Shown: positions 1 through 64,000 of the stretch, piece by piece
How the letters are laid out: every line of letters starts with the position of its first letter
Position numbering within the stretch: the stretch's first letter is position 1
Origin: Streptomyces sp. NBC_00091
GTDB taxonomy: Bacteria; Actinomycetota; Actinomycetes; Streptomycetales; Streptomycetaceae
Direction of reading: 5' to 3'
DNA length: 64,000 nucleotides
Assembly: GCF_026343185.1 (NCBI RefSeq)
Contig: NZ_JAPEMA010000001.1
Coordinates: forward strand, 4,836,001-4,900,000
Notes under the pieces: generated by a model
What the model saw: the letters and a program-made list of their open reading frames with translations, nothing else
What the model was told of the DNA's origin: nothing
Databases searched by the model: none
Translations under genes and position numbers: made by a program

Positions 1-1395
1 ATGATCATGCCGGCCACCCTGTCGATCCTGCGCCAGGTCTTCCCCGACCGGCGCGAGCGCGCCCTGGCCATCGGCATCTGGACCGCCGTCGCCGCGGTCG
101 GCGCGGCCGGCGGGCCCGTACTCGGCGGCTTCCTCGTCCAGCACTTCTGGTGGGGTTCCGTCTTCCTCATCAACATCCCGCTGATGGCGCTGATCCTGCC
201 GCTCGGCCGCTGGCTGCTGCCCGAATCCCGGGGCGCCGCCGACGGGCCGTGGGACGTGCTCGGCGCGCTGATGGCCGCCGGCGGCGTGCTGGGCGCGGTG
301 CTCGGCATCAAGCGGATCGGCGCGGAGCGGCAGCTCACCGACCCCGGGGCGCTGCTCCCGCTGCTGCTCGGCGTGCTGGTGCTGGCCCTCTTCGTACGCC
401 GCCAGAAGCGGCGCGAGCACCCGCTGATCGACATGCGGATGTTCTCCCGGGCCGCCTTCTCCACCTCCGTCGGCTGCATCGTGCTCGCCATGCTGGCCCT
501 GGTCGGCCTGGAGCTGATCGCCGTCCAGTACCTCCAGCTGGTGCTGGACCTGAGCCCGCTCGAGACCGGCCTGCGGCTGCTGCCGCTGACCTTCGCCGCC
601 ATGGCAGCGGGCGCCACCGGCTCCTACACCCTCCAGCGGGTCGGCCCGCGCACCATGGTCTCGCTGGGCTTCGTGCTCACCGCCGGCGCCGTGCTGCTGC
701 TGACGCTGATGGGCCAGCAGGACCGGTTCGTGCTGCTGACCGCGGGCTTCGTCCTGCTCGGCTTCGGGCTCCAGACCACCCTGTTCGCCGCGTACGAGTC
801 CATGCTGAGCGAGGCCCCGGCGGACACCGCCGGCGGCGCCGCCTCCATAGGCGAGACCTCCTACCAGCTCGGTGCGGGCATGGGCATCGCCCTGCTCGGC
901 AGCGTGATGAACGCCGCCTACCGGCCCGGCCTGCTGGACGTCCCCGGCGTTCCCGCCCAGGACTCGGCGGGCGCCGCGAACTCCCTCGGCGAGGCCTACC
1001 AGATCGCCGCCCACCTCGGCGGTCCGGCGGGAGAGTCCCTCTACGCCGCCGCCCGGCACTCCTTCGTACACGGGCTGCACGTCACCCTCGTGGTCAGCGC
1101 CTGCCTGCTGCTCGCCGGCGCCGTGATGGCGCTGAAGCTGCCGCGCACCATGGAGCACGCCGAGCCGGCCGCCTGCGGCGCGGCCGTCGCCGACGCCGAG
1201 ACCCCCGTACGCCTGCCCGCCCAGCCCAAGGGCCCGTCCCAGCTCGAGGGCCCCTCCCCGCTCGAGGGCCGGTCCGGCCCGGCCGCGGGGGGCGCGCGGA
1301 TCCCCGGTCCGGCCAAGCCCGAGTGCGATCCCGCCGTCGGCGGCCGGGCCGGGGGTGGACCCGGGGCCGGGTCGCAGACAAACTTGCACCGCTAG
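1..1395 (+). CDS. MFS transporter, DHA2 (14-TM drug exporter) family, 5' end outside window
   Basis: Integral membrane proton-coupled exporter of the DHA2/EmrB-QacA type. The visible 464 residues begin inside the protein: the first residues correspond to the loop after TM4 of this family (PATLSILRQVFPDRRERA), so roughly 100 N-terminal residues lie before the window and the initial ATG is not the start. About ten hydrophobic helices follow, including the family segment GAAGGPVLGGFLVQHFWW near residues 34-51. The last 80 or so residues form a Pro/Gly/Ala-rich cytoplasmic tail with repeated GPSxLEG units. The TAG stop is 32 nt before the next gene. The substrate cannot be told from sequence. Confidence 0.88.
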   Translation: MIMPATLSILRQVFPDRRERALAIGIWTAVAAVGAAGGPVLGGFLVQHFWWGSVFLINIPLMALILPLGRWLLPESRGAADGPWDVLGALMAAGGVLGAVLGIKRIGAERQLTDPGALLPLLLGVLVLALFVRRQKRREHPLIDMRMFSRAAFSTSVGCIVLAMLALVGLELIAVQYLQLVLDLSPLETGLRLLPLTFAAMAAGATGSYTLQRVGPRTMVSLGFVLTAGAVLLLTLMGQQDRFVLLTAGFVLLGFGLQTTLFAAYESMLSEAPADTAGGAASIGETSYQLGAGMGIALLGSVMNAAYRPGLLDVPGVPAQDSAGAANSLGEAYQIAAHLGGPAGESLYAAARHSFVHGLHVTLVVSACLLLAGAVMALKLPRTMEHAEPAACGAAVADAETPVRLPAQPKGPSQLEGPSPLEGRSGPAAGGARIPGPAKPECDPAVGGRAGGGPGAGSQTNLHR

Positions 1396-1427
1396 GTTTC
1401 GCCCCACGTGCCTGCCGGGAGGCCCCC

Positions 1428-2630
1428 TTGTCCGCGCCGTCTGCGTCGTCCGCGCCGAAGACCCCCTTCGCCCCCACCGATCCGCTCGGGCTCGACGAGC
1501 TGCTCGGCCCCGAGGACCTCGCCGTCCGCGACACGGTCCGCTCCTGGGCCGCCGACCGGGTCCTGCCGCACATCGCCCAGTGGTACGAGGACGGGGAGCT
1601 CCCCGTCATCCGCGAGCTGGCCCGCGAGCTCGGCTCCATCGGCGCGCTCGGCATGTCCCTGACGGGCTACGGGTGCGCGGGCGCGAGCGCCGTCCAGTAC
1701 GGCCTGGCCTGCCTGGAGCTGGAGGCCGCCGACTCGGGGATCCGCTCGCTGGTCTCCGTACAGGGCTCGCTGGCCATGTACGCGATCTGGAAGTACGGCT
1801 CCGAGGAGCAGAAGCAGCGCTGGCTGCCCGGCATGGCGGCCGGCGAGCTGATCGGCTGCTTCGGGCTGACCGAGCCCGACATCGGCTCCGACCCGGCCGC
1901 GATGCGCACGTACGCGAAGCGCGACGGCTCCGACTGGGTGCTGAACGGCCGCAAGATGTGGATCACCAACGGTTCGGTGGCCGCCGTGGCCGTCGTCTGG
2001 GCCCAGACGGACGAGGGGATCCGCGGCTTCGCCGTACCCACCGACAGTGCCGGCTTCTCGGCTCCGGAGATCAAGCACAAGTGGTCGCTGCGCGCCTCAG
2101 TGACGAGCGAACTGGTGCTGGACGACGTACGGCTGCCCGCGGACGCGGTGCTTCCGGGCGTCGTCGGGCTCAAGGGACCGCTGGGCTGCCTCAGCCACGC
2201 GCGGTACGGGATCATCTGGGGGTCCATGGGCGCGGCACGCGCCAGCTTCGAGTCGGCGCTCGACTACGCGAGGACGCGGGAGCAGTTCGGCAAGCCGATC
2301 GGCGGCTTCCAGCTCACCCAGGCCAAGCTGGCCGACATGGCGCTGGAACTCCACAAGGGCCTTCTGCTCGCCCACCACCTGGGCCGCCGCATGGACGCGG
2401 GCACCCTGCGGCCGGAGCAGATCAGCTTCGGCAAGCTCAACAACGTCCGCGAGGCCATCGACATCTGCCGCACCGCGCGGACCATTCTCGGGGCCAACGG
2501 GATCTCCCTGGAGTACCCCGTCATGCGGCACGCCACCAACCTGGAGTCGGTGCTCACCTACGAGGGCACGGTCGAGATGCACCAGCTGGTCCTGGGCAAG
2601 GCGCTCACCGGGCTCGACGCCTTCCGGTAA
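1428..2630 (+). CDS. Acyl-CoA dehydrogenase, glutaryl-CoA dehydrogenase-like
   Basis: FAD-dependent acyl-CoA dehydrogenase of 400 aa. The TTG start at 1428 is chosen because GGGAGG lies 5 nt upstream and no other in-frame start has a ribosome site. Seen: the FAD/substrate signature TEPDIGSDPAAMRT, the KMWITNG segment, the TREQFGKPIGGFQLTQAKLADM helix, and the C-terminal catalytic Glu in TYEGTVEMHQLVLG. The motif CLSHARYGI resembles CLNNARYGI of glutaryl-CoA dehydrogenases, which decarboxylate glutaryl-CoA to crotonyl-CoA in lysine and tryptophan degradation. That assignment is by motif memory; another short or branched acyl-CoA substrate is possible. It stands next to an exporter with no obvious metabolic partner. 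Confidence 0.88.
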   Translation: MSAPSASSAPKTPFAPTDPLGLDELLGPEDLAVRDTVRSWAADRVLPHIAQWYEDGELPVIRELARELGSIGALGMSLTGYGCAGASAVQYGLACLELEAADSGIRSLVSVQGSLAMYAIWKYGSEEQKQRWLPGMAAGELIGCFGLTEPDIGSDPAAMRTYAKRDGSDWVLNGRKMWITNGSVAAVAVVWAQTDEGIRGFAVPTDSAGFSAPEIKHKWSLRASVTSELVLDDVRLPADAVLPGVVGLKGPLGCLSHARYGIIWGSMGAARASFESALDYARTREQFGKPIGGFQLTQAKLADMALELHKGLLLAHHLGRRMDAGTLRPEQISFGKLNNVREAIDICRTARTILGANGISLEYPVMRHATNLESVLTYEGTVEMHQLVLGKALTGLDAFR

Positions 2631-2647
2631 GCCGGTGAGGGCCTCGC

Positions 2648-3106
2648 TTAGCTTTGGTTGAAGAAGTCGCGGGAGCGGCCGCCCGCTTCGCCGCTGACGA
2701 CCTGGGTGTCGGCCGGGGTCAGGAGGAAGACCCTGGTCGCCACCCGCTCGATCGACCCGCGCAGCCCGAAGGTCAGGCCGGCCGCGAAGTCGACCACGCG
2801 CTTGGCGTCGGTCGGGTCCATCGAGGACAGGTTCACGATCACCGGGACGCCCTCGCGGAACAGCTCGCCGATGCCGCGCGCGTCACGGAAGCCGTCCGGG
2901 GTCACGGTCGCGATCCGACGGCCACGGTCGACCGCCGAATCCGAGGCCACCTTCACACGGGGGTCGGTGACCCACTGGTCGCCGGGGCCGGAGACCGAGC
3001 CCTGCTGGCGCTCCACCGCCTCCGCGTAATCGTCGTCGTAGTACCGCTCGTCGTCGCTGTCCTCTACGAGACCCAACCAGGCACTCGCCTTGCGTACCGA
3101 ACCCAT
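2648..3106 (-). CDS. SepF-like cell division protein (solo paralogue)
   Basis: A 152-aa cytoplasmic protein of the SepF/DUF552 family, which binds FtsZ filaments and anchors them to the membrane. The N-terminus [16 protein letters not shown] is an amphipathic segment like the SepF membrane helix, followed by an acidic Tyr/Asp-rich linker and the SepF fold at about residues 65-140 ([31 protein letters not shown]). AAAGGAGG sits 6 nt before the ATG. It is not next to ftsZ or other dcw genes, so it is probably one of the extra SepF paralogues that streptomycetes carry rather than the main sepF. It is shorter than the usual approximately 200 aa. Confidence 0.85.
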
Positions 3107-3390
3107 GGACGCCTCCTTTCACCGTGGCCAGTCTGTCTTCTTCTCCGCTGCCCCTATGGTCGTCCATGATGCTGACAACGCGCCAAGTGGATAGCCGCCG
3201 CGCAGAGGTTTCGTGACGGGACTGGTGCAGAACATCCGTTGCACGGTCAAGGTTCCTGGACGCTACCGCTGCTGACTGAGTGAAAATACGACTGCCGCCG
3301 CCGTCCGGGTGAGGCAATGGGGCGTATGAGTGATCCGCCTGGCTGGATACGATGCCCCGGAAACATGCGTATGACACACGGGGGAAGCGG

Positions 3391-4842
3391 TTGTTCGGCA
3401 TCGTCAGACCGTGCGCGCACCGGCTCGGTGAGCGCTTCAAGACGGAGTGGATGGCTCATCTGTGCGGGCTCTGCCTGGCACTTCGCGGTGACCACGGCCA
3501 GTTCGCCAGGATCGTCACCAACTACGACGGCCTGCTCGTCTCCGTTCTGACGGAGGCTCAGTCGGGTCCGTTGCCCGGCGCCCGGCGCACCGCCGGGCCC
3601 TGCCCGCTGCGCGGCATGCGCAGCGCCCCGGTGGCCAACGGCGAGGGCGCCCGGCTCGCGGCGGCCGTCTCGCTGGTCCTGGCCTCGGCGAAGGTACGGG
3701 ACCACGTGGCCGACCGGGACGGGCTGTTGGCCCGGGCCCCGATCGCCGCCGCCGCGCGCAAGGTGGCCAGGGGCTGGGACCGGGCCGGCGCCCGCACCGG
3801 CGCCTCGCTCGGCTTCGACACGGCGGTGCTCGTCGACGCCGTGGACCGCCAGGGCGGCATCGAGAGCCTGGCCGGGCCGGGCACGCCGGTGCTGGTGGTC
3901 ACCGAGCCGACGGAGACCGCGACCGCGGCCGCCTTCGCGCATACCGCGGTCCTCGCGGGACGGCCAGGCAACGGCCCGGCCCTCGCGGAGGCCGGCCGGT
4001 ACTTCGGGCGGCTCGCACACCTGCTGGACGCCGTCGAGGACCAGGTCGCCGACGCCGAGGCGGGCGCCTGGAACCCGCTGACCGCGACCGGGACCTCCCG
4101 CGCCGAGGCGCGCCGGCTGTGCGACGACGCGCTGCACGGGATCCGGCTGGCGCTCGGCGAGGTGGAGTTCGCCGACGCGGGGCTCGCCCACCGGCTGCTG
4201 GTGCACGAGCTGCGCACCTCGGTGGACCGGGCGTTCGGGGTCGGCACCTGCCGGCACGGGGCGGCGGTGAACGCGGCCGGCCAGGGCTACGGGCAGCCCC
4301 CGGGCTACGGTCCCGGCGCGGGCGACCCGTACGCGGGCGGTGGCGGGCAGTACGGCGGTGGTGGCCCCTACGGCGGGGGTCCGTACGCGGGCGGCCAGCA
4401 AGGAGGCCAGTACGGGGGCGGCCAGTACGGCGGCGGGCAGCCCGGAGGCGGGTACCCGTACGGGCAGCCCGTTCCCGGCGGCCCGGGGATGCCGCCGCCG
4501 ATGGGACCGGGCGGACCGTGGGGTCCGGGCGGAGGCGGCGACGGTCACGGCGGCCCTCCGGGGCGCAAGCCGCGCCGGGGGCTGATACCCGGCTGCGCGG
4601 TGGCCATCGGCCTCTTCTGCACCTGCCAGCTCTGCTGCACCGACTACGAGGGCCCCTGGTCGCGCAAGAAGCGCGATGCGTGGTGCGAGGTCTGCGAGTG
4701 CTGCCGCGACTACTGCCGGACCGGCTCCTCCCTGAACGAACACCACAGCGAGGGCGGTGGCGGTGGCGGCGGTGACGCCGGTGGTGGCGACGGCGGCTGC
4801 TGCGACTGCAACTGCTGTGACTGCGATTGCGGGTGCAGCTGA
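3391..4842 (+). CDS. DUF5685 family protein with Gly/Tyr-rich linker and Cys-rich tail
   Basis: A 483-aa protein of unknown function. The TTG at 3391 is preferred over the ATG 39 nt upstream because GGGGGAAG precedes it and the family begins FGIVRPCxHRL. The N-terminal approximately 285 residues are a helical domain with LCGLCLALRGDHGQ and conserved CPLRGM cysteines. Then come about 100 residues of GGQYGGG/GGPYGG repeats and a proline-rich stretch. The end is a Cys-dense region (GLFCTCQLCCTDYEG, CEVCECCRDYC), and its last 14 residues CCDCNCCDCDCGCS hold eight cysteines. Metal binding or Cys acylation is an inference. A hairpin follows the stop. It is divergent from the SepF-like gene, sharing a 284-bp intergenic region in which I recognise no motif. 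Confidence 0.8.
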   Translation: MFGIVRPCAHRLGERFKTEWMAHLCGLCLALRGDHGQFARIVTNYDGLLVSVLTEAQSGPLPGARRTAGPCPLRGMRSAPVANGEGARLAAAVSLVLASAKVRDHVADRDGLLARAPIAAAARKVARGWDRAGARTGASLGFDTAVLVDAVDRQGGIESLAGPGTPVLVVTEPTETATAAAFAHTAVLAGRPGNGPALAEAGRYFGRLAHLLDAVEDQVADAEAGAWNPLTATGTSRAEARRLCDDALHGIRLALGEVEFADAGLAHRLLVHELRTSVDRAFGVGTCRHGAAVNAAGQGYGQPPGYGPGAGDPYAGGGGQYGGGGPYGGGPYAGGQQGGQYGGGQYGGGQPGGGYPYGQPVPGGPGMPPPMGPGGPWGPGGGGDGHGGPPGRKPRRGLIPGCAVAIGLFCTCQLCCTDYEGPWSRKKRDAWCEVCECCRDYCRTGSSLNEHHSEGGGGGGGDAGGGDGGCCDCNCCDCDCGCS

Positions 4843-4854
4843 CCGGAACTGACG

Positions 4855-4885
4855 CTCCGTCCATTCCCCCCGGCCCCGGACGGAG
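4855..4885 (+). terminator. Hairpin after DUF5685 gene
   Basis: CTCCGTCC (4855-4862) pairs perfectly with GGACGGAG (4878-4885) around a 15-nt C/G-rich loop, 12 nt after the TGA. No U-tract follows, as is usual for streptomycete terminators. Confidence 0.6.
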
Positions 4886-4930
4886 TACCCGGAGGTTCCG
4901 CCCGGGCCGGCGGGGGAAGGGCTGAGCGAA

Positions 4931-5740
4931 ATGAGCGACGACGAAGCGACCAAAGCCTGGCGGGAGTGGCACGAGCATCGGGTGGCCACCGTCTCCGCCC
5001 CGTACGGACCCCTCGCCCTGACGGGCACCCACTGGATCGCCGACTACCCGGAAGGTCGAATTCCGGCCGTTCCGGGGAGCTGGCGCGCCACCGGCGGCGA
5101 GGTCGTGCTGACCGCCGCCGCCGAGGACGGTGTCGAGCTGGACGGCCAACCCCTCGCCGGGGAGGCCGTCCTGGCCGCGGACGAGGGCCCGCCCGCGCAC
5201 TCCCGGCTCGCCGCCGGTGACGTACGGCTCGTGGTGATCCGGCGCGAGGGGGAGTGGGCGGTCCGCGTCTACGACCCCGCCGCCGCGGCCCGGCGCGCCT
5301 TCGGCGGCATCGAGGCCACCCCCTACGACCCGGCCCACGCGCTGCCGGGGCACTTCCGCCCGTACCCCGAGCGGCGGACCGTCCAGGTCGAGAACGCCGA
5401 CGGCCGGGACCGCGGACTCCACCTCGGCGGCGAGCTGAGCTTTTCCCGCGCCGGTGTCCCGTACACCCTCCAGGTGGCCGTGGACGCGGACGACGGCAGC
5501 CTCTGGGCCGTCTTCGGCGACGCCACCGGCGGCGGCTCCAGCTACCGCTTCCGCTTCCTCAGACCGGGGACCCCGGCCCCCGACGGCTCCATCACCGTGG
5601 ACCTCAACCGGGCCCAGCTCCCGCCCTGCGCCTTCGCCGATCACTTCATCTGCCCGTTCCCGCCGCCCGGGAACACCCTGCCCTTCGAGGTCGCCGCCGG
5701 AGAACGACGGCTGAAAGGCGCCCTTGTCGCCGGCAACTGA
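4931..5740 (+). CDS. DUF1684 domain protein
   Basis: A 269-aa cytoplasmic protein with no signal peptide or TM segment. It matches the DUF1684 pattern: an N-terminal segment KAWREWHEHRVATVSAPYGPL, a central FRPYPERRTVQVENADG, and the C-terminal signature DLNRAQLPPCAFADHFICPFPPPGNTLPFEVAAGE. Members are widespread and uncharacterised. A purine-rich site (GGGGGAAGGG) lies 9-10 nt before the ATG. The gene is likely monocistronic, since a hairpin separates it from the upstream gene and the downstream protease has its own ribosome site. Confidence 0.85.
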   Translation: MSDDEATKAWREWHEHRVATVSAPYGPLALTGTHWIADYPEGRIPAVPGSWRATGGEVVLTAAAEDGVELDGQPLAGEAVLAADEGPPAHSRLAAGDVRLVVIRREGEWAVRVYDPAAAARRAFGGIEATPYDPAHALPGHFRPYPERRTVQVENADGRDRGLHLGGELSFSRAGVPYTLQVAVDADDGSLWAVFGDATGGGSSYRFRFLRPGTPAPDGSITVDLNRAQLPPCAFADHFICPFPPPGNTLPFEVAAGERRLKGALVAGN

Positions 5741-5902
5741 CGCCAGGACACTCCCGTTCAGCGTCACCCGGCGGACTTGTCAGGGGCACGTCGAGTCGTG
5801 CGGCTTCCCGGCCGCACGCCCGCAGCGCCCCCCTCCGCCGCTCACGGGCTCCGGCACCCCCACCTCAGCCGGGCCCCCGACCCCCTTCCGGGAGGACGTG
5901 AA

Positions 5903-6787
5903 GTGAGGATCAACAGCACCATCCGCCTCCGGCTGCTCGCCCTGGCCACCGGCCTGGCAGCGACTGCCGCCCTCGCCGCCCCCACCGCCGCCAGCGCGGA
6001 CGACAACGGCACCGGCTTCGGCGCCGCCCGGCTCGCCGCCGCCGGGGCCTCCGTACTGCGCGCCGACGTCGCCGGCACCGCCTGGCACACCGACCCCGCC
6101 ACCGGGACCCTCGTGGTCACCGCCGACTCCACCGTCACCGCCGCCGACATCGCCAGAATCCGGCGCGAGGCCGGAGCGGACGCGGCCGCGCTGCGCATCG
6201 AGCGCACCCCCGGCAAGCTGACCAAGCTGCTCTCCGGCGGCGACGCCATCTACGCCAGCAGCTGGCGCTGTTCGCTCGGCTTCAACGTCCGCAGCGGCAG
6301 CAACTACTACATCCTGACCGCCGGCCACTGCACTGACGGCGCCGGCACCTGGTGGGCCAACTCCTCCCACACCACCACCGTCGGCACCACCGCCGGCTCC
6401 AGCTTCCCCACCAATGACTACGGGCTCATCAAGTACGCCAGCAACTCCCCGGTCCCGCCCGGCACCGTCGGCAGCCAGGACATCACCAGCGCCGTCAACG
6501 CCACCACCGGCATGTCGGTCAAACGGCGCGGCTCCACCACCGGCACCCACAGCGGCTCCGTGACCGGCCTCAACGCCACCGTGAACTACGGCGGCGGCGA
6601 CATCGTCTACGGAATGATCCGGACCAACGTCTGCGCCGAACCCGGCGACAGCGGCGGCCCCCTCTACTCGGGCAGCCGCGCCGTCGGCCTCACCTCCGGC
6701 GGCAGCGGAAACTGCTCCTCGGGCGGAACCACCTTCTTCCAGCCCGTCGTCGAGGCCCTGAACGCCTACGGAGTCAGCGTCTACTGA
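5903..6787 (+). CDS. Secreted S1 family serine protease (streptogrisin/alpha-lytic type)
   Basis: Extracellular chymotrypsin-fold protease of 294 aa. The GTG at 5903 is chosen over upstream starts because GGAGG lies 7 nt before it and a signal peptide follows directly (basic N-terminus, [22 protein letters not shown]). After a short pro-region (about residues 32-110) comes the catalytic domain. His142 lies in LTAGHC, Asp172 in NDYGLIKY and Ser250 in [12 protein letters not shown]. Four cysteines fit the two disulfides of the streptogrisin A/B group. The GDSGGP context with T/S-rich loops suggests chymotrypsin-like specificity, but this is only an inference. A very strong hairpin closes the unit. 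Confidence 0.92.
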
Positions 6788-6813
6788 CCCTGCTCCGCAC
6801 GGCCCCGCAGGCC

Positions 6814-6852
6814 CCCTGGACGTCCTCCCGCCTTCTGGGAGGATGTCCAGGG
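6814..6852 (+). terminator. Strong hairpin terminator of the protease gene
   Basis: CCCTGGACGTCCTCCC (6814-6829) pairs with GGGAGGATGTCCAGGG (6837-6852): a 16-bp stem with one wobble/mismatch and a 7-nt loop. It lies 8 nt before the Shine-Dalgarno sequence of the SLOG gene, so it could also affect that leader. Confidence 0.8.
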
Positions 6853-6874
6853 CGTCCACGGGGGAGGATCTCGA

Positions 6875-6919
6875 TTGAAGCGCATCGGCATGAAGCGCAT
6901 CGACATGAAGCGCATCGGC
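6875..6919 (+). repeat. Three 15-bp tandem repeats at the start of the SLOG gene
   Basis: Units TTGAAGCGCATCGGC, ATGAAGCGCATCGAC and ATGAAGCGCATCGGC follow each other exactly. Each starts with a potential initiation codon and encodes (L/M)KRI(G/D). It probably arose by slippage duplicating the start; the third copy (MKRIGVTGHR) is the natural beginning of the domain. Confidence 0.9.
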
Positions 6920-7384
6920 GTGACCGGCCACCGGTCGATTCCCGATCAGGTGCTCGGTCATGTGGAAGAGGGCCTGCGGGCCGTGCTGGGCGGCCACGAG
7001 GGCCCACTGGAGGCCTTCTCCAGCCTCGCGGACGGCGCCGACCAGCTCTTCGCCGACATCGCCCTGGAATACGGCGCCGACCTCACCGTCGTCATCCCCA
7101 GCGGGGACTACGAGGACACCTTCGAGGACCCCGACGCCCTCGCCGGCTACCGGCGGCTCAGGCGCCGCGCCGCCCAGGAGGTCCGGATGGCCTTCGCCCG
7201 CTCCACCGACGAGGCCTACTACGCGGCCGGCACCTACATCGCCGACTCCTGCGACCGGCTCGTCGCCGTCTGGGACGGCCTCCCGGCCCGAGGGCACGGC
7301 GGCACCGGCGAGATCGTCGCCTACGCCCGGGCCCTCGGCAAGCCCGTCACCGTCCTGTGGCGCGAGGGCGTGACCCGGGACTGA
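6875..7384 (+). CDS. SLOG-like nucleotide-binding (LOG/DprA Rossmann) protein
   Basis: A 169-aa soluble protein. GVTGHR at residues 15-20 is the first-strand glycine-rich motif of SLOG/TIGR00725-like Rossmann domains. SSLADGADQLFADIALEYGADLTVVIP then gives the conserved second helix and strand, and the C-terminal GTGEIVAYARALGKPVTVLW matches the family's closing motif. SLOG domains bind or process nucleotide-derived ligands and often pair with SLATT membrane proteins; such a gene (7412-8320) lies convergent, 27 nt away. GGGGAGG 7 nt upstream supports the TTG start, but two in-frame ATGs (6890, 6905) lie within a 15-bp triplication, so the N-terminus is uncertain by ten residues. The ligand is unknown. 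Confidence 0.72.
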   Translation: MKRIGMKRIDMKRIGVTGHRSIPDQVLGHVEEGLRAVLGGHEGPLEAFSSLADGADQLFADIALEYGADLTVVIPSGDYEDTFEDPDALAGYRRLRRRAAQEVRMAFARSTDEAYYAAGTYIADSCDRLVAVWDGLPARGHGGTGEIVAYARALGKPVTVLWREGVTRD

Positions 7385-7411
7385 GCCACGCCCTCCACGC
7401 CCTCCACGCCG

Positions 7412-8320
7412 TCAACTGCTGTGCCGGGCCAGCCAGTCGGTGTGCTGCGGGGACACGTACCGCTCCGTCTCGTAGACGGCCGACGGCCAATGGGACTCCG
7501 TGATGGTCGTCTGCATCACGACCATCATCGCCGACAGGTCCTGCTCGATCAGGGTGTGCGCCTCGATCAGCGGATGGCGGCGCCGCACCTCCTTCCAGGC
7601 GATCCCCGCCGTCGCCGTCGCGCTCAGCAGCCCCGCGGGCACCGCCCCCGGACCCGAGCCGAACGCCCCGAACAGCGCGAACAGCAGGGCCAGACAGGTC
7701 AGCAGCACGATCACCCCCGACCACAGCGCCGTCGTCCGCCGCGCCCCCTCCGTCTTGCGCTGGTACCAGTTGCGCTGCTCGATCAGCCGGTCCCGGACGT
7801 ACGTCTCCCTGCGCACCTGGTAGTCCAGCCCGCGCAGCCGCTGCATCGCCCCGGTGATCTCCCCTCCCTCCGGCACCAGGCCGGCCGGCCGCGGATCCTG
7901 CCAGCCCATCTTGCGCAGCTCGTCCAGGCCCGCCTCCAGCCGCGTCCGGTACACCCCCTCCGGCCCGGCGACCTCACTGCCGAAGGGCGCCCCGTGCACG
8001 GCGTACCGCCACGCCAGGGACTTGATGAACTCGGCCGCGCTGCGGTTGAGCTGCCACTGCGGACGGGCCCGGCGCCGGGTCGCCCGTACGCCCACGGCCA
8101 GCACCCCCGCGTACGCCAGCGCGCTCAGCGCCGCGAACACGTGCAGCCCGCCGACGGCGGGCCCGGAGGGCAGGGCGGCGGCCCCCGCCGCGGCGACCAG
8201 CAGCATCAGCTGGGCGCGCGTGGCCTGCGTGGACTCCCGCTGCCGGGAGATCGCCGCCTGGTCGGTGTGGTGGAAGAGGGCCGGCAGGTCCTCGTTGCGA
8301 AAGGTCATGCTGTCGGGCAC
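7412..8320 (-). CDS. SLATT/DUF4231-type membrane protein
   Basis: A 302-aa membrane protein. The GTG at 8320 is preferred because GGGGGG lies 4 nt upstream; an ATG at 8308 and a longer reading to 8368 lack a site. There are two hydrophobic pairs: LMLLVAAAGAAAL with HVFAALSALAYAGVLAVGV near residues 35-80, and SGVIVLLTCLALLFALFGAFG with PAGLLSATATAGIAW near 215-260. Between them is a conserved soluble segment (RSAAEFIKSLAWRYAVHGAPFG, YVRDRLIEQRNWYQRKTEGARR). This is the layout of SMODS/SLOG-associating two-TM (SLATT/DUF4231) effectors, which are predicted to act on membranes upon nucleotide signals. It follows fxsT on the same strand after 88 nt, so it may be the last gene of the fxs operon, and it faces the SLOG gene. 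Confidence 0.75.
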   Translation of the reverse strand: MPDSMTFRNEDLPALFHHTDQAAISRQRESTQATRAQLMLLVAAAGAAALPSGPAVGGLHVFAALSALAYAGVLAVGVRATRRRARPQWQLNRSAAEFIKSLAWRYAVHGAPFGSEVAGPEGVYRTRLEAGLDELRKMGWQDPRPAGLVPEGGEITGAMQRLRGLDYQVRRETYVRDRLIEQRNWYQRKTEGARRTTALWSGVIVLLTCLALLFALFGAFGSGPGAVPAGLLSATATAGIAWKEVRRRHPLIEAHTLIEQDLSAMMVVMQTTITESHWPSAVYETERYVSPQHTDWLARHSS

Positions 8321-8408
8321 AGCGCCCCCCAACTCTCGGGTGGCGGACGGCGGGCACCCCACGAACATGGGGCCCCGCCGCCCTCCTACGGATCACCACG
8401 CGGCCGGA

Positions 8409-11400
8409 TCACACCGCGAGCGGCTCCAGGTCCCGGTGGACCCGCCGCTCGTCGCGGGCGTACCGGGTCAGACCGTGGTCCTCGCCGAGCAGCCGCGTCA
8501 GCTCGGACACCGCCTCCGCCCGCACCCGGGCCGCCTCCTCCTTGCGGCCCATCATGTCCAGGCTGACCGCCATGTTCGACGCGCTCGCCAGGGTCTCCGG
8601 ATGGTGTGCGCCCAGGGCCTCGCGCAGCCGCACCACCGCGATCCGCTCCAGCTCCAGCGCCCCCTCCGGATCCCCCAGGTCGGCCCGCGCGTTGGCCAGG
8701 TTGAGGTGCGCGAAGATGGTGTGCGGGTGGCTGTCGCCCAGCACCTCGCGCATGCTGCGGATCGTCTGGCGCAGCATCGGATCCGCCGTGTCCGCCGCGC
8801 CCGTGCCCCAGTGGAAGACCGCCAGGTTGTTGACCGCCGCCAGGGTGTACGGGTGCCGCTCGCCCGGCACCTTCATGTACTCGTCCACCACCTCCTGCGC
8901 CAGGTCCCGCGCCGCGCCCGGATCACCCGTCGCGAACAGGTCCGAGGCCAGGTTCAGCTCACAGGCCAGCAGGTCGGGGTTGACCGAGGTGTACTTGGCC
9001 CGGTAGCGGTTGCGGGTCGCCGTCGTCAGCCGCAGCGCGTCCTCCAGCTCCCCGGCCCGCCGCAGCGACACCGCCAGGTTCTTCGCCGCCGACAGCGTGC
9101 CCGGGAAGGCCCGGCCCAGCTGCTGCTTGTAGATGTCGTACGTCCGGCTCAGCAGTTGCACCGAATCGTCGTAGCGGCCCACCTCGCGCAGGTCCCGGGC
9201 CAGGTTCTGCGCCGACGACAGGGTGTACGGGTGGTCCGGGCCCAGCACCTCGGTGCGCCGGTCGAAGACCTCCTGGTCGATCTCCCGGGCCCGCGCGTAC
9301 TGCCCGACCATGCGCAGGTTCAGCGCCAGGTTGTTCGCCGCCGCCAGGGTGCGCGGGTGCGCCTCGTGGAAGATCTGCCCGAAGCCCTCGTGCGCGGCCG
9401 TCGCCAGCTCCATCGCCTCGCCGTACCGGCCCATCGCGCCCAGGTCCATCGCCAGACCGCTGGTCGTCATGTACGTGTGCGGATGCGAGGGGCCCAGCGC
9501 GGCCCGCTGCCGCTCCAGCGTCACCTCGTCCAGCTCCTTCGCCTCCACGAACCGGCCCTGCGAGCGCAGGATGTTCGACAGGTGGAACCGCAGGTACAGG
9601 TACTGGAGGTCGTCGCTGCCCAGCATCTCCCGCCAGGACTCGCGCAGCTCCTCGCCCAGCGCGTACGCCGCCTTGAAGTCACCGCGCTTCCACAGGTAGC
9701 GGACCCGGTCGATCAGCAGCCGGCGGGTCTCCGGCTCCTTGCAGAACCGGGCCTCGGAGGGGCTCAGGTGCGGCCAGATCGTGTTGAACCGCGGCCAGGT
9801 CGCCGGATTGTCTATCGGCTCGTCGTCGTCCGGCCGGGCACCCGCCAGGATCCGGTGCACCGCGTGCCGGGCCTCGCGCTGCTCCTCCTCCGACAGCTGC
9901 GCCCGGATCACCGCCTGCACCAGCCGGTGCACCTGGATGCTGTTGCTGACCTGGTCGACCTTGGCCATCGCGAACCGGCCGATCTCCCGGATCACCCGGC
10001 CCAGCACCAGCTTCTCCTGGAGCGAGGAGTCGTACGGCTTGAGGGCGTCGATCATCTCCTTGCTGTAGAGCAGGTTCGCCGATATCGGCTCCGGCGCGAA
10101 GAAGGCGCACAGCTGGAGCAGGCGCACCGCGGCGGGGGAGCGGGACTGCAGCCGCTCGATCGACACGTTCCAGGTCGCGGCCACCGGCTCGGGGTATCCG
10201 GGCGGCTGGTTCAGGCCCAGCACCCGCGCGGCCTGCTGGGCCAGCTGCTCCAGGTACGCGGACACCGGCGTCGCGGTCTCCGCGATCCAGGCGCCCGCCT
10301 GCTCGACGGCCAGCGGCAGGTCGCCCACCGCTATGGCCACCTGCTCGGCGTCGTCCTTGGTGAGCCCGGGGGCCCGGCGCTGGAGGTGCTCGATGGACTC
10401 CTCGCGCAGGAACACGTCCACCGGCAGTGCGTCCCCGTACTGGGACCAGGACTGGTTCCGCGAGGTCACCAGCACGTGCCCCGGGCCGCCCGGCGGGAAG
10501 AACCGCTTGAGGGTCTCGGGGTCGTCGGCGTTGTCGAAGACCAGCAGCCAGCGCGAGGAGGGCACCCCGCGCCGCAGCAGGTCGATCGCCTCCTGGGAGG
10601 CGGCCGACATGTCCTCGCCCGTCTGGGCGCCCAGCCGTACGGCCAGTTCCGCGAGGGCCGCGACCACGTCGTCGGTCTGCTCCGAGGAGATCCACCAGAC
10701 CAGGTCGTAGTCGGCCATGAACCGGTGGACGTACTCCAGCGCCACCTGGGTCTTGCCCACGCCGCCCAGCCCGTACAGGGTCTGCGGCTGCGGCAGCACC
10801 ACGGCCATGCCGCCGCCGAGCTGGTCGCGCATCCGCTCCAGCACGATGGACCGGCCGGTGAAACCGGGGTTGCGGGGCGGCGCGTTCCAGATCTTCGGGA
10901 CGGTCCCCGGGAAGCGGGGTCCGGGCTGGGAGGCGCTGGCGACGCTGTCCGGCAGCGCCATCGGCCGCTCCACCGCGCGCAGCAGGGCGGTGGTCGCGTG
11001 CACCTCGTCGAGCCGGAACAGGTCCACCGGGTTGCGGTCGATGTAGGGCGTGGCCAGCCGTACGTCGCCCACCCGCAGCGGCACCAGATGGCGCCGGCCC
11101 CCGGTCGGGTCCTCGGCCGCCGCCCGGTTCCACACGTCCACGGCCCGGGCCGACTTGAGGTAGGCGCTGGAGAGCAGCACCACGGTCCGGGCGGCGGTGT
11201 CGACGCCGATCCCCGCGCCCAGGGTGTCGCCGGGGGAGGTGTCGGGCGCCCGCTCGGCGGAGACGTCCTTGGGGACGACCCGGAAGCCGGCCCGGGTGAG
11301 CACCGACTCGATCCAGTCGGCCCACATCCGGTTCTCGGCGACGTAGGACAGGAACAGGTCGGCGGGCAGCGCCGGGCGGCGCCGGGTGAAGGCGTCCCGG

Positions 11401-12383
11401 ATCCGCAGCCGCACCTCCTCGCCGATGGCGGGCATCGAGGTGATCTCGCCCTCGGTGACCACCGTGGTGAGCCGTTCGAAGGCGGAGAGCAGGGAGTTGG
11501 TGAGCCCGGCCTCGTCACCGAAGGTGGCCAGGGTCTCCTCGTAGGCGTAGTAGGGCCGGTACGGGATCTCCACCGCGCCCCAGTAGGAGGTCAGTTCGTC
11601 CCCGACCAGGCCGTTCGGGAAGCGGTCGAACTTGATCCGGGCCAGCGCCCGGCCCGCGTCGGCCTTCTCCTTCTCGCCCTCGTCGATGCGCATCGGGACC
11701 GGGTAGATCTTGATCCCGCGGTCGTTGAACCGCTCGTCGATCTGCCGGGCCACCGAGGCGGCGCCGTCGATGGACTGGTCGGACAGGGTGAAGCAGTCGA
11801 CCAGGATGTCGGGGAGGTGGACGGTGCAGATGTCGGCGATGTCGGACAGCCCGGTGCGGCTGTCGATCAGGACGTAGTCGTAGTTGCGCTTCATGTCGGC
11901 CCGCAGGGCGTCGAAGAAGAGGCCGCCGCCGAGCCGGTCGTAGAAGTTGTCCCAGTCGAAGGTGGACACGGTCGCCGAGTACTCGCGGTTCTGCCGGCCC
12001 GCGGAGACGAAGTCGAGGGTGCCGCCGTCCGGGAACTCCCAGCCGAGGGTCTCGGGGGTGAGGGAGACGGCGTGCGGCTGGATCCGCGCGTAGTCCTTGT
12101 GCCAGTCGGCGGCGCGCTGCACGGGGCTGGTGGCGGCCCAGGCGTACTCGCTGATCAGGTCGATGACCCCGGTGGTGGCCCCGAGGGTGGAGGGGTCCAG
12201 GAAGGGGTGGAAGAAGCGGTGCAGGCCCGGGGCCTCCAGGTCCCAGTCCACGGCGAGCACCCGCTTGCCGTTGGCGGCGAGGATCCAGGCGGTGTTGGCC
12301 AGCGCCATCGTGCGGCCGGTACCGCCCTTGTACGAGTAGAAAGTGACGATGCGTCCGTCTCGGCTGTCACGACTGGCTGTCAT
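8409..12383 (-). CDS. fxsT: FxSxx-COOH system STAND/TPR protein FxsT
   Basis: A 1324-aa multidomain protein. Residues 11-330 form a MinD/ParA-like SIMIBI NTPase with deviant P-loop YKGGTGRT (Lys19) and VLIDSRTG. Residues from 341 (ADLFLSYVAENRMWADWIES) to about 480 form a TIR-like domain. Residues about 500-830 form an NB-ARC STAND ATPase with P-loop GLGGVGKT (Lys544) and the Walker-B-like WLLVFDNADD. From about 870 to the end there are TPRs with the repeated pattern LGxxHPxTLxxxxNLAxxLxxxG. This is the standard architecture of the FxSxx-COOH tetratricopeptide protein. GGGGGGA precedes the ATG, and the gene overlaps fxsC by 17 nt. STAND proteins oligomerise on ligand sensing; here the ligand might be the FxsA peptide, but that is inference. 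Confidence 0.93.
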   Translation of the reverse strand: MTASRDSRDGRIVTFYSYKGGTGRTMALANTAWILAANGKRVLAVDWDLEAPGLHRFFHPFLDPSTLGATTGVIDLISEYAWAATSPVQRAADWHKDYARIQPHAVSLTPETLGWEFPDGGTLDFVSAGRQNREYSATVSTFDWDNFYDRLGGGLFFDALRADMKRNYDYVLIDSRTGLSDIADICTVHLPDILVDCFTLSDQSIDGAASVARQIDERFNDRGIKIYPVPMRIDEGEKEKADAGRALARIKFDRFPNGLVGDELTSYWGAVEIPYRPYYAYEETLATFGDEAGLTNSLLSAFERLTTVVTEGEITSMPAIGEEVRLRIRDAFTRRRPALPADLFLSYVAENRMWADWIESVLTRAGFRVVPKDVSAERAPDTSPGDTLGAGIGVDTAARTVVLLSSAYLKSARAVDVWNRAAAEDPTGGRRHLVPLRVGDVRLATPYIDRNPVDLFRLDEVHATTALLRAVERPMALPDSVASASQPGPRFPGTVPKIWNAPPRNPGFTGRSIVLERMRDQLGGGMAVVLPQPQTLYGLGGVGKTQVALEYVHRFMADYDLVWWISSEQTDDVVAALAELAVRLGAQTGEDMSAASQEAIDLLRRGVPSSRWLLVFDNADDPETLKRFFPPGGPGHVLVTSRNQSWSQYGDALPVDVFLREESIEHLQRRAPGLTKDDAEQVAIAVGDLPLAVEQAGAWIAETATPVSAYLEQLAQQAARVLGLNQPPGYPEPVAATWNVSIERLQSRSPAAVRLLQLCAFFAPEPISANLLYSKEMIDALKPYDSSLQEKLVLGRVIREIGRFAMAKVDQVSNSIQVHRLVQAVIRAQLSEEEQREARHAVHRILAGARPDDDEPIDNPATWPRFNTIWPHLSPSEARFCKEPETRRLLIDRVRYLWKRGDFKAAYALGEELRESWREMLGSDDLQYLYLRFHLSNILRSQGRFVEAKELDEVTLERQRAALGPSHPHTYMTTSGLAMDLGAMGRYGEAMELATAAHEGFGQIFHEAHPRTLAAANNLALNLRMVGQYARAREIDQEVFDRRTEVLGPDHPYTLSSAQNLARDLREVGRYDDSVQLLSRTYDIYKQQLGRAFPGTLSAAKNLAVSLRRAGELEDALRLTTATRNRYRAKYTSVNPDLLACELNLASDLFATGDPGAARDLAQEVVDEYMKVPGERHPYTLAAVNNLAVFHWGTGAADTADPMLRQTIRSMREVLGDSHPHTIFAHLNLANARADLGDPEGALELERIAVVRLREALGAHHPETLASASNMAVSLDMMGRKEEAARVRAEAVSELTRLLGEDHGLTRYARDERRVHRDLEPLAV

Positions 12384-13848
12384 CCGCGTCCCCCCGGTCC
12401 GTGTCTGTGGTGTCGTCGTGCCTGTCGTGCCTGTCGTGTCCGCTGAGTCGTGCGTCGTGCCGTCCGTCCCGCGCGTGCTGGGCGGCGGTGGGTGGGAAGG
12501 GGGCCGGCGGCGGTGCGGGCGGCCCGCTCATTCCCATCGGCCCCAGCAGCCGCGGGCGTTCGGTGGGGGTGTTCCCGGCCGGCAGGTACACCTGGGCGTG
12601 TCTGAGGAACTGCTGCGCGGCCGCCTCGACCACCTGCGGCAGGATCTGGCCGAGGGTCTCCATGTTGGCCACGCCGTTGGCCGCGGCCCGGCAGGCCGCC
12701 CGGCCCTGGCTCATCTTGACGGGCAGGGTCTCCTCCAGCCGGTGCGCCAGTTCGGTCTCCTTGGCCCGGCTCTGGTGGTCGTAACGGTTCCACGGCACGA
12801 CCACGTTGATCCACGGGCGGTGCTCCTGGTCGAAGGCGGCCAGCCGCTGGCGGCGCTGCTCGTCCTCCACCGCCCAGCGGTCGACGATCAGGATCTCCGG
12901 ACGGGTGGGCGGCTGCTTGCTGTCGAAGTGCCCGGCCTCGTCGTCGAAGGAGGACATCGTGGTCTGGTAGTTGAGGTTCTTGACCAGGTCCTCGGCCACA
13001 TAGGCGATGGGCCGCTGGGAGACGGGATGGTACGGGTTCCAGTCCAGGGCGCTCTCCCCGTAGTACTCGGGGCTGCGGCCGTCCGGCAGATCGTGCCGGG
13101 AGGAGGCGGCCACGGTCACGTGGAGGGTGCGGGAGGGGCCCCCGCCGGCTCCGCCGGTGTGGCCGCCGGCGGGTCCGAAGGCGCTGGGCACCACCCGGTA
13201 GTCCAGCGGGCGGACCGGGTGGAGGCGTACGGTCTCGGCGACCCGGACGATCCGCCGGGCCAGCTCGTACACCGCCTGCTCGTACTGCTCGGCGTACCCG
13301 CGCAGTTTGATCAGCCCGTACAGCCCGTCGGTGACGTAGCGCTCGCCGAAGGTGTTGTGGTTGAACTGCAACCGCTCGGCGGGGCCGGGCAGTTGGGAGG
13401 GCGGCACCGGCACCCACAGGGCGGGGACGATGGCCTCCGCGGCCGGCTGGTTGCTGATCGCTCCGTGCTGGATGGTGCGCTGCGCGAAGGCGAACCACTC
13501 CTTCCCGCACATCTCACTGGCGAAGTAGCGCGGCGAGAACAGGGGGACGAAGACCCGGCAGGTGGCGAGCGCCGCCCCGAGCCGTTCCGACCAGCCCTCG
13601 CCGCTGCGTATTTCCCGGTCCATGAAGCCGGCCTCGGCGCCGGCGGGCAGGTCCGTCAGCGCCATGATGTGGCTGCACAGGTCGCGGAAGAGGCGCTCCA
13701 CCCACATGTCGGGATCGGGACCCCCGGGCCCGAACCTCGGTGTATGCGCATAACTGAGAAAAAAGTACGGCTGCACTGATGCGGGCACACGACCCCCGTC
13801 CCGAAGCTGCGAGCGAAGAGACATCATTCCGGAGCTGCTTCGCCACAT
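12367..13848 (-). CDS. fxsC: TIR-like protein FxsC
   Basis: A 493-aa protein with an N-terminal TIR-like domain: PYFFLSYAH at residues 27-35, FMDREIRSGEGW, VFVPLFSPRYFASEMCGKEW. A second, uncharacterised domain (about 240-430) is followed by an acidic/His-rich C-tail with RHDRHDD repeats. This matches the TIR-like FxsC of FxSxx-COOH loci. The start is uncertain: the ATG at 13848 has GAGGGG directly abutting it, while a GTG at 13788 (residue 21) has GGGACGGGGG 4 nt upstream and begins just before the TIR strand. It sits 19 nt after the acetyltransferase-like gene and overlaps fxsT. NADase activity is not established for this TIR-like subgroup. Confidence 0.88.
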   Translation of the reverse strand: MWRSSSGMMSLRSQLRDGGRVPASVQPYFFLSYAHTPRFGPGGPDPDMWVERLFRDLCSHIMALTDLPAGAEAGFMDREIRSGEGWSERLGAALATCRVFVPLFSPRYFASEMCGKEWFAFAQRTIQHGAISNQPAAEAIVPALWVPVPPSQLPGPAERLQFNHNTFGERYVTDGLYGLIKLRGYAEQYEQAVYELARRIVRVAETVRLHPVRPLDYRVVPSAFGPAGGHTGGAGGGPSRTLHVTVAASSRHDLPDGRSPEYYGESALDWNPYHPVSQRPIAYVAEDLVKNLNYQTTMSSFDDEAGHFDSKQPPTRPEILIVDRWAVEDEQRRQRLAAFDQEHRPWINVVVPWNRYDHQSRAKETELAHRLEETLPVKMSQGRAACRAAANGVANMETLGQILPQVVEAAAQQFLRHAQVYLPAGNTPTERPRLLGPMGMSGPPAPPPAPFPPTAAQHARDGRHDARLSGHDRHDRHDDTTDTDRGDADDSQS

Positions 13849-13867
13849 CCCCTCATCGTTCAGTCAA

Positions 13868-14698
13868 TCAGCGTCTGTTTTCGGTCATCCAGGCCAAGGC
13901 GTGGTCCACGGCGTGCTGAATCGAGAAGAACACGGCGGATGCCCCTCCCACCCGCCCCCTGCGCATCAGCGAATCCGGGAATGCCCGGCCGATCTCCTCG
14001 AAATCCCCGTCGTCCAGCGCGACGTCCTCGTACCTGGTCCACGCCCCCTCGTGAGGGCCCCCTCTCCGCCCCTCCGGAAGGTTCACCTTCACCACACAGT
14101 CGTACATGCGCAAGAGGGGCTTCGGAATTCGGTACTCCGCGAGATGGAAAGCCGTACAGGCCGAAAATCCCACATTGATCATGAGTACCTGTCCTCCCTC
14201 CCAGCACAGTTTTCCCAGCGGCGAGTCCTCACCCAGGTGGTTTTCGGTGCGGTGCTCCGCGCACAGCCGGTGCGCGTCCGCGCCGAGCGCGGCGAAGGAA
14301 CTCTGCGGGTGGTCGCTGCGGGCGGCGCCCGGCGTGGTGCGGACCAGCTCGGCGAAGGCGCCCATGCCCGGGCAGGGGGTGCGGGCCGGGTCGAAGGGGG
14401 GCATCCGCGCGCGGAAGGCGGCCGTCTCGTTCTCGCCGAGGCCGGCGACGCGGGTGAGGTGGGCGGTGGAGGTGAGGGAGTTCTCCATGGTGAAGGCCGG
14501 GACGACCAGGGTGCCGTGGGGGCCGAGGAGCCCGCGCAGGGCGTCGCGCAGGGTCTCGGCGCGCAGGCCGGTGCCGCCGAGGGCGGCGTGCACCAGTAAT
14601 CGCTGCCCGGGGCGCACGCCGAGCAGCCGGAGCTGGGCGGCCAGCCGGTAGCGGCCCGGCGGGCCCGGTGGGACGGCCGGGACGGCCGGGACGGTCAC
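13868..14698 (-). CDS. AAC(3)-fold N-acetyltransferase-like protein of the fxs operon
   Basis: A 276-aa cytoplasmic protein of the aminoglycoside 3-N-acetyltransferase (AAC(3)/YokD) fold. The GTG start overlaps the fxsB stop (GTGA), which implies translational coupling. Family motifs: RLLVHAALGGTG near the N-terminus, GTLVVPAFTMENS, the SDHPQSSFAALGADA motif, and DSPLGKLCWEGGQVLMINVGFSACTAFHLAEY, which carries the catalytic His region. The usual NTALH is here CTAFH. Coupling to a radical SAM maturase argues that the substrate is the FxsA peptide or a linked metabolite rather than an aminoglycoside; that is inference. Resistance should not be assumed from the family name. Confidence 0.82.
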   Translation of the reverse strand: MTVPAVPAVPPGPPGRYRLAAQLRLLGVRPGQRLLVHAALGGTGLRAETLRDALRGLLGPHGTLVVPAFTMENSLTSTAHLTRVAGLGENETAAFRARMPPFDPARTPCPGMGAFAELVRTTPGAARSDHPQSSFAALGADAHRLCAEHRTENHLGEDSPLGKLCWEGGQVLMINVGFSACTAFHLAEYRIPKPLLRMYDCVVKVNLPEGRRGGPHEGAWTRYEDVALDDGDFEEIGRAFPDSLMRRGRVGGASAVFFSIQHAVDHALAWMTENRR

Positions 14699-16950
14699 GC
14701 GTCGACCGCCTTCAGCTCCCAGCGCAGCTCCTCCACCAGCCGCTTGCCGGTCACCGTCAGCTCGGCCGCCTCCGCCAGCCGGTCCAGGGCGCGGTGGATC
14801 CGGTCCGCGCCGCCGGGCTCCTGCGTGGTCGTGGCCCTGCGGTACGCCTCCACCGCGACCCGCTCGTGCACGTCGGCCAGCAGCCGGGACACCGGCACCG
14901 GGCGCGTCCGCCAGGGTGAGGGGTGCTGCCAGGCCCCGTCCAGCGCGTAGAGGTCGGCCACCTCGGTCAGCGCCCGCAGCCGGGCCCGGCGCCGCCCGGT
15001 CAGCAGGGCCAGCGCCGTCTCCCGGACCCCGGCGGCGTACGGCACCCCGAGCGCGCCCGGCCCGTGCCGCCCGGCCTCGCCCCAGCCACCGGCCCGCGGG
15101 CCGCCGGCGAGCGGGGTCAGGGTGCTCAGCCCGGCGGCGGCCGCCCGCGCGAACTCGGGGACGGTGCGGTGCAGCAGTGCCCAGGCCGCGTCGAGCCGGC
15201 CCCGCCACGCGTCGGCCTCCCCGGCGCCGAGCCGCAGCCGGGGCGGGCGGGCGAAGCAGTTGCGGTACGGGTCCAGGTCCTCCAGCGCCACCGCCGGCGC
15301 GCCCGGCCCCGGCGACCAGGTCCGTACGGGCAGCCAGCGCGCGTCCCCCGCCGCCGGGCCGAAGCGGTGCTCGGTGCGCCCGTCGCGGACGACCCCGCAC
15401 CCCTCGCCGGTGGCGTGCAGCACGGCCCGCCCCCGGGTGCCGGGCTCCCCGAGCCGCAGCAGCCCCAGCGTCGGCAGGTACACCTCGCCGTCCCGGTACG
15501 CCACCTCGGCCGGCAGCTCCAGCCCGCCCCGCAGCACGGCGGCCGCCGCCAGCGCGGCCAGCCTGCGGGCCGCTCCCGGGCCGTCCGGGCGCCCCTCCCG
15601 CACGGCGTCCAGAGCCTCCAGCACCCAGGTCCGGGTGAACGGGTGGCCCAGTACGGCGTCCAGCGCGTCCGCGCCCGCCTCCCCGGCCTCCTCCACCCCG
15701 GCCAGCAGCTCCCAGGCCCGCGCCCAGCCGGGATCCCGCGCGAGGTCGCCGTGGAGCCGGGCCAGCAGGACCCGGGTCAGCTCCTCCTGGGACCGGGCCA
15801 GTTCGGCCGGGTCGGTCAGCTCGGGCGCGGTCTCCCGGGCGGCCGTGCGCCCCTCGACCCCGTCCACCAGCTCGCGCAGGTCGGTGCAGTAGACGGAGGG
15901 GTTGTCGAAGCCGTCGGGCTCCCGGTAGCGGTGCGTGTAGAGGCCGCCCCCGCACGAACGAACGACGGGGCAGCGGCGGCACGTGTCGCTGACGCCGGCC
16001 AGCCCCAGCTGCCGGGCCCGGACCCCGGGATGCGCCGCGACCTCGTCGAAGGCGTGGTCGAAGACGTTGAACCCGGTGGCCGCGGCCCCCTCGAAGGCGC
16101 TCTTGAGGGAGTCGACCTGCTCCAGCGCCCCGTCGGTCTCCACCACGACGAGGTCGGTCGGAGCCAGCCCCAGGGACTCCGTCAGGCTGGGCCCGCCGCG
16201 CAGGGTGGACAGCAGGGACTCGAAGAGCCGTACCGGCACCGGCCGTTCCAGCTGCTCCCAGCGGTCGAAGACCCGCAGCAGCCAGCGCGCGTACGCGTCG
16301 GGCGCGCCGTCGGGCCGTACCGGCGGGGTCTGCCAGGTGGCGTGCGGGAGCAGGAAGTCCACCCGGGGCGGCTCCAGGGCGACCAGGGCCTCCAGGACGG
16401 CGACCGGGTCGTTGGCCACGTCCACAGTGCACAACAGGCCCTGGTAGAGGTGGCGGTAGGGCTCCGAGCGGAGCAGGGCCACGGCGGCCAGGACCAGCGG
16501 GTGGCTCGACCGGCCGTCCGCGAAGCGCCGGTGGCGGTCGTTCGCCGCGCGGTCCCCGTCGAGGGAGATGCCGACCCGGACGCCGTACTCGGCGAAGAGG
16601 TCCAGGTAACGGCGGCTGAGCTGGAGCCCGTTGGTGTGGATCCGCAGATCGAGGGCGGCCGTACCGCGGAGGGCGCGGGTGAATTCCTCACACACCAGGC
16701 GCAGTCGGTCCGGGCCCGCCAACAGGGGTTCCCCTCCGTGGAGGATCACCGTGACGGAGGGGAGTGCATGGTCACGGGCATGTTCGGCGAGCCGCGACGC
16801 GGTCTGGGAAATGACCCCGGGGGAGATCACTTTCGGCCGGGCTCGCCAGCTCTGATCTGCGTGTTCGTAGACATAGCAATGATCACAAGCGAGATCGCAT
16901 CTGCTGTGAACCTTCAGGACGATCTCGCGGAATGCGATCAGGCCGGTCAT
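14695..16950 (-). CDS. fxsB: FxsB radical SAM/SPASM peptide maturase
   Basis: A 751-aa maturase. The radical SAM cluster motif is Cys18-x3-Cys22-x2-Cys25 (CDLACDHC), followed by HGGEPLLAGPDRL and VGISLDGD. SPASM-type cysteines come near residue 330 (CRRCPVVRSCGGG) and in YCTDL. FxsB enzymes are known to form cyclophane C-C crosslinks in three-residue motifs of the precursor. The C-terminal approximately 350 residues correspond to the HEXXH-domain fusion of the family, but where the HEXXH is expected (residues 651-655, within LALL..RLRALTEVADLY) this protein has TGRRR. The ATG is 29 nt after the fxsA stop. It is coupled to the AAC(3)-like gene by a GTGA overlap. Confidence 0.93.
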   Translation of the reverse strand: MTGLIAFREIVLKVHSRCDLACDHCYVYEHADQSWRARPKVISPGVISQTASRLAEHARDHALPSVTVILHGGEPLLAGPDRLRLVCEEFTRALRGTAALDLRIHTNGLQLSRRYLDLFAEYGVRVGISLDGDRAANDRHRRFADGRSSHPLVLAAVALLRSEPYRHLYQGLLCTVDVANDPVAVLEALVALEPPRVDFLLPHATWQTPPVRPDGAPDAYARWLLRVFDRWEQLERPVPVRLFESLLSTLRGGPSLTESLGLAPTDLVVVETDGALEQVDSLKSAFEGAAATGFNVFDHAFDEVAAHPGVRARQLGLAGVSDTCRRCPVVRSCGGGLYTHRYREPDGFDNPSVYCTDLRELVDGVEGRTAARETAPELTDPAELARSQEELTRVLLARLHGDLARDPGWARAWELLAGVEEAGEAGADALDAVLGHPFTRTWVLEALDAVREGRPDGPGAARRLAALAAAAVLRGGLELPAEVAYRDGEVYLPTLGLLRLGEPGTRGRAVLHATGEGCGVVRDGRTEHRFGPAAGDARWLPVRTWSPGPGAPAVALEDLDPYRNCFARPPRLRLGAGEADAWRGRLDAAWALLHRTVPEFARAAAAGLSTLTPLAGGPRAGGWGEAGRHGPGALGVPYAAGVRETALALLTGRRRARLRALTEVADLYALDGAWQHPSPWRTRPVPVSRLLADVHERVAVEAYRRATTTQEPGGADRIHRALDRLAEAAELTVTGKRLVEELRWELKAVDA

Positions 16951-16979
16951 TCCACCAGTCTAGAGCTCGTAACTCACCG

Positions 16980-17144
16980 TCAGAGCGCAGAGTTGAAGAT
17001 CGGAGTCTGAACGTGACGACCGGATTCCGACGGGAGTACGCGGCCGAGCGCCGCGGCCGCGGACGCGCTGTGGGCGTCGATCTTCGTGAGCGGGACCCGG
17101 CGGTCCTTGACCGTGCTGGTCGGGGGGGTTGCGGAAGTGTTCAC
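16980..17144 (-). CDS. fxsA: FxSxx-COOH precursor peptide FxsA
   Basis: A 54-aa peptide ending in FNSAL followed directly by TGA, which fits the defining C-terminal F-x-S-x-x-COOH motif (F50, S52). A GTG start at 17144 is chosen because GAGGA lies 7 nt upstream; a longer frame to 17252 exists but would give an atypical N-terminus. The body has the family pattern: Ser/Thr-rich beginning, VPLTKIDAHSASAAAALGRVLP, a linker, then the core. It is the first gene of the minus-strand unit, 29 nt before fxsB. The predicted modification is a crosslink within the FNS triad. Too short to be found by default gene calling. Confidence 0.88.
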   Translation of the reverse strand: MNTSATPPTSTVKDRRVPLTKIDAHSASAAAALGRVLPSESGRHVQTPIFNSAL

Positions 17145-17389
17145 GACACCGTCCTCGGGGAAGCCATCTGAAATGGGCGGGAAAGACACCAGCGCCTTGC
17201 TGCCGTCAAGCGTGGACTTTACTCGTCCACACCCCATTGGCAACCGAGACATGACGCCTGGTCAAGCGTTCTACAGAAAGCCTGAGGGAATCGTCGAGGC
17301 GGTGCATTCGGCCGTTTGCCGCAATGCGAGATCCAGTTCCCTCCGGGGCCGCCCCGGGCGGTATCGGCGCAGGTCGGTAGGTTGGGCGG
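17145..17389. promoter_or_regulatory. Intergenic region between fxsA and FMN reductase, with an inverted repeat
   Basis: A 245-bp divergent intergenic stretch that must hold the promoter of the fxs unit (minus strand) and of the reductase (plus strand). It is less GC-rich than its surroundings. GTGGAC-N7-GTCCAC at 17212-17230 is a perfect 6-bp inverted repeat that could be an operator. TTGACC- and TTGACG-like hexamers are present on the minus strand, but I could not pair either with a convincing -10 element. Confidence 0.4.
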
Positions 17390-17935
17390 ATGCCCACCGC
17401 ACCCGTGATCCTGCTGCTGTCCGGAAGCCTGCGCGCCGGTTCCTCCAACAAGACCGTGCTGCGCACCGCGCGCTCCGTGGCCGCCGAGGCCTCCCCGCCG
17501 CTGCGCGCCGTCCTCTACGACGGCCTGGGCGGGCTCCCGCACTTCAACCCCGATGACGACACCGACCCGTTGCCGGCCCCGGTGGCCGCGCTGCGCGCGG
17601 CGATCGCGCGGGCGGCGGCGGTGCTGGTCTGCGCCCCGGAGTACGCGGGCGGCCTGCCCGGCTCGTTCAAGAACCTGCTGGACTGGACGGTGGGCGGCAC
17701 CGAGATCTGCGACAAGCCCGTCGCCTGGGTGAACGCCGCCGCCCCGGGCCGCGGCGAGGGCGCGCAGGCCCAGCTGCGGACGGTGCTGGGCTATACGGGC
17801 GCCGCCGTCGTGGATCCGGCCTGCGTGCGGATCCCGGTGGCCCGCGGGGCGGTGGACGCCGACGGGATCATCACCGACCCCGCCGCCCGGGCCCGCCTCG
17901 CCGAGGTGCTCGCCCTGCTGGCCGGAGTCGCTTAG
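17390..17935 (+). CDS. NADPH-dependent FMN reductase family oxidoreductase
   Basis: A 181-aa flavodoxin-fold protein. LLLSGSLRAGSSNKTVLRTA near the N-terminus is the FMN phosphate-binding loop, and CAPEYAGGLPGSFKNLLDW is the family signature around the isoalloxazine ring. It probably reduces FMN, quinones or azo compounds with NAD(P)H. The stop overlaps that of the convergent hydrolase gene by 4 nt. A weak purine site precedes the ATG. No link to the fxs genes beyond adjacency is visible. Confidence 0.88.
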   Translation: MPTAPVILLLSGSLRAGSSNKTVLRTARSVAAEASPPLRAVLYDGLGGLPHFNPDDDTDPLPAPVAALRAAIARAAAVLVCAPEYAGGLPGSFKNLLDWTVGGTEICDKPVAWVNAAAPGRGEGAQAQLRTVLGYTGAAVVDPACVRIPVARGAVDADGIITDPAARARLAEVLALLAGVA

Positions 17936-18822
17936 GCCGGCTGCTGTTCCCCCAGTGGCTCGCGCAGCAGCCAGTTGAGTACGTCGGGCAGTGCGCGCAG
18001 GGCCGCGAAGTGCGCGGCGGCCGGGTCGATGGTGGTGGTGGCCCCGGGGATGCGTCGGGCCAGCCAGCGGGAGTGGCCCACGGGGGAGAAGACGTCCAGC
18101 TCCCCGTGCCAGAGCAGTACGGGGCAGCGGATGTCGGCGGGGTCGAAGCCCCAGGGGCTGCTGAAGGCGAGGATGTCGTCGATCCACCCGTACGCGGAAG
18201 TGCGCACGCCCTCACGGTAGTTGCGCAGCAGCATCGACCGCAGGCCCGCGTCCGAGACGATCATGCGGTCGCTGTCGGTCAGCTCCCGGCGCAGCTCGTC
18301 CAGGAGCCGTCCGGGGTCCCTGGCGATGCCGGCGGCACGCGGGATCAGCCGGGCCGCCAGCTCCTCGGGGTCGTCGGTGGCGGTGGTGTACTCCCGTACG
18401 TTCGAGGCGGCCATTCCGGCGAACCAGTCCAGGTCCTCCGCGTCCCGGGGGGCGATGGGGACCAGGGCCGCGGTCCGGGTGACCCGCTCCGGCAGCAGGG
18501 CGGCGCAGGCCAGGGCGCCGGGGGCGCCGCCCGAGCGGCCGGCCACGGCGAAGGTGTCCAGCCCGAAGGCGTCGGCGATCGCGGCCACGTCCTGGGCCAC
18601 GTCGGCGACGGTGCGGCCCGGGTGGCGTTCGGAGCCGCCGTAGCCGGGCCGGTCGTAGGCGATGAGCTGCATCCGCCGCTGGTAGAGGACCATGCCGCGG
18701 GGGGCCGGGCCGAGTCTGCTGCCGGGCATGCCGTGGAGCAGGAGGACGGGCTTGCCGTCCGGGTCGCCCCAGCGTTCCGCCATCAGGGCGCGTCCGTCGG
18801 CGGTGCGCACCTCTTTGCGCAC
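17932..18822 (-). CDS. Alpha/beta hydrolase
   Basis: A 296-aa cytoplasmic alpha/beta hydrolase. It has the oxyanion segment LLLHGMPGSRLGP, IAYDRPGYGGS, the nucleophile elbow VAGRSGGAPGA (Ser in G-R-S-G-G) and the late PVLLWHGELDVFSP acid region, then AAAHFAAL with the catalytic His. The GRSGG elbow is common in proline-iminopeptidase-like and haloperoxidase-like hydrolases, but the substrate is unknown. It starts at GTG 18822 after GGGAGGGAG. It converges with the FMN reductase gene. Confidence 0.88.
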   Translation of the reverse strand: MRKEVRTADGRALMAERWGDPDGKPVLLLHGMPGSRLGPAPRGMVLYQRRMQLIAYDRPGYGGSERHPGRTVADVAQDVAAIADAFGLDTFAVAGRSGGAPGALACAALLPERVTRTAALVPIAPRDAEDLDWFAGMAASNVREYTTATDDPEELAARLIPRAAGIARDPGRLLDELRRELTDSDRMIVSDAGLRSMLLRNYREGVRTSAYGWIDDILAFSSPWGFDPADIRCPVLLWHGELDVFSPVGHSRWLARRIPGATTTIDPAAAHFAALRALPDVLNWLLREPLGEQQPA

Positions 18823-19016
18823 GCGCTCCCTCCCTCACGTTCGACGCGGGCAGTCAGGCCGATTGTGCTCTCAGGCCGGGGAGCGCGGTAGGGCGCACTC
18901 GGGGGGAAAATTCTCGTGAAAGCTTTCACAACCGCAGGGGCAGCGGGGCGCCCCGCCCTTCGCCCGTTCCCCGGGGTGAGCCCCGGACCCCGTTCTTCCC
19001 CGGCTGCCGCAGGTGT

Positions 19017-20114
19017 TCAGCGGGGGTCCGCGGCCTCGCCCGCGAAGCGGGGTACGGACGGGGCGTCGTCGGGCAGGCCGCTGCCCACCGCGGCTCCCGG
19101 CCGGCCCCGGCGCAGGACCGCGCAGGCCAGCGTGACCGCGGAACCGGCGACCGCCCACGCGGCCAGCACCAGCATGGGCCCGGCCGCGGCGTTGCCCTTG
19201 AAGTACGCGATCGAGCGCGCGGCGTACGTACCGGCGCCCGGCGGCAGGGCCGGGCCGATGGCCCGCCAGAACGGCGGCAGCAGCGGATACGGGTAGGCGC
19301 CGCCCGCGCTCGGATTGCCGAACACCACGACCAGCAGGATCGCCAGGCCGATGCCGACCACGCCCGCCAGCCCCTGGAAGGCCAGGGTGACCGCGCCGAC
19401 GGCGAAGACGACCAGGGTGCCGAGCCCCCACAGGGCCGCGATCGAGCCGGGCAGCGCGCCCAGCACCGGGCCCGCGATGACAGAGCCGAGCAGCCCGGCG
19501 GCGATCGAGTACAGGAGCAGCGCGCCGAGCCGGATGACCGCGCGGTGGATGTTGGCGGGCCGGGCACCGGCGCTGATCGCGAGGATCGCGGCGCACAGGT
19601 AGCCGCCCACGCACCAGCCGACGACCAGGTAGAAGGAGCTCAGGCCGCGGCTGTCGCCCTGGTCGGCGGGGGCCACGTCGACGATCCGCAGGGTACGGCC
19701 CTGGGCCTGCTCGGCCAGGCCGACGATCTGCTCCAGGGCCTGGGAGAGCGCGGCCCCGGCTCCGCTCGCGACCAGCAGCCGGTCGGTGGTGCCGGCCGGG
19801 TCGATGATCAGCGCCCCGTCCGCGTCCCGGTTCGCGATCCGCTCGAGCGCCGTCGCCTCGTCCTTGACCGGGTCGGCGTCGAGCGGCCTGCCCGGCAGGG
19901 CGTCGAGCCGCTTCGCGGTCCGCGCGGCGAGCGGCTCGGCGGGGGCGGCCACCGCGAGGGGGATCTCGCTGGGCTCCGGGTGGTGGAAGGCCCCGATGTA
20001 CGAGGTGATGAAGGCCAGCTGGAGGGCCAGCACCCCCATGACCAGCAGGGCCGCCCGGGTGGTCACGGCGTCCTTGATCTCGGCCAGGAAGCTGCTCTTG
20101 GTGGGCTGGGTCAT
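19017..20114 (-). CDS. YhgE/Pip-like DUF3533 membrane protein
   Basis: A 365-aa membrane protein. The start MTQPTKSSF at 20114 is taken because a GGGAG purine stretch precedes it and the topology fits; an upstream frame to 20180 would overlap the divergent promoter. One N-terminal TM (LLVMGVLALQLAFITSYIGAF), an extracytoplasmic domain of about 140 residues, then five TM segments (WCVGGYLCAAILAISAG, LLLYSIAAGLLGSVI, LVVFAVGAVTLAFQGLAGVVGIGLAILLVVVFG). This ABC-2-like topology is typical of DUF3533/YhgE proteins, which act in export or phage-infection phenotypes. No ATPase partner lies beside it. It is divergent from dnaE2. Confidence 0.8.
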   Translation of the reverse strand: MTQPTKSSFLAEIKDAVTTRAALLVMGVLALQLAFITSYIGAFHHPEPSEIPLAVAAPAEPLAARTAKRLDALPGRPLDADPVKDEATALERIANRDADGALIIDPAGTTDRLLVASGAGAALSQALEQIVGLAEQAQGRTLRIVDVAPADQGDSRGLSSFYLVVGWCVGGYLCAAILAISAGARPANIHRAVIRLGALLLYSIAAGLLGSVIAGPVLGALPGSIAALWGLGTLVVFAVGAVTLAFQGLAGVVGIGLAILLVVVFGNPSAGGAYPYPLLPPFWRAIGPALPPGAGTYAARSIAYFKGNAAAGPMLVLAAWAVAGSAVTLACAVLRRGRPGAAVGSGLPDDAPSVPRFAGEAADPR

Positions 20115-20172
20115 GGCTCCCACGCTCGGCGCGCCGGGTACGCGGCGCAGCAGGGGAGGGCCGAATGGATGA

Positions 20173-20188
20173 TCGAACAAGTGTTTCG
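20173..20188. promoter_or_regulatory. dnaE2: SOS (LexA) box-like site before dnaE2
   Basis: TCGAACAAGTGTTTCG resembles the actinobacterial LexA consensus TCGAAC-N4-GTTCGA; the left half is perfect and the right half differs by one shifted T. It lies 75 nt upstream of the dnaE2 start and between two divergent genes. DnaE2 is a known LexA target in actinobacteria, which supports the reading. Confidence 0.65.
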
Positions 20189-20263
20189 CACGGATATTCG
20201 AATTGCTCTATGGTGGAGACGAGACGGGGGAGGTTGAAGGTCGAGCGAAGCAGGAGGCCGCGG

Positions 20264-23200
20264 GTGCCCGGGTTCACGCATCTGCACACCGTTTCGGGGT
20301 TCTCCATGCGATACGGAGCTTCGCACCCGGAGCGACTGGCGGAACGTGCCGTCGAGCGGGGCATGGACGCCCTCGCCCTCACCGACCGCGACACCCTCGC
20401 GGGCGCGGTGCGGTTCGCGAAGGCGGCCGCGAAGGCCGGGATCCGGCCGCTGTTCGGAGTGGACCTGGCCGTGTCCCCCGTGTCCCCTGCCGCGTCCCCC
20501 GTGTCCCCTGCCGTGTCCCCTGCCGTGTCCCCTGCGGGGTCGCGCCCCGGTGAGGCCTCGTACCGCAGGCGCACCCCCGTCAAGGGCGGGGCCTTCGTCG
20601 ACGAGTCCGCCCCGCGCGCGGTCTTCCTGGCCCGGGACGGGGCCGCCGGCTGGGCGGAGCTGTGCCGGATGGTCACCGCCGCCCATGCCCATGCCCTGGC
20701 CGGGCGGGGGGAGGGTACCGGGGCCGGTGGCCCCGGCCCGGGTGGAGCCGCGTTCGGCGGGGCCGGTGCCTTCGGCGGCGGAGTCGGGGAGGGGGGTTCC
20801 TCCTCCGGCGGGACCGGGCCGGTTACCGGCGCGGTCGGCTGGGCCGGCGACGCCGCCTCAGGCGGGTTCCCGCAGGGCGGCGACGGGGCCGAGTGGGCCG
20901 GTGCGGCCGGGGGTGTGGCTGCCGGCTCCGGGTGGGCCGCGGGCTCCGCTCCGCAGGCGGGGTTCGTACGGGCCGCCGGGGGCAACGGGCAGCCGGTGCT
21001 GCCCTGGGAGGCGCTGCGGGGCGGCGGGGTGTTCGTACTGCTCGGGCCCGGCTCCGAGGTGGGCCGGGCGCTCGCCGCGGGCCGGCCGGACCGGGCGGCC
21101 CGGCTGCTCGCGCCCTGGCGGGAGATCTACGGAGACGCCCTGCGCCTGGAGGCCGTCCACCACGGCCGCACCGGCACCGGCTCCGGCTCGCTGCGCCTGG
21201 CCGCCCGTACCGTCGGCTTCGCCGCGGAGCAGGGCGTCCCGGCCGTGCTGACCAACGCCGTCCGGTACGCCGACCCCGGCCAGGGCCCCGTCGCCGACGT
21301 GCTCGACGCCGCCCGCCGGCTCGTCCCCCTCGACCCCCGGGGACCCCGCGACAGCGGCGAGCGCTGGCTCAAGGACCCCGCCGCCATGGCCGGGGCCGCC
21401 GAACGGATCGCCGAGGCCGCCGGGCTGCGCCCCGCCGACGCCCGGCGGCTGCTCGCGCGGACCCGGGAGACCGCCGAGGCCTGCTCCGTGGACCCCGAGG
21501 ACGACCTCGGCATCGGCTCCGTGCACTTCCCCGAGGCCCGCCTCGTCGGCGCCGCCCACCGCACCGCCCAGCGGGTGCTCGCCTCCCGCGCCGCCGCCGG
21601 CATGGTGCTGCGCGGCTACGCCGGCGAGCGCACGTACTGGGACCGGATGGAGGAGGAGCTCGACATCATCGCCCACCACGGCTACGCCTCGTACTTCCTG
21701 ACGGTCGCGCAGGTCGTGGACGACGTACGGGAGATGGGCATCCGGGTGGCCGCCCGCGGCTCCGGCGCGGGCTCCCTCGTCAACCACCTCCTCGGCATCG
21801 CGCACGCCGACCCCGTCGAGCACGGCCTGCTGATGGAGCGCTTCCTGTCCAAGCGCCGGCGCGTGCTGCCCGACATCGACATCGACGTGGAGTCCGCCCG
21901 CCGGCTGGAGGTCTACCGCCGGATCATCGACCGCTTCGGCGCCGAGCGCGTCGCCACCGTCGCCATGCCCGAGACCTACCGGGTCCGCCACGCCATCCGC
22001 GACGTCGGCGCCGCCCTGTCCATGGACCCGGCCGCCGTCGACCGGCTCGCCAAGGCCTTCCCGCACATCCGGGCCCGCGACGCCCGCGCCGCCCTGGCCG
22101 AGCTGCCGGAACTGCGCGACGTACGGGGGGAGGAGCACGGGCGGCTGTGGGACCTCGTCGAGGCACTGGACGCACTGCCGCGCGGGATCGCCATGCACCC
22201 GTGCGGGGTGCTGCTCTCCGACGCCTCGCTGCTCGCCCGCACCCCGGTGGTCCCCACCAGCGGGGAGGGATTCCCGATGTCCCAGTTCGACAAGGAGGAC
22301 GTGGAGGACCTCGGGCTGCTCAAACTCGACGTGCTGGGCGTGCGCATGCAGTCCGCGATGGCGCACGCGGTCGCGGAACTGCGGCGCGCGACGGGGGAGG
22401 AGCTCGACCTGGACGACCCCGCGCAGGTGCCCCCGGACGACGGGGCGACGTACGAACTGATCCGCTCGGCCGAGACGCTGGGCTGCTTCCAGATCGAGTC
22501 CCCCGGCCAACGCGACCTGGTGGGCCGGCTCCAGCCGGCCGTCTTCCACGACCTGGTCGTCGACATCTCCCTCTTCCGGCCGGGGCCGGTCGCCGCCGAC
22601 ATGGTGCGGCCCTTCATCGAGGCCCGGCACGGGCGGGCCCCGGTCCGCTTCCCGCACCCGGACCTGGCCGACGCGCTGCGCGAGACGTACGGGGTGGTGG
22701 TCTTCCACGAGCAGATCATCGAGATCGTGCACGTCATGACCGGCTGCGGACGCGACGAGGCCGACCGGGTGCGGCGCGGGCTCTCCGACCCGGAGTCCCA
22801 GGGCCGGATCAAGGCCTGGTTCGCGGCGACGGCGGCCGGGCGCGGCTACGCGCCGGAGGTGATCGCCCGGACCTGGGAGATCGTCGAGGCCTTCGGCAGC
22901 TACGGCTTCTGCAAGGCGCACGCCGTGGCCTTCGCCGTGCCCACGTACCAGTCGGCGTGGCTGAAGGCGCACCACCCGGCGGCCTTCTACGCCGGGCTGC
23001 TCACCCACGACCCCGGGATGTACCCGAAGCGGCTGCTGCTGGCGGACGCCCGGCGGCGGGGCGTGCCGGTGCTGCCGCTGGACGTGAACCGCTCGGCGGT
23101 CGCCCACCGGATCGAACTGGTGTCCGATGAGCCGGGCCGGTCGGGGTCGGACCGGTGGGGGCTGCGGCTCGCGCTGGCCGACGTCCACGGCATCAGCGGG

Positions 23201-24052
23201 GCCGAGGCCCTGCGCATCGAGGCCGGACAGCCGTACGCCTCACTGCGCGACTTCTGGGACCGCGCCCACCCGGGCCGCCCCGTGGCCGAACGGCTCGCGC
23301 AGGTCGGGGCGTTGGACGCCTTCGGCGCGAACCGCCGTGACCTGCTGCTGCACTTGACGGAACTGCACGGCGCCCAGCGCGCCGCCGGAGTCCGGGGCGG
23401 AGCCCAACTCCCCCTGGGCGGCGGCCGGTCCACCGCCGCCGTCGGGCTGCCCGACCTGACCGAGGCCGAGCGGCTCAGCGCCGAACTCGGCGTCCTCGGC
23501 ATGGACGCCTCCCGTCACCTGATGGGTGATCACCACGCCTTCCTCGCCGAGCTGGGCGTGACCCCGGCCCGCCGCCTGCGGGACACCGAGCACGGCCGGA
23601 CCGTACTCGTCGCGGGCGCCAAGGCGGCCACCCAGACCCCGCCGATCCGCTCCGGGAAGCGGGTCATCTTCACCACCCTCGACGACGGCACCGGCCTGGT
23701 CGACCTGGCCTTCTTCGACGACAGCCAGGAGGCCTGCGCGCACACCGTCTTCCACTCCTTCCTGCTGCTGGTACGGGGAGTCGTGCAGCGGCGCGGCCCG
23801 CAGAGCCTGAGCGTGGTCGGGGCGGCCGCCTGGAACCTCGCCGAGCTGGTGGAACTGCGCGGCAGCAGCGGCCTGGAGGCGGTCACGGCCCGGCTCGCGG
23901 AGCCCCTGGCCGGGGGCGGCGCCGACACCGGCCGCCGCATCCACCTGCCGACCGGCTACGAGATGAACCCGTGGGCCGACCTCCAGCCGCCCGGGGAACG
24001 CGCCGCGACCGGCCGCAAGCTGTGGCACTCCAGCCCGGGGAGCGCGGGATGA
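20264..24052 (+). CDS. dnaE2: Error-prone DNA polymerase III alpha, DnaE2 (ImuC)
   Basis: A 1262-aa translesion polymerase of the C family. The GTG at 20264 is selected because AGGAGG lies 6 nt upstream and the protein then starts PGFTHLHTVSGFSMRYGASHPERLA, the family N-terminus (PHP domain). Catalytic carboxylates are present in VLPDIDIDVESARR and in GLLKLDVLGVRMQSAM. The FRPGPVAADMV and EADRVRRGLSDPESQGRI fingers and the C-terminal OB-fold (RVIFTTLDDGTGLVDLAFFD) are intact. Two low-complexity insertions sit inside the PHP region, at about residues 70-92 (VSPA repeats) and 147-241 (Gly/Ala-rich). Its stop overlaps the next start (ATGA), as in mutagenesis cassettes. Confidence 0.94.
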   Translation: MPGFTHLHTVSGFSMRYGASHPERLAERAVERGMDALALTDRDTLAGAVRFAKAAAKAGIRPLFGVDLAVSPVSPAASPVSPAVSPAVSPAGSRPGEASYRRRTPVKGGAFVDESAPRAVFLARDGAAGWAELCRMVTAAHAHALAGRGEGTGAGGPGPGGAAFGGAGAFGGGVGEGGSSSGGTGPVTGAVGWAGDAASGGFPQGGDGAEWAGAAGGVAAGSGWAAGSAPQAGFVRAAGGNGQPVLPWEALRGGGVFVLLGPGSEVGRALAAGRPDRAARLLAPWREIYGDALRLEAVHHGRTGTGSGSLRLAARTVGFAAEQGVPAVLTNAVRYADPGQGPVADVLDAARRLVPLDPRGPRDSGERWLKDPAAMAGAAERIAEAAGLRPADARRLLARTRETAEACSVDPEDDLGIGSVHFPEARLVGAAHRTAQRVLASRAAAGMVLRGYAGERTYWDRMEEELDIIAHHGYASYFLTVAQVVDDVREMGIRVAARGSGAGSLVNHLLGIAHADPVEHGLLMERFLSKRRRVLPDIDIDVESARRLEVYRRIIDRFGAERVATVAMPETYRVRHAIRDVGAALSMDPAAVDRLAKAFPHIRARDARAALAELPELRDVRGEEHGRLWDLVEALDALPRGIAMHPCGVLLSDASLLARTPVVPTSGEGFPMSQFDKEDVEDLGLLKLDVLGVRMQSAMAHAVAELRRATGEELDLDDPAQVPPDDGATYELIRSAETLGCFQIESPGQRDLVGRLQPAVFHDLVVDISLFRPGPVAADMVRPFIEARHGRAPVRFPHPDLADALRETYGVVVFHEQIIEIVHVMTGCGRDEADRVRRGLSDPESQGRIKAWFAATAAGRGYAPEVIARTWEIVEAFGSYGFCKAHAVAFAVPTYQSAWLKAHHPAAFYAGLLTHDPGMYPKRLLLADARRRGVPVLPLDVNRSAVAHRIELVSDEPGRSGSDRWGLRLALADVHGISGAEALRIEAGQPYASLRDFWDRAHPGRPVAERLAQVGALDAFGANRRDLLLHLTELHGAQRAAGVRGGAQLPLGGGRSTAAVGLPDLTEAERLSAELGVLGMDASRHLMGDHHAFLAELGVTPARRLRDTEHGRTVLVAGAKAATQTPPIRSGKRVIFTTLDDGTGLVDLAFFDDSQEACAHTVFHSFLLLVRGVVQRRGPQSLSVVGAAAWNLAELVELRGSSGLEAVTARLAEPLAGGGADTGRRIHLPTGYEMNPWADLQPPGERAATGRKLWHSSPGSAG
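20471..20535 (+). repeat. Imperfect 12-bp tandem repeats inside dnaE2
   Basis: Five to six units related to GTGTCCCCTGCC (with GTGTCCCCC and GCGTCCCCC variants) run through 20471-20535 and encode VSP(A/V) repeats. It is in frame, so the number of units can vary without breaking dnaE2. Confidence 0.85.
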
Positions 24053-25398
24053 CCACCGCCGGCACGGGCGCAGGCGCAGGCGGCTCCGGCTCCGGCGTCC
24101 TGCACCTGCGCTGTGCCCCCGCCCTGTCCGGGGAGGGCTACCGCGAGGTGCTGGAGCTGCTGCGCGAGTTCTCCCCGCTGGTCCAGGCCCTGCCGCCGCG
24201 GGCCGCGCTGGTCCAGGTCCGGGGCGCCCAGCGGTACTTCGGCGCCGACGCCGCCCGCATCGCCGAGGTGATCCGGCTGCGCGCGGTGGCCCGGCTGGGC
24301 ACGGACGTCCGGATCGGGGTCGCCGCCACCTGGGCGGTGGCGGCCATGGCCTCCGCCCGGATCCCGGGAGCCGGCGGGATCCTGGCCGTGCCGCAAGGGG
24401 CGGTGGCCGGCTTCCTCGGCCCCCTCCCGGTGGACGCGCTGTACGGGCTCGGCTCCCGGCAGGCCGAGGCGCTGCGCGGGTACGGGCTGCACACCGTCGG
24501 AGCGCTCACCCAGGTCCCGCCCGGGGTCCTGGAGCGGATCCTCGGCAAACGGGCCGGCCGGCTCGTCGCCGAGCGTGCCCGCGGCGTCGACCCCCGCCCG
24601 GTCACCCCCCGGGACCTGCCCTCCTCGGCCGCCGTCCGGACCGGCTTCACCCGCCACGAGCTGGACGGCCCGCACGCCCGGGCCGCGCTGCTCGGCCTCG
24701 TGGTCCGGCTCGGCGCCGCCCTGCGCGGACGCCGCCAGGCCGCCCGGTCCCTGTCCCTGACCCTGCAGTTCGCGGGCGGCACCCGGTGGGAGAGGTCCCG
24801 GCGGCTGGTGGAGCCCTCCGCGCACGACGAGGACCTGCGCACCCTCGCGTACCGGCTGATGGACGCGGCGGGCCTGCAACGGGCCCGGCTGACCGGCATG
24901 GTGCTGCGCGCCGAGGACCTCACGGGCGCGGAGGGCGTGACCCGCCAGCTCACGCTGGACCCCGTCCGCGAGTCCCGCCTGACGGTGGAGGCCGCCGTCG
25001 ACCGCGCCAACGCCCGCTTCGGCCCCGGCACGGTCCGCCCCGCCTCGGTCGCGGCCCGCGCCGCTCCGGCCGGATCCCGCGCCGCTCCGTCAGACGCCGT
25101 CCAGCATCAGCCGGGCCGTCTCCGCGCGCAGCGGGGTGGTCTGGGCCTGGATCAGGTGGAACTGGGCCTCGCGGGAGAGCCGGCCGGCGGTGTGCCCGTA
25201 CTGGATCGCCCGGCCGCCCGCCACCGCCACACAGGTCGCGGCCGCCCGTACGGCCAGGTCCAGGGCGCGGGCCCGGAGGGTGAGGCGGGCCTCGGTGCGC
25301 TCCCCCTGGGGGACCTCGTCCCGCAGGGCGTAGGCCTCGGCGCGCAGCCGGGCGGTCCGCTCGGCGAGGCGCAGGCCGAGGTCCTCGTACGGGGGTGA
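24049..25398 (+). CDS. Y-family DNA polymerase-like protein (ImuB-like), overlong 3' end
   Basis: A 449-aa frame starting ATGA within the dnaE2 stop. Residues to about 345 resemble the DinB/ImuB fold of actinobacterial DNA polymerase Y proteins: ALVQVRGAQRYFGADAARIAEVIR, the helix-hairpin-helix GLGSRQAEALRGYGLHTVGALTQVP, the RLVAERARGVDPRPV segment, and the little-finger domain. The N-terminal D-x-D strand and the SxDE motif of active enzymes are absent, so it is probably a non-catalytic adaptor for DnaE2, as ImuB is. The frame continues 309 nt antisense into the next gene. The last 100 or so residues look non-native, suggesting a lost stop or a frameshift near 25090. Confidence 0.75.
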   Translation: MTTAGTGAGAGGSGSGVLHLRCAPALSGEGYREVLELLREFSPLVQALPPRAALVQVRGAQRYFGADAARIAEVIRLRAVARLGTDVRIGVAATWAVAAMASARIPGAGGILAVPQGAVAGFLGPLPVDALYGLGSRQAEALRGYGLHTVGALTQVPPGVLERILGKRAGRLVAERARGVDPRPVTPRDLPSSAAVRTGFTRHELDGPHARAALLGLVVRLGAALRGRRQAARSLSLTLQFAGGTRWERSRRLVEPSAHDEDLRTLAYRLMDAAGLQRARLTGMVLRAEDLTGAEGVTRQLTLDPVRESRLTVEAAVDRANARFGPGTVRPASVAARAAPAGSRAAPSDAVQHQPGRLRAQRGGLGLDQVELGLAGEPAGGVPVLDRPAARHRHTGRGRPYGQVQGAGPEGEAGLGALPLGDLVPQGVGLGAQPGGPLGEAQAEVLVRG

Positions 25399-26265
25399 CT
25401 GGAGGAGGAAGTCGGCGGTGGCGCGCAGCTGGCCGAAGACGGCCGGCTGGGCGTCGGCGTTCTCCAGGTCGTAGGCCCGGATCCAGTCGGCCCGCGGTAC
25501 CAGGCCGACCACCCGGTCGTCGGGTACGTGGACCTCGCGCAGCTCGACGGAGGCCGTGTGCGTACCGCCCATCGCCCACAGCGGGGCTCCTTCGGCGGCG
25601 CTCAGGCCGTCGCCGTCGCCGACACCGCCGTCGTCGCCATCGCCCGGTACGCGGTCGACCAGGGCGAGGACCGCCTCGTCGGACGGGGTGACGGCGCCGA
25701 CGAACAGGGCGTCGGCCAGCCCCCAGCCGGTCACCCACGGCATCCGCCCGGTGAGCCGCCAGCCGCCCGGGACCCGCTGCGCCGTGACGGGCGGGCGCGG
25801 ATGGCGCAGGAAGGCGAAGCCGGCCGTGGGGCGCCGCTCGCCGCGCGCGAGGGAGGGCAGCCAGCTCTCGCGCAGGGCGGTGCCCGCCGGGCCGGAGGCC
25901 TGTTGCAGGGCCTTGGCCAGCGGGACGTGCTGGGTCCACACGAACCAGGTCGACGGATCCACCGCCGCCAGTACCTCGTGCACTTCCCGGACCACCTGAC
26001 GCGGCGTGAGCCCGCCCGCCGGGTCCGGTTCGTATCCGATCAGCCCGTACGCGCCGGCGGAGGCGAGCGCGTCCAGATGCGTACGGGGCACCCCGGCCGC
26101 GGCGGTCCGCTCCGCCTCCGGCGCCAGGACGCGTACGGCGGTCTCCGTGACGGCGGCGACCAGCGGGTCGGCCGCCAGCTCGGGCGGGGTGGCCAGGGCG
26201 GTACCGGCTCCAGGGGCCCTCTGCATGGCCGCGATCACCTCAAGTCCTGGTTCGGGGGCGTCCAT
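25090..26265 (-). CDS. Acyl-CoA dehydrogenase family protein, divergent
   Basis: A 391-aa protein of acyl-CoA dehydrogenase fold. The N-terminal helical domain (HLDALASAGAYGLIGYEPD) is followed by GFAFLRHPRPPVTAQRVPGGWRLTGRMPWVTGWGLADALFVGA, which matches the FAD-binding beta domain of two-component/hydroxylase-like members. There is an Asp/Gly-rich loop near residue 215. The usual catalytic Glu motif YEGT is missing at the C-terminus, so it may be a flavin monooxygenase-like (HsaA/DszC type) or a desulfurisation-type enzyme rather than a beta-oxidation dehydrogenase. AGGA precedes the ATG. Its 3' third overlaps the frame of the convergent Y-polymerase-like gene. Confidence 0.8.
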   Translation of the reverse strand: MDAPEPGLEVIAAMQRAPGAGTALATPPELAADPLVAAVTETAVRVLAPEAERTAAAGVPRTHLDALASAGAYGLIGYEPDPAGGLTPRQVVREVHEVLAAVDPSTWFVWTQHVPLAKALQQASGPAGTALRESWLPSLARGERRPTAGFAFLRHPRPPVTAQRVPGGWRLTGRMPWVTGWGLADALFVGAVTPSDEAVLALVDRVPGDGDDGGVGDGDGLSAAEGAPLWAMGGTHTASVELREVHVPDDRVVGLVPRADWIRAYDLENADAQPAVFGQLRATADFLLQSPPYEDLGLRLAERTARLRAEAYALRDEVPQGERTEARLTLRARALDLAVRAAATCVAVAGGRAIQYGHTAGRLSREAQFHLIQAQTTPLRAETARLMLDGV

Positions 26266-26370
26266 TGTTCCTGAGGGGTACTGGAGGAAGGCTCGACACG
26301 CGAGTTTTTACCGACGCGTAACTTCCAAGTCTTGCTACTCAGCCGTAATTTAGCGGCAGCAGCTACCCCT

Positions 26371-26386
26371 TGTGATCCGGATCACG
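26371..26386. promoter_or_regulatory. Crp/FNR-like palindrome before the lipase gene
   Basis: TGTGATCCGGATCACG contains a perfect 14-bp palindrome and fits the classic TGTGA-N6-TCACA pattern except the final base. It lies 48 nt upstream of the lipase ATG and 105 nt from the divergent gene's start. Binding of Crp or a relative is inferred. Confidence 0.5.
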
Positions 26387-26433
26387 GGACGAATCCCCAC
26401 GCCCTTCCCCTTGACTCGCAAGGAGATCACACG

Positions 26434-27294
26434 ATGCTGCCCTGGAGACGCCTGCTCCGCCCGCTGGCCGTCCTCACCCTCACCGCCGCCGCGCTCGTCG
26501 CCCCCACCGGCGCCGCGCAGGCCGCGACCGCCCCCAGCAGCGGCTGGAACAACTGGTCCTGCAAACCGTCCGCCGCGCATCCGCGCCCCGTCGTCCTCGT
26601 CCACGGCACCTTCGGGAACTCCGTCGACAACTGGCTCGGCTTCGCGCCGTACCTCGTCCACCGCGGGTACTGCGTCTACTCCCTCGACTACGGCCAGCTG
26701 CCCGGCGTGCCCTTCTTCAACGGGCTCGGGCCCATCGACAAGTCCGCGGGCCAGCTCGACGCCTTCGTCGACAAGGTCCTGGCCTCCACCGGCGCCGCCG
26801 AGGCCGACCTCGTCGGCCACTCCCAGGGCGGCATGATGCCGCGCTACTACCTCAAGTTCCTGGGCGGCGCCGACAAGGTCAACGCCCTCGTCGGCCTCGC
26901 CCCCGACAACCACGGCACCACCCTGTCCGGGCTCACCCAGCTGCTCCCGTACTTCCCCGGGGCCGAGGACCTGATCAGCACCGCGACCCCGGGGCTGGCC
27001 GACCAGATCGCCGGCTCCGCCTTCCAGAAGAAGCTGAACGAGGGCGGCGACACCGTCCCCGGCGTGCAGTACACGGTGATCGCCACCAAGTACGACGAGG
27101 TGGTCACCCCGTACCGCAGCGCCTTCCTGGACGGGCCGGGCGTACGGAACGTCGTACTCCAGGACCTGTGCCCGCTCGACCTCTCCGAGCACGTGACCAT
27201 CGGCCTGACCGACCGGATCGCCTGGCACGAGGCGGCCAACGCCCTCGACCCCGCACACGCCGAACGGACCACCTGCGCCTCGGTCTTCGACTGA
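26434..27294 (+). CDS. Secreted triacylglycerol lipase/esterase
   Basis: A 286-aa extracellular lipase. The ATG at 26434 has AGGAG 8 nt upstream and starts a clear signal peptide (MLPWRRLLRPLAVLTLTAAALVAPTGAAQA). The mature part shows the HGTFGNSVDNW oxyanion region, nucleophile elbow VGHSQGGMMPR, LVGLAPDNHGTT, and the catalytic His in LSEHVTIGL. This is the lipase family 2-like (EstA/LipA) pattern of streptomycetes, with cysteines probably forming disulfides (C in NNWSC, GYCVYS, LCPLD, TTCAS). Regulated perhaps through the Crp-like palindrome upstream. Confidence 0.9.
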   Translation: MLPWRRLLRPLAVLTLTAAALVAPTGAAQAATAPSSGWNNWSCKPSAAHPRPVVLVHGTFGNSVDNWLGFAPYLVHRGYCVYSLDYGQLPGVPFFNGLGPIDKSAGQLDAFVDKVLASTGAAEADLVGHSQGGMMPRYYLKFLGGADKVNALVGLAPDNHGTTLSGLTQLLPYFPGAEDLISTATPGLADQIAGSAFQKKLNEGGDTVPGVQYTVIATKYDEVVTPYRSAFLDGPGVRNVVLQDLCPLDLSEHVTIGLTDRIAWHEAANALDPAHAERTTCASVFD

Positions 27295-27304
27295 GGCGGA
27301 CCCC

Positions 27305-28342
27305 CTAGCGGCCGTGACGGCCGGCCGTCGCCCGGCGGCGGGCCAGCGCGAACAGCACGGCCGCGCCGACGGCCAGCACCCCCGCTCCGGCGATCGCGAT
27401 CGCCGGGGTGGCGGCGCTGCCGCCGGTCTCCGCGAGGTCCCCGCCCCCGCCCTGGGCGGCGGCCGGGGCGGGGGCCGGGGCGGCGGCGATCGGGGACGCG
27501 GCACCCTGGCCGTTCGTCTTCGGGTCGTTGTCGCCGTGGCCGTTGTGCTCCACCGTGGACCTGCCCGCGCCGTCGGAGATCTGCTGCTCCGTCGGGGCCT
27601 TGGGCGGTTCGACGGGCTTCGCGGAAGCACCGGTACTGGGCTTCGCGCTCGGCTTGCCGCTCGGGGTGGCCCCCGTACCGCTTCCGCCGGCGCTTCCGCT
27701 GTCCTTCCCGAACACCACGTCCGAGCAGGTGTAGAAGGCCTCCGGGCTGTCCGAGCGCTGCCAGATGCTGTAGATCAGGTGGCGGCCGGTCTTCTTCGGG
27801 ACCGTCCCGCCGAAGACGTAGTCGCCGTTCTGCATGCCCGGGTCGGTGGCCTTCGCGAAGGGCGCGGGCTCCAGGTCGGACCACTTCAGCGGCTTGGAGG
27901 GGTCGTAGCCGTCCTTCGTCACGTACAGCTCGAAGGAGCCCTTGTGCGGGGCGGTCCCCTTGTACCGGAAGGTGTGCGCCCCGGCCGTCATCGGGCTGGC
28001 CGGCCAGTCGGCGCGGGCCAGGTCCAGCCCCTTGTACTTGGCGTTGCCCGCCGAGCACAGCTGCCCGTCCGGGATCAGCGCCTTGTGCTGCCCGGCGGCG
28101 TTGGCGATGTTCACCGCGTTCCAGTCGTAGAACGCCTGCGCCCCGCCCGCCGCGACGGCCGCCTTGCACGCCGCCGACTTCGGCGCCTCCGGACCCTCCG
28201 CGTAGCACGCCGCCACCCGGCTGACCGGGTCCGTCATCGAACCGTGCGCGGCCGCGGGGACGGCGGCGTACGCGGCCACCGCGAGCGGGGCGAGACCGGT
28301 GGCGGCGATACGGACGGCGGTACGGGCACGGGGTGCGGGCAT
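27305..28342 (-). CDS. AA10 lytic polysaccharide monooxygenase with LPxTG-like anchor
   Basis: A 345-aa secreted copper oxygenase. The signal peptide ends ...AVPAAA and the mature protein begins with the copper-binding His34 (HGSMTDPVSR). The second His is in AGAHTFRYKGTAPHKG. The C-terminal aromatic segment of the catalytic domain (IYSIWQRSDSPEAFYTCSDVVF) is present. AA10 enzymes oxidatively cleave chitin or cellulose. Instead of a carbohydrate-binding module there is a Ser/Pro/Lys-rich spacer of about 110 residues, then LAETG, a hydrophobic helix and RRR: a class E sortase signal, implying anchoring to the cell wall. AAGGAG lies before the ATG. It converges with the lipase gene 10 nt apart. 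Confidence 0.92.
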   Translation of the reverse strand: MPAPRARTAVRIAATGLAPLAVAAYAAVPAAAHGSMTDPVSRVAACYAEGPEAPKSAACKAAVAAGGAQAFYDWNAVNIANAAGQHKALIPDGQLCSAGNAKYKGLDLARADWPASPMTAGAHTFRYKGTAPHKGSFELYVTKDGYDPSKPLKWSDLEPAPFAKATDPGMQNGDYVFGGTVPKKTGRHLIYSIWQRSDSPEAFYTCSDVVFGKDSGSAGGSGTGATPSGKPSAKPSTGASAKPVEPPKAPTEQQISDGAGRSTVEHNGHGDNDPKTNGQGAASPIAAAPAPAPAAAQGGGGDLAETGGSAATPAIAIAGAGVLAVGAAVLFALARRRATAGRHGR

Positions 28343-28554
28343 GGGTGGATCTCCTTCGGGCGCAAGGCAGGGGGCGCCAGCGGAACCAGCCGGTGCGGCG
28401 CCGCCCCCCGATGGGTCCCGGCGCCGCCTCCGGCCCTCCCTGGCCCCGCCAAGCTAGCCCGCCCCCACCCCCGTTCGGCCCGTTCAGGCCCCCCGGAGGG
28501 GATCCTTAGGGTCCGCTTAAGGCAGCGGTAAGAGGCGCCTCAGGAACGGGCCGT

Positions 28555-29037
28555 TCAGCCGAGGAGTGCGGCCAGGCCGGCCGGCGTCCGGGCCTGGTCG
28601 TCCAGGGCGTCCAGGGCCCGTACGGCCTGGGCCGCCGCCTCGGGGTCGCTCGCGGCCAGGCCGCTCGCCGCGAACTCGTCCTCGTCCAGGCGCAGGACGG
28701 ACTCCCCGTCCGCCGAGACCCACAGGTCCAGGTCCAGGTCCTCGACCACGATCTCGCCCTCGCGGACCACCGCCGGGCGCGTGATGTCGCAGTACCAGCC
28801 CTTGAGGACGCCCTCCCCGCTCCACACCTCCTTGACCGCGTACCAGCGCGTCCGCCAGAAGTGCTCCACGAACACGTCACCGGGCTCGAAGCGGACGAAG
28901 CCGAAGTCCCGTACCCCCTCGGCCGCCCAGGGCGCGCGCACGGAGATCCGGTCGCCGTCGTCGGCCACCTGCGCCGCCGGGTAGCTGATCTTGGTGCGGC
29001 CGGCCTTGGTGAGGGTGATGGTCCACCGTGTGGTCAC
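28555..29037 (-). CDS. DUF402 domain protein
   Basis: A 160-aa soluble protein with the DUF402 (FomD-like phosphatase) fold. It starts at GTG 29037, overlapping the stop of the acetyltransferase gene by 4 nt (GTGA). The family motif is visible in LKGWYCDITRPAVVREGEIVVEDLDLDLWV with the following DEDEF acidic cluster, as in Mg-dependent nucleoside diphosphate or cytidylyl-phosphonate hydrolases. An upstream frame to 29100 exists but lies inside the other gene. The substrate is unknown. Confidence 0.86.
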   Translation of the reverse strand: MTTRWTITLTKAGRTKISYPAAQVADDGDRISVRAPWAAEGVRDFGFVRFEPGDVFVEHFWRTRWYAVKEVWSGEGVLKGWYCDITRPAVVREGEIVVEDLDLDLWVSADGESVLRLDEDEFAASGLAASDPEAAAQAVRALDALDDQARTPAGLAALLG

Positions 29038-29978
29038 TGCGCTGCTCCCAGCTGCTTCTTGTGGCGCGTCTCGGTCGCGCAGATCTCGTATCCGAACCAT
29101 GAGTTGATCGCGAGCATCGGCTCGTTCCCGGCGTCGTTGCCGGTGAAGGCCTCGGTGTACCCGGCCGCGCGGGCCCGGTGCAGGGAGTCCGTCTTGGCGA
29201 GCTTGGCCAGCCCGCGGCCGCGGAAGGCGCGCAGGGTGCCGGTCATCGCCGAGGAGTAGCGGGTCGCGCCGTCCGTCTGCGCGGCGGAGAAGGCCGCCAC
29301 GGCCCCGTCGACGAGGACGACCGTCGTCAGCTCCTGGTCGAAGGTCGGCTGGTGCCAGACGCTGTCCAGCCAGTCCTGGTAGTCGTTCAGCTCCGCCGGT
29401 ACGTCCCCCGGCTCGTCGGCCGTCATCTCGGCGTCGGCCTCGAACAGCGGGCGCGGGTCGTCGGCGAAGGCGGAGCCGGGGCGCAGCTCGACCCCGGCGG
29501 GCAGCTCCCGGGGGAGCGGCGGCAGGGTGCCCGCCGCCAGGTCCAGGCGCAGGAAGTGCGCGGAGCGGCTGGGGCGGTAGCCGTGCCGCTCGGCGAAGGC
29601 CCGGTGGGCGGGCTCGTCGAGCACCCAGGCGTACGCGTCCACCGCGCCCTGCGCCGCGAGGTGCTCCTCGGCCGCGCGCAGCAGCGCGGTCCCGGCGCCG
29701 AAGCCCCGGTGCGCGGGGTCGACGTAGGCGTTCACGTACGACACCCCGGGCTCGGGGCTGTCGTACGCGAGGCCCACCTGGGCGGTGGCGACGACCGTCC
29801 CGTCCGGGGCCTCGGCGAGGAGGAGGCGGTAGCGCTTCGCGGGGTGGGCGGAGGCGAGTTCGTGGGCCACACCGGCGGGGGTGGTGACCATGAAGGGCAG
29901 GGCGGCACGGCGGACCCGTACGACGGCCTCGGCGTCCGGGAGGTCGTCGGGGCGCAGATCGCGGACGTGGAAGGTCAT
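29034..29978 (-). CDS. GNAT N-acetyltransferase with tandem GNAT domains
   Basis: A 314-aa protein with two GNAT folds. The first (about residues 5-145) has VDPAHRGFGAGTALLRAAEEH as acetyl-CoA motif A. The second (about 160-310) has GTLRAFRGRGLAKLAKTDSLHRARAAGY and ends IGYEI-like (WFGYEICATETRHKKQLG). This tandem architecture is common in actinobacterial mycothiol-synthase-like and antibiotic acetyltransferase-like proteins. Coupled by overlap to the DUF402 gene. It is divergent from the GntR gene with 81 nt between starts. Confidence 0.87.
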   Translation of the reverse strand: MTFHVRDLRPDDLPDAEAVVRVRRAALPFMVTTPAGVAHELASAHPAKRYRLLLAEAPDGTVVATAQVGLAYDSPEPGVSYVNAYVDPAHRGFGAGTALLRAAEEHLAAQGAVDAYAWVLDEPAHRAFAERHGYRPSRSAHFLRLDLAAGTLPPLPRELPAGVELRPGSAFADDPRPLFEADAEMTADEPGDVPAELNDYQDWLDSVWHQPTFDQELTTVVLVDGAVAAFSAAQTDGATRYSSAMTGTLRAFRGRGLAKLAKTDSLHRARAAGYTEAFTGNDAGNEPMLAINSWFGYEICATETRHKKQLGAAQ

Positions 29979-30059
29979 GCGGCCGACGTTATGTCCGGGG
30001 ACGGCCTCGACGCCTGCGAATTACCCGGCGAATGTCAAACATGGGGGACAATCGGCCGC

Positions 30060-30446
30060 GTGACCTCGACCAACCTCAGGATCAGGATCGACGGCTCGGC
30101 CGGCTCGGCCGCCCCGTACGAACAGCTGCGCGCGCAGATCGCGGACCGGGCCCGGTCGGGGAAGCTGCCGGCGGGCTTCAAGCTGCCGACCGTGCGGGGG
30201 CTGGCGGAGGAGCTGGGGCTGGCCGCGAACACCGTCGCGAAGGCGTACCGGGCGCTGGAGGCCGACGGGGTGATCGAGACGCGGGGGCGGAACGGGACGT
30301 TCGTCGCGGCGGCGGAGGGTTCCTCGCGGGAGGCGGCCGCCGCCGCGCAGGCCTTCGCGGACCGGGCCCACCGGCTGGGCCTCACGGAAGCCGAAGCCCT
30401 GGCCGCCGCCACCACCGCCCTGCGGGCCCGCTACGCCCATTCTTGA
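30060..30446 (+). CDS. Short GntR family regulator (YtrA type)
   Basis: A 128-aa DNA-binding protein that starts at GTG 30060 after GGGGGA. The winged helix-turn-helix spans residues 15-85 (PYEQLRAQIADRARSGKLPAGFKLPTVRGLAEELGLAANTVAKAYRALEADGVIETRGRNGTFV). Only a short Ala-rich helix follows, as in YtrA-type GntR proteins that control ABC transporters. No ABC transporter adjoins it; the divergent GNAT/DUF402 pair is the likely neighbour target. Confidence 0.88.
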   Translation: MTSTNLRIRIDGSAGSAAPYEQLRAQIADRARSGKLPAGFKLPTVRGLAEELGLAANTVAKAYRALEADGVIETRGRNGTFVAAAEGSSREAAAAAQAFADRAHRLGLTEAEALAAATTALRARYAHS

Positions 30447-30805
30447 CGCTGCGCCGGCCTCCGCCGGCGGACCGGGGGTGGGGCCACGGGCCCGGGCTGG
30501 GGTCGGTTGTCCGTCTGCGGGTGGTGGCCGCTGCGCGGGGCAAGTCCCCTACCCGCCCTTCCACCGTTCCCCGGGCGCTGCCCGGACCCGCGCCTCAAAC
30601 GCCGGCGGGGCTGAAGTTGCCCGGCGGCGCTGGTGTGCTCGGAGGGCAGTTCCAGCCGCGCCGGCGATTGAGGCGGGAACGGTGGAAGGGCGGGTAGGGG
30701 ACCTGCTCCGCGCAGCGGCCCACCACCCGCAGGCGACGGCCGGACCCAGCCCGGGCCCGTAGCCCCGCCCGACAGGCCGCCGGACGGAGGCCGGCGCAGC
30801 GGCGC
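30444..30805. repeat. Large imperfect inverted repeat filling a convergent intergenic region
   Basis: The left arm (about 30444-30617) and right arm (about 30646-30805) are imperfect reverse complements. Matched blocks include CCCCTACCCGCCCTTCCACC on the left against its complement at about 30682-30702, CACGGGCCCGGGCTGGG near 30485 against CCCAGCCCGGGCCCGT near 30746, and CTGCGCCGGCCTCCG near 30449 against its complement near 30787. The block CCTCAAACGCCGGCGGGGCTG is a sequence I remember as recurring between Streptomyces genes. No coding capacity is likely; it separates the GntR and AAA genes and may act as a bidirectional terminator or a mobile repeat. Confidence 0.75.
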
Positions 30806-30817
30806 GAAGCCGGGGAG

Positions 30818-30846
30818 GCCGCTCGCGGCCGAGCCGCGCGAGCGGC
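30818..30846 (-). terminator. Hairpin at the 3' end of the AAA ATPase gene
   Basis: GCCGCTCGC (30818-30826) pairs with GCGAGCGGC (30838-30846), a 9-bp perfect stem with an 11-nt loop, immediately after the minus-strand stop at 30850. Confidence 0.6.
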
Positions 30847-30849
30847 GCG

Positions 30850-31947
30850 TTAAAGATAGAGCCCGGCCTCGGAGTTGTGGGGCTGGGGTGGGAGGACGGC
30901 GGCGGGGCCCGTGCCGCGGCGGAGGGCGAAGAGTTCGGCCAGGGTCGCGCCCTCGCGGGAGACGCCCTCGTCCGTGCCGAGCCAGTCCACCGCCTCCCGG
31001 TGGGTCAGCCGGCCGACCTCGATGCGGGCCAGGCAGCGCCCCGGGCGGACCACCGCCGGGTGGAGGCGTTCGAGGTCCTCGTTCGTCGTGACGCCGACCA
31101 GGACGTTGCGGCCCTGCCCCAGCAGACCGTCGGTGAGGTTCAGGAGCCGGGACAGGGCCTGGCCCGCCGTGTGCCGGGCCTCGCCGCGGATCAGCTCGTC
31201 GCAGTCCTCCAGCAGCAGCAGCCGCCACCGGCCCTTCGCCGTGCCCTCGTCCTCGCCGATCGCGATGTCCATGAGGTAGCCCACGTCGTTGAACAGCCGC
31301 TCCGGGTCCAGGACGCAGTCCACCTGGCACCAGTCCCGCCAGGAACGGGCGAGGGTGCGCAGCGCCGAGGTCTTGCCCGTGCCCGGCGGGCCGTGGAGCA
31401 GCAGCAGCCGGCCCGCGATGTCGTCCGGGGTGACCTTCATCAGCCGGTCCATCGCCCCTGCCACCGGCGCGGTGTAGTTCGGCCGCACCTCCGCCCAGGT
31501 GCCCGCGGAGATCTGCCGGGTCGTGCGGTACGGGCCGCGGCGCGGGGAGACGTACCAGAACCCCATCGTGACGCTCGAAGGCTGTGGTTCGGGCTCGTCC
31601 TGCGCCCCCTCCGTGGCCTCGCCGAGCACCTTCTCCGCGAGTTCCTCGCTGACCGCCGTCACGGTCACGTCCGCTCCCCGGCTCCAGCGGGAGACCAGTA
31701 CCGTCCAGCCCTCGCCCTCGGCGAGCGTGGCGCTGCGGTCGGTGTCGCGCGCCGCGCGGAGCACGGTGGCCTTCGGGGGCAGCAGGGTGGCCTCCGCCTT
31801 CACCCGCTCGATCGTGACGCTCTGCGCGTACGGCTGCTCGCCGGTCGCGAACCGGCCGAGGAACAGCGCGTCGACGACATCCGACGGTGAGTCGCTGTCG
31901 TCGACATGGAGCCGGATCGGCAGCGCGTCATGCGGGTCTGCTGGCAT
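30850..31947 (-). CDS. DUF5925/AAA ATPase
   Basis: A 365-aa protein: an N-terminal DUF5925-like domain (residues 1-120, IRLHVDDSDSPSDVVDALFLGRFATGEQPYAQS) followed by a single AAA module. Walker A LLHGPPGTGKTSALRTLARSW, Walker B RLLLLEDCDELI, sensor-1 VLVGVTTNEDL and the arginine-finger region HPAVVRPGRC are all present. It is probably a chaperone-like or remodelling ATPase; no partner is recognisable nearby. The start is MPADPHD at 31947; an ATG 9 nt upstream (31956) is equally possible, since neither has a strong ribosome site. Confidence 0.85.
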   Translation of the reverse strand: MPADPHDALPIRLHVDDSDSPSDVVDALFLGRFATGEQPYAQSVTIERVKAEATLLPPKATVLRAARDTDRSATLAEGEGWTVLVSRWSRGADVTVTAVSEELAEKVLGEATEGAQDEPEPQPSSVTMGFWYVSPRRGPYRTTRQISAGTWAEVRPNYTAPVAGAMDRLMKVTPDDIAGRLLLLHGPPGTGKTSALRTLARSWRDWCQVDCVLDPERLFNDVGYLMDIAIGEDEGTAKGRWRLLLLEDCDELIRGEARHTAGQALSRLLNLTDGLLGQGRNVLVGVTTNEDLERLHPAVVRPGRCLARIEVGRLTHREAVDWLGTDEGVSREGATLAELFALRRGTGPAAVLPPQPHNSEAGLYL

Positions 31948-32158
31948 GGCGCCCATGATCCGGCACGAACTGCCCCCACGCACCCGTGTTTCGCCGGATC
32001 GGGTGGCCGGGTTCCCTCTTCAAACGCATCGGGAGTGAAGATTCCGGCCGCCGCCCCACCCCAATCCCACCCCGAACATTCTTGGCATGGACACTTCCAG
32101 ACATCCCCGGCTGCTTGTACCACGGACTCAGGAGTAACCCCCACAAGGAGCCGCACAC

Positions 32159-32968
32159 ATGAGCATGAGAATGCCGCGCTTCGCTGCCCTGACCTCCTCC
32201 CTGATCCTCGCCGCGGGCGCCGCCCTGTTCGGCGCCGGCCAGGCGGCCGCCGCACAGGCCGACTTCGGCTACGTCGCCCTCGGTGACTCGTACTCCTCCG
32301 GCGTCGGCGCCGGGAACTACGACAGCTCCAGCGGCAACTGCAAGCGCACCACCCGCGCCTACCCGGCCCTGTGGGCCGCCGCCCACGCCCCGCAGTCCTT
32401 CTCCTTCACCGCGTGCTCGGGTGCCCGTACCGGTGACGTCCTCGCGGGCCAGCTCGGCCCGCTCAATTCCGGCACCGACCTGGTCAGCATCACCGTCGGC
32501 GGCAACGACGCCGGATTCTCCGACGTGATGACGACCTGTGTCCTGCAGTCCGAGTCGACCTGCGTCAGCCGGGTCAACGAGGCCAAGAGGTACGTGGACT
32601 CCACCCTTCCCGGCCAGCTCGACCAGGTCTACGACGCCATCCACGGCCGCGCCCCCGGCGCCAGGGTCGTCGTCATCGGCTATCCCCGCTTCTACAAGCT
32701 GAACGGCACCTGCGTCGCCGGCCTCACCGAGGGCGAACGCTCCGCCATCAACGGCGCGGCCGACCACCTCAACGCCGCCATCGCCAAACGCGCCGCCGAC
32801 CACGGCTTCACCTTCGCCTCGGTCGTCGGCGCCTTCACCGGCCACGAGATCTGCTCCGGCAGCGCGTGGCTGCACAGCGTCAACTGGGCCAACATCGGAG
32901 AGTCGTACCACCCCACCGCCACCGGACAGTCCAGTGGCTACCTGCCCGTCTTCACGAACAACGCGTAG
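32159..32968 (+). CDS. Secreted SGNH/GDSL esterase
   Basis: A 269-aa extracellular lipase/esterase. The ATG has AAGGAG 8 nt upstream. Signal peptide ends ...GAGQAAAAQA. Block I VALGDSYSSGVGAG carries the nucleophile Ser, block III VSITVGGNDAGF the oxyanion Gly/Asn, and block V SYHPTATGQ the catalytic His. Three disulfides are likely from six conserved cysteines (NCKRTT/ACSGA, TCVLQ/TCVSR, TCVAG/ICSGS). It closely follows the streptomycete secreted GDSL lipase pattern. Confidence 0.93.
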   Translation: MSMRMPRFAALTSSLILAAGAALFGAGQAAAAQADFGYVALGDSYSSGVGAGNYDSSSGNCKRTTRAYPALWAAAHAPQSFSFTACSGARTGDVLAGQLGPLNSGTDLVSITVGGNDAGFSDVMTTCVLQSESTCVSRVNEAKRYVDSTLPGQLDQVYDAIHGRAPGARVVVIGYPRFYKLNGTCVAGLTEGERSAINGAADHLNAAIAKRAADHGFTFASVVGAFTGHEICSGSAWLHSVNWANIGESYHPTATGQSSGYLPVFTNNA

Positions 32969-32978
32969 GAGGGCCCGG

Positions 32979-34613
32979 CTACGGAGTGACGCCCGCGCTC
33001 GGCGTCGGCGTCCCCGTCCCGGCCGGTGAACCGGACGGGCCGGGGGAGCCGGGGGAGGAGGCCCCGCCCGTCGGGGTCTCCTTCTCGCACGTCAGGGAGT
33101 ACTCCAGCCACGCCGAAGCCGTCTGCGCGGGCCGGCGCACCTCCAGCCGGACCGCGCCGTCGACGCTCGCGCCGGCCGGGTCGCCCGGCTCGGTGTGGTT
33201 CAGCTGGCGGGTGCGCGCCCCGCCGGCCTCGTACGTGATGCTCTGCCAGCCGGCCGTGGCCGCCGTCCCCCCGTCGCGCCCGACCCAGCGGTACTCCACC
33301 ACGGCGGGGGTACGGGCCACCTCGATGGTGCCGGTGAAGGCGGGCGCGGCCACCTCGGGCGGCGGGCAGCTCCCGGTGTAGGCGGCGCGCAGGGTGTGGA
33401 CGTAGACGGTGACGCCCTGCGGGGGCTCCGCACTCGTGGACGGCGAAGCGGAGGCCGAAGCCGATGCCGACGGGGGCGCGGACGGGGAGGCGGAGGTCTG
33501 CGCGCCGGAGGCGGGGGCGGAGGGGCCGCCGCCCGGCTCCTCCTCGCCCCCGGTGTCCCGCAGCAGCAGCCACCCCAGCAGGGCCACCGCCAGCAGCAGC
33601 ACCACGATCCCGAGGGTCAGCACCGCCCCGGCCCGCCCCTGCCCCGACGTCGGCCCGGACACCGGCGCCGGTACGGGTACGGGCGCGTGCGGCACCGGCG
33701 GGGTCTCCCCGTACACCGCCCGCGTGGTGGCCGTCGGCGCCCCCGGGCCCGACGCCGGCCCGCCGGGGTCCCGTACGGCCCCTCCCGCGCCGATGATCCG
33801 CAGCATCCGGGCGGCCTCCGCGGCGGGCAGCCGCGCGCCCGGGTCCTTGCGCAGCAGCCCCTCCAGCACCGGCTCCAGCGTCCCGGCCCGGCGCGGCGGG
33901 GGCAACTCCGAGTCCACCACGGCCTGGAGGGTGGACAGCGGGGTGTCCTTCCGGAAGGGCGAGACCCCCTCCACGGCCGCGTACAGCATCACCCCGAGCG
34001 ACCACAGGTCCGACTCCGGCCCGGGCTCCTGCCCCAACGCCCGCTCCGGGGCGAGGAATTCGGGGGAGCCGACGACCTCGCCGGTCATCGTGAGCGCCGA
34101 GGAGCCCTCCAGGCGCGCGATCCCGAAGTCGCTCAGCACCACCCGTCCGTCATTGGCGATCAGCACGTTGGCCGGCTTCACGTCCCGGTGCAGCACCCCG
34201 GCCTCGTGCGCGGAGCGCAGCGCGGCCAGCACCTGCTCGCCGATGTGCGCGGCCCGCTGCGGGGTCATCGGGCCCTCGCCCTCCAGCACCTCCGCCAGGG
34301 AGAGCCCGCGCACCAGCTCCATCACGATCCAGGGGCGGCCCTCCTCGCTCGCCACGTCGTAGACCGTGACCACCCCGCGGTGCGAGACCCGGGCGGCGGC
34401 CCACGCCTCCCGCTCCAGCCGCCGGTACATGCGCTCGACCTCGGCGGCGTCCAGCCCGGCGGGGGCCCGCACCTCCTTGACCGCGACCTCGCGGCCCAGC
34501 ACCTCGTCCCGGGCGCGCCACACGAGGCCCATGCCGCCGCGGCCCAGCTCTCCGAGCAGCCGGTACCGGCCGGCGATGACACGCCCGGTGTCCCCGCTTT
34601 CGTTCCCGCTCAC
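32979..34613 (-). CDS. Transmembrane Ser/Thr protein kinase (PknB type)
   Basis: A 544-aa Hanks-type kinase. The catalytic domain is at residues 14-270: LGRGGMGLVWRA loop, Lys in VAVKEV, HRDVKPANVL catalytic loop, DFGIAR, and APE as FLAPERAL. A Pro-rich juxtamembrane linker precedes a single TM (AVLTLGIVVLLLAVALLGWLLL, about residue 335). The extracellular part has a Ser/Ala/Pro repeat and then a folded domain of unknown type with cysteines (GSCPPPEV, LTCEKE), and not PASTA repeats. GTG start after GGGGGG. It is convergent with the esterase gene, 10 nt apart. The signal sensed is unknown. Confidence 0.93.
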   Translation of the reverse strand: MSGNESGDTGRVIAGRYRLLGELGRGGMGLVWRARDEVLGREVAVKEVRAPAGLDAAEVERMYRRLEREAWAAARVSHRGVVTVYDVASEEGRPWIVMELVRGLSLAEVLEGEGPMTPQRAAHIGEQVLAALRSAHEAGVLHRDVKPANVLIANDGRVVLSDFGIARLEGSSALTMTGEVVGSPEFLAPERALGQEPGPESDLWSLGVMLYAAVEGVSPFRKDTPLSTLQAVVDSELPPPRRAGTLEPVLEGLLRKDPGARLPAAEAARMLRIIGAGGAVRDPGGPASGPGAPTATTRAVYGETPPVPHAPVPVPAPVSGPTSGQGRAGAVLTLGIVVLLLAVALLGWLLLRDTGGEEEPGGGPSAPASGAQTSASPSAPPSASASASASPSTSAEPPQGVTVYVHTLRAAYTGSCPPPEVAAPAFTGTIEVARTPAVVEYRWVGRDGGTAATAGWQSITYEAGGARTRQLNHTEPGDPAGASVDGAVRLEVRRPAQTASAWLEYSLTCEKETPTGGASSPGSPGPSGSPAGTGTPTPSAGVTP

Positions 34614-34780
34614 GTGAACCCCCCTGCGTCACCGGGTGATCACTCCAAGTTAGCGCAGTGCGGGTCCGGTGGCCCCCGTCGTGACGACACTGTCACCGAC
34701 CGCTGTACACGGCCCCCCAAGTCGCCCCATTGGTACGGAGAGTGACGGTCGACTCCGCTGAGTAATCGTCAACTACCCGT

Positions 34781-34796
34781 AATTACAGGGGTAATT
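34781..34796. promoter_or_regulatory. Perfect inverted repeat AATTAC-AGGG-GTAATT
   Basis: An A/T-rich 6-bp perfect inverted repeat with 4-bp spacer in the 269-bp region between the kinase gene and the 89-aa gene. It stands out from the GC-rich surroundings and is probably an operator or promoter element. A further AGTAAT half site is at 34761. The binding protein is unknown. Confidence 0.45.
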
Positions 34797-34882
34797 CACA
34801 CCACCGGGATACCCGAGGGCGTTGCGGGGGCGATAGGGTTACCCTGCCCGGGCCGGGTGCCCTCGTACGGGTGGGGAGAGAC

Positions 34883-35152
34883 ATGGAACAGATAGCAATG
34901 CGCAGCAGGCCGCCCCGCGTGCCTGCCATCACCTGCGGCAGCAGCGCGGTCAGCTCGCGCCTCGACCGCCACCTCGCCGTGCTGGGCGGACCCGCCGTCC
35001 CGCACCACGAGGTCGCCGAGGCGACCCTGCTGATGCGCGAGCTCACCTCGCGCGACCACACCCACGTCCAGCGGAGCCGGAGCGCGCGCGTCGCGCTCTT
35101 CGCACCGCTGCGCAGGCTGCGGCGCACGCTCTTCGGCAGCCGCCGCTCGTAA
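34883..35152 (+). CDS. Small basic protein, conserved-looking, function unknown
   Basis: An 89-aa protein (MEQIAMRSRPPRVPAITCG...) that starts at ATG 34883 just after GGGGAGAG. An in-frame GTG at 34871 lies before the ribosome site and is not used. The C-terminus is strongly basic (LRRLRRTLFGSRRS), and the middle has an HHEVAEATLLMRELTSRDHTH helix. No TM or signal peptide. Codon use is normal for the region. I do not recognise a characterised family. Confidence 0.6.
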   Translation: MEQIAMRSRPPRVPAITCGSSAVSSRLDRHLAVLGGPAVPHHEVAEATLLMRELTSRDHTHVQRSRSARVALFAPLRRLRRTLFGSRRS

Positions 35153-35245
35153 ACCGCACGCGCAGCCGGCCCGTCCGGCTGTGCACCCCGGCCCCGTTCC
35201 CGTCCCCTTCCGGCGTCCCCGGGAACCCCCGGCGCCACCCCGGCC

Positions 35246-36442
35246 TCAGGCGATCACACCGTCCCGGCGCAGTGCCGTGATCTGCGCGCCCGTCATCCCC
35301 AGGGCGCGCAGCAGGGCGTCGGTGTGTTCGCCGAGCGCGGGCACCGCTCCCATCCGCGGTTCCGCGCCACCCGGCAGCCCGATCGGCGGCAGCAGCGCCC
35401 GCAGCGGGCCCGCAGGTGAATCCACCTCCCGCCAGCGGTCGCGTGCCGCCAGCTGCGGGTGCGCGGCCAGTCGCTCCACCGAGCCCAGCCGCGCGCAGGC
35501 GATCCCGGCCGCCTCCAGCCGCGCGACGGCCTCCTCCGCGCCGAGCCGGCCGAGCGCCTCGGCCACCACGGCGTCGGTCTTCTCCCGGCCCCGGGTGCGG
35601 GCCGCGTTCGTCGCGTACGCCGGATCCTGCGCCAGGTCCGGCCGCTCCAGCACCTGGACCGCGAGCCGCCGCCACTCCCGGTCGTTCTGCACCGACAGCA
35701 GGACGCGGTCCCCGTCGGCGGTCGCGTAGGCGTCGTAGGGCGCGATCACGGAGTGCGCGAGCCCTGTGCGTACCGGCTGCCGCCCGCCGTGCATCGTGTG
35801 GTGCAGGGGATGCCCCATCCACTCGGCGAGCGCGTCCAGCATCGACACCTCCACGGGCCCGCCGCGCCCGGTGACCCCGCGCCGCAGCAGGGCGGCCAGC
35901 ACCCCCGAGAAGGCGTACATGGCGGCCGCGATGTCCGCGGCCGGGATCCCCGCCTTCACGGGCTGCCCGGCGGTGCCGGTCACCGAGACCAGCCCCGCCT
36001 CGCACTGCACGAGCATGTCGTAGGCGCGCTTGTGGGCGTACGGGCCCTCGGCGCCGTAGCCGGAGATGTCCACGGCGACCAGGCGCGGGTAGCGGGCGCA
36101 CAGCGCGGCCGCGTCGATCCCCAGCCGGGCGGCGGCCCCGTGCGCCAGGTTCTGGACGAAGACGTCGGCGCCCTCGAGCAGGCCGTGCAGCACCTCCAGC
36201 CCCCGCGGGTCCTTCAGATCGAGCGTCAGGGACTCCTTGCCGCGGTTGGCCCACACGAAGTGCGAGGCCAGACCCCGGGCGGCGGTGTCGTAGGCGCGCG
36301 CGAAGTCGCCGCCGTCGGGCCGCTCGACCTTGATCACCCGGGCGCCGAGGTCGGCGAGCTGGCGGGTGGCGAAGGGGGCCGAGACGGCCTGCTCGACGGC
36401 GACGACGGTGAGCCCGGCGAGCGGGAGGGGTTCGGTAGCCAT
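35246..36442 (-). CDS. CaiB/BaiF-type CoA-transferase (class III)
   Basis: A 398-aa enzyme that moves CoA between carboxylic acids. The N-terminal LPLAGLTVVAVEQAVSAPFATRQLADLGARVIKVERPDGGDFAR and the NRGKESLTLDLKDPRG segment are typical of the family. The catalytic Asp lies in KRAYDMLVQCEAGLVSVTGT. The C-terminal AHPQLAARDRWREVDSPAGP and PALGEHTDALLRALG are also conserved. Of formyl-CoA, racemase and succinyl-CoA type subfamilies none can be singled out. It is alone; the divergent gene encodes an unrelated secreted protein. Confidence 0.9.
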   Translation of the reverse strand: MATEPLPLAGLTVVAVEQAVSAPFATRQLADLGARVIKVERPDGGDFARAYDTAARGLASHFVWANRGKESLTLDLKDPRGLEVLHGLLEGADVFVQNLAHGAAARLGIDAAALCARYPRLVAVDISGYGAEGPYAHKRAYDMLVQCEAGLVSVTGTAGQPVKAGIPAADIAAAMYAFSGVLAALLRRGVTGRGGPVEVSMLDALAEWMGHPLHHTMHGGRQPVRTGLAHSVIAPYDAYATADGDRVLLSVQNDREWRRLAVQVLERPDLAQDPAYATNAARTRGREKTDAVVAEALGRLGAEEAVARLEAAGIACARLGSVERLAAHPQLAARDRWREVDSPAGPLRALLPPIGLPGGAEPRMGAVPALGEHTDALLRALGMTGAQITALRRDGVIA

Positions 36443-36568
36443 GGGGCCTGCCTACCGGGTGGAAGCCGGGTCTGTCACCCGGGTGCGGAGCGGAAGTCCG
36501 GTGGAATGTCCCGGTTGCATGCGTAATGTACGGGGCGTCCGTCGACGACTCGTACAGAAGGGTTGCCC

Positions 36569-37525
36569 ATGAGAGCCCCGACCGCACCGCTCGCACGCTC
36601 CGCAGTCCGGCGGGTGGCGGTCGTGCTGATAGCTCTTCTGTCAGGGCTGGCGCTGGCGGTGGCCCCGGCCGGGGCGCAGGGCCGCGCACCGGACCCGCTG
36701 GGCGTGACCGCTTCCAGCACCGCCGGCGTCGTGACGAGCGCTCCGGGCTGCCCCTCGGGGCCGCTCACCGAGGGCAGGCTGCTCACCGGCAGCACCTCGC
36801 TGCCCCCCGGAGCCTTCTCCTCGCTCGCCAGCCAGTTGAGCGTCAGCCTGCCCTTCCGGATCGGCGGCATCCAGGTCGGCCTCTCCGGGAGCGAGGCCCA
36901 GGTCGCCCTGGCCAACGCACGCGGAACCCTGACCCTGGCCCTCAGCAGCGGAGACTGCACCACCCCCGGCAGCCTGGTCTACGACGGGACCACGGTGAGC
37001 GGGGGCGGCAACTGGACCGTCGTACCGGACGCCACCCCGGCGAACGCCTACCGGGGCGCTTCGGGCTCGGGAACCTTCACGCTGAACTCCGACGTCACGC
37101 CCACCGGCACCGGCAAGTCATGGAGCCTGAGCCTCTCGGGGAGCGTCACCCTGCCCCAGCCGCAGGTCGCCGTGACCCAGCGTGCCTACTGGGGCGGCAT
37201 CGGCAACTACCTGACCCGCACCCTCAGCGTCGAGTACCGGATCCGGAACACGGGGCCCGGCGACGCCTTCAACGTGAAGCTGCTCGACGCCCTGCCCACG
37301 GGGTCCGGGATCACCCGGCTCGGCCCGGTGCCGCAGACGGTGGGCGCCATCCGGTCCGGCGCCACCGCGGCGGTGGTCGTCCGCTACCGGGTGTGCGGCC
37401 TGGTCGTCCTGGGCTGCCGCTTCACCGCCAACACCCAGACGTCCCTGACGGACGCCCTGGACGGCAACCTGCACACGGAGACGGTCCCGGTGGCCGTACA
37501 GGTGCCGGTCACGCCGGTTCCTTGA
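36569..37525 (+). CDS. Secreted beta-rich protein of unknown function
   Basis: A 318-aa exported protein. The ATG at 36569 follows AGAAGGG with a 6-nt gap; an in-frame TTG 6 nt earlier is less likely. Signal peptide: RRVAVVLIALLSGLALAVAPAGAQG. The mature part is Thr/Ser/Gly-rich with predicted beta strands and two Ig/DUF11-like segments; the second (EYRIRNTGPGDAFNVKLLDALPTGSGI) looks like a repeat-type extracellular adhesion domain. Cysteines in APGCPSG and SGDCTT, and in RVCGLVVLGCRF, could pair. No enzyme motif is seen. Confidence 0.75.
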   Translation: MRAPTAPLARSAVRRVAVVLIALLSGLALAVAPAGAQGRAPDPLGVTASSTAGVVTSAPGCPSGPLTEGRLLTGSTSLPPGAFSSLASQLSVSLPFRIGGIQVGLSGSEAQVALANARGTLTLALSSGDCTTPGSLVYDGTTVSGGGNWTVVPDATPANAYRGASGSGTFTLNSDVTPTGTGKSWSLSLSGSVTLPQPQVAVTQRAYWGGIGNYLTRTLSVEYRIRNTGPGDAFNVKLLDALPTGSGITRLGPVPQTVGAIRSGATAAVVVRYRVCGLVVLGCRFTANTQTSLTDALDGNLHTETVPVAVQVPVTPVP

Positions 37526-37542
37526 CGCTCCCTCCGGTCCCC

Positions 37543-38331
37543 TCAGCCCTGGCCACGCGCGAACCGGCGCGTGGCCAGCGGCACGAAGAGGGTCAGGAGC
37601 AGCAGCGACCACAGCACCGCCCCCGCGACCGGATGCTCCATCGGCCAGGCCGCGCCCGGCGCGGCCGCGCCGCCCGCGTTCCCGCACAGCTCCCGTACGG
37701 CGGTGGCCACCGCGCTGATCGGGTTCCATTCCGCGACCGCCCGCAGCCAGCCGGGCAGCCCGGCCGTCGGCAGATAGGCGCTGGAGAGCATGGGCAGGAT
37801 GAAGGTGGCGCTGCCGAGCTGGCCCGCCGCCTCCTCGCTCTTGCTCACCAGCCCGAGGTACGTGCCCGCCCAGGCGGCGGCGAAGCGGAACAGCAGTAGC
37901 ACTCCGAGCGCCCCGAGCGCGCCGGGCAGTCCGTTCTCGACCCGCCAGCCCATCGCCAGCCCCACCAGCATCAGCGGGACCATCGACACCGCCGTGGTCA
38001 GCAGGTCGGCGGCGGTCTGTCCCAGCGGGACCGCCGTCCGGCTCATCGGCAGCGTCCGGAAACGGTCCATCACCCCGCGGTGGGCGTCCTGCGCGGCGGT
38101 GAACATGCCGGTCATCAGGCCGTTCGCGGCGGTCGCGGCGAGCAGCCCGGGCACCAGGAACTCGCGGTACTCGGCGCCCGGCATGGCGAGCGCGCTGCCG
38201 AACACGTAGCCGAAGAAGAGCAGCATCGTGATCGGCATGGTCTGGGTCAGGATCAGCAGGGCCGGGGCGTGCCGGGCCTTCTGGAGCTGGCGGGTGAGGA
38301 CGGCGCCGCCGTCCGACAGCAGGGTGGTCAT
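37543..38331 (-). CDS. ABC-2 type transporter permease (DrrB-like)
   Basis: A 262-aa membrane permease with six TM segments and the ABC-2 motif in LGSATFILPMLSSAYLPTAGLPGWLRAVAEWNPISAVATAVREL. It is the partner of the ATPase upstream, with which it overlaps by 4 nt (ATGA). DrrAB-type pairs export anthracycline-like or other hydrophobic compounds and confer self-resistance; the substrate here is unknown. Repression by the divergent TetR gene is likely. Confidence 0.92.
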   Translation of the reverse strand: MTTLLSDGGAVLTRQLQKARHAPALLILTQTMPITMLLFFGYVFGSALAMPGAEYREFLVPGLLAATAANGLMTGMFTAAQDAHRGVMDRFRTLPMSRTAVPLGQTAADLLTTAVSMVPLMLVGLAMGWRVENGLPGALGALGVLLLFRFAAAWAGTYLGLVSKSEEAAGQLGSATFILPMLSSAYLPTAGLPGWLRAVAEWNPISAVATAVRELCGNAGGAAAPGAAWPMEHPVAGAVLWSLLLLTLFVPLATRRFARGQG

Positions 38332-39314
38332 GCCGCGATCTCCTCGTTCTGGTCGTTCTGCGCGCCGGCAGGGGTCGTACGGGTCCGGGTGAGGCGCAGG
38401 AACACCTCGTCGAGGGTGGGCGGGCGCAGGCTCGCGTCGGTCACCGGGACCCCGGCGGTGTCGAGTTCGCGGATGATCCGGGGCAGGGTGAGCCCGGGGT
38501 CCGCCACGGTCACGCCGACGGTGAGGCGTTCCTCGTCCAGGACGGGCCGGCCGCCGGTGAGCTGGTCGAGGACCACGGCCGCACCCGGGAGGGCGGGCGG
38601 CTCGGCGACGGTGACCTCGGCGTAGGCGCCGATCCGGGCCTTGAGGTCGGTGGGGGTGCCGGTGGCGACGGCCCGGCCCCGGTCGACGACCACGATGTCG
38701 TCGGCGAGCCGGTCGGCCTCCTCCAGGTACTGCGTGGTGAGCAGCACCGTGGTGCCCCCGTCGGCGAGTTCGCGCACCGCCGTCCAGATCTGCTCGCGGG
38801 CCGCCGGGTCGAGGCCGGTCGTGGGCTCGTCGAGGAACAGTACCCGGGGGTGGGTGACCAGCCCGGCGGCCAGGTCCAGGCGCCGCTTCATACCGCCCGA
38901 CCAGGTGGAGGCCATCCGGTCGGCGGCCTCGTCCAGCCCGAAGCGCTCCAGCAGCTCGTCGGCGCGGGCCCGCCCGGCCCGTCCGCGCAGTCCGGCGAGC
39001 CGGGCGAAGAGCCGGAGGTTCTCACGGCCGGTCAGGTCCCCGTCGACGGAGGCGTACTGGCCGGTGACCCCGATGGCGCGGCGTACGGCGGCCGGGTCGC
39101 CGGTGACCTCGTGGCCCGCGACCAGGGCGCGGCCGGCGGTGGGGGTGGTGAGCGTGGTCAGGATCCGCACGGCGGTGGTCTTGCCCGCGCCGTTGGGGCC
39201 CAGCAGCCCGCAGACGGTGCCTTGCGGCACGGCCAGGTCCAGCCCGCGCAGGGCGTGCACCTCTCCGTAGTGCTTCTCCAGACCCTCACTAAGTACAGCG
39301 TACGTAGTTGTCAT
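38328..39314 (-). CDS. ABC transporter ATP-binding protein (DrrA-like)
   Basis: A 328-aa ATPase. Walker A GLLGPNGAGKTTAVRIL, signature STWSGGMKRRLDLAAGL, Walker B RVLFLDEPTTGLDP, His-switch LLTTQYLEEADRL. The C-terminal DrrA extension (TLDEVFLRLTRTR) is present. The ATG at 39314 is favoured over a GTG 9 nt upstream. The 5' end of the gene lies beside a palindromic operator shared with the divergent tetR. Confidence 0.94.
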   Translation of the reverse strand: MTTTYAVLSEGLEKHYGEVHALRGLDLAVPQGTVCGLLGPNGAGKTTAVRILTTLTTPTAGRALVAGHEVTGDPAAVRRAIGVTGQYASVDGDLTGRENLRLFARLAGLRGRAGRARADELLERFGLDEAADRMASTWSGGMKRRLDLAAGLVTHPRVLFLDEPTTGLDPAAREQIWTAVRELADGGTTVLLTTQYLEEADRLADDIVVVDRGRAVATGTPTDLKARIGAYAEVTVAEPPALPGAAVVLDQLTGGRPVLDEERLTVGVTVADPGLTLPRIIRELDTAGVPVTDASLRPPTLDEVFLRLTRTRTTPAGAQNDQNEEIAA

Positions 39315-39331
39315 GTGCCGCACCCTACCGC

Positions 39332-39352
39332 ACTACGTACGGTGTACGTAAC
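39332..39352. promoter_or_regulatory. Palindromic TetR operator between drrA-like and tetR genes
   Basis: ACTACGTAC-GGT-GTACGTAACT is a near-perfect inverted repeat placed between the divergent starts (39314 and 39392). A related half site GCGTACGTAGTTG occurs at 39297-39310 within the ATPase start. It is the likely binding site for the TetR protein and would control both directions. Confidence 0.75.
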
Positions 39353-39391
39353 TAAGATGGTTGCCGAGACGACGACGAGGTGATGTGACCG

Positions 39392-40117
39392 ATGACTGCC
39401 GGCGGGAGCCCCGCTGAACCCGAAGTGATCTGGGCCCGCCCGCCACGGGCCGGCCGCGGGCCGCGGCCCGCGCACAGCCGCGACTCCATCGCGGCCGAGG
39501 CGGTACGGATCGCCGACGCGGAGGGGATCGAGGCCGTTTCCATGCGGCGCGTGGCCGCCGGGATCGGCGCAGGGACGATGTCCCTGTACAACTACGTCCC
39601 CCGCAAGGAGGACCTGTACGAGCTGATGGTCGACGCGGTCAGCGGGGAGTACGACCTGACCCCGCCGAGCGGGGACTGGCGGGGCGACCTGCTCGCACTG
39701 GCCCGCCAGACCCGGGCCCTGATGCGCCGCCACCCCTGGCTGCCCCGGCTGCTGAGCCCGGTCTACGGCTTCAGCCCGCACGCCCTGCGGTACCTGGAGC
39801 ACAGCCTGGCCTGCCTGGAGCCGCTGGAGGTGCCCGGCGGCGAGAAGCTGGAGCTGATCGCGGCGATCAACGGCACGGTGGCCACCTTCGTGGCGGGGGA
39901 GCTGGCCCTGGCCGAACGGGCCCGCTCGCTGCCCTGGAGCGAGGCCGCGGAGCAGGGCGTACGGATGGCCTGGCTCGGCTCGCGGCTGGAGACGGGGGAG
40001 TACCCGCGGCTCGCGGCGGCCCTCACCGAGGGCACCCCGGTGACCGCCGCCGGGGCCGACCTGACGGCGGCGTTCGACCGCGCGGTGTCCCGGCTGCTGG
40101 AGGCGTGGGCCGCGTAG
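39392..40117 (+). CDS. TetR family repressor of the DrrAB-like exporter
   Basis: A 241-aa regulator. An unusually long N-terminal arm (about 30 residues) precedes the HTH: SIAAEAVRIADAEGIEAVSMRRVAAGIGAGTMSLYNYVPRKEDLYELMVDAV. The C-terminal ligand domain matches TetR_C_1 (GDLLALARQTRALMRRHPWLPRLL). Divergent from the exporter genes with a palindrome between, so it is predicted to repress the exporter and itself and to be released by the exported drug. Confidence 0.92.
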   Translation: MTAGGSPAEPEVIWARPPRAGRGPRPAHSRDSIAAEAVRIADAEGIEAVSMRRVAAGIGAGTMSLYNYVPRKEDLYELMVDAVSGEYDLTPPSGDWRGDLLALARQTRALMRRHPWLPRLLSPVYGFSPHALRYLEHSLACLEPLEVPGGEKLELIAAINGTVATFVAGELALAERARSLPWSEAAEQGVRMAWLGSRLETGEYPRLAAALTEGTPVTAAGADLTAAFDRAVSRLLEAWAA

Positions 40118-40300
40118 GGGGCTTCGGGGGCTGCCGGGGGCTCCCGGGGCCGGGCTCGGGGCTTCCCGGGGGCTCCCGGGGTGGGGCGGGGCGAGGGCTT
40201 CCCGGGGTCGGGCTCGGGCTTCCCGAGGCTTCCCCGGGGCGGGGCGGGGGCGCAGGCTTCCCCGGGGGCTTCCCGGGCCGCCGCGCGGGCTTACCGCAGG
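40118..40300. repeat. G-rich low-complexity tract between two convergent genes
   Basis: About 180 bp of degenerate tandem copies of GGCTTCCCGGGG, GGCTCCCGGGG and GGGCTCGGG. It holds no plausible gene. Many CCCGGG palindromes and G runs could form hairpins or quadruplexes and end transcription of the convergent genes. Confidence 0.7.
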
Positions 40301-41455
40301 TCAGAGCAGCGCGAACTGGCCGCCCGGGCCCTCCTCCTCGTGGTCCAGCACCGAGGCCGGCCGCCGGGCCCAGCGCGGCGGCGGCAGCACCCCGGCGGCC
40401 TCCAGCTCCGCGACCGGCAGCAGCGGCCCGGGGGTGAACCCCGCCCGCTCCGGAGCCAGATCGGCCAGCAGCGCCAAGGTCGTCACCAGGGCGAGCAGCT
40501 CCGAGGTCCAGGCCTGCGGCCACTCGGCGGGACCCAGCCCCTCCAGGTCCCGCACCTGCGGATCCCGGTGCGCGCCGCGGGCCGCGAGCCACGCCTCGAG
40601 CACCCGCACGCCCTGGGCCTCGTACTCCCAGGCCCCCGCCGGGACCGGGGAGACCGCCCCGTCCCCGAGGGTCAGCGTCTCGGTCTGCGGGTCGTACCCG
40701 AGCCCCTCCGGCCAGGCCGTGACCGCCGCGCGGACGTACGGCCGCCGCCCGCCGGGCAGCCGCGGCGGCTCCCCGCCGCGCGCCCCGCGCAGCTGGACGG
40801 TCAGCAGCCGGTGGCCCAGCTCCAGGCCGGCCCGCCAGCGCCCGGGGTCGGCGGCGAGCGGGACCTCGTACCCCCGCGGCCCGGGGCGTCCCGCGGCGAG
40901 GATCCAGCACAGCACGTCCTCCGGGGTGACCCAGCCGCCGTAGCGCCCGCCCAGCAGGGCCGCGAGCCCCGGCGCGAGATTCGGCTCGGCCCCGCCCGGG
41001 CGCCGGTGCAGCGGGCGGATCCGGCCGAGCCGGCCGGCCGGGAGGTGCGGGGTGACCAGCGGGCCGGGGGCCTCCACCAGGAACAGCTGCTGCGCGTCGC
41101 GGACCCGCCACAGCTCGGGGCGGGCGGAGTCGATGAGCCGCTGGTCGGGCAGCAGCCACTGCTCGTCGAAGGGCGCGCGGAGCACCCGTACCGGGTCCGG
41201 GAAGGGGCCGGGCTCGTCGGCGAAGCGGGCGGTGGCCGAACGCTGCCCGGGCAGGGCGGCCGCCCCGGCGGAGGGCGTACGGGTCCGGCTCGGGCGGAAC
41301 AGCCGCTCCCGCTCCGCCCCTTCGGCGGCGGTCAGGGCAGTCCAGCGGGCGCGCAGCGTGGCGGGATCGGGCGCCGCCACCCAGTCGCGGCCCAGGCGCA
41401 GGCCGCCCACGGCCCACGGCATCAGATCGTCCAGCAGCGGTACGTCAGCGCTCAC
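40301..41455 (-). CDS. Type ISP restriction enzyme C-terminal-like protein (orphan domain)
   Basis: A 384-aa soluble protein. The segments PDQRLIDSARPELWRVRDAQQLFLVEAPGP, RIRPLHRRPGGAEPNLAPGL, VTPEDVLCWILAAGRPGPRGYEVPL, GGRRPYVRAAVTAWPEGLGYDPQTETLTLG and EWPQAWTSELLALVTTLALL match what I remember as the C-terminal target-recognition region of type ISP restriction-modification enzymes. Here it stands alone: no helicase/ATPase, nuclease or methylase motif is in this frame or beside it. It may be a decayed remnant or a standalone DNA-binding protein. The GTG start at 41455 is taken as the longest plausible; no strong ribosome site is seen. Confidence 0.65.
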   Translation of the reverse strand: MSADVPLLDDLMPWAVGGLRLGRDWVAAPDPATLRARWTALTAAEGAERERLFRPSRTRTPSAGAAALPGQRSATARFADEPGPFPDPVRVLRAPFDEQWLLPDQRLIDSARPELWRVRDAQQLFLVEAPGPLVTPHLPAGRLGRIRPLHRRPGGAEPNLAPGLAALLGGRYGGWVTPEDVLCWILAAGRPGPRGYEVPLAADPGRWRAGLELGHRLLTVQLRGARGGEPPRLPGGRRPYVRAAVTAWPEGLGYDPQTETLTLGDGAVSPVPAGAWEYEAQGVRVLEAWLAARGAHRDPQVRDLEGLGPAEWPQAWTSELLALVTTLALLADLAPERAGFTPGPLLPVAELEAAGVLPPPRWARRPASVLDHEEEGPGGQFALL

Positions 41456-41583
41456 CCGGCAGATGGTAGCGACGGGGTGCCGGGGCCGGGCCGTGTCCCG
41501 GCCGAAGCGTTACGCTCCTTATGTACGCATCCTCCATGTATGTATGCATGGGCTCTGTACGGATGGGCACGGAGGAGTCGGCC

Positions 41584-41748
41584 ATGAGTCAGTACGACGA
41601 GTATTCGACGCCGTCGCAGGCCGAGGGCGAGCGGCTGGATGAGGACATGGACGAGCGGGAGAAGGCGCAACGCCACCCGCAGACCATGCGCACCACGCCC
41701 TCCCAGGCCGAGGGCGAGCGCACGACCGAGGAACAGGACGAGAAGTAG
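41584..41748 (+). CDS. 54-aa hydrophilic protein with duplicated TPSQAEGER motif
   Basis: A 54-residue, highly charged, probably disordered protein. The ATG at 41584 is supported by GGAGGAG 6 nt upstream. TPSQAEGER occurs at about residues 9-17 and again at 39-47, separated by an acidic linker (LDEDMDEREKAQRH). Small Streptomyces proteins with this motif exist but I know no function. Upstream at 41521-41570 the sequence has repeated ATGTATGCAT-like tracts with several unused ATGs. Confidence 0.7.
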   Translation: MSQYDEYSTPSQAEGERLDEDMDEREKAQRHPQTMRTTPSQAEGERTTEEQDEK

Positions 41749-41851
41749 GACCGGGAAGCAGAGGAAACAGGGGGAGCGGGACGAGAATCGCGCCGGCTCC
41801 GGGACCGCCGGGCCCGGGAACCCCGGAGCCGACGGCTTCCCCGTACGCCCC

Positions 41852-42601
41852 TCAGGGCGCCTCGACGGTCACCGTGAAGGAGAACCGGTCGCCCCGGTAC
41901 CGGATCCGGGCCACGTCGACGACCCGCCCGCCCTCGTCGTAGGTCACGCCCGTGTAGTGCAGGATCGGGCTCAGCAGCGGGACCTCGAGCAGCTCGGCCG
42001 TGACCGGGTCGGCGAGCCGCGCCTCGACGGTGTCCGTGATCCGGCTGATCCGTACGCCGACCACGTCGCGCAGCACCTTCGTCATCGGCCAGCGCTCCAG
42101 ATCGGCCAGGTCCACCGCGTCGGCGAGCTCCGGGCGCACCGCGTTCTCCGCCCAGTTGGTGGGCTCCCCGCTCTCGCCGTCGCGCCGCAGCCTGCGGTAC
42201 GTGACCACCTCCGCCGTGTCCGGGAAGTGCTCCAGCAGCTCCCCGGACACCGGCGTCCGCTCACGGCCGAGGACCGTCGTCCGCTCACCCGACTGCTGCG
42301 CCACGATCGCGTCCACCGAGCCGAGCAGCCGCACGGGCGCGCTGCGCATCGCGCCCGGCTCGATGAAGGTGCCGCGCCGCCGGTGCCGGCTGATGAGGCC
42401 CTCGCCCTCCAGCTCCTTGAGCGCCTGGCGCATCGTCAGCACGCTCACCCCGTAGTGCTCGGCGAGCCGCTCCTCGGTCGGCAGCCGCAGCGAGGCGTCC
42501 GGGGTGCGCCCCAGTATCGAGGCGCGCAACGACTGGGACACCTGGTACCAGAGCGGCAGCTTCCGGTTCAGGACCAGGGAGTCGGGGGCGAAGGCGGTCA
42601 C
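41852..42601 (-). CDS. GntR/HutC family transcriptional regulator
   Basis: A 249-aa regulator starting at GTG 42601 with GGAGA 7 nt upstream. N-terminal winged HTH: LPLWYQVSQSLRASILGR...LPTEERLAEHYGVSVLTMRQALKELEGEGLISRHRRRGTFIEPG. The UTRA effector domain follows (residues about 90-245), ending DEGGRVVDVARIRYRGDRFSFTVTVEAP. It lies 65 nt downstream of hmgA on the same strand and may control tyrosine/homogentisate degradation; that is suggested by position only. Confidence 0.92.
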   Translation of the reverse strand: MTAFAPDSLVLNRKLPLWYQVSQSLRASILGRTPDASLRLPTEERLAEHYGVSVLTMRQALKELEGEGLISRHRRRGTFIEPGAMRSAPVRLLGSVDAIVAQQSGERTTVLGRERTPVSGELLEHFPDTAEVVTYRRLRRDGESGEPTNWAENAVRPELADAVDLADLERWPMTKVLRDVVGVRISRITDTVEARLADPVTAELLEVPLLSPILHYTGVTYDEGGRVVDVARIRYRGDRFSFTVTVEAP

Positions 42602-42666
42602 GGGTGGTTCTCCGTACTGGACTTCATGCGGGGTGAGGCGGGCATGCAGGTGTAGGCATGGGCATG

Positions 42667-43980
42667 TTAGGCGCGGAAGTGGCGCTGGAGACCCTGCCAT
42701 ACGTCGTCGTATCCGCGCTGGAGGTGATCCGCCCCGGCCGCCTGGGGGGTGGCGGTGATCGGCCAGCGGGTCTCGAACATGAAGGCCAGGCCGTCGTCGA
42801 TCTTCTGCGGCTTCAGCTCGGCGGCGCTGGCCTTGTCGAAGGTCTCCCGGTCCGGGCCGTGGGCGGACATCATGTTGTGCAGCGAGCCGCCGCCGGGCAC
42901 GAAGCCCTCGGCCTTGGCGTCGTAGGCGCCCTCGATCAGGCCCATGTACTCGCTCATCACGTTCCGGTGGAAGTACGGCGGGCGGAAGGTGTCCTCGCCG
43001 ACCAGCCAGCGCGGGGCGAACACCACGAAGTCCACGCCCGCCAGGCCCGGGGTGTCGGAGGGCGAGGTCAGCACGGTGAAGATCGACGGGTCGGGGTGGT
43101 CGTAGCTGATGGAGCCGATCACGTTGAAGCGGCGCAGGTCGTAGACGTACGGGACGTGCGTGCCGTGCCAGGCGACCACGTCCAGCGGGGAGTGGTCGTA
43201 CGTCGCGGACCAGAGGTTGCCGCAGAACTTGTTGACCACCTCGGTCGGGCGCTCCACGTCCTCGTACGCGGCGACCGGCGCGCGGAAGTCGCGGGCGGAG
43301 GCCAGGCCGTTGGCGCCGATCGGGCCGAGGTCGGGCAGCTCGAAGGGCTGCCCGTAGTTCTCGCACACGTAGCCGCGCGCGTCGCCGTCGAGCAGCTCGA
43401 CGCGGAAACGGACGCCGCGCGGGATCAGCGCCACCTCGCCGGGGCCGGCGCTCAGCAGGCCGAGCTCGGTGCGCAGCAGCAGGCCGCCGCGCTCCGGGAC
43501 GATCAGCAGCTCGCCGTCCGAGTCGCTGAACACCCGGTCGGTCATCGAGGCGTTGGCGGAGTAGAGGTGGATGGCCATGCCGGTGCGCTGGGTGGTGTCG
43601 CCGTTGCCGCCCAGGGTCCACAGACCGGCCAGGAAGTCGGTGCCGGGGGCCGGGTCGGGCAGCGGGTTCCAGCGCAGCCGGTTGGGGTCCGGGACGGACT
43701 CGGTGAAGGGCCCGCTGCGCAGGGCGCCGTTGTCCACCCGGGTGAAGGCCGGGTGCGCGGCCGAGGGGCGGATCCGGTAGAGCCACGAGCGCCGGTTGTG
43801 GCGGCGCGGCTCGGTGAAGGCGCTGCCGCTGAGCTGCTCGGCGTAGAGGCCGAGGGCGGCGCGCTGGGGGGAGTTCCGGCCGTGCGGGAGCGCCCCGGGC
43901 ACGGCCTCCGAGCTGTGCTCGTTCCCGAAGCCGGTGAGGTACTCCAGCGCCTCCGCCGTCTTCCTGGCCTGCTCACTCAT
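42667..43980 (-). CDS. hmgA: Homogentisate 1,2-dioxygenase
   Basis: A 437-aa non-haem iron dioxygenase that opens homogentisate to maleylacetoacetate in tyrosine and phenylalanine catabolism. It has the typical N-terminus [26 protein letters not shown] and [18 protein letters not shown] region ([17 protein letters not shown]). Ligand residues lie in [42 protein letters not shown] (His, Glu, His). Length is normal for the family. The start ATG at 43980 has a GGAGCAGCCC-type site. A 445-bp non-coding region separates it from the divergent beta-helix gene. Confidence 0.96.
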
Positions 43981-44425
43981 GGGCTGCTCCCGCTCCGTCG
44001 AAGGAATCCTATGGCCGACAGTAGGATTCCCGGCCCCCCCACGTCAACGCCGTCCCACCACTACGGGACCAATTCCCCCCAGAACCCGCCCCCTGGAGCT
44101 TGCCCCCTGGAGCCCGCCCCCGGGGTGCCACCGGACGGGGCCCGCCCCAGGGGTCACCGGACGGGGCACTCGCCCCAGGGGCCCACGGCTGCGCGCCCAC
44201 CGTCGGGCGTCCGCCGGTGGTCACCGCGGCCGTCGGGCCGGCCCGGGGGGCTGGGGGCGTGCCCCCAGTTTCGGGAAGGGGCGGGGTGGGGGAATCCACC
44301 CCCGGGCCGGCCCCACCCGCGAACCGGTCCCGCAGGGCAGGCCCCGCGCAACGATCCGGCCAACGCTCCGCAGGAATCCGCACGGGGGGATCCCAAAAGG
44401 TGAACATTGCTCTACTCTCACGCGC
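43981..44425. other. Non-coding region with duplicated GC block and hairpin
   Basis: A 445-bp stretch without a credible gene. It carries a tandem duplication of about 27 bp (44129-44154 and 44155-44182, each CACCGGACGGGGC...CGCCCCAGGGG), preceded by CCCCCTGGAGC repeats. A perfect palindrome CTGGGGGC-GT-GCCCCCAG lies at 44251-44268 and is followed by TTTCGGGAAGGGGCGGGG, which I remember as a recurrent streptomycete intergenic element. The last 30 bp hold the promoter of the beta-helix gene; the hmgA promoter must be near 43981-44060. Confidence 0.6.
44251..44268. terminator. Palindromic hairpin CTGGGGGCGTGCCCCCAG
   Basis: Eight perfect base pairs around a 2-nt centre. It may fold as a hairpin in either transcript; orientation of use is not clear. 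Confidence 0.45.
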
Positions 44426-46573
44426 ATGTCGTGGACCCGCAGGTTCCCTGCCGTGCCGGCGGCGCTCCTCGCCGCCCTCCTCGCCCTCCTGTCCCTCCTC
44501 GCCGCCGCGCCCACCGCCCGCGCGCACGAGGAGCGCCCCGTAGCCCTCCCCGACGGCTCCGGATCCGTGCCGCAGTACCGTGCGGCCGAGCCCGACCTGC
44601 TGGTCTGCAAGATCGACCGGCTCGCCTTCGAACGCCGGATATCGGGCTTCCCGCAGGAGCTCCGGCAGCGCAACCTCGACCTCTACGACCGCTGCGAGAA
44701 GAACGGCTACCGCCACCTCCAGGCGGCCGTGGACGCCGTCGACCGGCCGGGGATGAACATCGCGATCCTGCCCGGCCTCTACGAGGAGGAGCCCTCGCTG
44801 CCCAAGCCGGCGGGGGAGTGCGCCGAACTCAAGGCCCCCAGCTCCTCACTGGGCTACCAGATCCTGTCGTACGAACAGCAGGAGAAGTGCCGGCACAACC
44901 AGAACCTCGTCGCGATCCTCGGCAAGACGAACCTCCAGATCGAGGGCACCGGCGCCACCCGCACGGACGTCGTCATCGACGCCAAGTACCAGAAGCTGAA
45001 CGCCATCCGCGCCGACAGGTCCAACGGCGTCTACTTCCGGAACTTCACCGCGCAGCGCACCACCTTCAACTCCCTGTACGTACTCGCCGGCGACGGCTTC
45101 GTCATCGACGACGTCCTGACCCGCTGGAACGACGAGTACGGCTTCCTGACCTTCGCCAGCGACCACGGCCTCTACAAGAACTGCGAGTCCTACGGCAACG
45201 GCGACTCGGGCATCTACCCCGGCAGCGCCTCCAACATCAACGACGGACGCGGCTACGACGTGCCCCGCTACTCCATCGAGATCACGGGCTGCCGCAGCCA
45301 CCACAACATGGTCGGCTACTCCGGCACCGCCGGGGACTCGGTGTGGGTCCACGACAACGAGTTCGACCAGAACATGGGCGGCGCCTCGATGGACAGCGCC
45401 TTCCCCGGACACCCCGGACTCCCGCAGAACCACGCCCGTTTCGAACGCAACCTGATCCACGACAACAACGCCGACTACTACCACCACGTCGCCGACGGCA
45501 CCTGCGCCAAGCCGCCCGTCGAACGCGGCTACGAGCAGGGGGTGGTCTGCCCGCAGATCTCCATGCCGCCGGGCACAGGCATCATCACCGCCGGAGGCAA
45601 CTGGAACCTCTACGAGAACAACTGGGTGTACGGGCACCGGCGCGCGGGCTTCTTCCTCAGCGCGGTCCCGGCCTTCATCCGGGGCGAGGAGCAGTGGTCC
45701 AAGCAGACCGACACCTCCCACCACAACCGGTACGCGGGCAACGTCCTCGGCAAGGACCGCTCCGGGGCCTCCCGGCCCAACGGCACCGACGTGTGGTGGG
45801 ACGGCCAGGGCAGGGGGAACTGCTGGCAGGACGGCCCCGACGGCTCCACCCCCGGCACCCTGCCGCAGTGCGGGAAGGAACGCGGCCAGCTCAGCGGCTC
45901 CTCGGCCCGGCTGGTGGGCGAACCGGTGAAGCTCACCCAGCTGATGGTCTGCGCCGACTACAACGTCCAGGCCCGCAAGCTGCCGGCGGGCTGCGACTGG
46001 TACGGGGCCCGGGGCCTGGAGCGGGTGGAGACGCAGATCGCGGTGGCGGTGGCGGCGGTGCTGCTGCTGGTCGGCGGGACGCTGTGGTGGCGGCGGCTGC
46101 GCCGGTCCCGGCTGGGCACGGTGGCGTCCCTGCTGGGGCTGGCCGGCCTCGCCCTGGACGTGGCCGGCTCCACGATGCCGCTGGTGGACACCCCCGTCCC
46201 GGCGCTCGCCCTGCTCCTGCTGGGCCTGTGGTGGACGGGCGCCGGCCTGGCGCTGCGCCCCGGACGCCCCTGGCTGGCGCGCCTCACCCTGCTCCTGGGG
46301 GCCCTGACCCTGCTGGACGCCTTCGACCAGGCCGTCCTGATGATCCCTTGGATCCCGCTGAGCCCCGCCTGGGTACGGGCCCTGGTCGCGGTGGTGTGGG
46401 TGCTGTGGGCGGTCGTCGCCTCGGCCCGCCCGGGCACGGCCGCCCCCACCCGCCCGGCCGGCCCGGGCGGCGACCCGGCGGGCGACCGCGCCCCGGTCCC
46501 GGCAGGCCCCTCGCCGGCCCGGAGCGCCGCCGCCGAACCCCCCACCCCCCACCCCGACGGCGGCCCCGCATGA
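44426..46573 (+). CDS. Secreted right-handed beta-helix protein with C-terminal membrane domain
   Basis: A 715-aa protein. Signal peptide RFPAVPAALLAALLALLSLLAAAPTARAH, then a parallel beta-helix domain (residues about 90-500) with repeated N-x-x-Y/F and G-rich turns (NGVYFRNFTAQRT, DDVLTRWNDEYGFLTFASDHGLYKNCESYGNGDSGIYPGS, ENNWVYGHRRAGFF), as in NosD-like/pectate-lyase-like folds. Many His/Cys residues (SHHNMVGYSG, CAKPPVERG). A TM at about 540 and four more follow, with an Ala/Pro-rich tail. No ribosome site; TACTCT lies 8 nt before the ATG, which suggests a leaderless transcript. It begins a three-gene cluster. Confidence 0.8.
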   Translation: MSWTRRFPAVPAALLAALLALLSLLAAAPTARAHEERPVALPDGSGSVPQYRAAEPDLLVCKIDRLAFERRISGFPQELRQRNLDLYDRCEKNGYRHLQAAVDAVDRPGMNIAILPGLYEEEPSLPKPAGECAELKAPSSSLGYQILSYEQQEKCRHNQNLVAILGKTNLQIEGTGATRTDVVIDAKYQKLNAIRADRSNGVYFRNFTAQRTTFNSLYVLAGDGFVIDDVLTRWNDEYGFLTFASDHGLYKNCESYGNGDSGIYPGSASNINDGRGYDVPRYSIEITGCRSHHNMVGYSGTAGDSVWVHDNEFDQNMGGASMDSAFPGHPGLPQNHARFERNLIHDNNADYYHHVADGTCAKPPVERGYEQGVVCPQISMPPGTGIITAGGNWNLYENNWVYGHRRAGFFLSAVPAFIRGEEQWSKQTDTSHHNRYAGNVLGKDRSGASRPNGTDVWWDGQGRGNCWQDGPDGSTPGTLPQCGKERGQLSGSSARLVGEPVKLTQLMVCADYNVQARKLPAGCDWYGARGLERVETQIAVAVAAVLLLVGGTLWWRRLRRSRLGTVASLLGLAGLALDVAGSTMPLVDTPVPALALLLLGLWWTGAGLALRPGRPWLARLTLLLGALTLLDAFDQAVLMIPWIPLSPAWVRALVAVVWVLWAVVASARPGTAAPTRPAGPGGDPAGDRAPVPAGPSPARSAAAEPPTPHPDGGPA

Positions 46574-46744
46574 CCCCCACCCCCACCGCCCCCTGACCGC
46601 AGCCCCGCCGCGCCCGGCCCCCGCCCGCCCCCGTCGCCCGCCCCGCCCCGCCGGCCGCCGGCCAGGACGGCGGCAGGGCGGGGCGCCGGGCCGGTCCGGG
46701 CCGGGCCGGGCCGGGGCGGCCCGACCGATGACCGGAGTCCCGCT

Positions 46745-47659
46745 GTGACCGTGCCCGCCAAGACCCGCATCCGGTGCGACGTGTGCCGGACACCCACCCC
46801 CCAGGCCCGCCCACCCCGCCGCTCCGCCCGCACGGCGGCGCTGGTGGCCCTCCTCCTGCTGCTCGCGGGTGGCGCGGCGACGGGCTGCGGCGGCCGGGCC
46901 ACCACCCACCACAAACCCGGCACCACCCACGAACAGGCCTCCGGCAGCGTCGGCACCCTGCTCGACACCCAGGACGGCGGCGGCCACCGCCTGCGCGAGG
47001 TCCCGGCCCAGGGCGCGCCCGGGGTGAAGCTCGCCGCCCGCCCCGACTCCGAGGACGGCTGGAACCTCCAACTGGCCGTGACCGACTTCCGCTTCACCCC
47101 CGACAGCACCGGCGGCGCCGCCCTCCCCGGCGCCGGCCACGCCCACCTGGAACTCGACGGCCACAAGCTGGCCCGGGTGTACGGCCCCTGGTTCCACCTG
47201 CCCGCGGCGCAGGTGCCCGAGGGCGCGCACACCCTGACCGTCCGCCTCTACGCGGACGACCACACCGCCTGGGCGGTCGCCGGCAAGCCGGTCGAAGCGG
47301 TGGTCCCGCTGACTGCGGGCCCCCCGGGCCAAGGAACCCACAGCCACCCCGCTCCCACCCCGACCGGTTCTCCGGCGCCCCCGCCCGCCCCGCAGGCCGA
47401 CCGGACCGTCACCGTCGCCGTCCGGGACGGAAAGGTGGTCCCCGCCCCCGGCCGCACCGAGCTGAAGCGCGGTGAGCGCCTCGCCCTGCGCGTCACCAGC
47501 GACCGCGTCGACACCCTGCACGTCCACGGCTACGACAAGGAACTCCCCCTGCCCGCAGGCCAGGAGGCCACCCTGGTCCTGACCGTCGACCGCACCGGCC
47601 TCTTCGAGGTCGAGACCCACGAGTCCGGACTCGTCCTGACCCAGCTCCTCGTCCGATGA
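46745..47659 (+). CDS. Putative lipoprotein with cupredoxin-like C-terminal domain
   Basis: A 304-aa exported protein that starts at GTG 46745 (GTG 46751 is also possible). The hydrophobic segment TAALVALLLLLAGGAATGC ends in a lipobox-like cysteine (about residue 47), followed by HHKPGTTHEQ. The middle domain has GHAHLELDGHKLARVYGPWFHLPAAQVPEGAHTLTVRLYADDH. The C-terminal domain (residues about 215-304) is cupredoxin-like: LRVTSDRVDTLHVHGYDKELPLPAGQ and LFEVETHESGLVLTQLLV, with several His that may bind copper. Its TGA overlaps the next ATG. Confidence 0.75.
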   Translation: MTVPAKTRIRCDVCRTPTPQARPPRRSARTAALVALLLLLAGGAATGCGGRATTHHKPGTTHEQASGSVGTLLDTQDGGGHRLREVPAQGAPGVKLAARPDSEDGWNLQLAVTDFRFTPDSTGGAALPGAGHAHLELDGHKLARVYGPWFHLPAAQVPEGAHTLTVRLYADDHTAWAVAGKPVEAVVPLTAGPPGQGTHSHPAPTPTGSPAPPPAPQADRTVTVAVRDGKVVPAPGRTELKRGERLALRVTSDRVDTLHVHGYDKELPLPAGQEATLVLTVDRTGLFEVETHESGLVLTQLLVR

Positions 47660-49053
47660 CCCCCGCGATCGGGGCGGCCCTCCCGCTCCGGACCCCGCCG
47701 CCCCTCGGGTGGCCCGGCGCGCAGCCGGGCCCGGGGCCGGGCCAGGGCGTGGTCCTTCACCCGGCCGACCCGTCGGCCCTGCTCGCGCACGGGATCGGCT
47801 CCCAGCACGACCTGCCGATCTCCCCCTTCTACGCCTTCGCCGGAGCCTTCGCGGCGCTCTTCGTCTCCTTCCTCGCACTCGGCCTCCTGTGGTCCGCCTC
47901 CCGCTTCCGCGGCGAACGCTCCGGCCTCGCCCTGCCCGCCGGGCTCCAGCGGGTGGCCGACGCGCCGGCCACCCGCACCACCCTGCGCGGGCTCGGTCTC
48001 GCCGCAGCCCTCGCCGTGTTCCTCCACCTCCTCCTCGGTCCCGACGACCCCGACCGCAACCCCGCTCCCGGTGCCGTCTACGTCCTGCTGTGGGTCGGGA
48101 TCGTGCCCGCCTCCCTTCTCCTCGGCCCCCTCTGGCGCCTGCTCAACCCGCTGCGCACCCTGCACCGGCTGCTCTGCCGGGCCCGCCGCCGCCCGCCCGG
48201 GGCCGGCCGCCCCCTGCCGGCCGGGCTCGGCCAATGGCCGGCCGCCGCCGGGCTGTTCGGCTTCACCTGGCTCGAGCTCGTCGCTCCCGATCCCGCATCC
48301 ACCACCACCCTCCTGTGTGCCCTCACCGCCTACGCCGCCGCCCACCTGCTGCTCGCCGCCCGCTTCGGCGAGAGCTGGTTCGCCGTCGCCGACGCCTTCG
48401 AGGCCTACTCCGACCTCCTGTCCCGGCTCTCCCCCCTCGGCCGCCGCAGCGACGGCCGCCTGGTTCTGCGTAACCCCTTCCACGGACTCGACGCGACGCC
48501 CGAGCGGCCCGGACTCGTCGCCACCGTCTGCGTCCTGCTCGGCTCCACCGCCTACGACGGCTACTCCGACAGCCCCTCCTGGATCAACACCCTCCAGACC
48601 TCCCCCCTCGGCCGCACCCCCACGGCCACGCTCGGACTGCTTGCTTCCATCGCCCTCGTCGCCACCCTGTACTGCCTGTGCGCGGCGGTCACCCGCCTCG
48701 TCAGCGGCCCGCACCCCCGACCGCTGACCGCCTTCGCGCACTCACTCGTGCCGATCGCCCTCGGCTATCTCACCGCTCATTACTTCTCCCTCCTCGTTAC
48801 CGAAGGACCACGCACAGTAAGCATGGCACTCGGCACTGACAACGCCCCCGATCCCAGTCCCCCCTTGGGTCCGGGCGGTCTCGCCGCCCTCCAGGTGATC
48901 TCCGTGGTGGCCGGCCACGTACTCGGTGTGATCGCCGCCCACGACCGTTCCGTACGCCTCTTCCCGCCGGCGAAGGCGGTCGCGGGCCAGCTGCCGCTGC
49001 TCGCGCTCATGATCACGTACACCATCGGCGGGCTCACCCTCCTCCTGAACTGA
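47656..49053 (+). CDS. Polytopic membrane protein of the beta-helix/cupredoxin cluster
   Basis: A 465-aa integral membrane protein whose start overlaps the upstream stop (ATGA). About eight TM segments (AFAGAFAALFVSFLALGLLW, LGLAAALAVFLHLLL, VYVLLWVGIVPASLLLGPLW, LLCALTAYAAAHLLLAARFG, LVATVCVLLGSTAYDGYS, LGLLASIALVATLYCLCAAV, LAALQVISVVAGHVLGVIAA, LPLLALMITYTIGGLTLL). Conserved-looking residues include H in GIGSQHDLPISPFY and the GYLTAHYFSLL segment. I recognise no transporter family. The coupling suggests it works with the lipoprotein and beta-helix protein at the membrane. Confidence 0.8.
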   Translation: MTPAIGAALPLRTPPPLGWPGAQPGPGPGQGVVLHPADPSALLAHGIGSQHDLPISPFYAFAGAFAALFVSFLALGLLWSASRFRGERSGLALPAGLQRVADAPATRTTLRGLGLAAALAVFLHLLLGPDDPDRNPAPGAVYVLLWVGIVPASLLLGPLWRLLNPLRTLHRLLCRARRRPPGAGRPLPAGLGQWPAAAGLFGFTWLELVAPDPASTTTLLCALTAYAAAHLLLAARFGESWFAVADAFEAYSDLLSRLSPLGRRSDGRLVLRNPFHGLDATPERPGLVATVCVLLGSTAYDGYSDSPSWINTLQTSPLGRTPTATLGLLASIALVATLYCLCAAVTRLVSGPHPRPLTAFAHSLVPIALGYLTAHYFSLLVTEGPRTVSMALGTDNAPDPSPPLGPGGLAALQVISVVAGHVLGVIAAHDRSVRLFPPAKAVAGQLPLLALMITYTIGGLTLLLN

Positions 49054-49096
49054 GGACCGGGCACCCGCACCGCTGGACCCACGACCCAGGAGCGGC

Positions 49097-49720
49097 ATGA
49101 TGGACCCCGTGCCTCCCGCCCACCCCCTGCGCAGGACCCCGGTCCAGCAGCGCAGCGCCGACCGGCTCGCCCGGATCCTCGACGCCTGCGCCGAACTCCT
49201 CGACGAGACCGGATACGAGAACCTCAGCACCCGCGCCGTCGCCCTGCGCGCCGGAGTGCCCATCGGCTCGGTCTACCGCTTCTTCGGGAACAAGCGGGCC
49301 ATGGCCGTCGCCCTGGCCCACCGCAACCTCGACCAGTACGCCGAGGGCATCCAGGCGCGGCTCGCCCTCCTCCCGGGCACCGACTGGCGGCCCGTCGTGG
49401 ACGCCGTGCTGGACGAGTACCTGGCCATGAAGCGCAGCGTCCCCGGCTTCGCCCTCGTCGACTTCGGCGTACCCGCCCCGCCGCCGGAAGGCCCGGCCGT
49501 CGACCCCAACCACCTGGTCGCCGCACGCCTGACCGAGCTGCTGTGCGCCCACCTCGGGCTCACGCCCGCGCCCGCCCTGGCCCGGGCGGTCCTGGTGGCC
49601 GTCGAGGCGACCGACGCGCTGGTCCAGCTGGCCTTCCGGGTCGATCCGGCGGGGGATCCCGGCATCGTCGCCGAGACCCGGGCGATGATGCACGCCTACC
49701 TGGCCCGCGTCCTGGACTGA
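49097..49720 (+). CDS. TetR family regulator
   Basis: A 207-aa regulator with N-terminal HTH RILDACAELLDETGYENLSTRAVALRAGVPIGSVYRFFGNKRAMAVALAHRNL and a TetR C-terminal domain. AGGAG lies 7 nt before the second ATG (49100), so translation may begin there. It is 43 nt after the membrane protein gene and upstream of the molybdopterin oxidoreductase gene, before which a TACCG..CGGTA palindrome occurs; that is a plausible target. Confidence 0.92.
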   Translation: MMDPVPPAHPLRRTPVQQRSADRLARILDACAELLDETGYENLSTRAVALRAGVPIGSVYRFFGNKRAMAVALAHRNLDQYAEGIQARLALLPGTDWRPVVDAVLDEYLAMKRSVPGFALVDFGVPAPPPEGPAVDPNHLVAARLTELLCAHLGLTPAPALARAVLVAVEATDALVQLAFRVDPAGDPGIVAETRAMMHAYLARVLD

Positions 49721-49726
49721 TTGATT

Positions 49727-49782
49727 GACCGACTGACCGACTGACCGACTGACCGACTGACCGACTGACCGACTGACCGACC
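49727..49782 (+). repeat. Octanucleotide tandem repeat (GACCGACT)n
   Basis: Seven consecutive 8-bp units, six perfect GACCGACT and a last GACCGACC, starting 7 nt after the TetR stop. A degenerate TGATTGAT precedes them. It has stops in several frames and no obvious coding role; copy number probably varies between strains. Confidence 0.95.
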
Positions 49783-49848
49783 TCGGCAGGCCCCGCCCGC
49801 CTTCGGCCTTGAACGGGCGGGCTGCCGCAACCCCCTCCCCACCGTGCC

Positions 49849-49860
49849 TACCGGTCGGTA
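49849..49860. promoter_or_regulatory. TetR-type operator TACCGGTCGGTA
   Basis: TACCG-GT-CGGTA is an inverted repeat with 5-bp perfect arms, overlapping a TATGCT -10-like hexamer at 49859-49864, 103 nt upstream of the molybdopterin oxidoreductase start. TACCGaccGGTA-like palindromes are common TetR sites; the upstream TetR gene is the likely reader. Confidence 0.55.
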
Positions 49861-49962
49861 TGCTCGGGGCGCCCGCGTGCCCGCGCCGTCCCGCGCCTGC
49901 GCCGCACGGCCGGGTCACCGGTTCCGCGCCCGCGCCGCAGCCTGCCGCCCCCAGGAGGGCCC

Positions 49963-52329
49963 ATGCCCCGCACCGCCCCGCGCATCTGCCCGCTCTGCGA
50001 AGCCACCTGCGGTCTCACCCTCACCATCGAGGGCACCACCGTCACTGGAGCCCGAGGCGACCGCGACGACGTCTTCAGCCGCGGCTTCATCTGCCCCAAG
50101 GGAGCCGCCTTCGGCGCCCTCGACGCCGACCCCGACCGGCTGCGCACCCCCCTCGTGCGCCGCGACGGGCAACTGCGGGAGGCCACCTGGGAAGAGGCCT
50201 ACGCCGCCATCGCCGCCGCCGTCCCCGCCCTCGTCCGGGACCACGGCGCCCAGTCCGTCGGCATCGTGCTCGGCAACCCCAACACCCACACCATGGCCGG
50301 CGCCCTCTATCCGCCGCTCCTCGTCAACACCCTGGGCACCCGCAACCTCTTCACCGCCAGCACCCTCGACCAGATGCCCAAACACGTCTCCAGCGGGCTC
50401 CTGTTCGGCGACCCCTTCGCCATCCCCGTGCCCGACCTCGACCGGACCGACTTCCTCCTCCTGCTCGGCGCCAACCCGGTCGAATCCAACGGCTCCCTGT
50501 GCACCGCCCCCGACTTCCCCGGCCGGCTCAAGGCCCTGCGGGCCCGCGGTGGCACGCTCGTGGTCGTCGACCCGCGCCGCACGCGCACCGCCCGGCTCGC
50601 CGACCATCACCTCGCGCCCCGCCCCGGCAGTGACGCGCTGCTGCTGGCCGCGCTCGCCCACACCCTGCTCACAGAGAAGCTCGCGGCTCCCGGAGCCCTC
50701 ACGGAACACGTCGAGGGAATCGGGGAACTCGCCGACGCCCTCGCGAGTTTCACTCCTGAGGCGGTCGCCCCCGCCTGCGACCTGCCGGCCGACCGGATCC
50801 GCACCCTCGCCCGGGAGCTGGCGGCCGCGCCGACCGCCGCCGTCTACGGGCGGATCGGCAGCTGCACCGTGGAGTACGGCACGCTCGCCAGCTGGCTGGT
50901 GGACGTACTGAACATCCTCACCGGCAACCTCGACCGCCCGGGCGGAGCCCTCTTCCCGCTCCCCGCCGCCGGCCCGCGGCCCCGCCCCGCCGGGCCCGGC
51001 AGGGGCTTCGCCCTCGGCCGCTGGCGCAGCCGGGTCAGCGGCCACCCCGAGGTCAAGAGCGAACTGCCCAGCGCCGCTCTGGCCGAGGAGATCGAGACCC
51101 CGGGGGAGGGGCGCATCCGTGCCCTGATCTCCATCGCCGCCAACCCGGTGCTGTCCGCCCCCGACGGGCGCCGGCTCGACGCGGCCCTCGCCGGGCTCGA
51201 CTTCATGGTCAGCATCGACCCGTACCTCAACGAGACCTCGCGGCACGCCCATGTCGTCCTGCCCCCGCCGCCGCCCTCGCAGAGTGCGCACCACGACTTC
51301 GCCTTCAACGGATTCGCCATCCGCAACCAGGTCCGCTACACCCGGCCCGCCGTTCCCCTCGACGCGGACCGGCTCGACGAGTGCGAGATCCACGCACGCC
51401 TCGTCCTGGCCGTCTCGGGCATGCACGGCTCCGCCGAGCCGTCCGCCGTCGACGACATGGCGATCCAGGGCGCCCTCGCCAGGGAAACTGCCGACCGCCG
51501 CTCCCCCCTGCACGGAGCGGACCCGGCCCGCCTGGCCGGGCTGCTCACCGGCGAGAACGGCCCGGAGCGCAGACTCGACCTGATGCTCCGACTCGGCCCG
51601 TACGGAGACCTGTTCGGCGCCGCCGGACAGCCGGCCGGCAGCGGCGCCGACGACGGTACGCGGGGCAGCGCGGGCACGCCCGAACAGCCCGCCGCGCCCA
51701 GCACCCCCGGGCCCACCACCCCCGGGCCCACCACCCCCGCGCCCAGCACCGCCGGGCCCACCGCCCCCGGGCTCAGCCTGGAGCGGCTCCTCGCGCACCC
51801 GCACGGCATCGACCTGGGCCCGCTGGGGACCCGGCTCCCGGGCGTGCTCCGGACCCGCAGCGGCAGGATCGAGCTGCTCCCGGACCCGATCGCGGCCGAG
51901 CTTCCCAGGCTGCGCGCGGCGCTCGCCGACCGCCCCGCCGCCCTGGTGCTCGTGGGCCGCCGCCACCTGCGGTCCAACAACAGCTGGTTGCACAACGTCC
52001 CGGCCCTCGTCGGAGGTTCCAACCGCTGCACCCTCCAGGTCCACCCGCACGACGCGGACCGGCTCGGCCTCGCCGACGGCAGCCGGGCGCGGATCACCTC
52101 CGACGGCGGAAGCCTGGAGGTGCCGGTGGAGGTCACCGACACCGTCCGCGCAGGCGTGGTCAGCCTCCCGCACGGCTGGGGCCACGACCGGCCCGGCACC
52201 CGCCTCGCGGTCGCCGGCGCCGACCCGGGGGCCAATGTGAACCAGCTGCTCGACGGCACCCGCCTCGACCCGCTGTCGGGCACCGCGGTGCTCAACGGCT
52301 TCCCCGTCACCGTCGCACCCCTGCCCTGA
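49963..52329 (+). CDS. Molybdopterin (MopB) oxidoreductase
   Basis: A 788-aa Mo/W bis-MGD enzyme of the DMSO-reductase superfamily. [4Fe-4S] ligands C9-x2-C12-x3-C16 and C44 in ICPKGAAFG. Cofactor-binding segments: VGIVLGNPNTHTMAGAL, LLLLGANPVESNGSLC, VVVDPRRTRTARLADHHLAPRPGSDALLL, RIGSCTVEYGTLASWLVDVLNILTGNLDRPGGALFP. The C-terminal MopB domain ends LPHGWGHDRPGTRLAVAGADPGANVNQLLDGTRLDPLSG. Residues about 575-600 are an inserted Thr/Pro/Gly-rich repeat. AGGAGG precedes the ATG. No small subunits adjoin, so it may be a cytoplasmic single-subunit type. Substrate unknown. Confidence 0.9.
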   Translation: MPRTAPRICPLCEATCGLTLTIEGTTVTGARGDRDDVFSRGFICPKGAAFGALDADPDRLRTPLVRRDGQLREATWEEAYAAIAAAVPALVRDHGAQSVGIVLGNPNTHTMAGALYPPLLVNTLGTRNLFTASTLDQMPKHVSSGLLFGDPFAIPVPDLDRTDFLLLLGANPVESNGSLCTAPDFPGRLKALRARGGTLVVVDPRRTRTARLADHHLAPRPGSDALLLAALAHTLLTEKLAAPGALTEHVEGIGELADALASFTPEAVAPACDLPADRIRTLARELAAAPTAAVYGRIGSCTVEYGTLASWLVDVLNILTGNLDRPGGALFPLPAAGPRPRPAGPGRGFALGRWRSRVSGHPEVKSELPSAALAEEIETPGEGRIRALISIAANPVLSAPDGRRLDAALAGLDFMVSIDPYLNETSRHAHVVLPPPPPSQSAHHDFAFNGFAIRNQVRYTRPAVPLDADRLDECEIHARLVLAVSGMHGSAEPSAVDDMAIQGALARETADRRSPLHGADPARLAGLLTGENGPERRLDLMLRLGPYGDLFGAAGQPAGSGADDGTRGSAGTPEQPAAPSTPGPTTPGPTTPAPSTAGPTAPGLSLERLLAHPHGIDLGPLGTRLPGVLRTRSGRIELLPDPIAAELPRLRAALADRPAALVLVGRRHLRSNNSWLHNVPALVGGSNRCTLQVHPHDADRLGLADGSRARITSDGGSLEVPVEVTDTVRAGVVSLPHGWGHDRPGTRLAVAGADPGANVNQLLDGTRLDPLSGTAVLNGFPVTVAPLP

Positions 52330-52366
52330 GCTGGAGTTTTGCTCGTATTGCTCACGCGCCGACGTC

Positions 52367-52396
52367 TTGTTGGCGTAAGGAGGCGGCACCTACCTT
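52367..52396 (+). promoter_or_regulatory. Candidate leaderless promoter of the CitMHS gene
   Basis: TTGTTG (52367-52372), 18 nt, TACCTT (52391-52396), then ATG 6 nt later at 52403. There is no Shine-Dalgarno near the ATG (GGAGG is more than 16 nt away), so transcription may start at the ATG. Motif-based guess. Confidence 0.4.
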
Positions 52397-52402
52397 CCCT
52401 GC

Positions 52403-53836
52403 ATGCTGACCTTCCTCGGCTTCGCCATGATCGCGACCTTCCTGGTCCTGATCATGCTGAAGAAAATGTCGCCCATCGCGGCGCTCGTCCTCATCCCCGC
52501 GCTCTTCTGCGTGTTCGCCGGAAAGGGCGCGCACCTGGGGGACTACGTCATCGAAGGCGTCGGCAAGCTCGCCCCGACCGCCGCCATGCTGATGTTCGCC
52601 ATCGTCTACTTCGGGGTGATGATCGACGTCGGCCTCTTCGACCCGATCGTCCGGGGGATCCTGCGCTTCTGCAAGGCCGACCCCATGCGGGTGGTGGTCG
52701 GCACGGCCGTCCTCGCCGCGATCGTCTCCCTCGACGGCGACGGATCGACCACCTTCATGATCACCGTTTCGGCCATGTACCCGCTCTACAAGCGCCTCGG
52801 CCTCAGCCTCGTGGTCATGACCGGCGTCGCCGCCACGGCCAACGGCGTGATGAACACCCTGCCCTGGGGCGGTCCCACCGCCCGCGCGGCCACCGCGCTC
52901 AAGCTCGACGCGGCCGACATCTTCGTCCCGATGATCCCGGCGCTCGCCGTCGGCCTGGTCTTCGTCTTCGTCCTGGCCTATGTTCTCGGCGTCAGGGAGC
53001 GCCGCCGGGTCGGCTCCCTGGTGATGCCCGGCGAGGAGGCCGAGGAGGCCGAGAAGCAGGAGTCCCTGGTGACGGCCGGCCCGGGTGCGGAGGAATCCGC
53101 CGCGGGGGCCCGTACCGCTGCCGCCGGCTCCGGCGCGGCCGGCTCCGGCGGGTCCGGAACCGCTGCCACCCTGCCCGGGGGCGAGGGCGAGGGCTTCCAG
53201 GGGCTGGACCCCGAGCGCCCGACCCTGCGTCCCCGCCTGTACTGGTTCAACGCGGGCCTCACGGTCGCCCTGCTCACCGCGATGATCATGGAGCTGCTGC
53301 CGATCCCCGTGCTCTTCCTGCTCGGCGCGGCCCTCGCCCTCACCGTGAACTTCCCCCACATGCCCGACCAGAAGGCCCGGATCGCCGCTCACGCGGACAA
53401 CGTCCTCAACGTCGCCGGCATGGTCTTCGCCGCCGCCGTCTTCACCGGCGTCCTCACCGGCACCGGCATGGTCAAGCACATGGCGGACTGGCTCGTCGGC
53501 GCCATCCCCGAGGGCATGGGCCCGCACATGGCCCTGGTCACCGGCCTGCTGAGCCTGCCCCTCACCTACTTCATGTCGAACGACGGCTTCTACTTCGGCG
53601 TCCTGCCGGTACTGGCCGAAGCGGGCGCCGCCCACGGAGTCTCCCCGCTGGAGATCGCCCGCGCCTCCCTGGTCGGACAGGCCCTGCACATGTCCAGCCC
53701 ACTGGTTCCGGCCGTCTACGTCCTCGTCGGCATGGCCAAGGTCGAGTTCGGCGACCACACCCGCTTCACCGTGAAATGGGCGGCCCTCACCTCCCTGGTG
53801 GTCCTGGCGGCAGGGATGGTTTTCGGCATCATCTGA
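52403..53836 (+). CDS. CitMHS family metal-citrate/H+ symporter
   Basis: A 477-aa transporter with about twelve TM segments. CitMHS signatures: SLDGDGSTTFMITVSAMYPLYKRLGL, ATANGVMNTLPWGGPTARAATALK in the first half and SLPLTYFMSNDGFYFGVLPVLAEAG in the second. A long cytoplasmic Ala/Gly/Glu-rich loop (about residues 205-285) splits the halves. The family imports citrate complexed with Mg2+, Ca2+ or Fe3+ depending on the subtype. Monocistronic, between the Mo enzyme and the ALDH gene. Confidence 0.93.
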   Translation: MLTFLGFAMIATFLVLIMLKKMSPIAALVLIPALFCVFAGKGAHLGDYVIEGVGKLAPTAAMLMFAIVYFGVMIDVGLFDPIVRGILRFCKADPMRVVVGTAVLAAIVSLDGDGSTTFMITVSAMYPLYKRLGLSLVVMTGVAATANGVMNTLPWGGPTARAATALKLDAADIFVPMIPALAVGLVFVFVLAYVLGVRERRRVGSLVMPGEEAEEAEKQESLVTAGPGAEESAAGARTAAAGSGAAGSGGSGTAATLPGGEGEGFQGLDPERPTLRPRLYWFNAGLTVALLTAMIMELLPIPVLFLLGAALALTVNFPHMPDQKARIAAHADNVLNVAGMVFAAAVFTGVLTGTGMVKHMADWLVGAIPEGMGPHMALVTGLLSLPLTYFMSNDGFYFGVLPVLAEAGAAHGVSPLEIARASLVGQALHMSSPLVPAVYVLVGMAKVEFGDHTRFTVKWAALTSLVVLAAGMVFGII

Positions 53837-53860
53837 ACCTCGTGGCCTCTGGCGGGCCGA

Positions 53861-53879
53861 AAACTACCGACGCTAGTTT
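53861..53879. promoter_or_regulatory. Operator AAACTACCGACGCTAGTTT before the ALDH gene
   Basis: Imperfect palindrome, 16 of 19 bases identical to the perfect palindrome at 57514-57532 beside the TetR gene at 56834-57484. It lies 57 nt upstream of the ALDH start. Likely TetR operator. Confidence 0.7.
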
Positions 53880-53936
53880 GTAGGGTGTGTCGGCGAGGTC
53901 AGGTCTACGCGCTCGTGCGTGCTCGGGAGGAATGCC

Positions 53937-55349
53937 ATGAAGGCCCACGACGGGATGTACATCGGCGGGGAATGGCGGCCCGCCGCCGGAGCCGGCCGGA
54001 TCGAGGTCGTCAACCCGGCCGACGAGCAGGTCATCGGCGCCGTCCCGGCCGGTACGGCCGAGGACGTGGACGCGGCCGTACGCGCGGCCCGTGCGGCCTT
54101 CCCCGGCTGGGCGGCCACGGCTCCGGCCGAGCGGGCCGCCCTGATCGGCGCCCTCCGCGACGTGCTCGTCGCCCGCAAGGGCGAGTTCACCGAGACCATC
54201 ACCGCCGAGCTCGGCTCCCCGCTCGGCTTCGCGGAGGCCGTGCACGTCGGTGCGCCGATCGCGGTGGCCTCCTCCTACGCCGAACTCGGTGCCTCGTACG
54301 CCTTCGAGGAGCGGATCGGCAACTCCACCGTGTTCCTGGAGCCGGTCGGCGTGGTCGGGGCCATCACGCCCTGGAACTACCCGCTGCACCAAGTCGTTGC
54401 AAAGGTGGCGCCCGCTCTCGCCGCCGGCTGCACCATCGTCCTCAAGCCGGCCGAGGACACCCCGCTGACCGCACAGCTCTTCGCCGAAGCCGTGCACGAG
54501 GCGGGCATCCCGGCCGGAGTCTTCAACCTGGTGACCGGTACCGGCCCGGTCGCCGGCCAGGCGCTGGCCGAGCACGAAGGAGTCGACCTCCTCTCCTTCA
54601 CCGGCTCGACCGCCGTCGGCAAGAAGATCGGCGCCATCGCCGGCGCCGCCGTCAAGCGCGTCGCCCTCGAGCTGGGCGGCAAGTCGGCGAACGTCATCCT
54701 GCCCGGGGCCGATCTGGCCAAGGCCGTCGCGGTGGGCGTCGGACACGTCATGAACAACACCGGCCAGAGCTGCAACGCGCTCACCCGCATGCTCGTCCAC
54801 CGGGACCAGCACGAGGAGGCCGTCGCCCTCGCGGCCGCCGCCGTCGCCACGTACCCCTCGGGCGACCCCCGCGACCGGGCCACCCGCCTCGGGCCGGTCG
54901 TCAACGCCACCCAGCGCGACCGCGTGCGCTCGTACATCGGCAAGGGCGTCGCGGAGGGCGCCCGCCTGGTCGCGGGCGGCCTCGACGCGCCCCACGAGCG
55001 CGGGTACTTCATCGCCCCGACCGTCTTCGCGGACGTCACCCCCGACATGACCATCGCGCAGGAGGAGATCTTCGGCCCCGTGCTGGCGATCCTCCCCTAC
55101 GAGGACCACGACGACGCCCTGCGCATCGCCAACGGCACCGTCTACGGCCTGGGCGGCGCGGTCTGGGCCGCGGACGAGGAGACGGCCGTGGCCTTCGCCC
55201 GCCGCATGGACACCGGCCAGGTGGACATCAACGGCGGCCGCTTCAACGTGCTCGCGCCCTTCGGCGGCTACAAGCAGTCGGGCGTGGGCCGCGAGCTGGG
55301 CAGCCACGGCCTGGGGGAGTACCTCCAGACCAAGTCCCTGCAGTTCTGA
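53937..55349 (+). CDS. Aldehyde dehydrogenase family protein
   Basis: A 470-aa NAD(P)-dependent aldehyde dehydrogenase. The ATG at 53937 has GGGAGG 6 nt upstream. Seen: GAITPWNYPLHQVVAKVAPALAAGCTIVLKPAEDTPLTA, the cofactor motif FTGSTAVGKKI, the catalytic Glu in LELGGKSANVIL, the nucleophile Cys in NNTGQSCNALTRMLV, and the C-terminal PFGGYKQSGVGRELG. The group often oxidises fatty or aromatic aldehydes. Followed by an alcohol dehydrogenase gene after a hairpin, so alcohol to acid conversion via both is plausible. Confidence 0.93.
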   Translation: MKAHDGMYIGGEWRPAAGAGRIEVVNPADEQVIGAVPAGTAEDVDAAVRAARAAFPGWAATAPAERAALIGALRDVLVARKGEFTETITAELGSPLGFAEAVHVGAPIAVASSYAELGASYAFEERIGNSTVFLEPVGVVGAITPWNYPLHQVVAKVAPALAAGCTIVLKPAEDTPLTAQLFAEAVHEAGIPAGVFNLVTGTGPVAGQALAEHEGVDLLSFTGSTAVGKKIGAIAGAAVKRVALELGGKSANVILPGADLAKAVAVGVGHVMNNTGQSCNALTRMLVHRDQHEEAVALAAAAVATYPSGDPRDRATRLGPVVNATQRDRVRSYIGKGVAEGARLVAGGLDAPHERGYFIAPTVFADVTPDMTIAQEEIFGPVLAILPYEDHDDALRIANGTVYGLGGAVWAADEETAVAFARRMDTGQVDINGGRFNVLAPFGGYKQSGVGRELGSHGLGEYLQTKSLQF

Positions 55350-55372
55350 GCCGCCGACGGCGCCGACGGACC

Positions 55373-55405
55373 GGAGCCGCAGGCGGGGGACCCGCCCGCG
55401 GCTCC
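55373..55405 (+). terminator. Strong hairpin between ALDH and ADH genes
   Basis: GGAGCCGC-A-GGCGGG (55373-55387) pairs with CCCGCC-C-GCGGCTCC (55391-55405): 14 base pairs with one internal mismatch and a 3-nt loop. It could end or lower transcription before the ADH gene. Confidence 0.6.
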
Positions 55406-55495
55406 GCACCGCCCCGCCGGAGTGATCCCGCCACCCCGCAGACCGGGCAGCAGCACCCGCAGAGCGGGCAGCCCCCAAGACACGGAGACGACGAC

Positions 55496-56575
55496 ATGGT
55501 CCGCGCCGCGATCCTGCCCGCAGTCGGAGCACCGCTGGAGATACGGGACATCGTGCTGCCCGAGCCCGGACCCGGGCAGGTCCGGGTGCGGCTCGCCGCG
55601 GCCGGGGTCTGCCACTCCGACCTCTCCCTCACCGACGGCACCATGCGGGTGCCCGTCCCGGCCGTCCTCGGCCACGAGGGCGCGGGGACGGTCCTCGCCG
55701 TCGGCGAGGGCGTCACCCACGTCTCCCCGGGCGACGGGGTGGTGCTCAACTGGGCGCCGTCCTGCGGGGAGTGCCACCACTGCCGGATCGGCGAGGTCTG
55801 GCTCTGCGCGAAGGCCCTGACCGGGGTCGGTGCGGTCTACGCCCATGACGCCGAGGGCACCGAGCTGCACCCCGGGCTCAACGTCGCCGCCTTCGCCGAG
55901 GAAACCGTCGTCGCGGCGAACTGCGTGCTGCCCGCACCCGCCGGGATCCCGCTCCCGGAGGCCGCCCTGCTCGGCTGCGCCGTCCTGACCGGCTACGGCG
56001 CGGTGCGCCACAGCGCCCAGGTCCGCCCGGGCGAGTCGGTGGCCGTCTTCGGCGTCGGCGGAGTCGGCCTCGCCGCCCTCCAGGCGGCCCGGATCGCCGG
56101 GGCGGGCCCGATCGTCGCCGTCGACGTCTCCCCGGCCAAGGAGGAACTGGCCCGCGCCGCCGGAGCCACCGACTTCGTGCTCGCCTCCGAGACCACCGCC
56201 AAGCAGATCCGGGCCCTGACCGGCGGGCAGGGCGCGGACGTGGCCGTGGAGTGCGTGGGCCGCGCCGAGACCATCCGCACGGCCTGGGAGTCCACCCGCC
56301 GGGGCGGGCGCACCACGGTCGTCGGCATCGGCGGCAAGGAGCAGCAGGTGAGCTTCCACGCGCTGGAGATCTTCCACTTCGCCCGCACCCTCAGCGGCTG
56401 CGTGTACGGCAACAGCGATCCGGCCCGCGACCTCCCGGTGATCGCCGAGCACGTCCGGGCCGGCCGCCTGGACCTGGGCTCCATGGTCACCGACCGCATC
56501 ACCCTCGACGGCATCCCGGCAGCGTTCGACGCGATGCTGGCGGGCAAGGGCGGTCGCTCCCTGGTGGTCTTTTAG
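55496..56575 (+). CDS. Zinc-dependent alcohol dehydrogenase (MDR family)
   Basis: A 359-aa medium-chain dehydrogenase. Start ATG 55496 with GGAG 8 nt upstream. Catalytic zinc site: AAAGVCHSDLS and GHEGAGTVLAVGEGV. Structural zinc: CGECHHCRIGEVWLC (four Cys). The Rossmann motif AVFGVGGVGLAALQAARIAGAGPIVAVD suggests NAD(H). It is like the actinobacterial NDMA/mycothiol-type class III group. Downstream of ALDH, separated by 146 nt with a hairpin. Confidence 0.94.
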   Translation: MVRAAILPAVGAPLEIRDIVLPEPGPGQVRVRLAAAGVCHSDLSLTDGTMRVPVPAVLGHEGAGTVLAVGEGVTHVSPGDGVVLNWAPSCGECHHCRIGEVWLCAKALTGVGAVYAHDAEGTELHPGLNVAAFAEETVVAANCVLPAPAGIPLPEAALLGCAVLTGYGAVRHSAQVRPGESVAVFGVGGVGLAALQAARIAGAGPIVAVDVSPAKEELARAAGATDFVLASETTAKQIRALTGGQGADVAVECVGRAETIRTAWESTRRGGRTTVVGIGGKEQQVSFHALEIFHFARTLSGCVYGNSDPARDLPVIAEHVRAGRLDLGSMVTDRITLDGIPAAFDAMLAGKGGRSLVVF

Positions 56576-56577
56576 CC

Positions 56578-56660
56578 CGGTCGCGGGCCGGCGGGCACAC
56601 CGGGCGGGCGCCACGCGGGCACACCGGACGGGCGCCGGGCGGGCACGCCGGGCGGGAGCC
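56578..56660. repeat. GC-rich tandem repeat after the ADH gene
   Basis: Three to four degenerate units of about 22 bp built from GCGGGCACACCGG(A/G)CGGGCGCC. It lies at the 3' end of the ADH gene within a 258-bp region that holds no gene before the convergent TetR stop. Confidence 0.6.
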
Positions 56661-56833
56661 GGCTCCTGGAGGTGGCGCCGCGCGGCACGACCCGCCTCCC
56701 GCCCGGCGGCGTCCTGTCGCCGTCCCGGGACGCCCGCCGCGCGACGGCCGGACCGGCCGAGGTCCTGACGCCCCGGGGAGGTTGTCGCGCCCGCGCGGGG
56801 CCGGACCTCCGCGCCCCCGAGCGCCCCGGCGGC

Positions 56834-57484
56834 CTACGACTGCGCCGCCCCCGCTCGCAGGGCCTCGTACTGGAGGGTCAGGCCGTCCAGGAGCGCCGTC
56901 AGGCCCGTTTCGAAGGCGCCCTCGTCCACCTCCCGCTGGCGCTCGGCCAGCAGGTGGGCCCGGCCCAGGTGCGGGTAGTCCGCCGGGTCGTACGCCGTCT
57001 CGTCGTCCACGAAACCCCGGGCGAAGGAGGCCACCGCCGAGCCCAGGATGAAGTACCGCATCAGCGCCCCGATCCGGGTCGCCTGGGCCGGGGGCCACCC
57101 CGCTGCCGTCATGGCGCCGAACACCGCGTCCGCCAGCCGCAGCCCGGCCGGGCGGCGGCCCGGCCCGCGCGCCAGCACCGGCACGATGTTCGGGTGGTCC
57201 GACAGGGCGTCCCGGTACGAGTGCGCCCAGTCGTACAGGGCCCCCCGCCAGTCCTTGCCGCCGTCGAACATCGACAGGTCGACCTTCGCGCTCACCGCGT
57301 CCGCGACCGCCTCGAGGATCGCGTCCTTGGTCCGGAAGTGGTTGTACAGCGAGGGCCCGCTGACCCCGAGCGCCGACGCCAGCCGCCGCGTCGACACCGC
57401 CTCCAGCCCCTCCGCGTCCACCAGCGCACCCGCCGCCTCGACGATGCGGTCTCTGCTGAGGAGGGGCTTGCGCGGTCTGGCCAT
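56834..57484 (-). CDS. TetR family regulator of the ALDH/acyl-CoA dehydrogenase regulon
   Basis: A 216-aa regulator (MARPRKPLLSRDRIVEAAGALVDAEGLEAVSTRRLASALGVSGPSLYNHFRTKDAILEAV) with a TetR_C_1-like ligand domain. The ATG at 57484 follows no clear ribosome site; an ATG at 57493 is equally possible. Divergent from the acyl-CoA dehydrogenase gene, with a perfect palindrome in between that recurs upstream of the ALDH gene. It probably represses all three enzymes until an acyl-CoA or aldehyde ligand binds. Confidence 0.92.
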   Translation of the reverse strand: MARPRKPLLSRDRIVEAAGALVDAEGLEAVSTRRLASALGVSGPSLYNHFRTKDAILEAVADAVSAKVDLSMFDGGKDWRGALYDWAHSYRDALSDHPNIVPVLARGPGRRPAGLRLADAVFGAMTAAGWPPAQATRIGALMRYFILGSAVASFARGFVDDETAYDPADYPHLGRAHLLAERQREVDEGAFETGLTALLDGLTLQYEALRAGAAQS

Positions 57485-57513
57485 GCGCCACATAGTAGGC
57501 CCTGCCGCGCCAT

Positions 57514-57532
57514 AAACTAGCGATGCTAGTTA
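57514..57532. promoter_or_regulatory. TetR operator AAACTAGCGATGCTAGTTA
   Basis: AACTAGC-GAT-GCTAGTT is a perfect 7-bp inverted repeat in the 100-bp gap between the divergent TetR and acyl-CoA dehydrogenase genes. A close copy lies at 53861-53879. Confidence 0.8.
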
Positions 57533-57584
57533 AGGCCCCCGGCCACGCCCCGGACCATGCCGGCCCACGTCCCGGAGGGACCCC

Positions 57585-58736
57585 GTGAACCTGGAGCTCA
57601 GCGAGGAGCAGGAGGCCGTGCGCCGCCTCGCCCGCGCCTTCACCGAGCGCGAGATCGTCCCGTACGCCGCCGAGTGGGACCGCGCCGAGAGCGTGGACCG
57701 CTCGATCGTGAAGAAGCTCGGCGACCTCGGCTTCCTCGGCCTCACCGTCCCGGAGGAGTACGGCGGCTCCGGCGGCGACCACCTCTCCTACGTGCTCGTC
57801 ACCGAGGAGCTCGGCCGCGGGGACTCCGCCGTGCGCGGCATCGTCTCCGTCTCCCTCGGGCTGGTCGCCAAGACCGTCGCCGCCTGGGGCACCGAGGAGC
57901 AGAAGCGGGCCTGGCTGCCCCGGCTGTGCTCCGGCGACGCGCTCGGCTGCTTCGCCCTGACCGAGCCCGGCACCGGCTCCGACGCGGCCGCCCTCACCAC
58001 CCGCGCCGTGCGCGAGGGGGACGCGTACGTGATCAGCGGCAGCAAGATGTTCATCACCAACGGCACCTGGGCCGACCTCGTCCTCCTCTTCGCCCGGACC
58101 GGTGACGCCCCCGGCCACCGGGGGATCTCCGCCTTCCTCGTCCCCGCCGACAGCCCGGGCCTGACCCGCCGCGAGGTCCACGGCAAGCTCGGCCTGCGCG
58201 GCCAGGCCACCGCCGAACTCACCCTCGACGGAGTCCGCGTCCCGGCCTCCGCGATGCTCGGACCCGAGGGCAAGGGCTTCTCCGTGGCCATGTCGGCCCT
58301 GGCCAAGGGGCGTATGTCGGTGGCCGCCGGCTGCGTCGGCATCGCCCAGGCCGCGCTGGACGCCGCCGTCTCGTACGCGGCCCAGCGCGAGCAGTTCGGC
58401 AAGCCGATCGCCCACCACCAGCTGGTCCAGGAGCTGATCGCCGACATCTCGGTCGACGTGGACGCGGCCCGGCTGCTGACCTGGCGGGTCGCCGACCTGA
58501 TCGACCGCGGGCAGCCCTTCGCCACCGAGTCCTCCACCGCCAAGCTCTTCGCCTCCGAGGCGGCGGTGCGCGCCGCGGGCAACGCCCTCCAGGTGCACGG
58601 CGGCTACGGCTACATCGACGAGTACCCGGCCGGGAAGCTGCTGCGCGACGCCCGCGTCATGACCCTCTACGAAGGCACCAGCCAGATCCAGAAACTGCTC
58701 ATCGGCCGTGCCCGCACCGGGGTTTCCGCTTTCTGA
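57585..58736 (+). CDS. Acyl-CoA dehydrogenase
   Basis: A 383-aa FAD enzyme of beta-oxidation type. The GTG start follows GGAGGGA. Motifs: LTEPGTGSDAAALTTRAVREGDAYVISGSKMFITNG, MSVAAGCVGIAQAALDAAVSYAAQREQFGKPIAHHQLVQ, and a C-terminal LQVHGGYGYIDEYPAGKLLRDARVMTLYEGTSQIQKLLI with the catalytic Glu in YEGTS. This is the short/medium-chain pattern. Controlled by the palindrome shared with the divergent TetR gene. Confidence 0.95.
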   Translation: MNLELSEEQEAVRRLARAFTEREIVPYAAEWDRAESVDRSIVKKLGDLGFLGLTVPEEYGGSGGDHLSYVLVTEELGRGDSAVRGIVSVSLGLVAKTVAAWGTEEQKRAWLPRLCSGDALGCFALTEPGTGSDAAALTTRAVREGDAYVISGSKMFITNGTWADLVLLFARTGDAPGHRGISAFLVPADSPGLTRREVHGKLGLRGQATAELTLDGVRVPASAMLGPEGKGFSVAMSALAKGRMSVAAGCVGIAQAALDAAVSYAAQREQFGKPIAHHQLVQELIADISVDVDAARLLTWRVADLIDRGQPFATESSTAKLFASEAAVRAAGNALQVHGGYGYIDEYPAGKLLRDARVMTLYEGTSQIQKLLIGRARTGVSAF

Positions 58737-58795
58737 GTACCCGTCTGAGTACCTGCGCGGATGTGTTCCGCGTCACCGCGTCCGATGCTGTGCCC

Positions 58796-59083
58796 ATGAA
58801 CGAGACACCGGTCAAGCAGCAGAACACGGGGGCGTACTACGGCCAGGCGGTCGCGTCCTTCGGCATCGCCGTGGCCGCCGTGGCCGTGGGGATCTACAGC
58901 ATGGACGTCAACGGCTGGGTCCGGGCCTTCCTCGGCATCGCGGTCCTCTACCTGACCACCTCGGCCTTCACCCTCGCCAAGGTGGTCCGCGACCGCCAGG
59001 AGGCCACGCAGATCGTCAGCCGGGTCGACCAGGCCCGGATGGAGAAGATGATGGCGGAGTACGACCCCTACTCGCCGAAGTAG
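58796..59083 (+). CDS. YiaA/YiaB family small membrane protein
   Basis: A 95-aa inner membrane protein with two TM segments (AVASFGIAVAAVAVGIYSM and AFLGIAVLYLTTSAFTLAKVV) and the conserved ...KVVRDRQEA tail of the YiaA/YiaB family. An N-terminal extension to 58763 is possible, but MNETPV at 58796 fits the family. The lack of a Shine-Dalgarno site and a GATGCT hexamer 7 nt upstream suggest a leaderless message. Function unknown. Confidence 0.85.
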   Translation: MNETPVKQQNTGAYYGQAVASFGIAVAAVAVGIYSMDVNGWVRAFLGIAVLYLTTSAFTLAKVVRDRQEATQIVSRVDQARMEKMMAEYDPYSPK

Positions 59084-59124
59084 AAGCAGCCGGAGCAGCC
59101 GAAGCAGCCGGAGCGGTCGTACGC

Positions 59125-59138
59125 TAAGCGCTTGCTCA
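59125..59138. promoter_or_regulatory. Shared operator TAAGCGCTTGCTCA (copy 1)
   Basis: Fourteen bases, identical to 60409-60422, containing the palindrome AAGCGCTT. It lies 51 nt upstream of the TetR gene at 59189 and is a likely autoregulation site; similar AAGCGCTT sites serve TetR regulators of fatty acid catabolism. Confidence 0.75.
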
Positions 59139-59188
59139 CCCTCCGGTAAGCTGGTTCCTTCCTACAGGGCGAAGAGGGTGAGCGAGCG

Positions 59189-59923
59189 ATGGACAGCGCG
59201 GCGGAGACGACCGACGGCTACCAGCCGTGGTCGGAGGTCACCCCCGACGCCGCGCGGCGGCTGCTCGTGGCGGCCGTCGACGCCTTCGCCGAGCGCGGGT
59301 ACCACGCGACCACCACGCGCGACATCGCGGGCCGCGCCGGCATGAGCCCGGCCGCCCTCTACATCCACTACAAGACCAAGGAAGAGCTGCTCCACCGGAT
59401 CAGCCGGATAGGCCACGACAAGGCCCTGGAGATCCTGGAGACCGCCGCCTGCGGCCCGGGGACCGCCGCCGAACGGCTCGACGCGGCCGTACGCTCCTTC
59501 GTGCGCTGGCACGCCGCGCACCACACCACCGCCCGCGTGGTCCAGTACGAGCTCGACGCCCTCGCCCCGGAGCACCGCTCCGAGATCGTCGCCCTGCGCC
59601 GGCTGAGCGACGCCGCCGTGCGCCGGATCATCGCCGAGGGCGTGGGGGCGGGGGAGTTCGACGTCCCCGACGTGCCGGGCACCACCCTCGCCGTGCTGTC
59701 CCTGTGCATCGACGTGGCCCGCTGGTTCAGCACGGCCGGCCGGCGCACGCCCGACGAGGTCGGCGGGCTCTACGCCGACCTCGTGCTCCGGATGGTGGGC
59801 GCGCGCCCGGCCGCGGACACGGCCGGGAAGCAGGACGCGGCCGGTCGGCAGGACACGGCTGGTAAGCAGGGCGCGGCCGGTAAGCAGGACACGGCCCGCG
59901 GCCAGGGCGCGGCTCAGAAGTAG
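59189..59923 (+). CDS. TetR/AcrR regulator with repetitive C-tail
   Basis: A 244-aa regulator. HTH: AARRLLVAAVDAFAERGYHATTTRDIAGRAGMSPAALYIHYKTKEELLHRI. The ligand domain fits FadR/KstR2-like actinobacterial TetRs. The last 35 residues are imperfect repeats (AGKQDAAGRQDTAGKQGAAGKQDT) encoded by tandem 18-bp units and are probably disordered. The two copies of TAAGCGCTTGCTCA flank this gene and the convergent MaoC gene, which it likely represses. Its 3' end overlaps that gene by 10 nt. Confidence 0.92.
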   Translation: MDSAAETTDGYQPWSEVTPDAARRLLVAAVDAFAERGYHATTTRDIAGRAGMSPAALYIHYKTKEELLHRISRIGHDKALEILETAACGPGTAAERLDAAVRSFVRWHAAHHTTARVVQYELDALAPEHRSEIVALRRLSDAAVRRIIAEGVGAGEFDVPDVPGTTLAVLSLCIDVARWFSTAGRRTPDEVGGLYADLVLRMVGARPAADTAGKQDAAGRQDTAGKQGAAGKQDTARGQGAAQK

Positions 59924-60375
59924 TAGCGGGACACCGACTCCGCGACGCACACCGGCTTCTCGCCGCCCTCGCGCTCGACGGTCACGGTCGCCGCGACCTG
60001 CACCCCGCCGCCCGCCTCGGTGACCGCCGTGATCACGGCGGTGGCGCGCAGCCGCGAACCGACCGGCACCGGGGCGGGGAAACGCACCTTGTCCATGCCG
60101 TAGTTGATGCCCATCCGCATGCCCTCGACCCGCATGATCTGCGGCACCAGGCTCGGCAGCAGCGACAGCGTCAGATAGCCGTGCGCGATGGTGGAACCGA
60201 AGGGTCCGGTGGCGGCCCGCTCCGGGTCCACGTGGATCCACTGGTGGTCGCCGGTCGCGTCCGCGAAGAGGTCGATCCGCTTCTGGTCCACCTCCAGCCA
60301 TCCGCTCGGGCCGAGCGGCTCGCCGATGCCGGCGCGCAGCTCCTCGGCGGACGTGAAGATCCTCGGTTCGGCCAT
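59914..60375 (-). CDS. MaoC family (R)-specific enoyl-CoA hydratase-like protein
   Basis: A 153-aa hot-dog fold protein. MAEPRIFTSAEEL at 60375 is the start, with AGGGGCAGGG upstream; a longer frame lies within the operator. Catalytic Asp/His: LFADATGDHQWIHVDPERAATGPFGSTIAHGYLTLSLLP, the hydratase 2 motif. It hydrates enoyl-CoAs in fatty acid breakdown. Expression is likely controlled by the TetR gene next to it via the site at 60409-60422. Confidence 0.93.
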   Translation of the reverse strand: MAEPRIFTSAEELRAGIGEPLGPSGWLEVDQKRIDLFADATGDHQWIHVDPERAATGPFGSTIAHGYLTLSLLPSLVPQIMRVEGMRMGINYGMDKVRFPAPVPVGSRLRATAVITAVTEAGGGVQVAATVTVEREGGEKPVCVAESVSRYYF

Positions 60376-60408
60376 GCCCTGCCCCTGTCTCCGTCTATCT
60401 CCGTCGAA

Positions 60409-60422
60409 TAAGCGCTTGCTCA
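60409..60422. promoter_or_regulatory. Shared operator TAAGCGCTTGCTCA (copy 2)
   Basis: Identical 14-mer to 59125-59138, 34 nt upstream of the MaoC gene start on the minus strand and 55 nt before soxR on the plus strand. Confidence 0.75.
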
Positions 60423-60476
60423 GCATGCTGGGGGCCTGGTGCGTCTGTCAACGGACCTCCGACTACGCTCGGACGC

Positions 60477-60926
60477 GTGCCGCAGATTCCCGAGAACGTC
60501 CACGAACTCACCGTCGGCCAGCTGTCCGCGCGCAGCGGAGCGGCCGTCTCCGCCCTGCACTTCTACGAGGCCAAGGGGCTGATCAGCAGCCGCCGCACCG
60601 CCGGCAACCAGCGGCGCTACAACCGTGAGGCGCTGCGCCGGGTCGCCTTCGTGCGCGCCGCCCAGCGCGTGGGCATCCCGCTCGCCAGCATCCGCGAGGC
60701 GCTGGCCCAGCTGCCGGAGGAGCGCACCCCCACGCGGGAGGACTGGGCGCGGCTGTCCGAGAACTGGCGCGGCGAGCTCGACCAGCGGATCCAGCAACTG
60801 AGCCGCCTGCGCGACCACTTGTCCGACTGCATCGGCTGTGGCTGCCTCTCGCTGAAGAACTGCGCGCTCTCCAACCCGGACGACGTCTTCGGCGAACGCC
60901 TCACCGGCTCCCGGCTGTCGCCGTAG
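60477..60926 (+). CDS. soxR: Redox-sensitive transcriptional activator SoxR
   Basis: A 149-aa MerR-family regulator starting at GTG 60477. N-terminal HTH TVGQLSARSGAAVSALHFYEAKGLISSRRTAGNQRRYNREALRRVAF, dimerisation helix, then the [2Fe-2S] motif C118-x2-C121-x-C123-x5-C129 (CIGCGCLSLKNC). In streptomycetes SoxR senses redox-active antibiotics and switches on exporters and oxidoreductases. No conventional target gene adjoins. The 3' end overlaps the convergent BKACE gene by 26 nt. Confidence 0.95.
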   Translation: MPQIPENVHELTVGQLSARSGAAVSALHFYEAKGLISSRRTAGNQRRYNREALRRVAFVRAAQRVGIPLASIREALAQLPEERTPTREDWARLSENWRGELDQRIQQLSRLRDHLSDCIGCGCLSLKNCALSNPDDVFGERLTGSRLSP

Positions 60927-61704
60927 CTCCGCCCCCGGCGGGCCCCGCGCCCTCCGCCTCCCGCACCTCCCGGGCCGCCGCCACCAGTTCGGCATTCGAG
61001 CGTGCCGGCCGCCCGTCCGGAAGGCGCAGCACCTGCGCTACGCCGATCCGCGCGCCCGCACCGCACCGCGCGGCCAGCCGCAGCACCGGCCAGGCGGCGG
61101 CCTCCCGCCCGTACAGCACCACCGGCACCGGCGGCAGCCAGCGCAGCCCCGCCACCAGCGCCGGGTCGGCCTCCGCCAGCTCCGCCACCAGCCGGACCCG
61201 GCCCCGCTCCGGCGGGGCCCACGCCAGGAACCGCGCCAGCGGCTCCGGCCCGGCCCCGCCGCCCAGCGGGACCACCGCGTCCACCGCGACCCCGCGCGCC
61301 AGCAGGGCCCGCCCCAGCTCCGCCGCCCCCGGCTCCGCGAACGGCACCACCGCCCGGTCGGGCAGCACCGTCCAGGACCGCACCCGCTCCAGGCGCCCCG
61401 CCGGATCCGGCTCGGCGGCGACCCCCGCCGGAACCGTCAGAGGTACGCGGACCCCCGCACCGCGCATCTCCTCCAGCAGGGGCCCGACCACCCGGGGCGA
61501 GAGGCTCTCCCGCCCGCACGGGGTCCGCGGGTGCACCAGCACCTCGCCGGCCCCGGCGGCCACGGCCTCGAGCGCCGAGCGGGCCAGATCCCCTGGGGAC
61601 AGCGGCACCGCCGCCCCCTCGGCAGCGCCGCGCGAGCCGTTCAGCGCGACCTGGAGCAGCGCGCCCCGCAGCCCGTCCCGCAGCCCGCCCCGCGCCCCGC
61701 TCAC
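60901..61704 (-). CDS. BKACE (DUF849) beta-keto acid cleavage family protein
   Basis: A 267-aa TIM-barrel enzyme of the 3-keto-5-aminohexanoate cleavage family, which condenses beta-keto acids with acetyl-CoA. Start GTG 61704 overlaps the upstream stop (GTGA). Motifs: LQVALNGSRGAAEGAAVPLSPGDLARSALEAVAAGAGEVLVHPRTPCGRESL (a family-type start, with the metal-site His in VHPRT) and a late ARIGVAQVLRLPDGRPARSNAELVAAA. The approximately 270-aa length is normal. The expected central metal pair HxH is not clearly present, so activity is uncertain. Confidence 0.82.
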   Translation of the reverse strand: MSGARGGLRDGLRGALLQVALNGSRGAAEGAAVPLSPGDLARSALEAVAAGAGEVLVHPRTPCGRESLSPRVVGPLLEEMRGAGVRVPLTVPAGVAAEPDPAGRLERVRSWTVLPDRAVVPFAEPGAAELGRALLARGVAVDAVVPLGGGAGPEPLARFLAWAPPERGRVRLVAELAEADPALVAGLRWLPPVPVVLYGREAAAWPVLRLAARCGAGARIGVAQVLRLPDGRPARSNAELVAAAREVREAEGAGPAGGGATATAGSR

Positions 61705-62291
61705 GCCGCACCCTGGTGGACCACCGCCGTGTCCGCCAGCGCCGGCCGGGGCACCACGATCCCGCAGCCCCCGCACACCGGCCCGTCCCACGCCCACGCC
61801 CCGGCCCACGCCCCGGGCCCCGACAACGCCGCGGGCCAGCGCAGTTCCCGCTCGCCGCAGACCGGGCACGCCGTCCCCGGCTCCGACTCCAGGGCCGCGA
61901 CCAGCCGCCGCAGCACCTCGCCCAGCGCCCCCTCCGGCCGCACCCCCGGATCGGCACACCGCACCACGGCGTCCCCGCTGCCGCCCCAGGCCCACTCCGG
62001 CCGCCGGACCCCGTCGTGCTTCTCGCGTCTGCGCCGCTCCGCGAACTGCCGCTCGTACTCCAGCCAGACCGCCCGCGCGTCCTCCAGCTCCTCCAGCGCC
62101 GCGACCAGCCGCAGCGGGTCCGCGCCCCGGTCCTCGGGGGCGATCCCGTGCCGGTCGCACAGGTGCCACCACGTCGCCCGGTGCCCGTAGGGCGCGAACC
62201 GCTCCAGGCACCGGCGCAGCGAATGGCGCCGCAGGGCCCGGTCGTTGCGCGCGTCACGCACCTGGTAGGCCAGACTCCGAAAACCTGCCAC
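61701..62291 (-). CDS. Zinc-ribbon protein of unknown function
   Basis: A 196-aa soluble protein. The N-terminal half is helical and basic (FRSLAYQVRDARNDRALRRHSLRRCLERFAPYGHRATWWHLCDRHGI). The C-terminal half has a two-knuckle zinc ribbon (CPVCGERELRWP ... CGGCGIVV) with a Trp-rich loop. Coupled to the BKACE gene by overlap. I know streptomycete homologues only as hypothetical proteins. Confidence 0.72.
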   Translation of the reverse strand: MAGFRSLAYQVRDARNDRALRRHSLRRCLERFAPYGHRATWWHLCDRHGIAPEDRGADPLRLVAALEELEDARAVWLEYERQFAERRRREKHDGVRRPEWAWGGSGDAVVRCADPGVRPEGALGEVLRRLVAALESEPGTACPVCGERELRWPAALSGPGAWAGAWAWDGPVCGGCGIVVPRPALADTAVVHQGAA

Positions 62292-62442
62292 CGTACCTTC
62301 ACCTCCGCCGTGCCCACGCCCAGACCTGTGCCCGCGTCACTCCGTCGAACGAAGCAACCCCCCGCGACGTGCCCAACATGCCCTGAGGGCAGTGGGCGCA
62401 TGCGGGGGCGGTCGAGGCGTGCGGGTGGCACATGGCCGGAAC

Positions 62443-63762
62443 TCAGCGCCCCATGCGCCCCGCGCCGACCACGACACGGGCCAGTTCCTCGTGGCAGATG
62501 TCGCTGTGCGCCCCCGACGGGGGCCCGCCGCGACGGACCACGGAGCCCGCGTCCACGCTGACACAACCGGCCTCCGGCAGCCCGCCGCGCAGGGCCGCCT
62601 CCAGGCTCAGCCGCGGTGCGCCGGGCACCGCCCGCACCCCGTCGTGCCCGACCGCGCCCCACCGCTCGCCGGAACCGAGCAGACCGGCCGAATCGCCCGC
62701 CATCCGGGAGGCCAGCGGATAGAACACGCCCAGGGCCGAGTCGTGGGCGGAGTGGCAGGCCACCACCGGCCCGTCCACCCTGCGCTGGAGCCCGCGCAGG
62801 GCGCCGCCGCGCCGCGGATCGTGGGGGAGGCGCTCGCTGAAGGAGTAGTGGGAGAAGGCCCCCTGGAGCAGAGTCAGCGACTTCACGTGCCGCGCCCCGT
62901 CCGGTACGGCCCGCAGGGAGAAGGACACCACCCGGGCCCCGAAGCTGTGGCCGATCAGGTGGACGCGCAGGGCCGGCCGCCGTCCGGCGAGGTCGGCCAG
63001 CACCGGGCCGAGCCCGTGCTCGCCGACCACTCCGGCCCGCTTCTTCATCTCGTAGTACGTCGCCTGGCGCAGCAGCTCCTTGGCCCCGTCCCACAGGGAG
63101 CGCAGCCCGTCGCCGGCCGAGAGCTCCCGGGCCGCGTCGGCGGCCGCCGCCTGCGCCAGGGCCCGCGTCAGTGCCCGGCACACCTGGAGGGTGTCCAGCG
63201 TGAAGATCGCCGGCACGTCCGGGTCGGCGCCCGCGGCGCCCGCCGGGCCGGCGGCCGGGTCCGCGTGCACGAGCTGCCGTACCAGCTCCCCGAACTCGGC
63301 GAAGGCCGCCTGCGACTCCGGCCGCTCCGCCAGCAGTGCGGCGACCCGCTCCAGCTCCGCCTCCCGCCCCGGCCAGAACACCCCGAGCGCCGCGCGCGTG
63401 GCGTCGTCCAGGGCCGTCCCCGACTCGGCCCCCGACCGTGCCCCGGTCGCCCCGCCGGGCGGATCGAAGTCCGGGATCGGCTCGTCCGAGAAGCGGATCG
63501 AGGGCCAGACCACCCCCACGTACCCCAGCCGCACCCCCGCCCCCACCAGCCCCGGGAAGGGGGCGAAGAACCGGTCGTAGAGCCGGGTCGAGGTGGACCG
63601 GTCGCTGTTCCAGCCGTGCGCGAAGACCAGCAGGTCCGTCGCCTCCATCCGGGCCACCGCCGCCCGCGTGGCCGGGTCCACATCGCCCTGGGCGTCGAAA
63701 GTCAGCTCCTGGTACGGACCCACCCCGATCCCCGCTCCGAACGCGCCACCGCCGTCCACCAT
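62443..63762 (-). CDS. Alpha/beta hydrolase (lipase-like, DUF900-type)
   Basis: A 439-aa protein. MVDGGGAF at 63762 is chosen as the start since GGGAGAGG precedes it (an upstream GTG at 63777 is possible). FAHGWNSDRSTSTRLYDRFF gives the HG oxyanion region and VHLIGHSFGARVVSFSL the nucleophile Ser. VVACHSAHDSALGVFYPLASR resembles the acid/His part. No signal peptide or TM. The class is related to DUF900/GGDEF-independent hydrolases; the substrate is unknown. Confidence 0.82.
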   Translation of the reverse strand: MVDGGGAFGAGIGVGPYQELTFDAQGDVDPATRAAVARMEATDLLVFAHGWNSDRSTSTRLYDRFFAPFPGLVGAGVRLGYVGVVWPSIRFSDEPIPDFDPPGGATGARSGAESGTALDDATRAALGVFWPGREAELERVAALLAERPESQAAFAEFGELVRQLVHADPAAGPAGAAGADPDVPAIFTLDTLQVCRALTRALAQAAAADAARELSAGDGLRSLWDGAKELLRQATYYEMKKRAGVVGEHGLGPVLADLAGRRPALRVHLIGHSFGARVVSFSLRAVPDGARHVKSLTLLQGAFSHYSFSERLPHDPRRGGALRGLQRRVDGPVVACHSAHDSALGVFYPLASRMAGDSAGLLGSGERWGAVGHDGVRAVPGAPRLSLEAALRGGLPEAGCVSVDAGSVVRRGGPPSGAHSDICHEELARVVVGAGRMGR

Positions 63763-63875
63763 GGCCTCTCCCTTCACGTCGAGCCCCCGGTGCTCGCAGC
63801 ATCCCGCCGCGAGGTCCCCTCGGCCAGCCCCGCGACAGCACCTCTCCCGCGCGGCTCCCGGCGAGCGGCCCGGCG

Positions 63876-64000
63876 TCAGGGGTAGAGCAGGTACTCCTCC
63901 CGGACCGCCGCGAACCGCGCCAGCCCGGCCGCCCAGGCGCCCGCGACCTCCTCCACCCCCGCGCCCGCGTCCACCATCGTCCGCACCCGGTCCGAGCCCG
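63876..64000 (-). CDS. NamZ (DUF1343) exo-beta-N-acetylmuramidase-like, C-terminal end only
   Basis: The window shows 40 codons of a minus-strand frame ending TGA at 63876, whose tail reads VREEYLLYP after GVEEVAGAWAAGLARF. This matches the end of DUF1343/NamZ proteins, which remove N-acetylmuramic acid from peptidoglycan fragments. The start is beyond the right edge. The assignment rests on this short tail and is tentative. Confidence 0.55.
   Translation of the reverse strand, partial: GSDRVRTMVDAGAGVEEVAGAWAAGLARFAAVREEYLLYP

Follow-up and report, generated by a model that had tools for sequence, protein, structure and literature searches.

An FxSxx-COOH peptide locus of Streptomyces and its recurrently linked SLOG-SLATT gene pair

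Background

In section 24 of their survey, Kaur et al. (2020; PMC7159879) describe standalone systems in which an FxSxx peptide is accompanied by a radical SAM/SPASM gene and by an AP-ATPase bearing C-terminal repeats together with an inactive MinD/ParA-like domain. There the peptide is suggested to act as a toxin or signal coupled to the NLR-like ATPase, and for some standalone systems the paper makes a link with a regulator that recognises cNMPs (PMC7159879). SLATT is named three times in its main text, in passages that concern GTPase-centric (GAP1) systems. In DRT10, which combines a reverse transcriptase with a SLATT protein, the passages of PMC12632851 on this system report that SLATT is required for phage defence and is the likely effector. 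Our literature search turned up no report of what FxSxx systems do biologically, and no paper devoted to FxsB itself.

Results and discussion

Organization of the locus

The window analysed here is a stretch of 64,000 nucleotides from Streptomyces sp. NBC_00091. Six minus-strand genes, fxsA, fxsB, an AAC(3)-fold gene, fxsC, fxsT and a SLATT gene, were confirmed in it. The initial annotation had described them as tightly spaced, and the recomputed gaps and overlaps agree, with family profiles above curated cut-offs: fxsA and fxsB are separated by 29 nt, fxsB and the AAC(3)-fold gene overlap by 4 nt, the latter and fxsC are separated by 19 nt, and fxsC and fxsT overlap by 17 nt. The Fxs set of FxsA, FxsB, FxsC and FxsT is complete, as claimed, with NCBIfam matches over cut-off, and membership of the locus in the FxSxx-COOH (Fxs) family is nearly certain. 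Gene order, whose conservation in relatives had been set beforehand as a check, is kept: FxsB, FxsC and FxsT are consecutive, far beyond chance, in 80 of 80 FxsC loci, which are the best 80 of 124 encoding a relative and are all from Streptomyces except one from [Kitasatospora] papulosa. Among the matches listed, the best-matching FxsC and SLATT homologues are, where named, Streptomyces proteins.

PADLOC recognised no known complete defence system at the locus. Pfam recognised no vWA, MoxR, VMAP or SIR2 among the 14 proteins scanned between 2648 and 20180, two of which have no Pfam match at all; a VMAP/vWA ternary system was rejected for want of its vWA, MoxR and VMAP genes among these 14.

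The precursor and its modifying enzymes

The fxsA gene (16980..17144, minus strand) has a GTG start and encodes a 54-aa precursor that ends, as the initial annotation had it, in FNSAL-COOH (codons 16983-16997); it scores 39.2 bits against TIGR04268 (cut-off 28). An F-x-S-x-L terminus is present in 71 of 71 FxsA relatives found by similarity, with one strain entered twice (L005 and L125). Further candidates were found in 10 of 11 loci scanned with the pattern F-x-S-x-x-stop; because this was itself the search pattern, their ends are no independent evidence.

fxsB(H) (14695..16950, minus strand) encodes a 751-aa radical SAM/SPASM maturase with a C-terminal HExxH-type domain in which the HExxH is lost. 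It scores 583 bits against TIGR04269 (cut-off 370) and 430 bits against NF040587 (225). C18, C22 and C25 and the SPASM cysteines C324, C327, C333 and C355 are each missing from at most one of 83 sequences, in keeping with its assignment as a maturase. The translation of the window's FxsB contains no HExxH motif, and 3 of the 82 FxsB relatives of 600 aa or more have one beyond residue 350. An aKG-HExxH peptide beta-hydroxylase was rejected on the absence of this motif, the match over cut-off to the 'inactivated' form NF040587 and a TIGR04267 score of 36.4 bits, below the cut-off of 40. The cyclophane-forming chemistry that we take FxsB to perform goes beyond the NCBIfam names.

The third gene (13868..14698, minus strand) encodes a predicted AAC(3)-fold (FrbF-like) N-acyltransferase of 276 aa (PF02522, 225 bits; cut-off 25). 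Its closest solved relative is the N-acetyltransferase FrbF (PDB 3sma, E 1.1e-45), and H185 and E188 are conserved in 44 of 44 sequences. An AAC(3) aminoglycoside resistance enzyme was rejected: the PF02522 fold is there, and the NCBIfam AAC_3 score is 143.6 bits against a cut-off of 270. The fold given in the initial annotation is therefore correct, but its place in the row is not constant. The gene is an optional member, present in 37 of the 78 SLATT-bearing loci among the best 80 of 124 FxsC loci, that is in 26 of 26 loci with an inverted fxs block and 11 of 52 with a divergent SLATT. It is also carried by 14 SLATT-negative regions, and in L116 and L120 it lies beyond an alpha/beta hydrolase gene. 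No FxsA residue visibly correlates, by eye, with its presence.

TIR domains and a proposed NLR-like hub

FxsC (12367..13848, minus strand; 493 aa) has an N-terminal TIR domain and a C-terminal alpha/beta domain, with scores of 235 bits against NF040588 (cut-off 130), 220 against TIGR04276 (55) and 35.9 against PF13676 TIR (28). The annotation of FxsC as TIR-like is thus supported by profile, fold and a glutamate. This putative catalytic residue, Glu117 in a C-x-x-E motif (codon 13498..13500, minus strand), is invariant among 25 hand-picked FxsC sequences including that of the window, down to 27% identity. It lines up with a glutamate in both L7 and Roq1, and we presume it to be catalytic from the role of this residue in TIR domains. 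The closest TIR fold is that of SPARTA, a NAD-depleting effector. The glutamate is retained in SLATT-negative loci too (L116, L120-L122). By its sequence, FxsC appears to be a TIR fold with the catalytic glutamate, and a putative NADase.

FxsT (8409..12383, minus strand; 1324 aa) has a ParA-like domain (KGGTGR), a TIR domain, an NB-ARC STAND NTPase and TPRs. It matches NF040586 at 1059 bits (cut-off 300), the ParA variant NF047398 (KGGVGR-variant domain) at 147 (90), PF13676 TIR_2 at 58.5, PF00931 NB-ARC and TPR families, so that profile scans recover every domain of the annotated architecture. Its TIR domain is recognised by the profile, but the catalytic glutamate is conserved at neither candidate position: the window has D-V-W-N at 416-419, and over 91 sequences there is an E in 28 at 416 and in 43 at 419. 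FxsT was accordingly rejected as a TIR NADase; this domain and the ParA domain appear to be scaffolds without a catalytic function.

A SLATT protein and an overlooked SLOG gene

The SLATT_3+SLATT_1 membrane protein is encoded at 7412..8308 on the minus strand, with a start inferred from homologues and an open frame extending to 8368. It scores 129 bits against PF18184 (SLATT_3) and 121 against PF18181 (SLATT_1; cut-off 26.3) and has two hydrophobic blocks, at about residues 34-76 and 191-223. The gene itself is real, but the distance of 88 nt from fxsT given earlier corresponds to one of three starts (GTG 8320) and could also be 40 nt (ATG 8368) or 100 nt (ATG 8308); the last matches the 298-303 aa length of most of the closest homologues among the matches listed.

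Convergent with SLATT lies a plus-strand gene (6875..7384; start probably ATG 6890 or 6905) whose product is predicted to have the SLOG Rossmannoid fold, with structure alignments made from 32 hand-picked sequences, including that of the window, of about 83 SLOG relatives. The initial annotation had recognised the membrane component and overlooked its partner: what usually occurs is a SLOG-SLATT pair, in 77 of 78 SLATT-bearing loci (best 80 of 124 FxsC loci). We consider it quite probable that this pair is a functional partner of fxs.

Linkage of SLATT to fxs

In 26 of the 78 SLATT loci the fxsT and SLATT genes follow one another head-to-tail, with a median gap between matched stretches of 86.5 nt; in the other 52 SLATT is divergent and upstream of fxsA because the fxs block is reversed there. 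Two of the 80 loci (best 80 of 124), both on short contigs, show no SLATT. The position claimed for SLATT, as sixth gene of one row, therefore holds for the window and for 26 of 78 loci but not for the other 52. The head-to-tail arrangement is clade-specific, and SLATT was therefore checked as a possible gene of the general chromosome. The flanks of the 80 loci are mostly alike, as far as the pieces reach: one comprises SepF, DUF5685, DUF1684, a trypsin-like gene, SLOG and SLATT, and the other holds an alpha/beta hydrolase. The trypsin/alpha-lytic-type protease gene (5777..6787, plus strand; PF00089), a chromosomal flank and non-member taken as control, is found at all seven fxsC-negative sites. 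The hydrolase gene (17932..18822, minus strand; PF00561) recurs beside fxs loci, lying within 12 kb of 87 of 130 FxsC matches, and 8 of 20 class-wide regions have it convergent to fxsT. It is a candidate accessory; a relative (52-60%) also sits at fxsC-negative sites.

FxsC was found in 95 of 246 Streptomyces genomes (93 over cut-off) and in 35 of 325 genomes of a class-wide sample. At E 1e-40 SLATT was found in 69 of the 246, every one among the 95 that are FxsC-positive. At E 1e-10 it was found in 81: these 69, three more at 43-47% identity (G240, G253 and G260), one with a truncated copy (G187) and eight with remote relatives at 26-35% identity, of which seven are FxsC-negative. In the seven remote-SLATT regions examined no FxsB, FxsC or locus-type SLOG adjoins the SLATT gene. 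In L198, which has a remote SLATT, the FxsT profile matches weakly about 7 kb off. Genomes with a locus-type SLATT are thus FxsC-positive in 73 of 73 cases, and none of the 151 FxsC-negative Streptomyces genomes has one; DUF1684, for contrast, is present in 157 of 246. The co-occurrence survey that the initial annotation had called for therefore shows a recurrent link, in counts made without a kinship model; a hypergeometric value of 1e-39 was set aside because it ignores kinship.

Physical linkage was counted over 130 of 133 FxsC matches (three second pieces of split matches being left out), 70 SLATT and 103 hydrolase matches. Within 10 kb of FxsC lie 64 of the 70 SLATT matches (E 1e-40), where uniform placement expects 0.275. 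Of the other six, four are on contigs that lack FxsC, and the remaining two (G080 and G178) are orphans accompanied by SLOG, their genomes carrying FxsC elsewhere. Conversely, 64 of the 130 FxsC matches in the Streptomyces sample have SLATT near, to which L176 and L178 add two. These came from 20 further genus-sample regions, most of them picked for having no SLATT match at E 1e-40: L176 and L178 have SLATT and SLOG missed at that threshold, L189 has a SLATT copy already counted, L177 has SLOG alone and the other 16 have no SLATT. The class-wide regions were 20 of 30 listed loci, after removal of the loci that the genus sample contained and of two more; SLATT and SLOG occur in two of them (L156 and L161). 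Because of these 2 of 20 class-wide regions and the 16 of 20 further genus regions without SLATT, SLATT is a frequent, not constant, fxs partner.

Proposed mode of action and its alternatives

From the families computed here, the glutamate intact in FxsC and not conserved in FxsT, the predicted SLOG fold and the recurrent linkage, we infer every activity and the order of the steps in the following circuit. FxsB would cross-link the C-terminal F-x-S of FxsA into a cyclophane, and the FrbF-like enzyme would perhaps acylate the peptide afterwards. FxsT, a STAND (NLR-like) protein, would be the hub, with the modified peptide as the ligand that determines its state; once switched, FxsT would gather the TIR domains of FxsC, which would then cleave NAD+. 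The SLOG protein would sense an ADP-ribose-type product or the loss of NAD+ and open the SLATT membrane protein, leading to cell arrest or death. Such an Fxs-SLOG-SLATT alarm circuit as a whole is our best explanation, plausible though short of probable, and the same tentative standing applies jointly to this action and to the locus being a standalone Fxs system of a subtype coupled to the SLOG-SLATT pair. The full relay from peptide to SLATT is put between tentative and doubtful, and a peptide-licensed resistosome, in which the cyclophane peptide acts through FxsT, an NAD-derived product of FxsC and SLOG on a SLATT pore, is on the doubtful side. Counted against the circuit were the non-universality of SLATT, which is near only about half of the Streptomyces FxsC matches, the FxsC glutamate in SLATT-negative loci, the lack of a complete defence system by PADLOC, and a literature search in which no assay of these proteins turned up.

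The same parts could instead form a developmental or stress circuit, in which FxsT reads the cyclophane peptide as a signal, either inside the cell or after release, and TIR and SLATT lead to programmed death or hyphal differentiation and not to phage defence. This would suit the setting of the locus among ordinary chromosomal genes near sepF, the absence of any other recognised defence gene among the Pfam-scanned neighbours, and the proposals in PMC7159879 of the peptide as toxin or signal and of a link to a cNMP-recognising regulator. However, neither a regulator nor an exporter was recognised among the scanned neighbours. The presence of the system is patchy (95 of 246), with fxsC-negative sites, second copies and rearrangements, features that are generally more usual for conflict systems. 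We regard the developmental circuit as rather unlikely.

It is less likely still that SLATT and SLOG are mere chromosomal neighbours of fxs, brought head-to-tail by a chance inversion. The fxs block of the window's clade is indeed inverted relative to its flanks. L113 and L114 keep SLATT and SLOG at the site without fxs there, with FxsC elsewhere in both genomes, and in L005/L125 (one strain) about 1.1 kb is missing relative to L006, with most of SLATT and SLOG lost together and the fxs genes present. Over 35 loci the distance correlation between SLATT and the fxs genes is not above that of the core gene SepF, so that vertical inheritance can explain the congruence. These two sites, the deletion and this congruence were also counted against the alarm circuit. 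Mere neighbourhood, however, does not agree with the confinement of locus-type SLATT to FxsC-positive Streptomyces genomes, nor with the seven FxsC-negative sites (L106-L112), which show neither SLATT nor SLOG beside the adjoining DUF1684, trypsin and hydrolase genes; one of them (L106) has a bare fxsA-fxsB pair. Moreover, SLATT joins fxs without those flanks or in other orders in L115, L117, L118, L123, L156, L161, L176 and L178, the flanks having been checked in the first four. In L115 and L118 SLATT is divergent, and neither region showed the DUF1684 or trypsin flank; L117 has the order A-C-T-B-AAC-SLATT with SLOG convergent; L123 has SLATT without SLOG; and in the class-wide L161, SLOG, SLATT, an FxsA candidate ending in FNSSI, FxsB, FxsC and FxsT all run in one direction.

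Finally, FxsC might be the terminal effector through NAD+ depletion, with SLOG-SLATT an add-on or a safety valve that would sense the signal and clear it, and the peptide holding FxsT off at rest, as its glutamate in SLATT-negative loci and its SPARTA-like fold would allow, but this leaves the confinement of SLATT to FxsC-positive genomes unexplained and seems improbable.

Significance

FxSxx systems are common in Streptomyces, judging by the frequency of FxsC, and the SLOG-SLATT pair as a recurrent partner offers a concrete candidate output to look for, in membrane potential and an NAD-derived nucleotide. Natural variants are on hand in the four gene orders, the seven fxsC-negative sites and the one SLATT-SLOG deletion. 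If the alarm circuit is true, a bacterial NLR would be controlled by a modified peptide as its ligand, which would be a new mode of regulating TIR signalling, and one rearranging module would unite a RiPP and an NLR with TIR signalling and a membrane effector gated by a nucleotide.

Comparison with known systems

Thoeris combines the TIR protein ThsB with the SLOG-bearing ThsA, whereas the locus has a free-standing SLOG protein beside SLATT and adds a RiPP and a STAND NTPase. It was rejected as an identity for the locus: the six minus-strand proteins, which the PADLOC scan covered without the SLOG protein, gave no ThsA or ThsB match at E 0.1. Conflict pairs of SLATT-SLOG and TIR-SLATT type were reportedly described by Burroughs et al. 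in 2015. Like the locus, such pairs have a 2TM SLATT protein with a nucleotide-related partner and a predicted ADPr-controlled membrane effector, according to the passages on them in PMC9503650; the locus differs in that its SLATT is linked with a cyclophane RiPP and with an NLR-like hub protein. DRT10 resembles it in having a SLATT protein as the likely effector, but the DRT10 trigger described in PMC12632851 is a cDNA-making reverse transcriptase with an ncRNA, and no reverse transcriptase was found among the scanned proteins of the window. With the standalone systems of PMC7159879 the locus has in common the peptide, the radical SAM/SPASM enzyme, the AP-ATPase and the ParA-like domain. The standalone FxSxx form is thus already known, and the signal circuit of modified peptide and NLR-like protein suggested in the initial annotation had been anticipated by the toxin or signal idea of section 24 (PMC7159879). 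What is new relative to that section is the recurrent SLOG-SLATT partner: section 24 names neither SLATT nor SLOG, and the locus has both.

Natural variants of the fxs locus

Streptomyces sp. H27-H5 (regions L005, 15535-15814, and L125, 13749-14028) lacks about 1.1 kb relative to L006. Of SLATT and SLOG nothing but the N-terminal ends is left, and the fxs genes are still there. Unless the deletion is an assembly fault, H27-H5 is a natural test strain. At L106, an fxsA-fxsB pair (12364-14768; FxsB 69% identical, precursor ending FNSSL) occupies the same chromosomal site as the fxs loci and stands alone, with fxsC, fxsT, SLATT and SLOG all absent beside it.

SLATT is also absent from the fxs loci L116, L120 and L122, whose FxsB retains the HExxH motif in its C-terminal domain; their precursor candidates end in FQSSV or FQSAL, as the F-x-S-x-x-stop pattern used to find them dictates. 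In the class-wide sample, L162-L164 and L167-L172 form a separate Fxs subfamily, in which the FxsC match is split in two, an additional FxsT-like gene is present with FxsB between, in opposite orientation, and no SLATT was seen in the regions examined. FxsC proteins of about 800 aa (P0049, P0051, P0053, P0054) and loci where the FxsC match is made up of two adjacent pieces (L194, L195) suggest fusions or duplications.

In the window, an FMN-reductase-like gene (17390-17935, plus strand) separates fxsA from an alpha/beta hydrolase gene (17932-18822, minus strand; GRSGG motif). The former occurs in only three of the 80 loci examined, the best 80 of 124 FxsC relatives (L010, L012 and L026). The hydrolase gene turns up repeatedly close to fxs loci, in many cases convergent with fxsT, and its product may be either an unrelated passenger or a leader peptidase.
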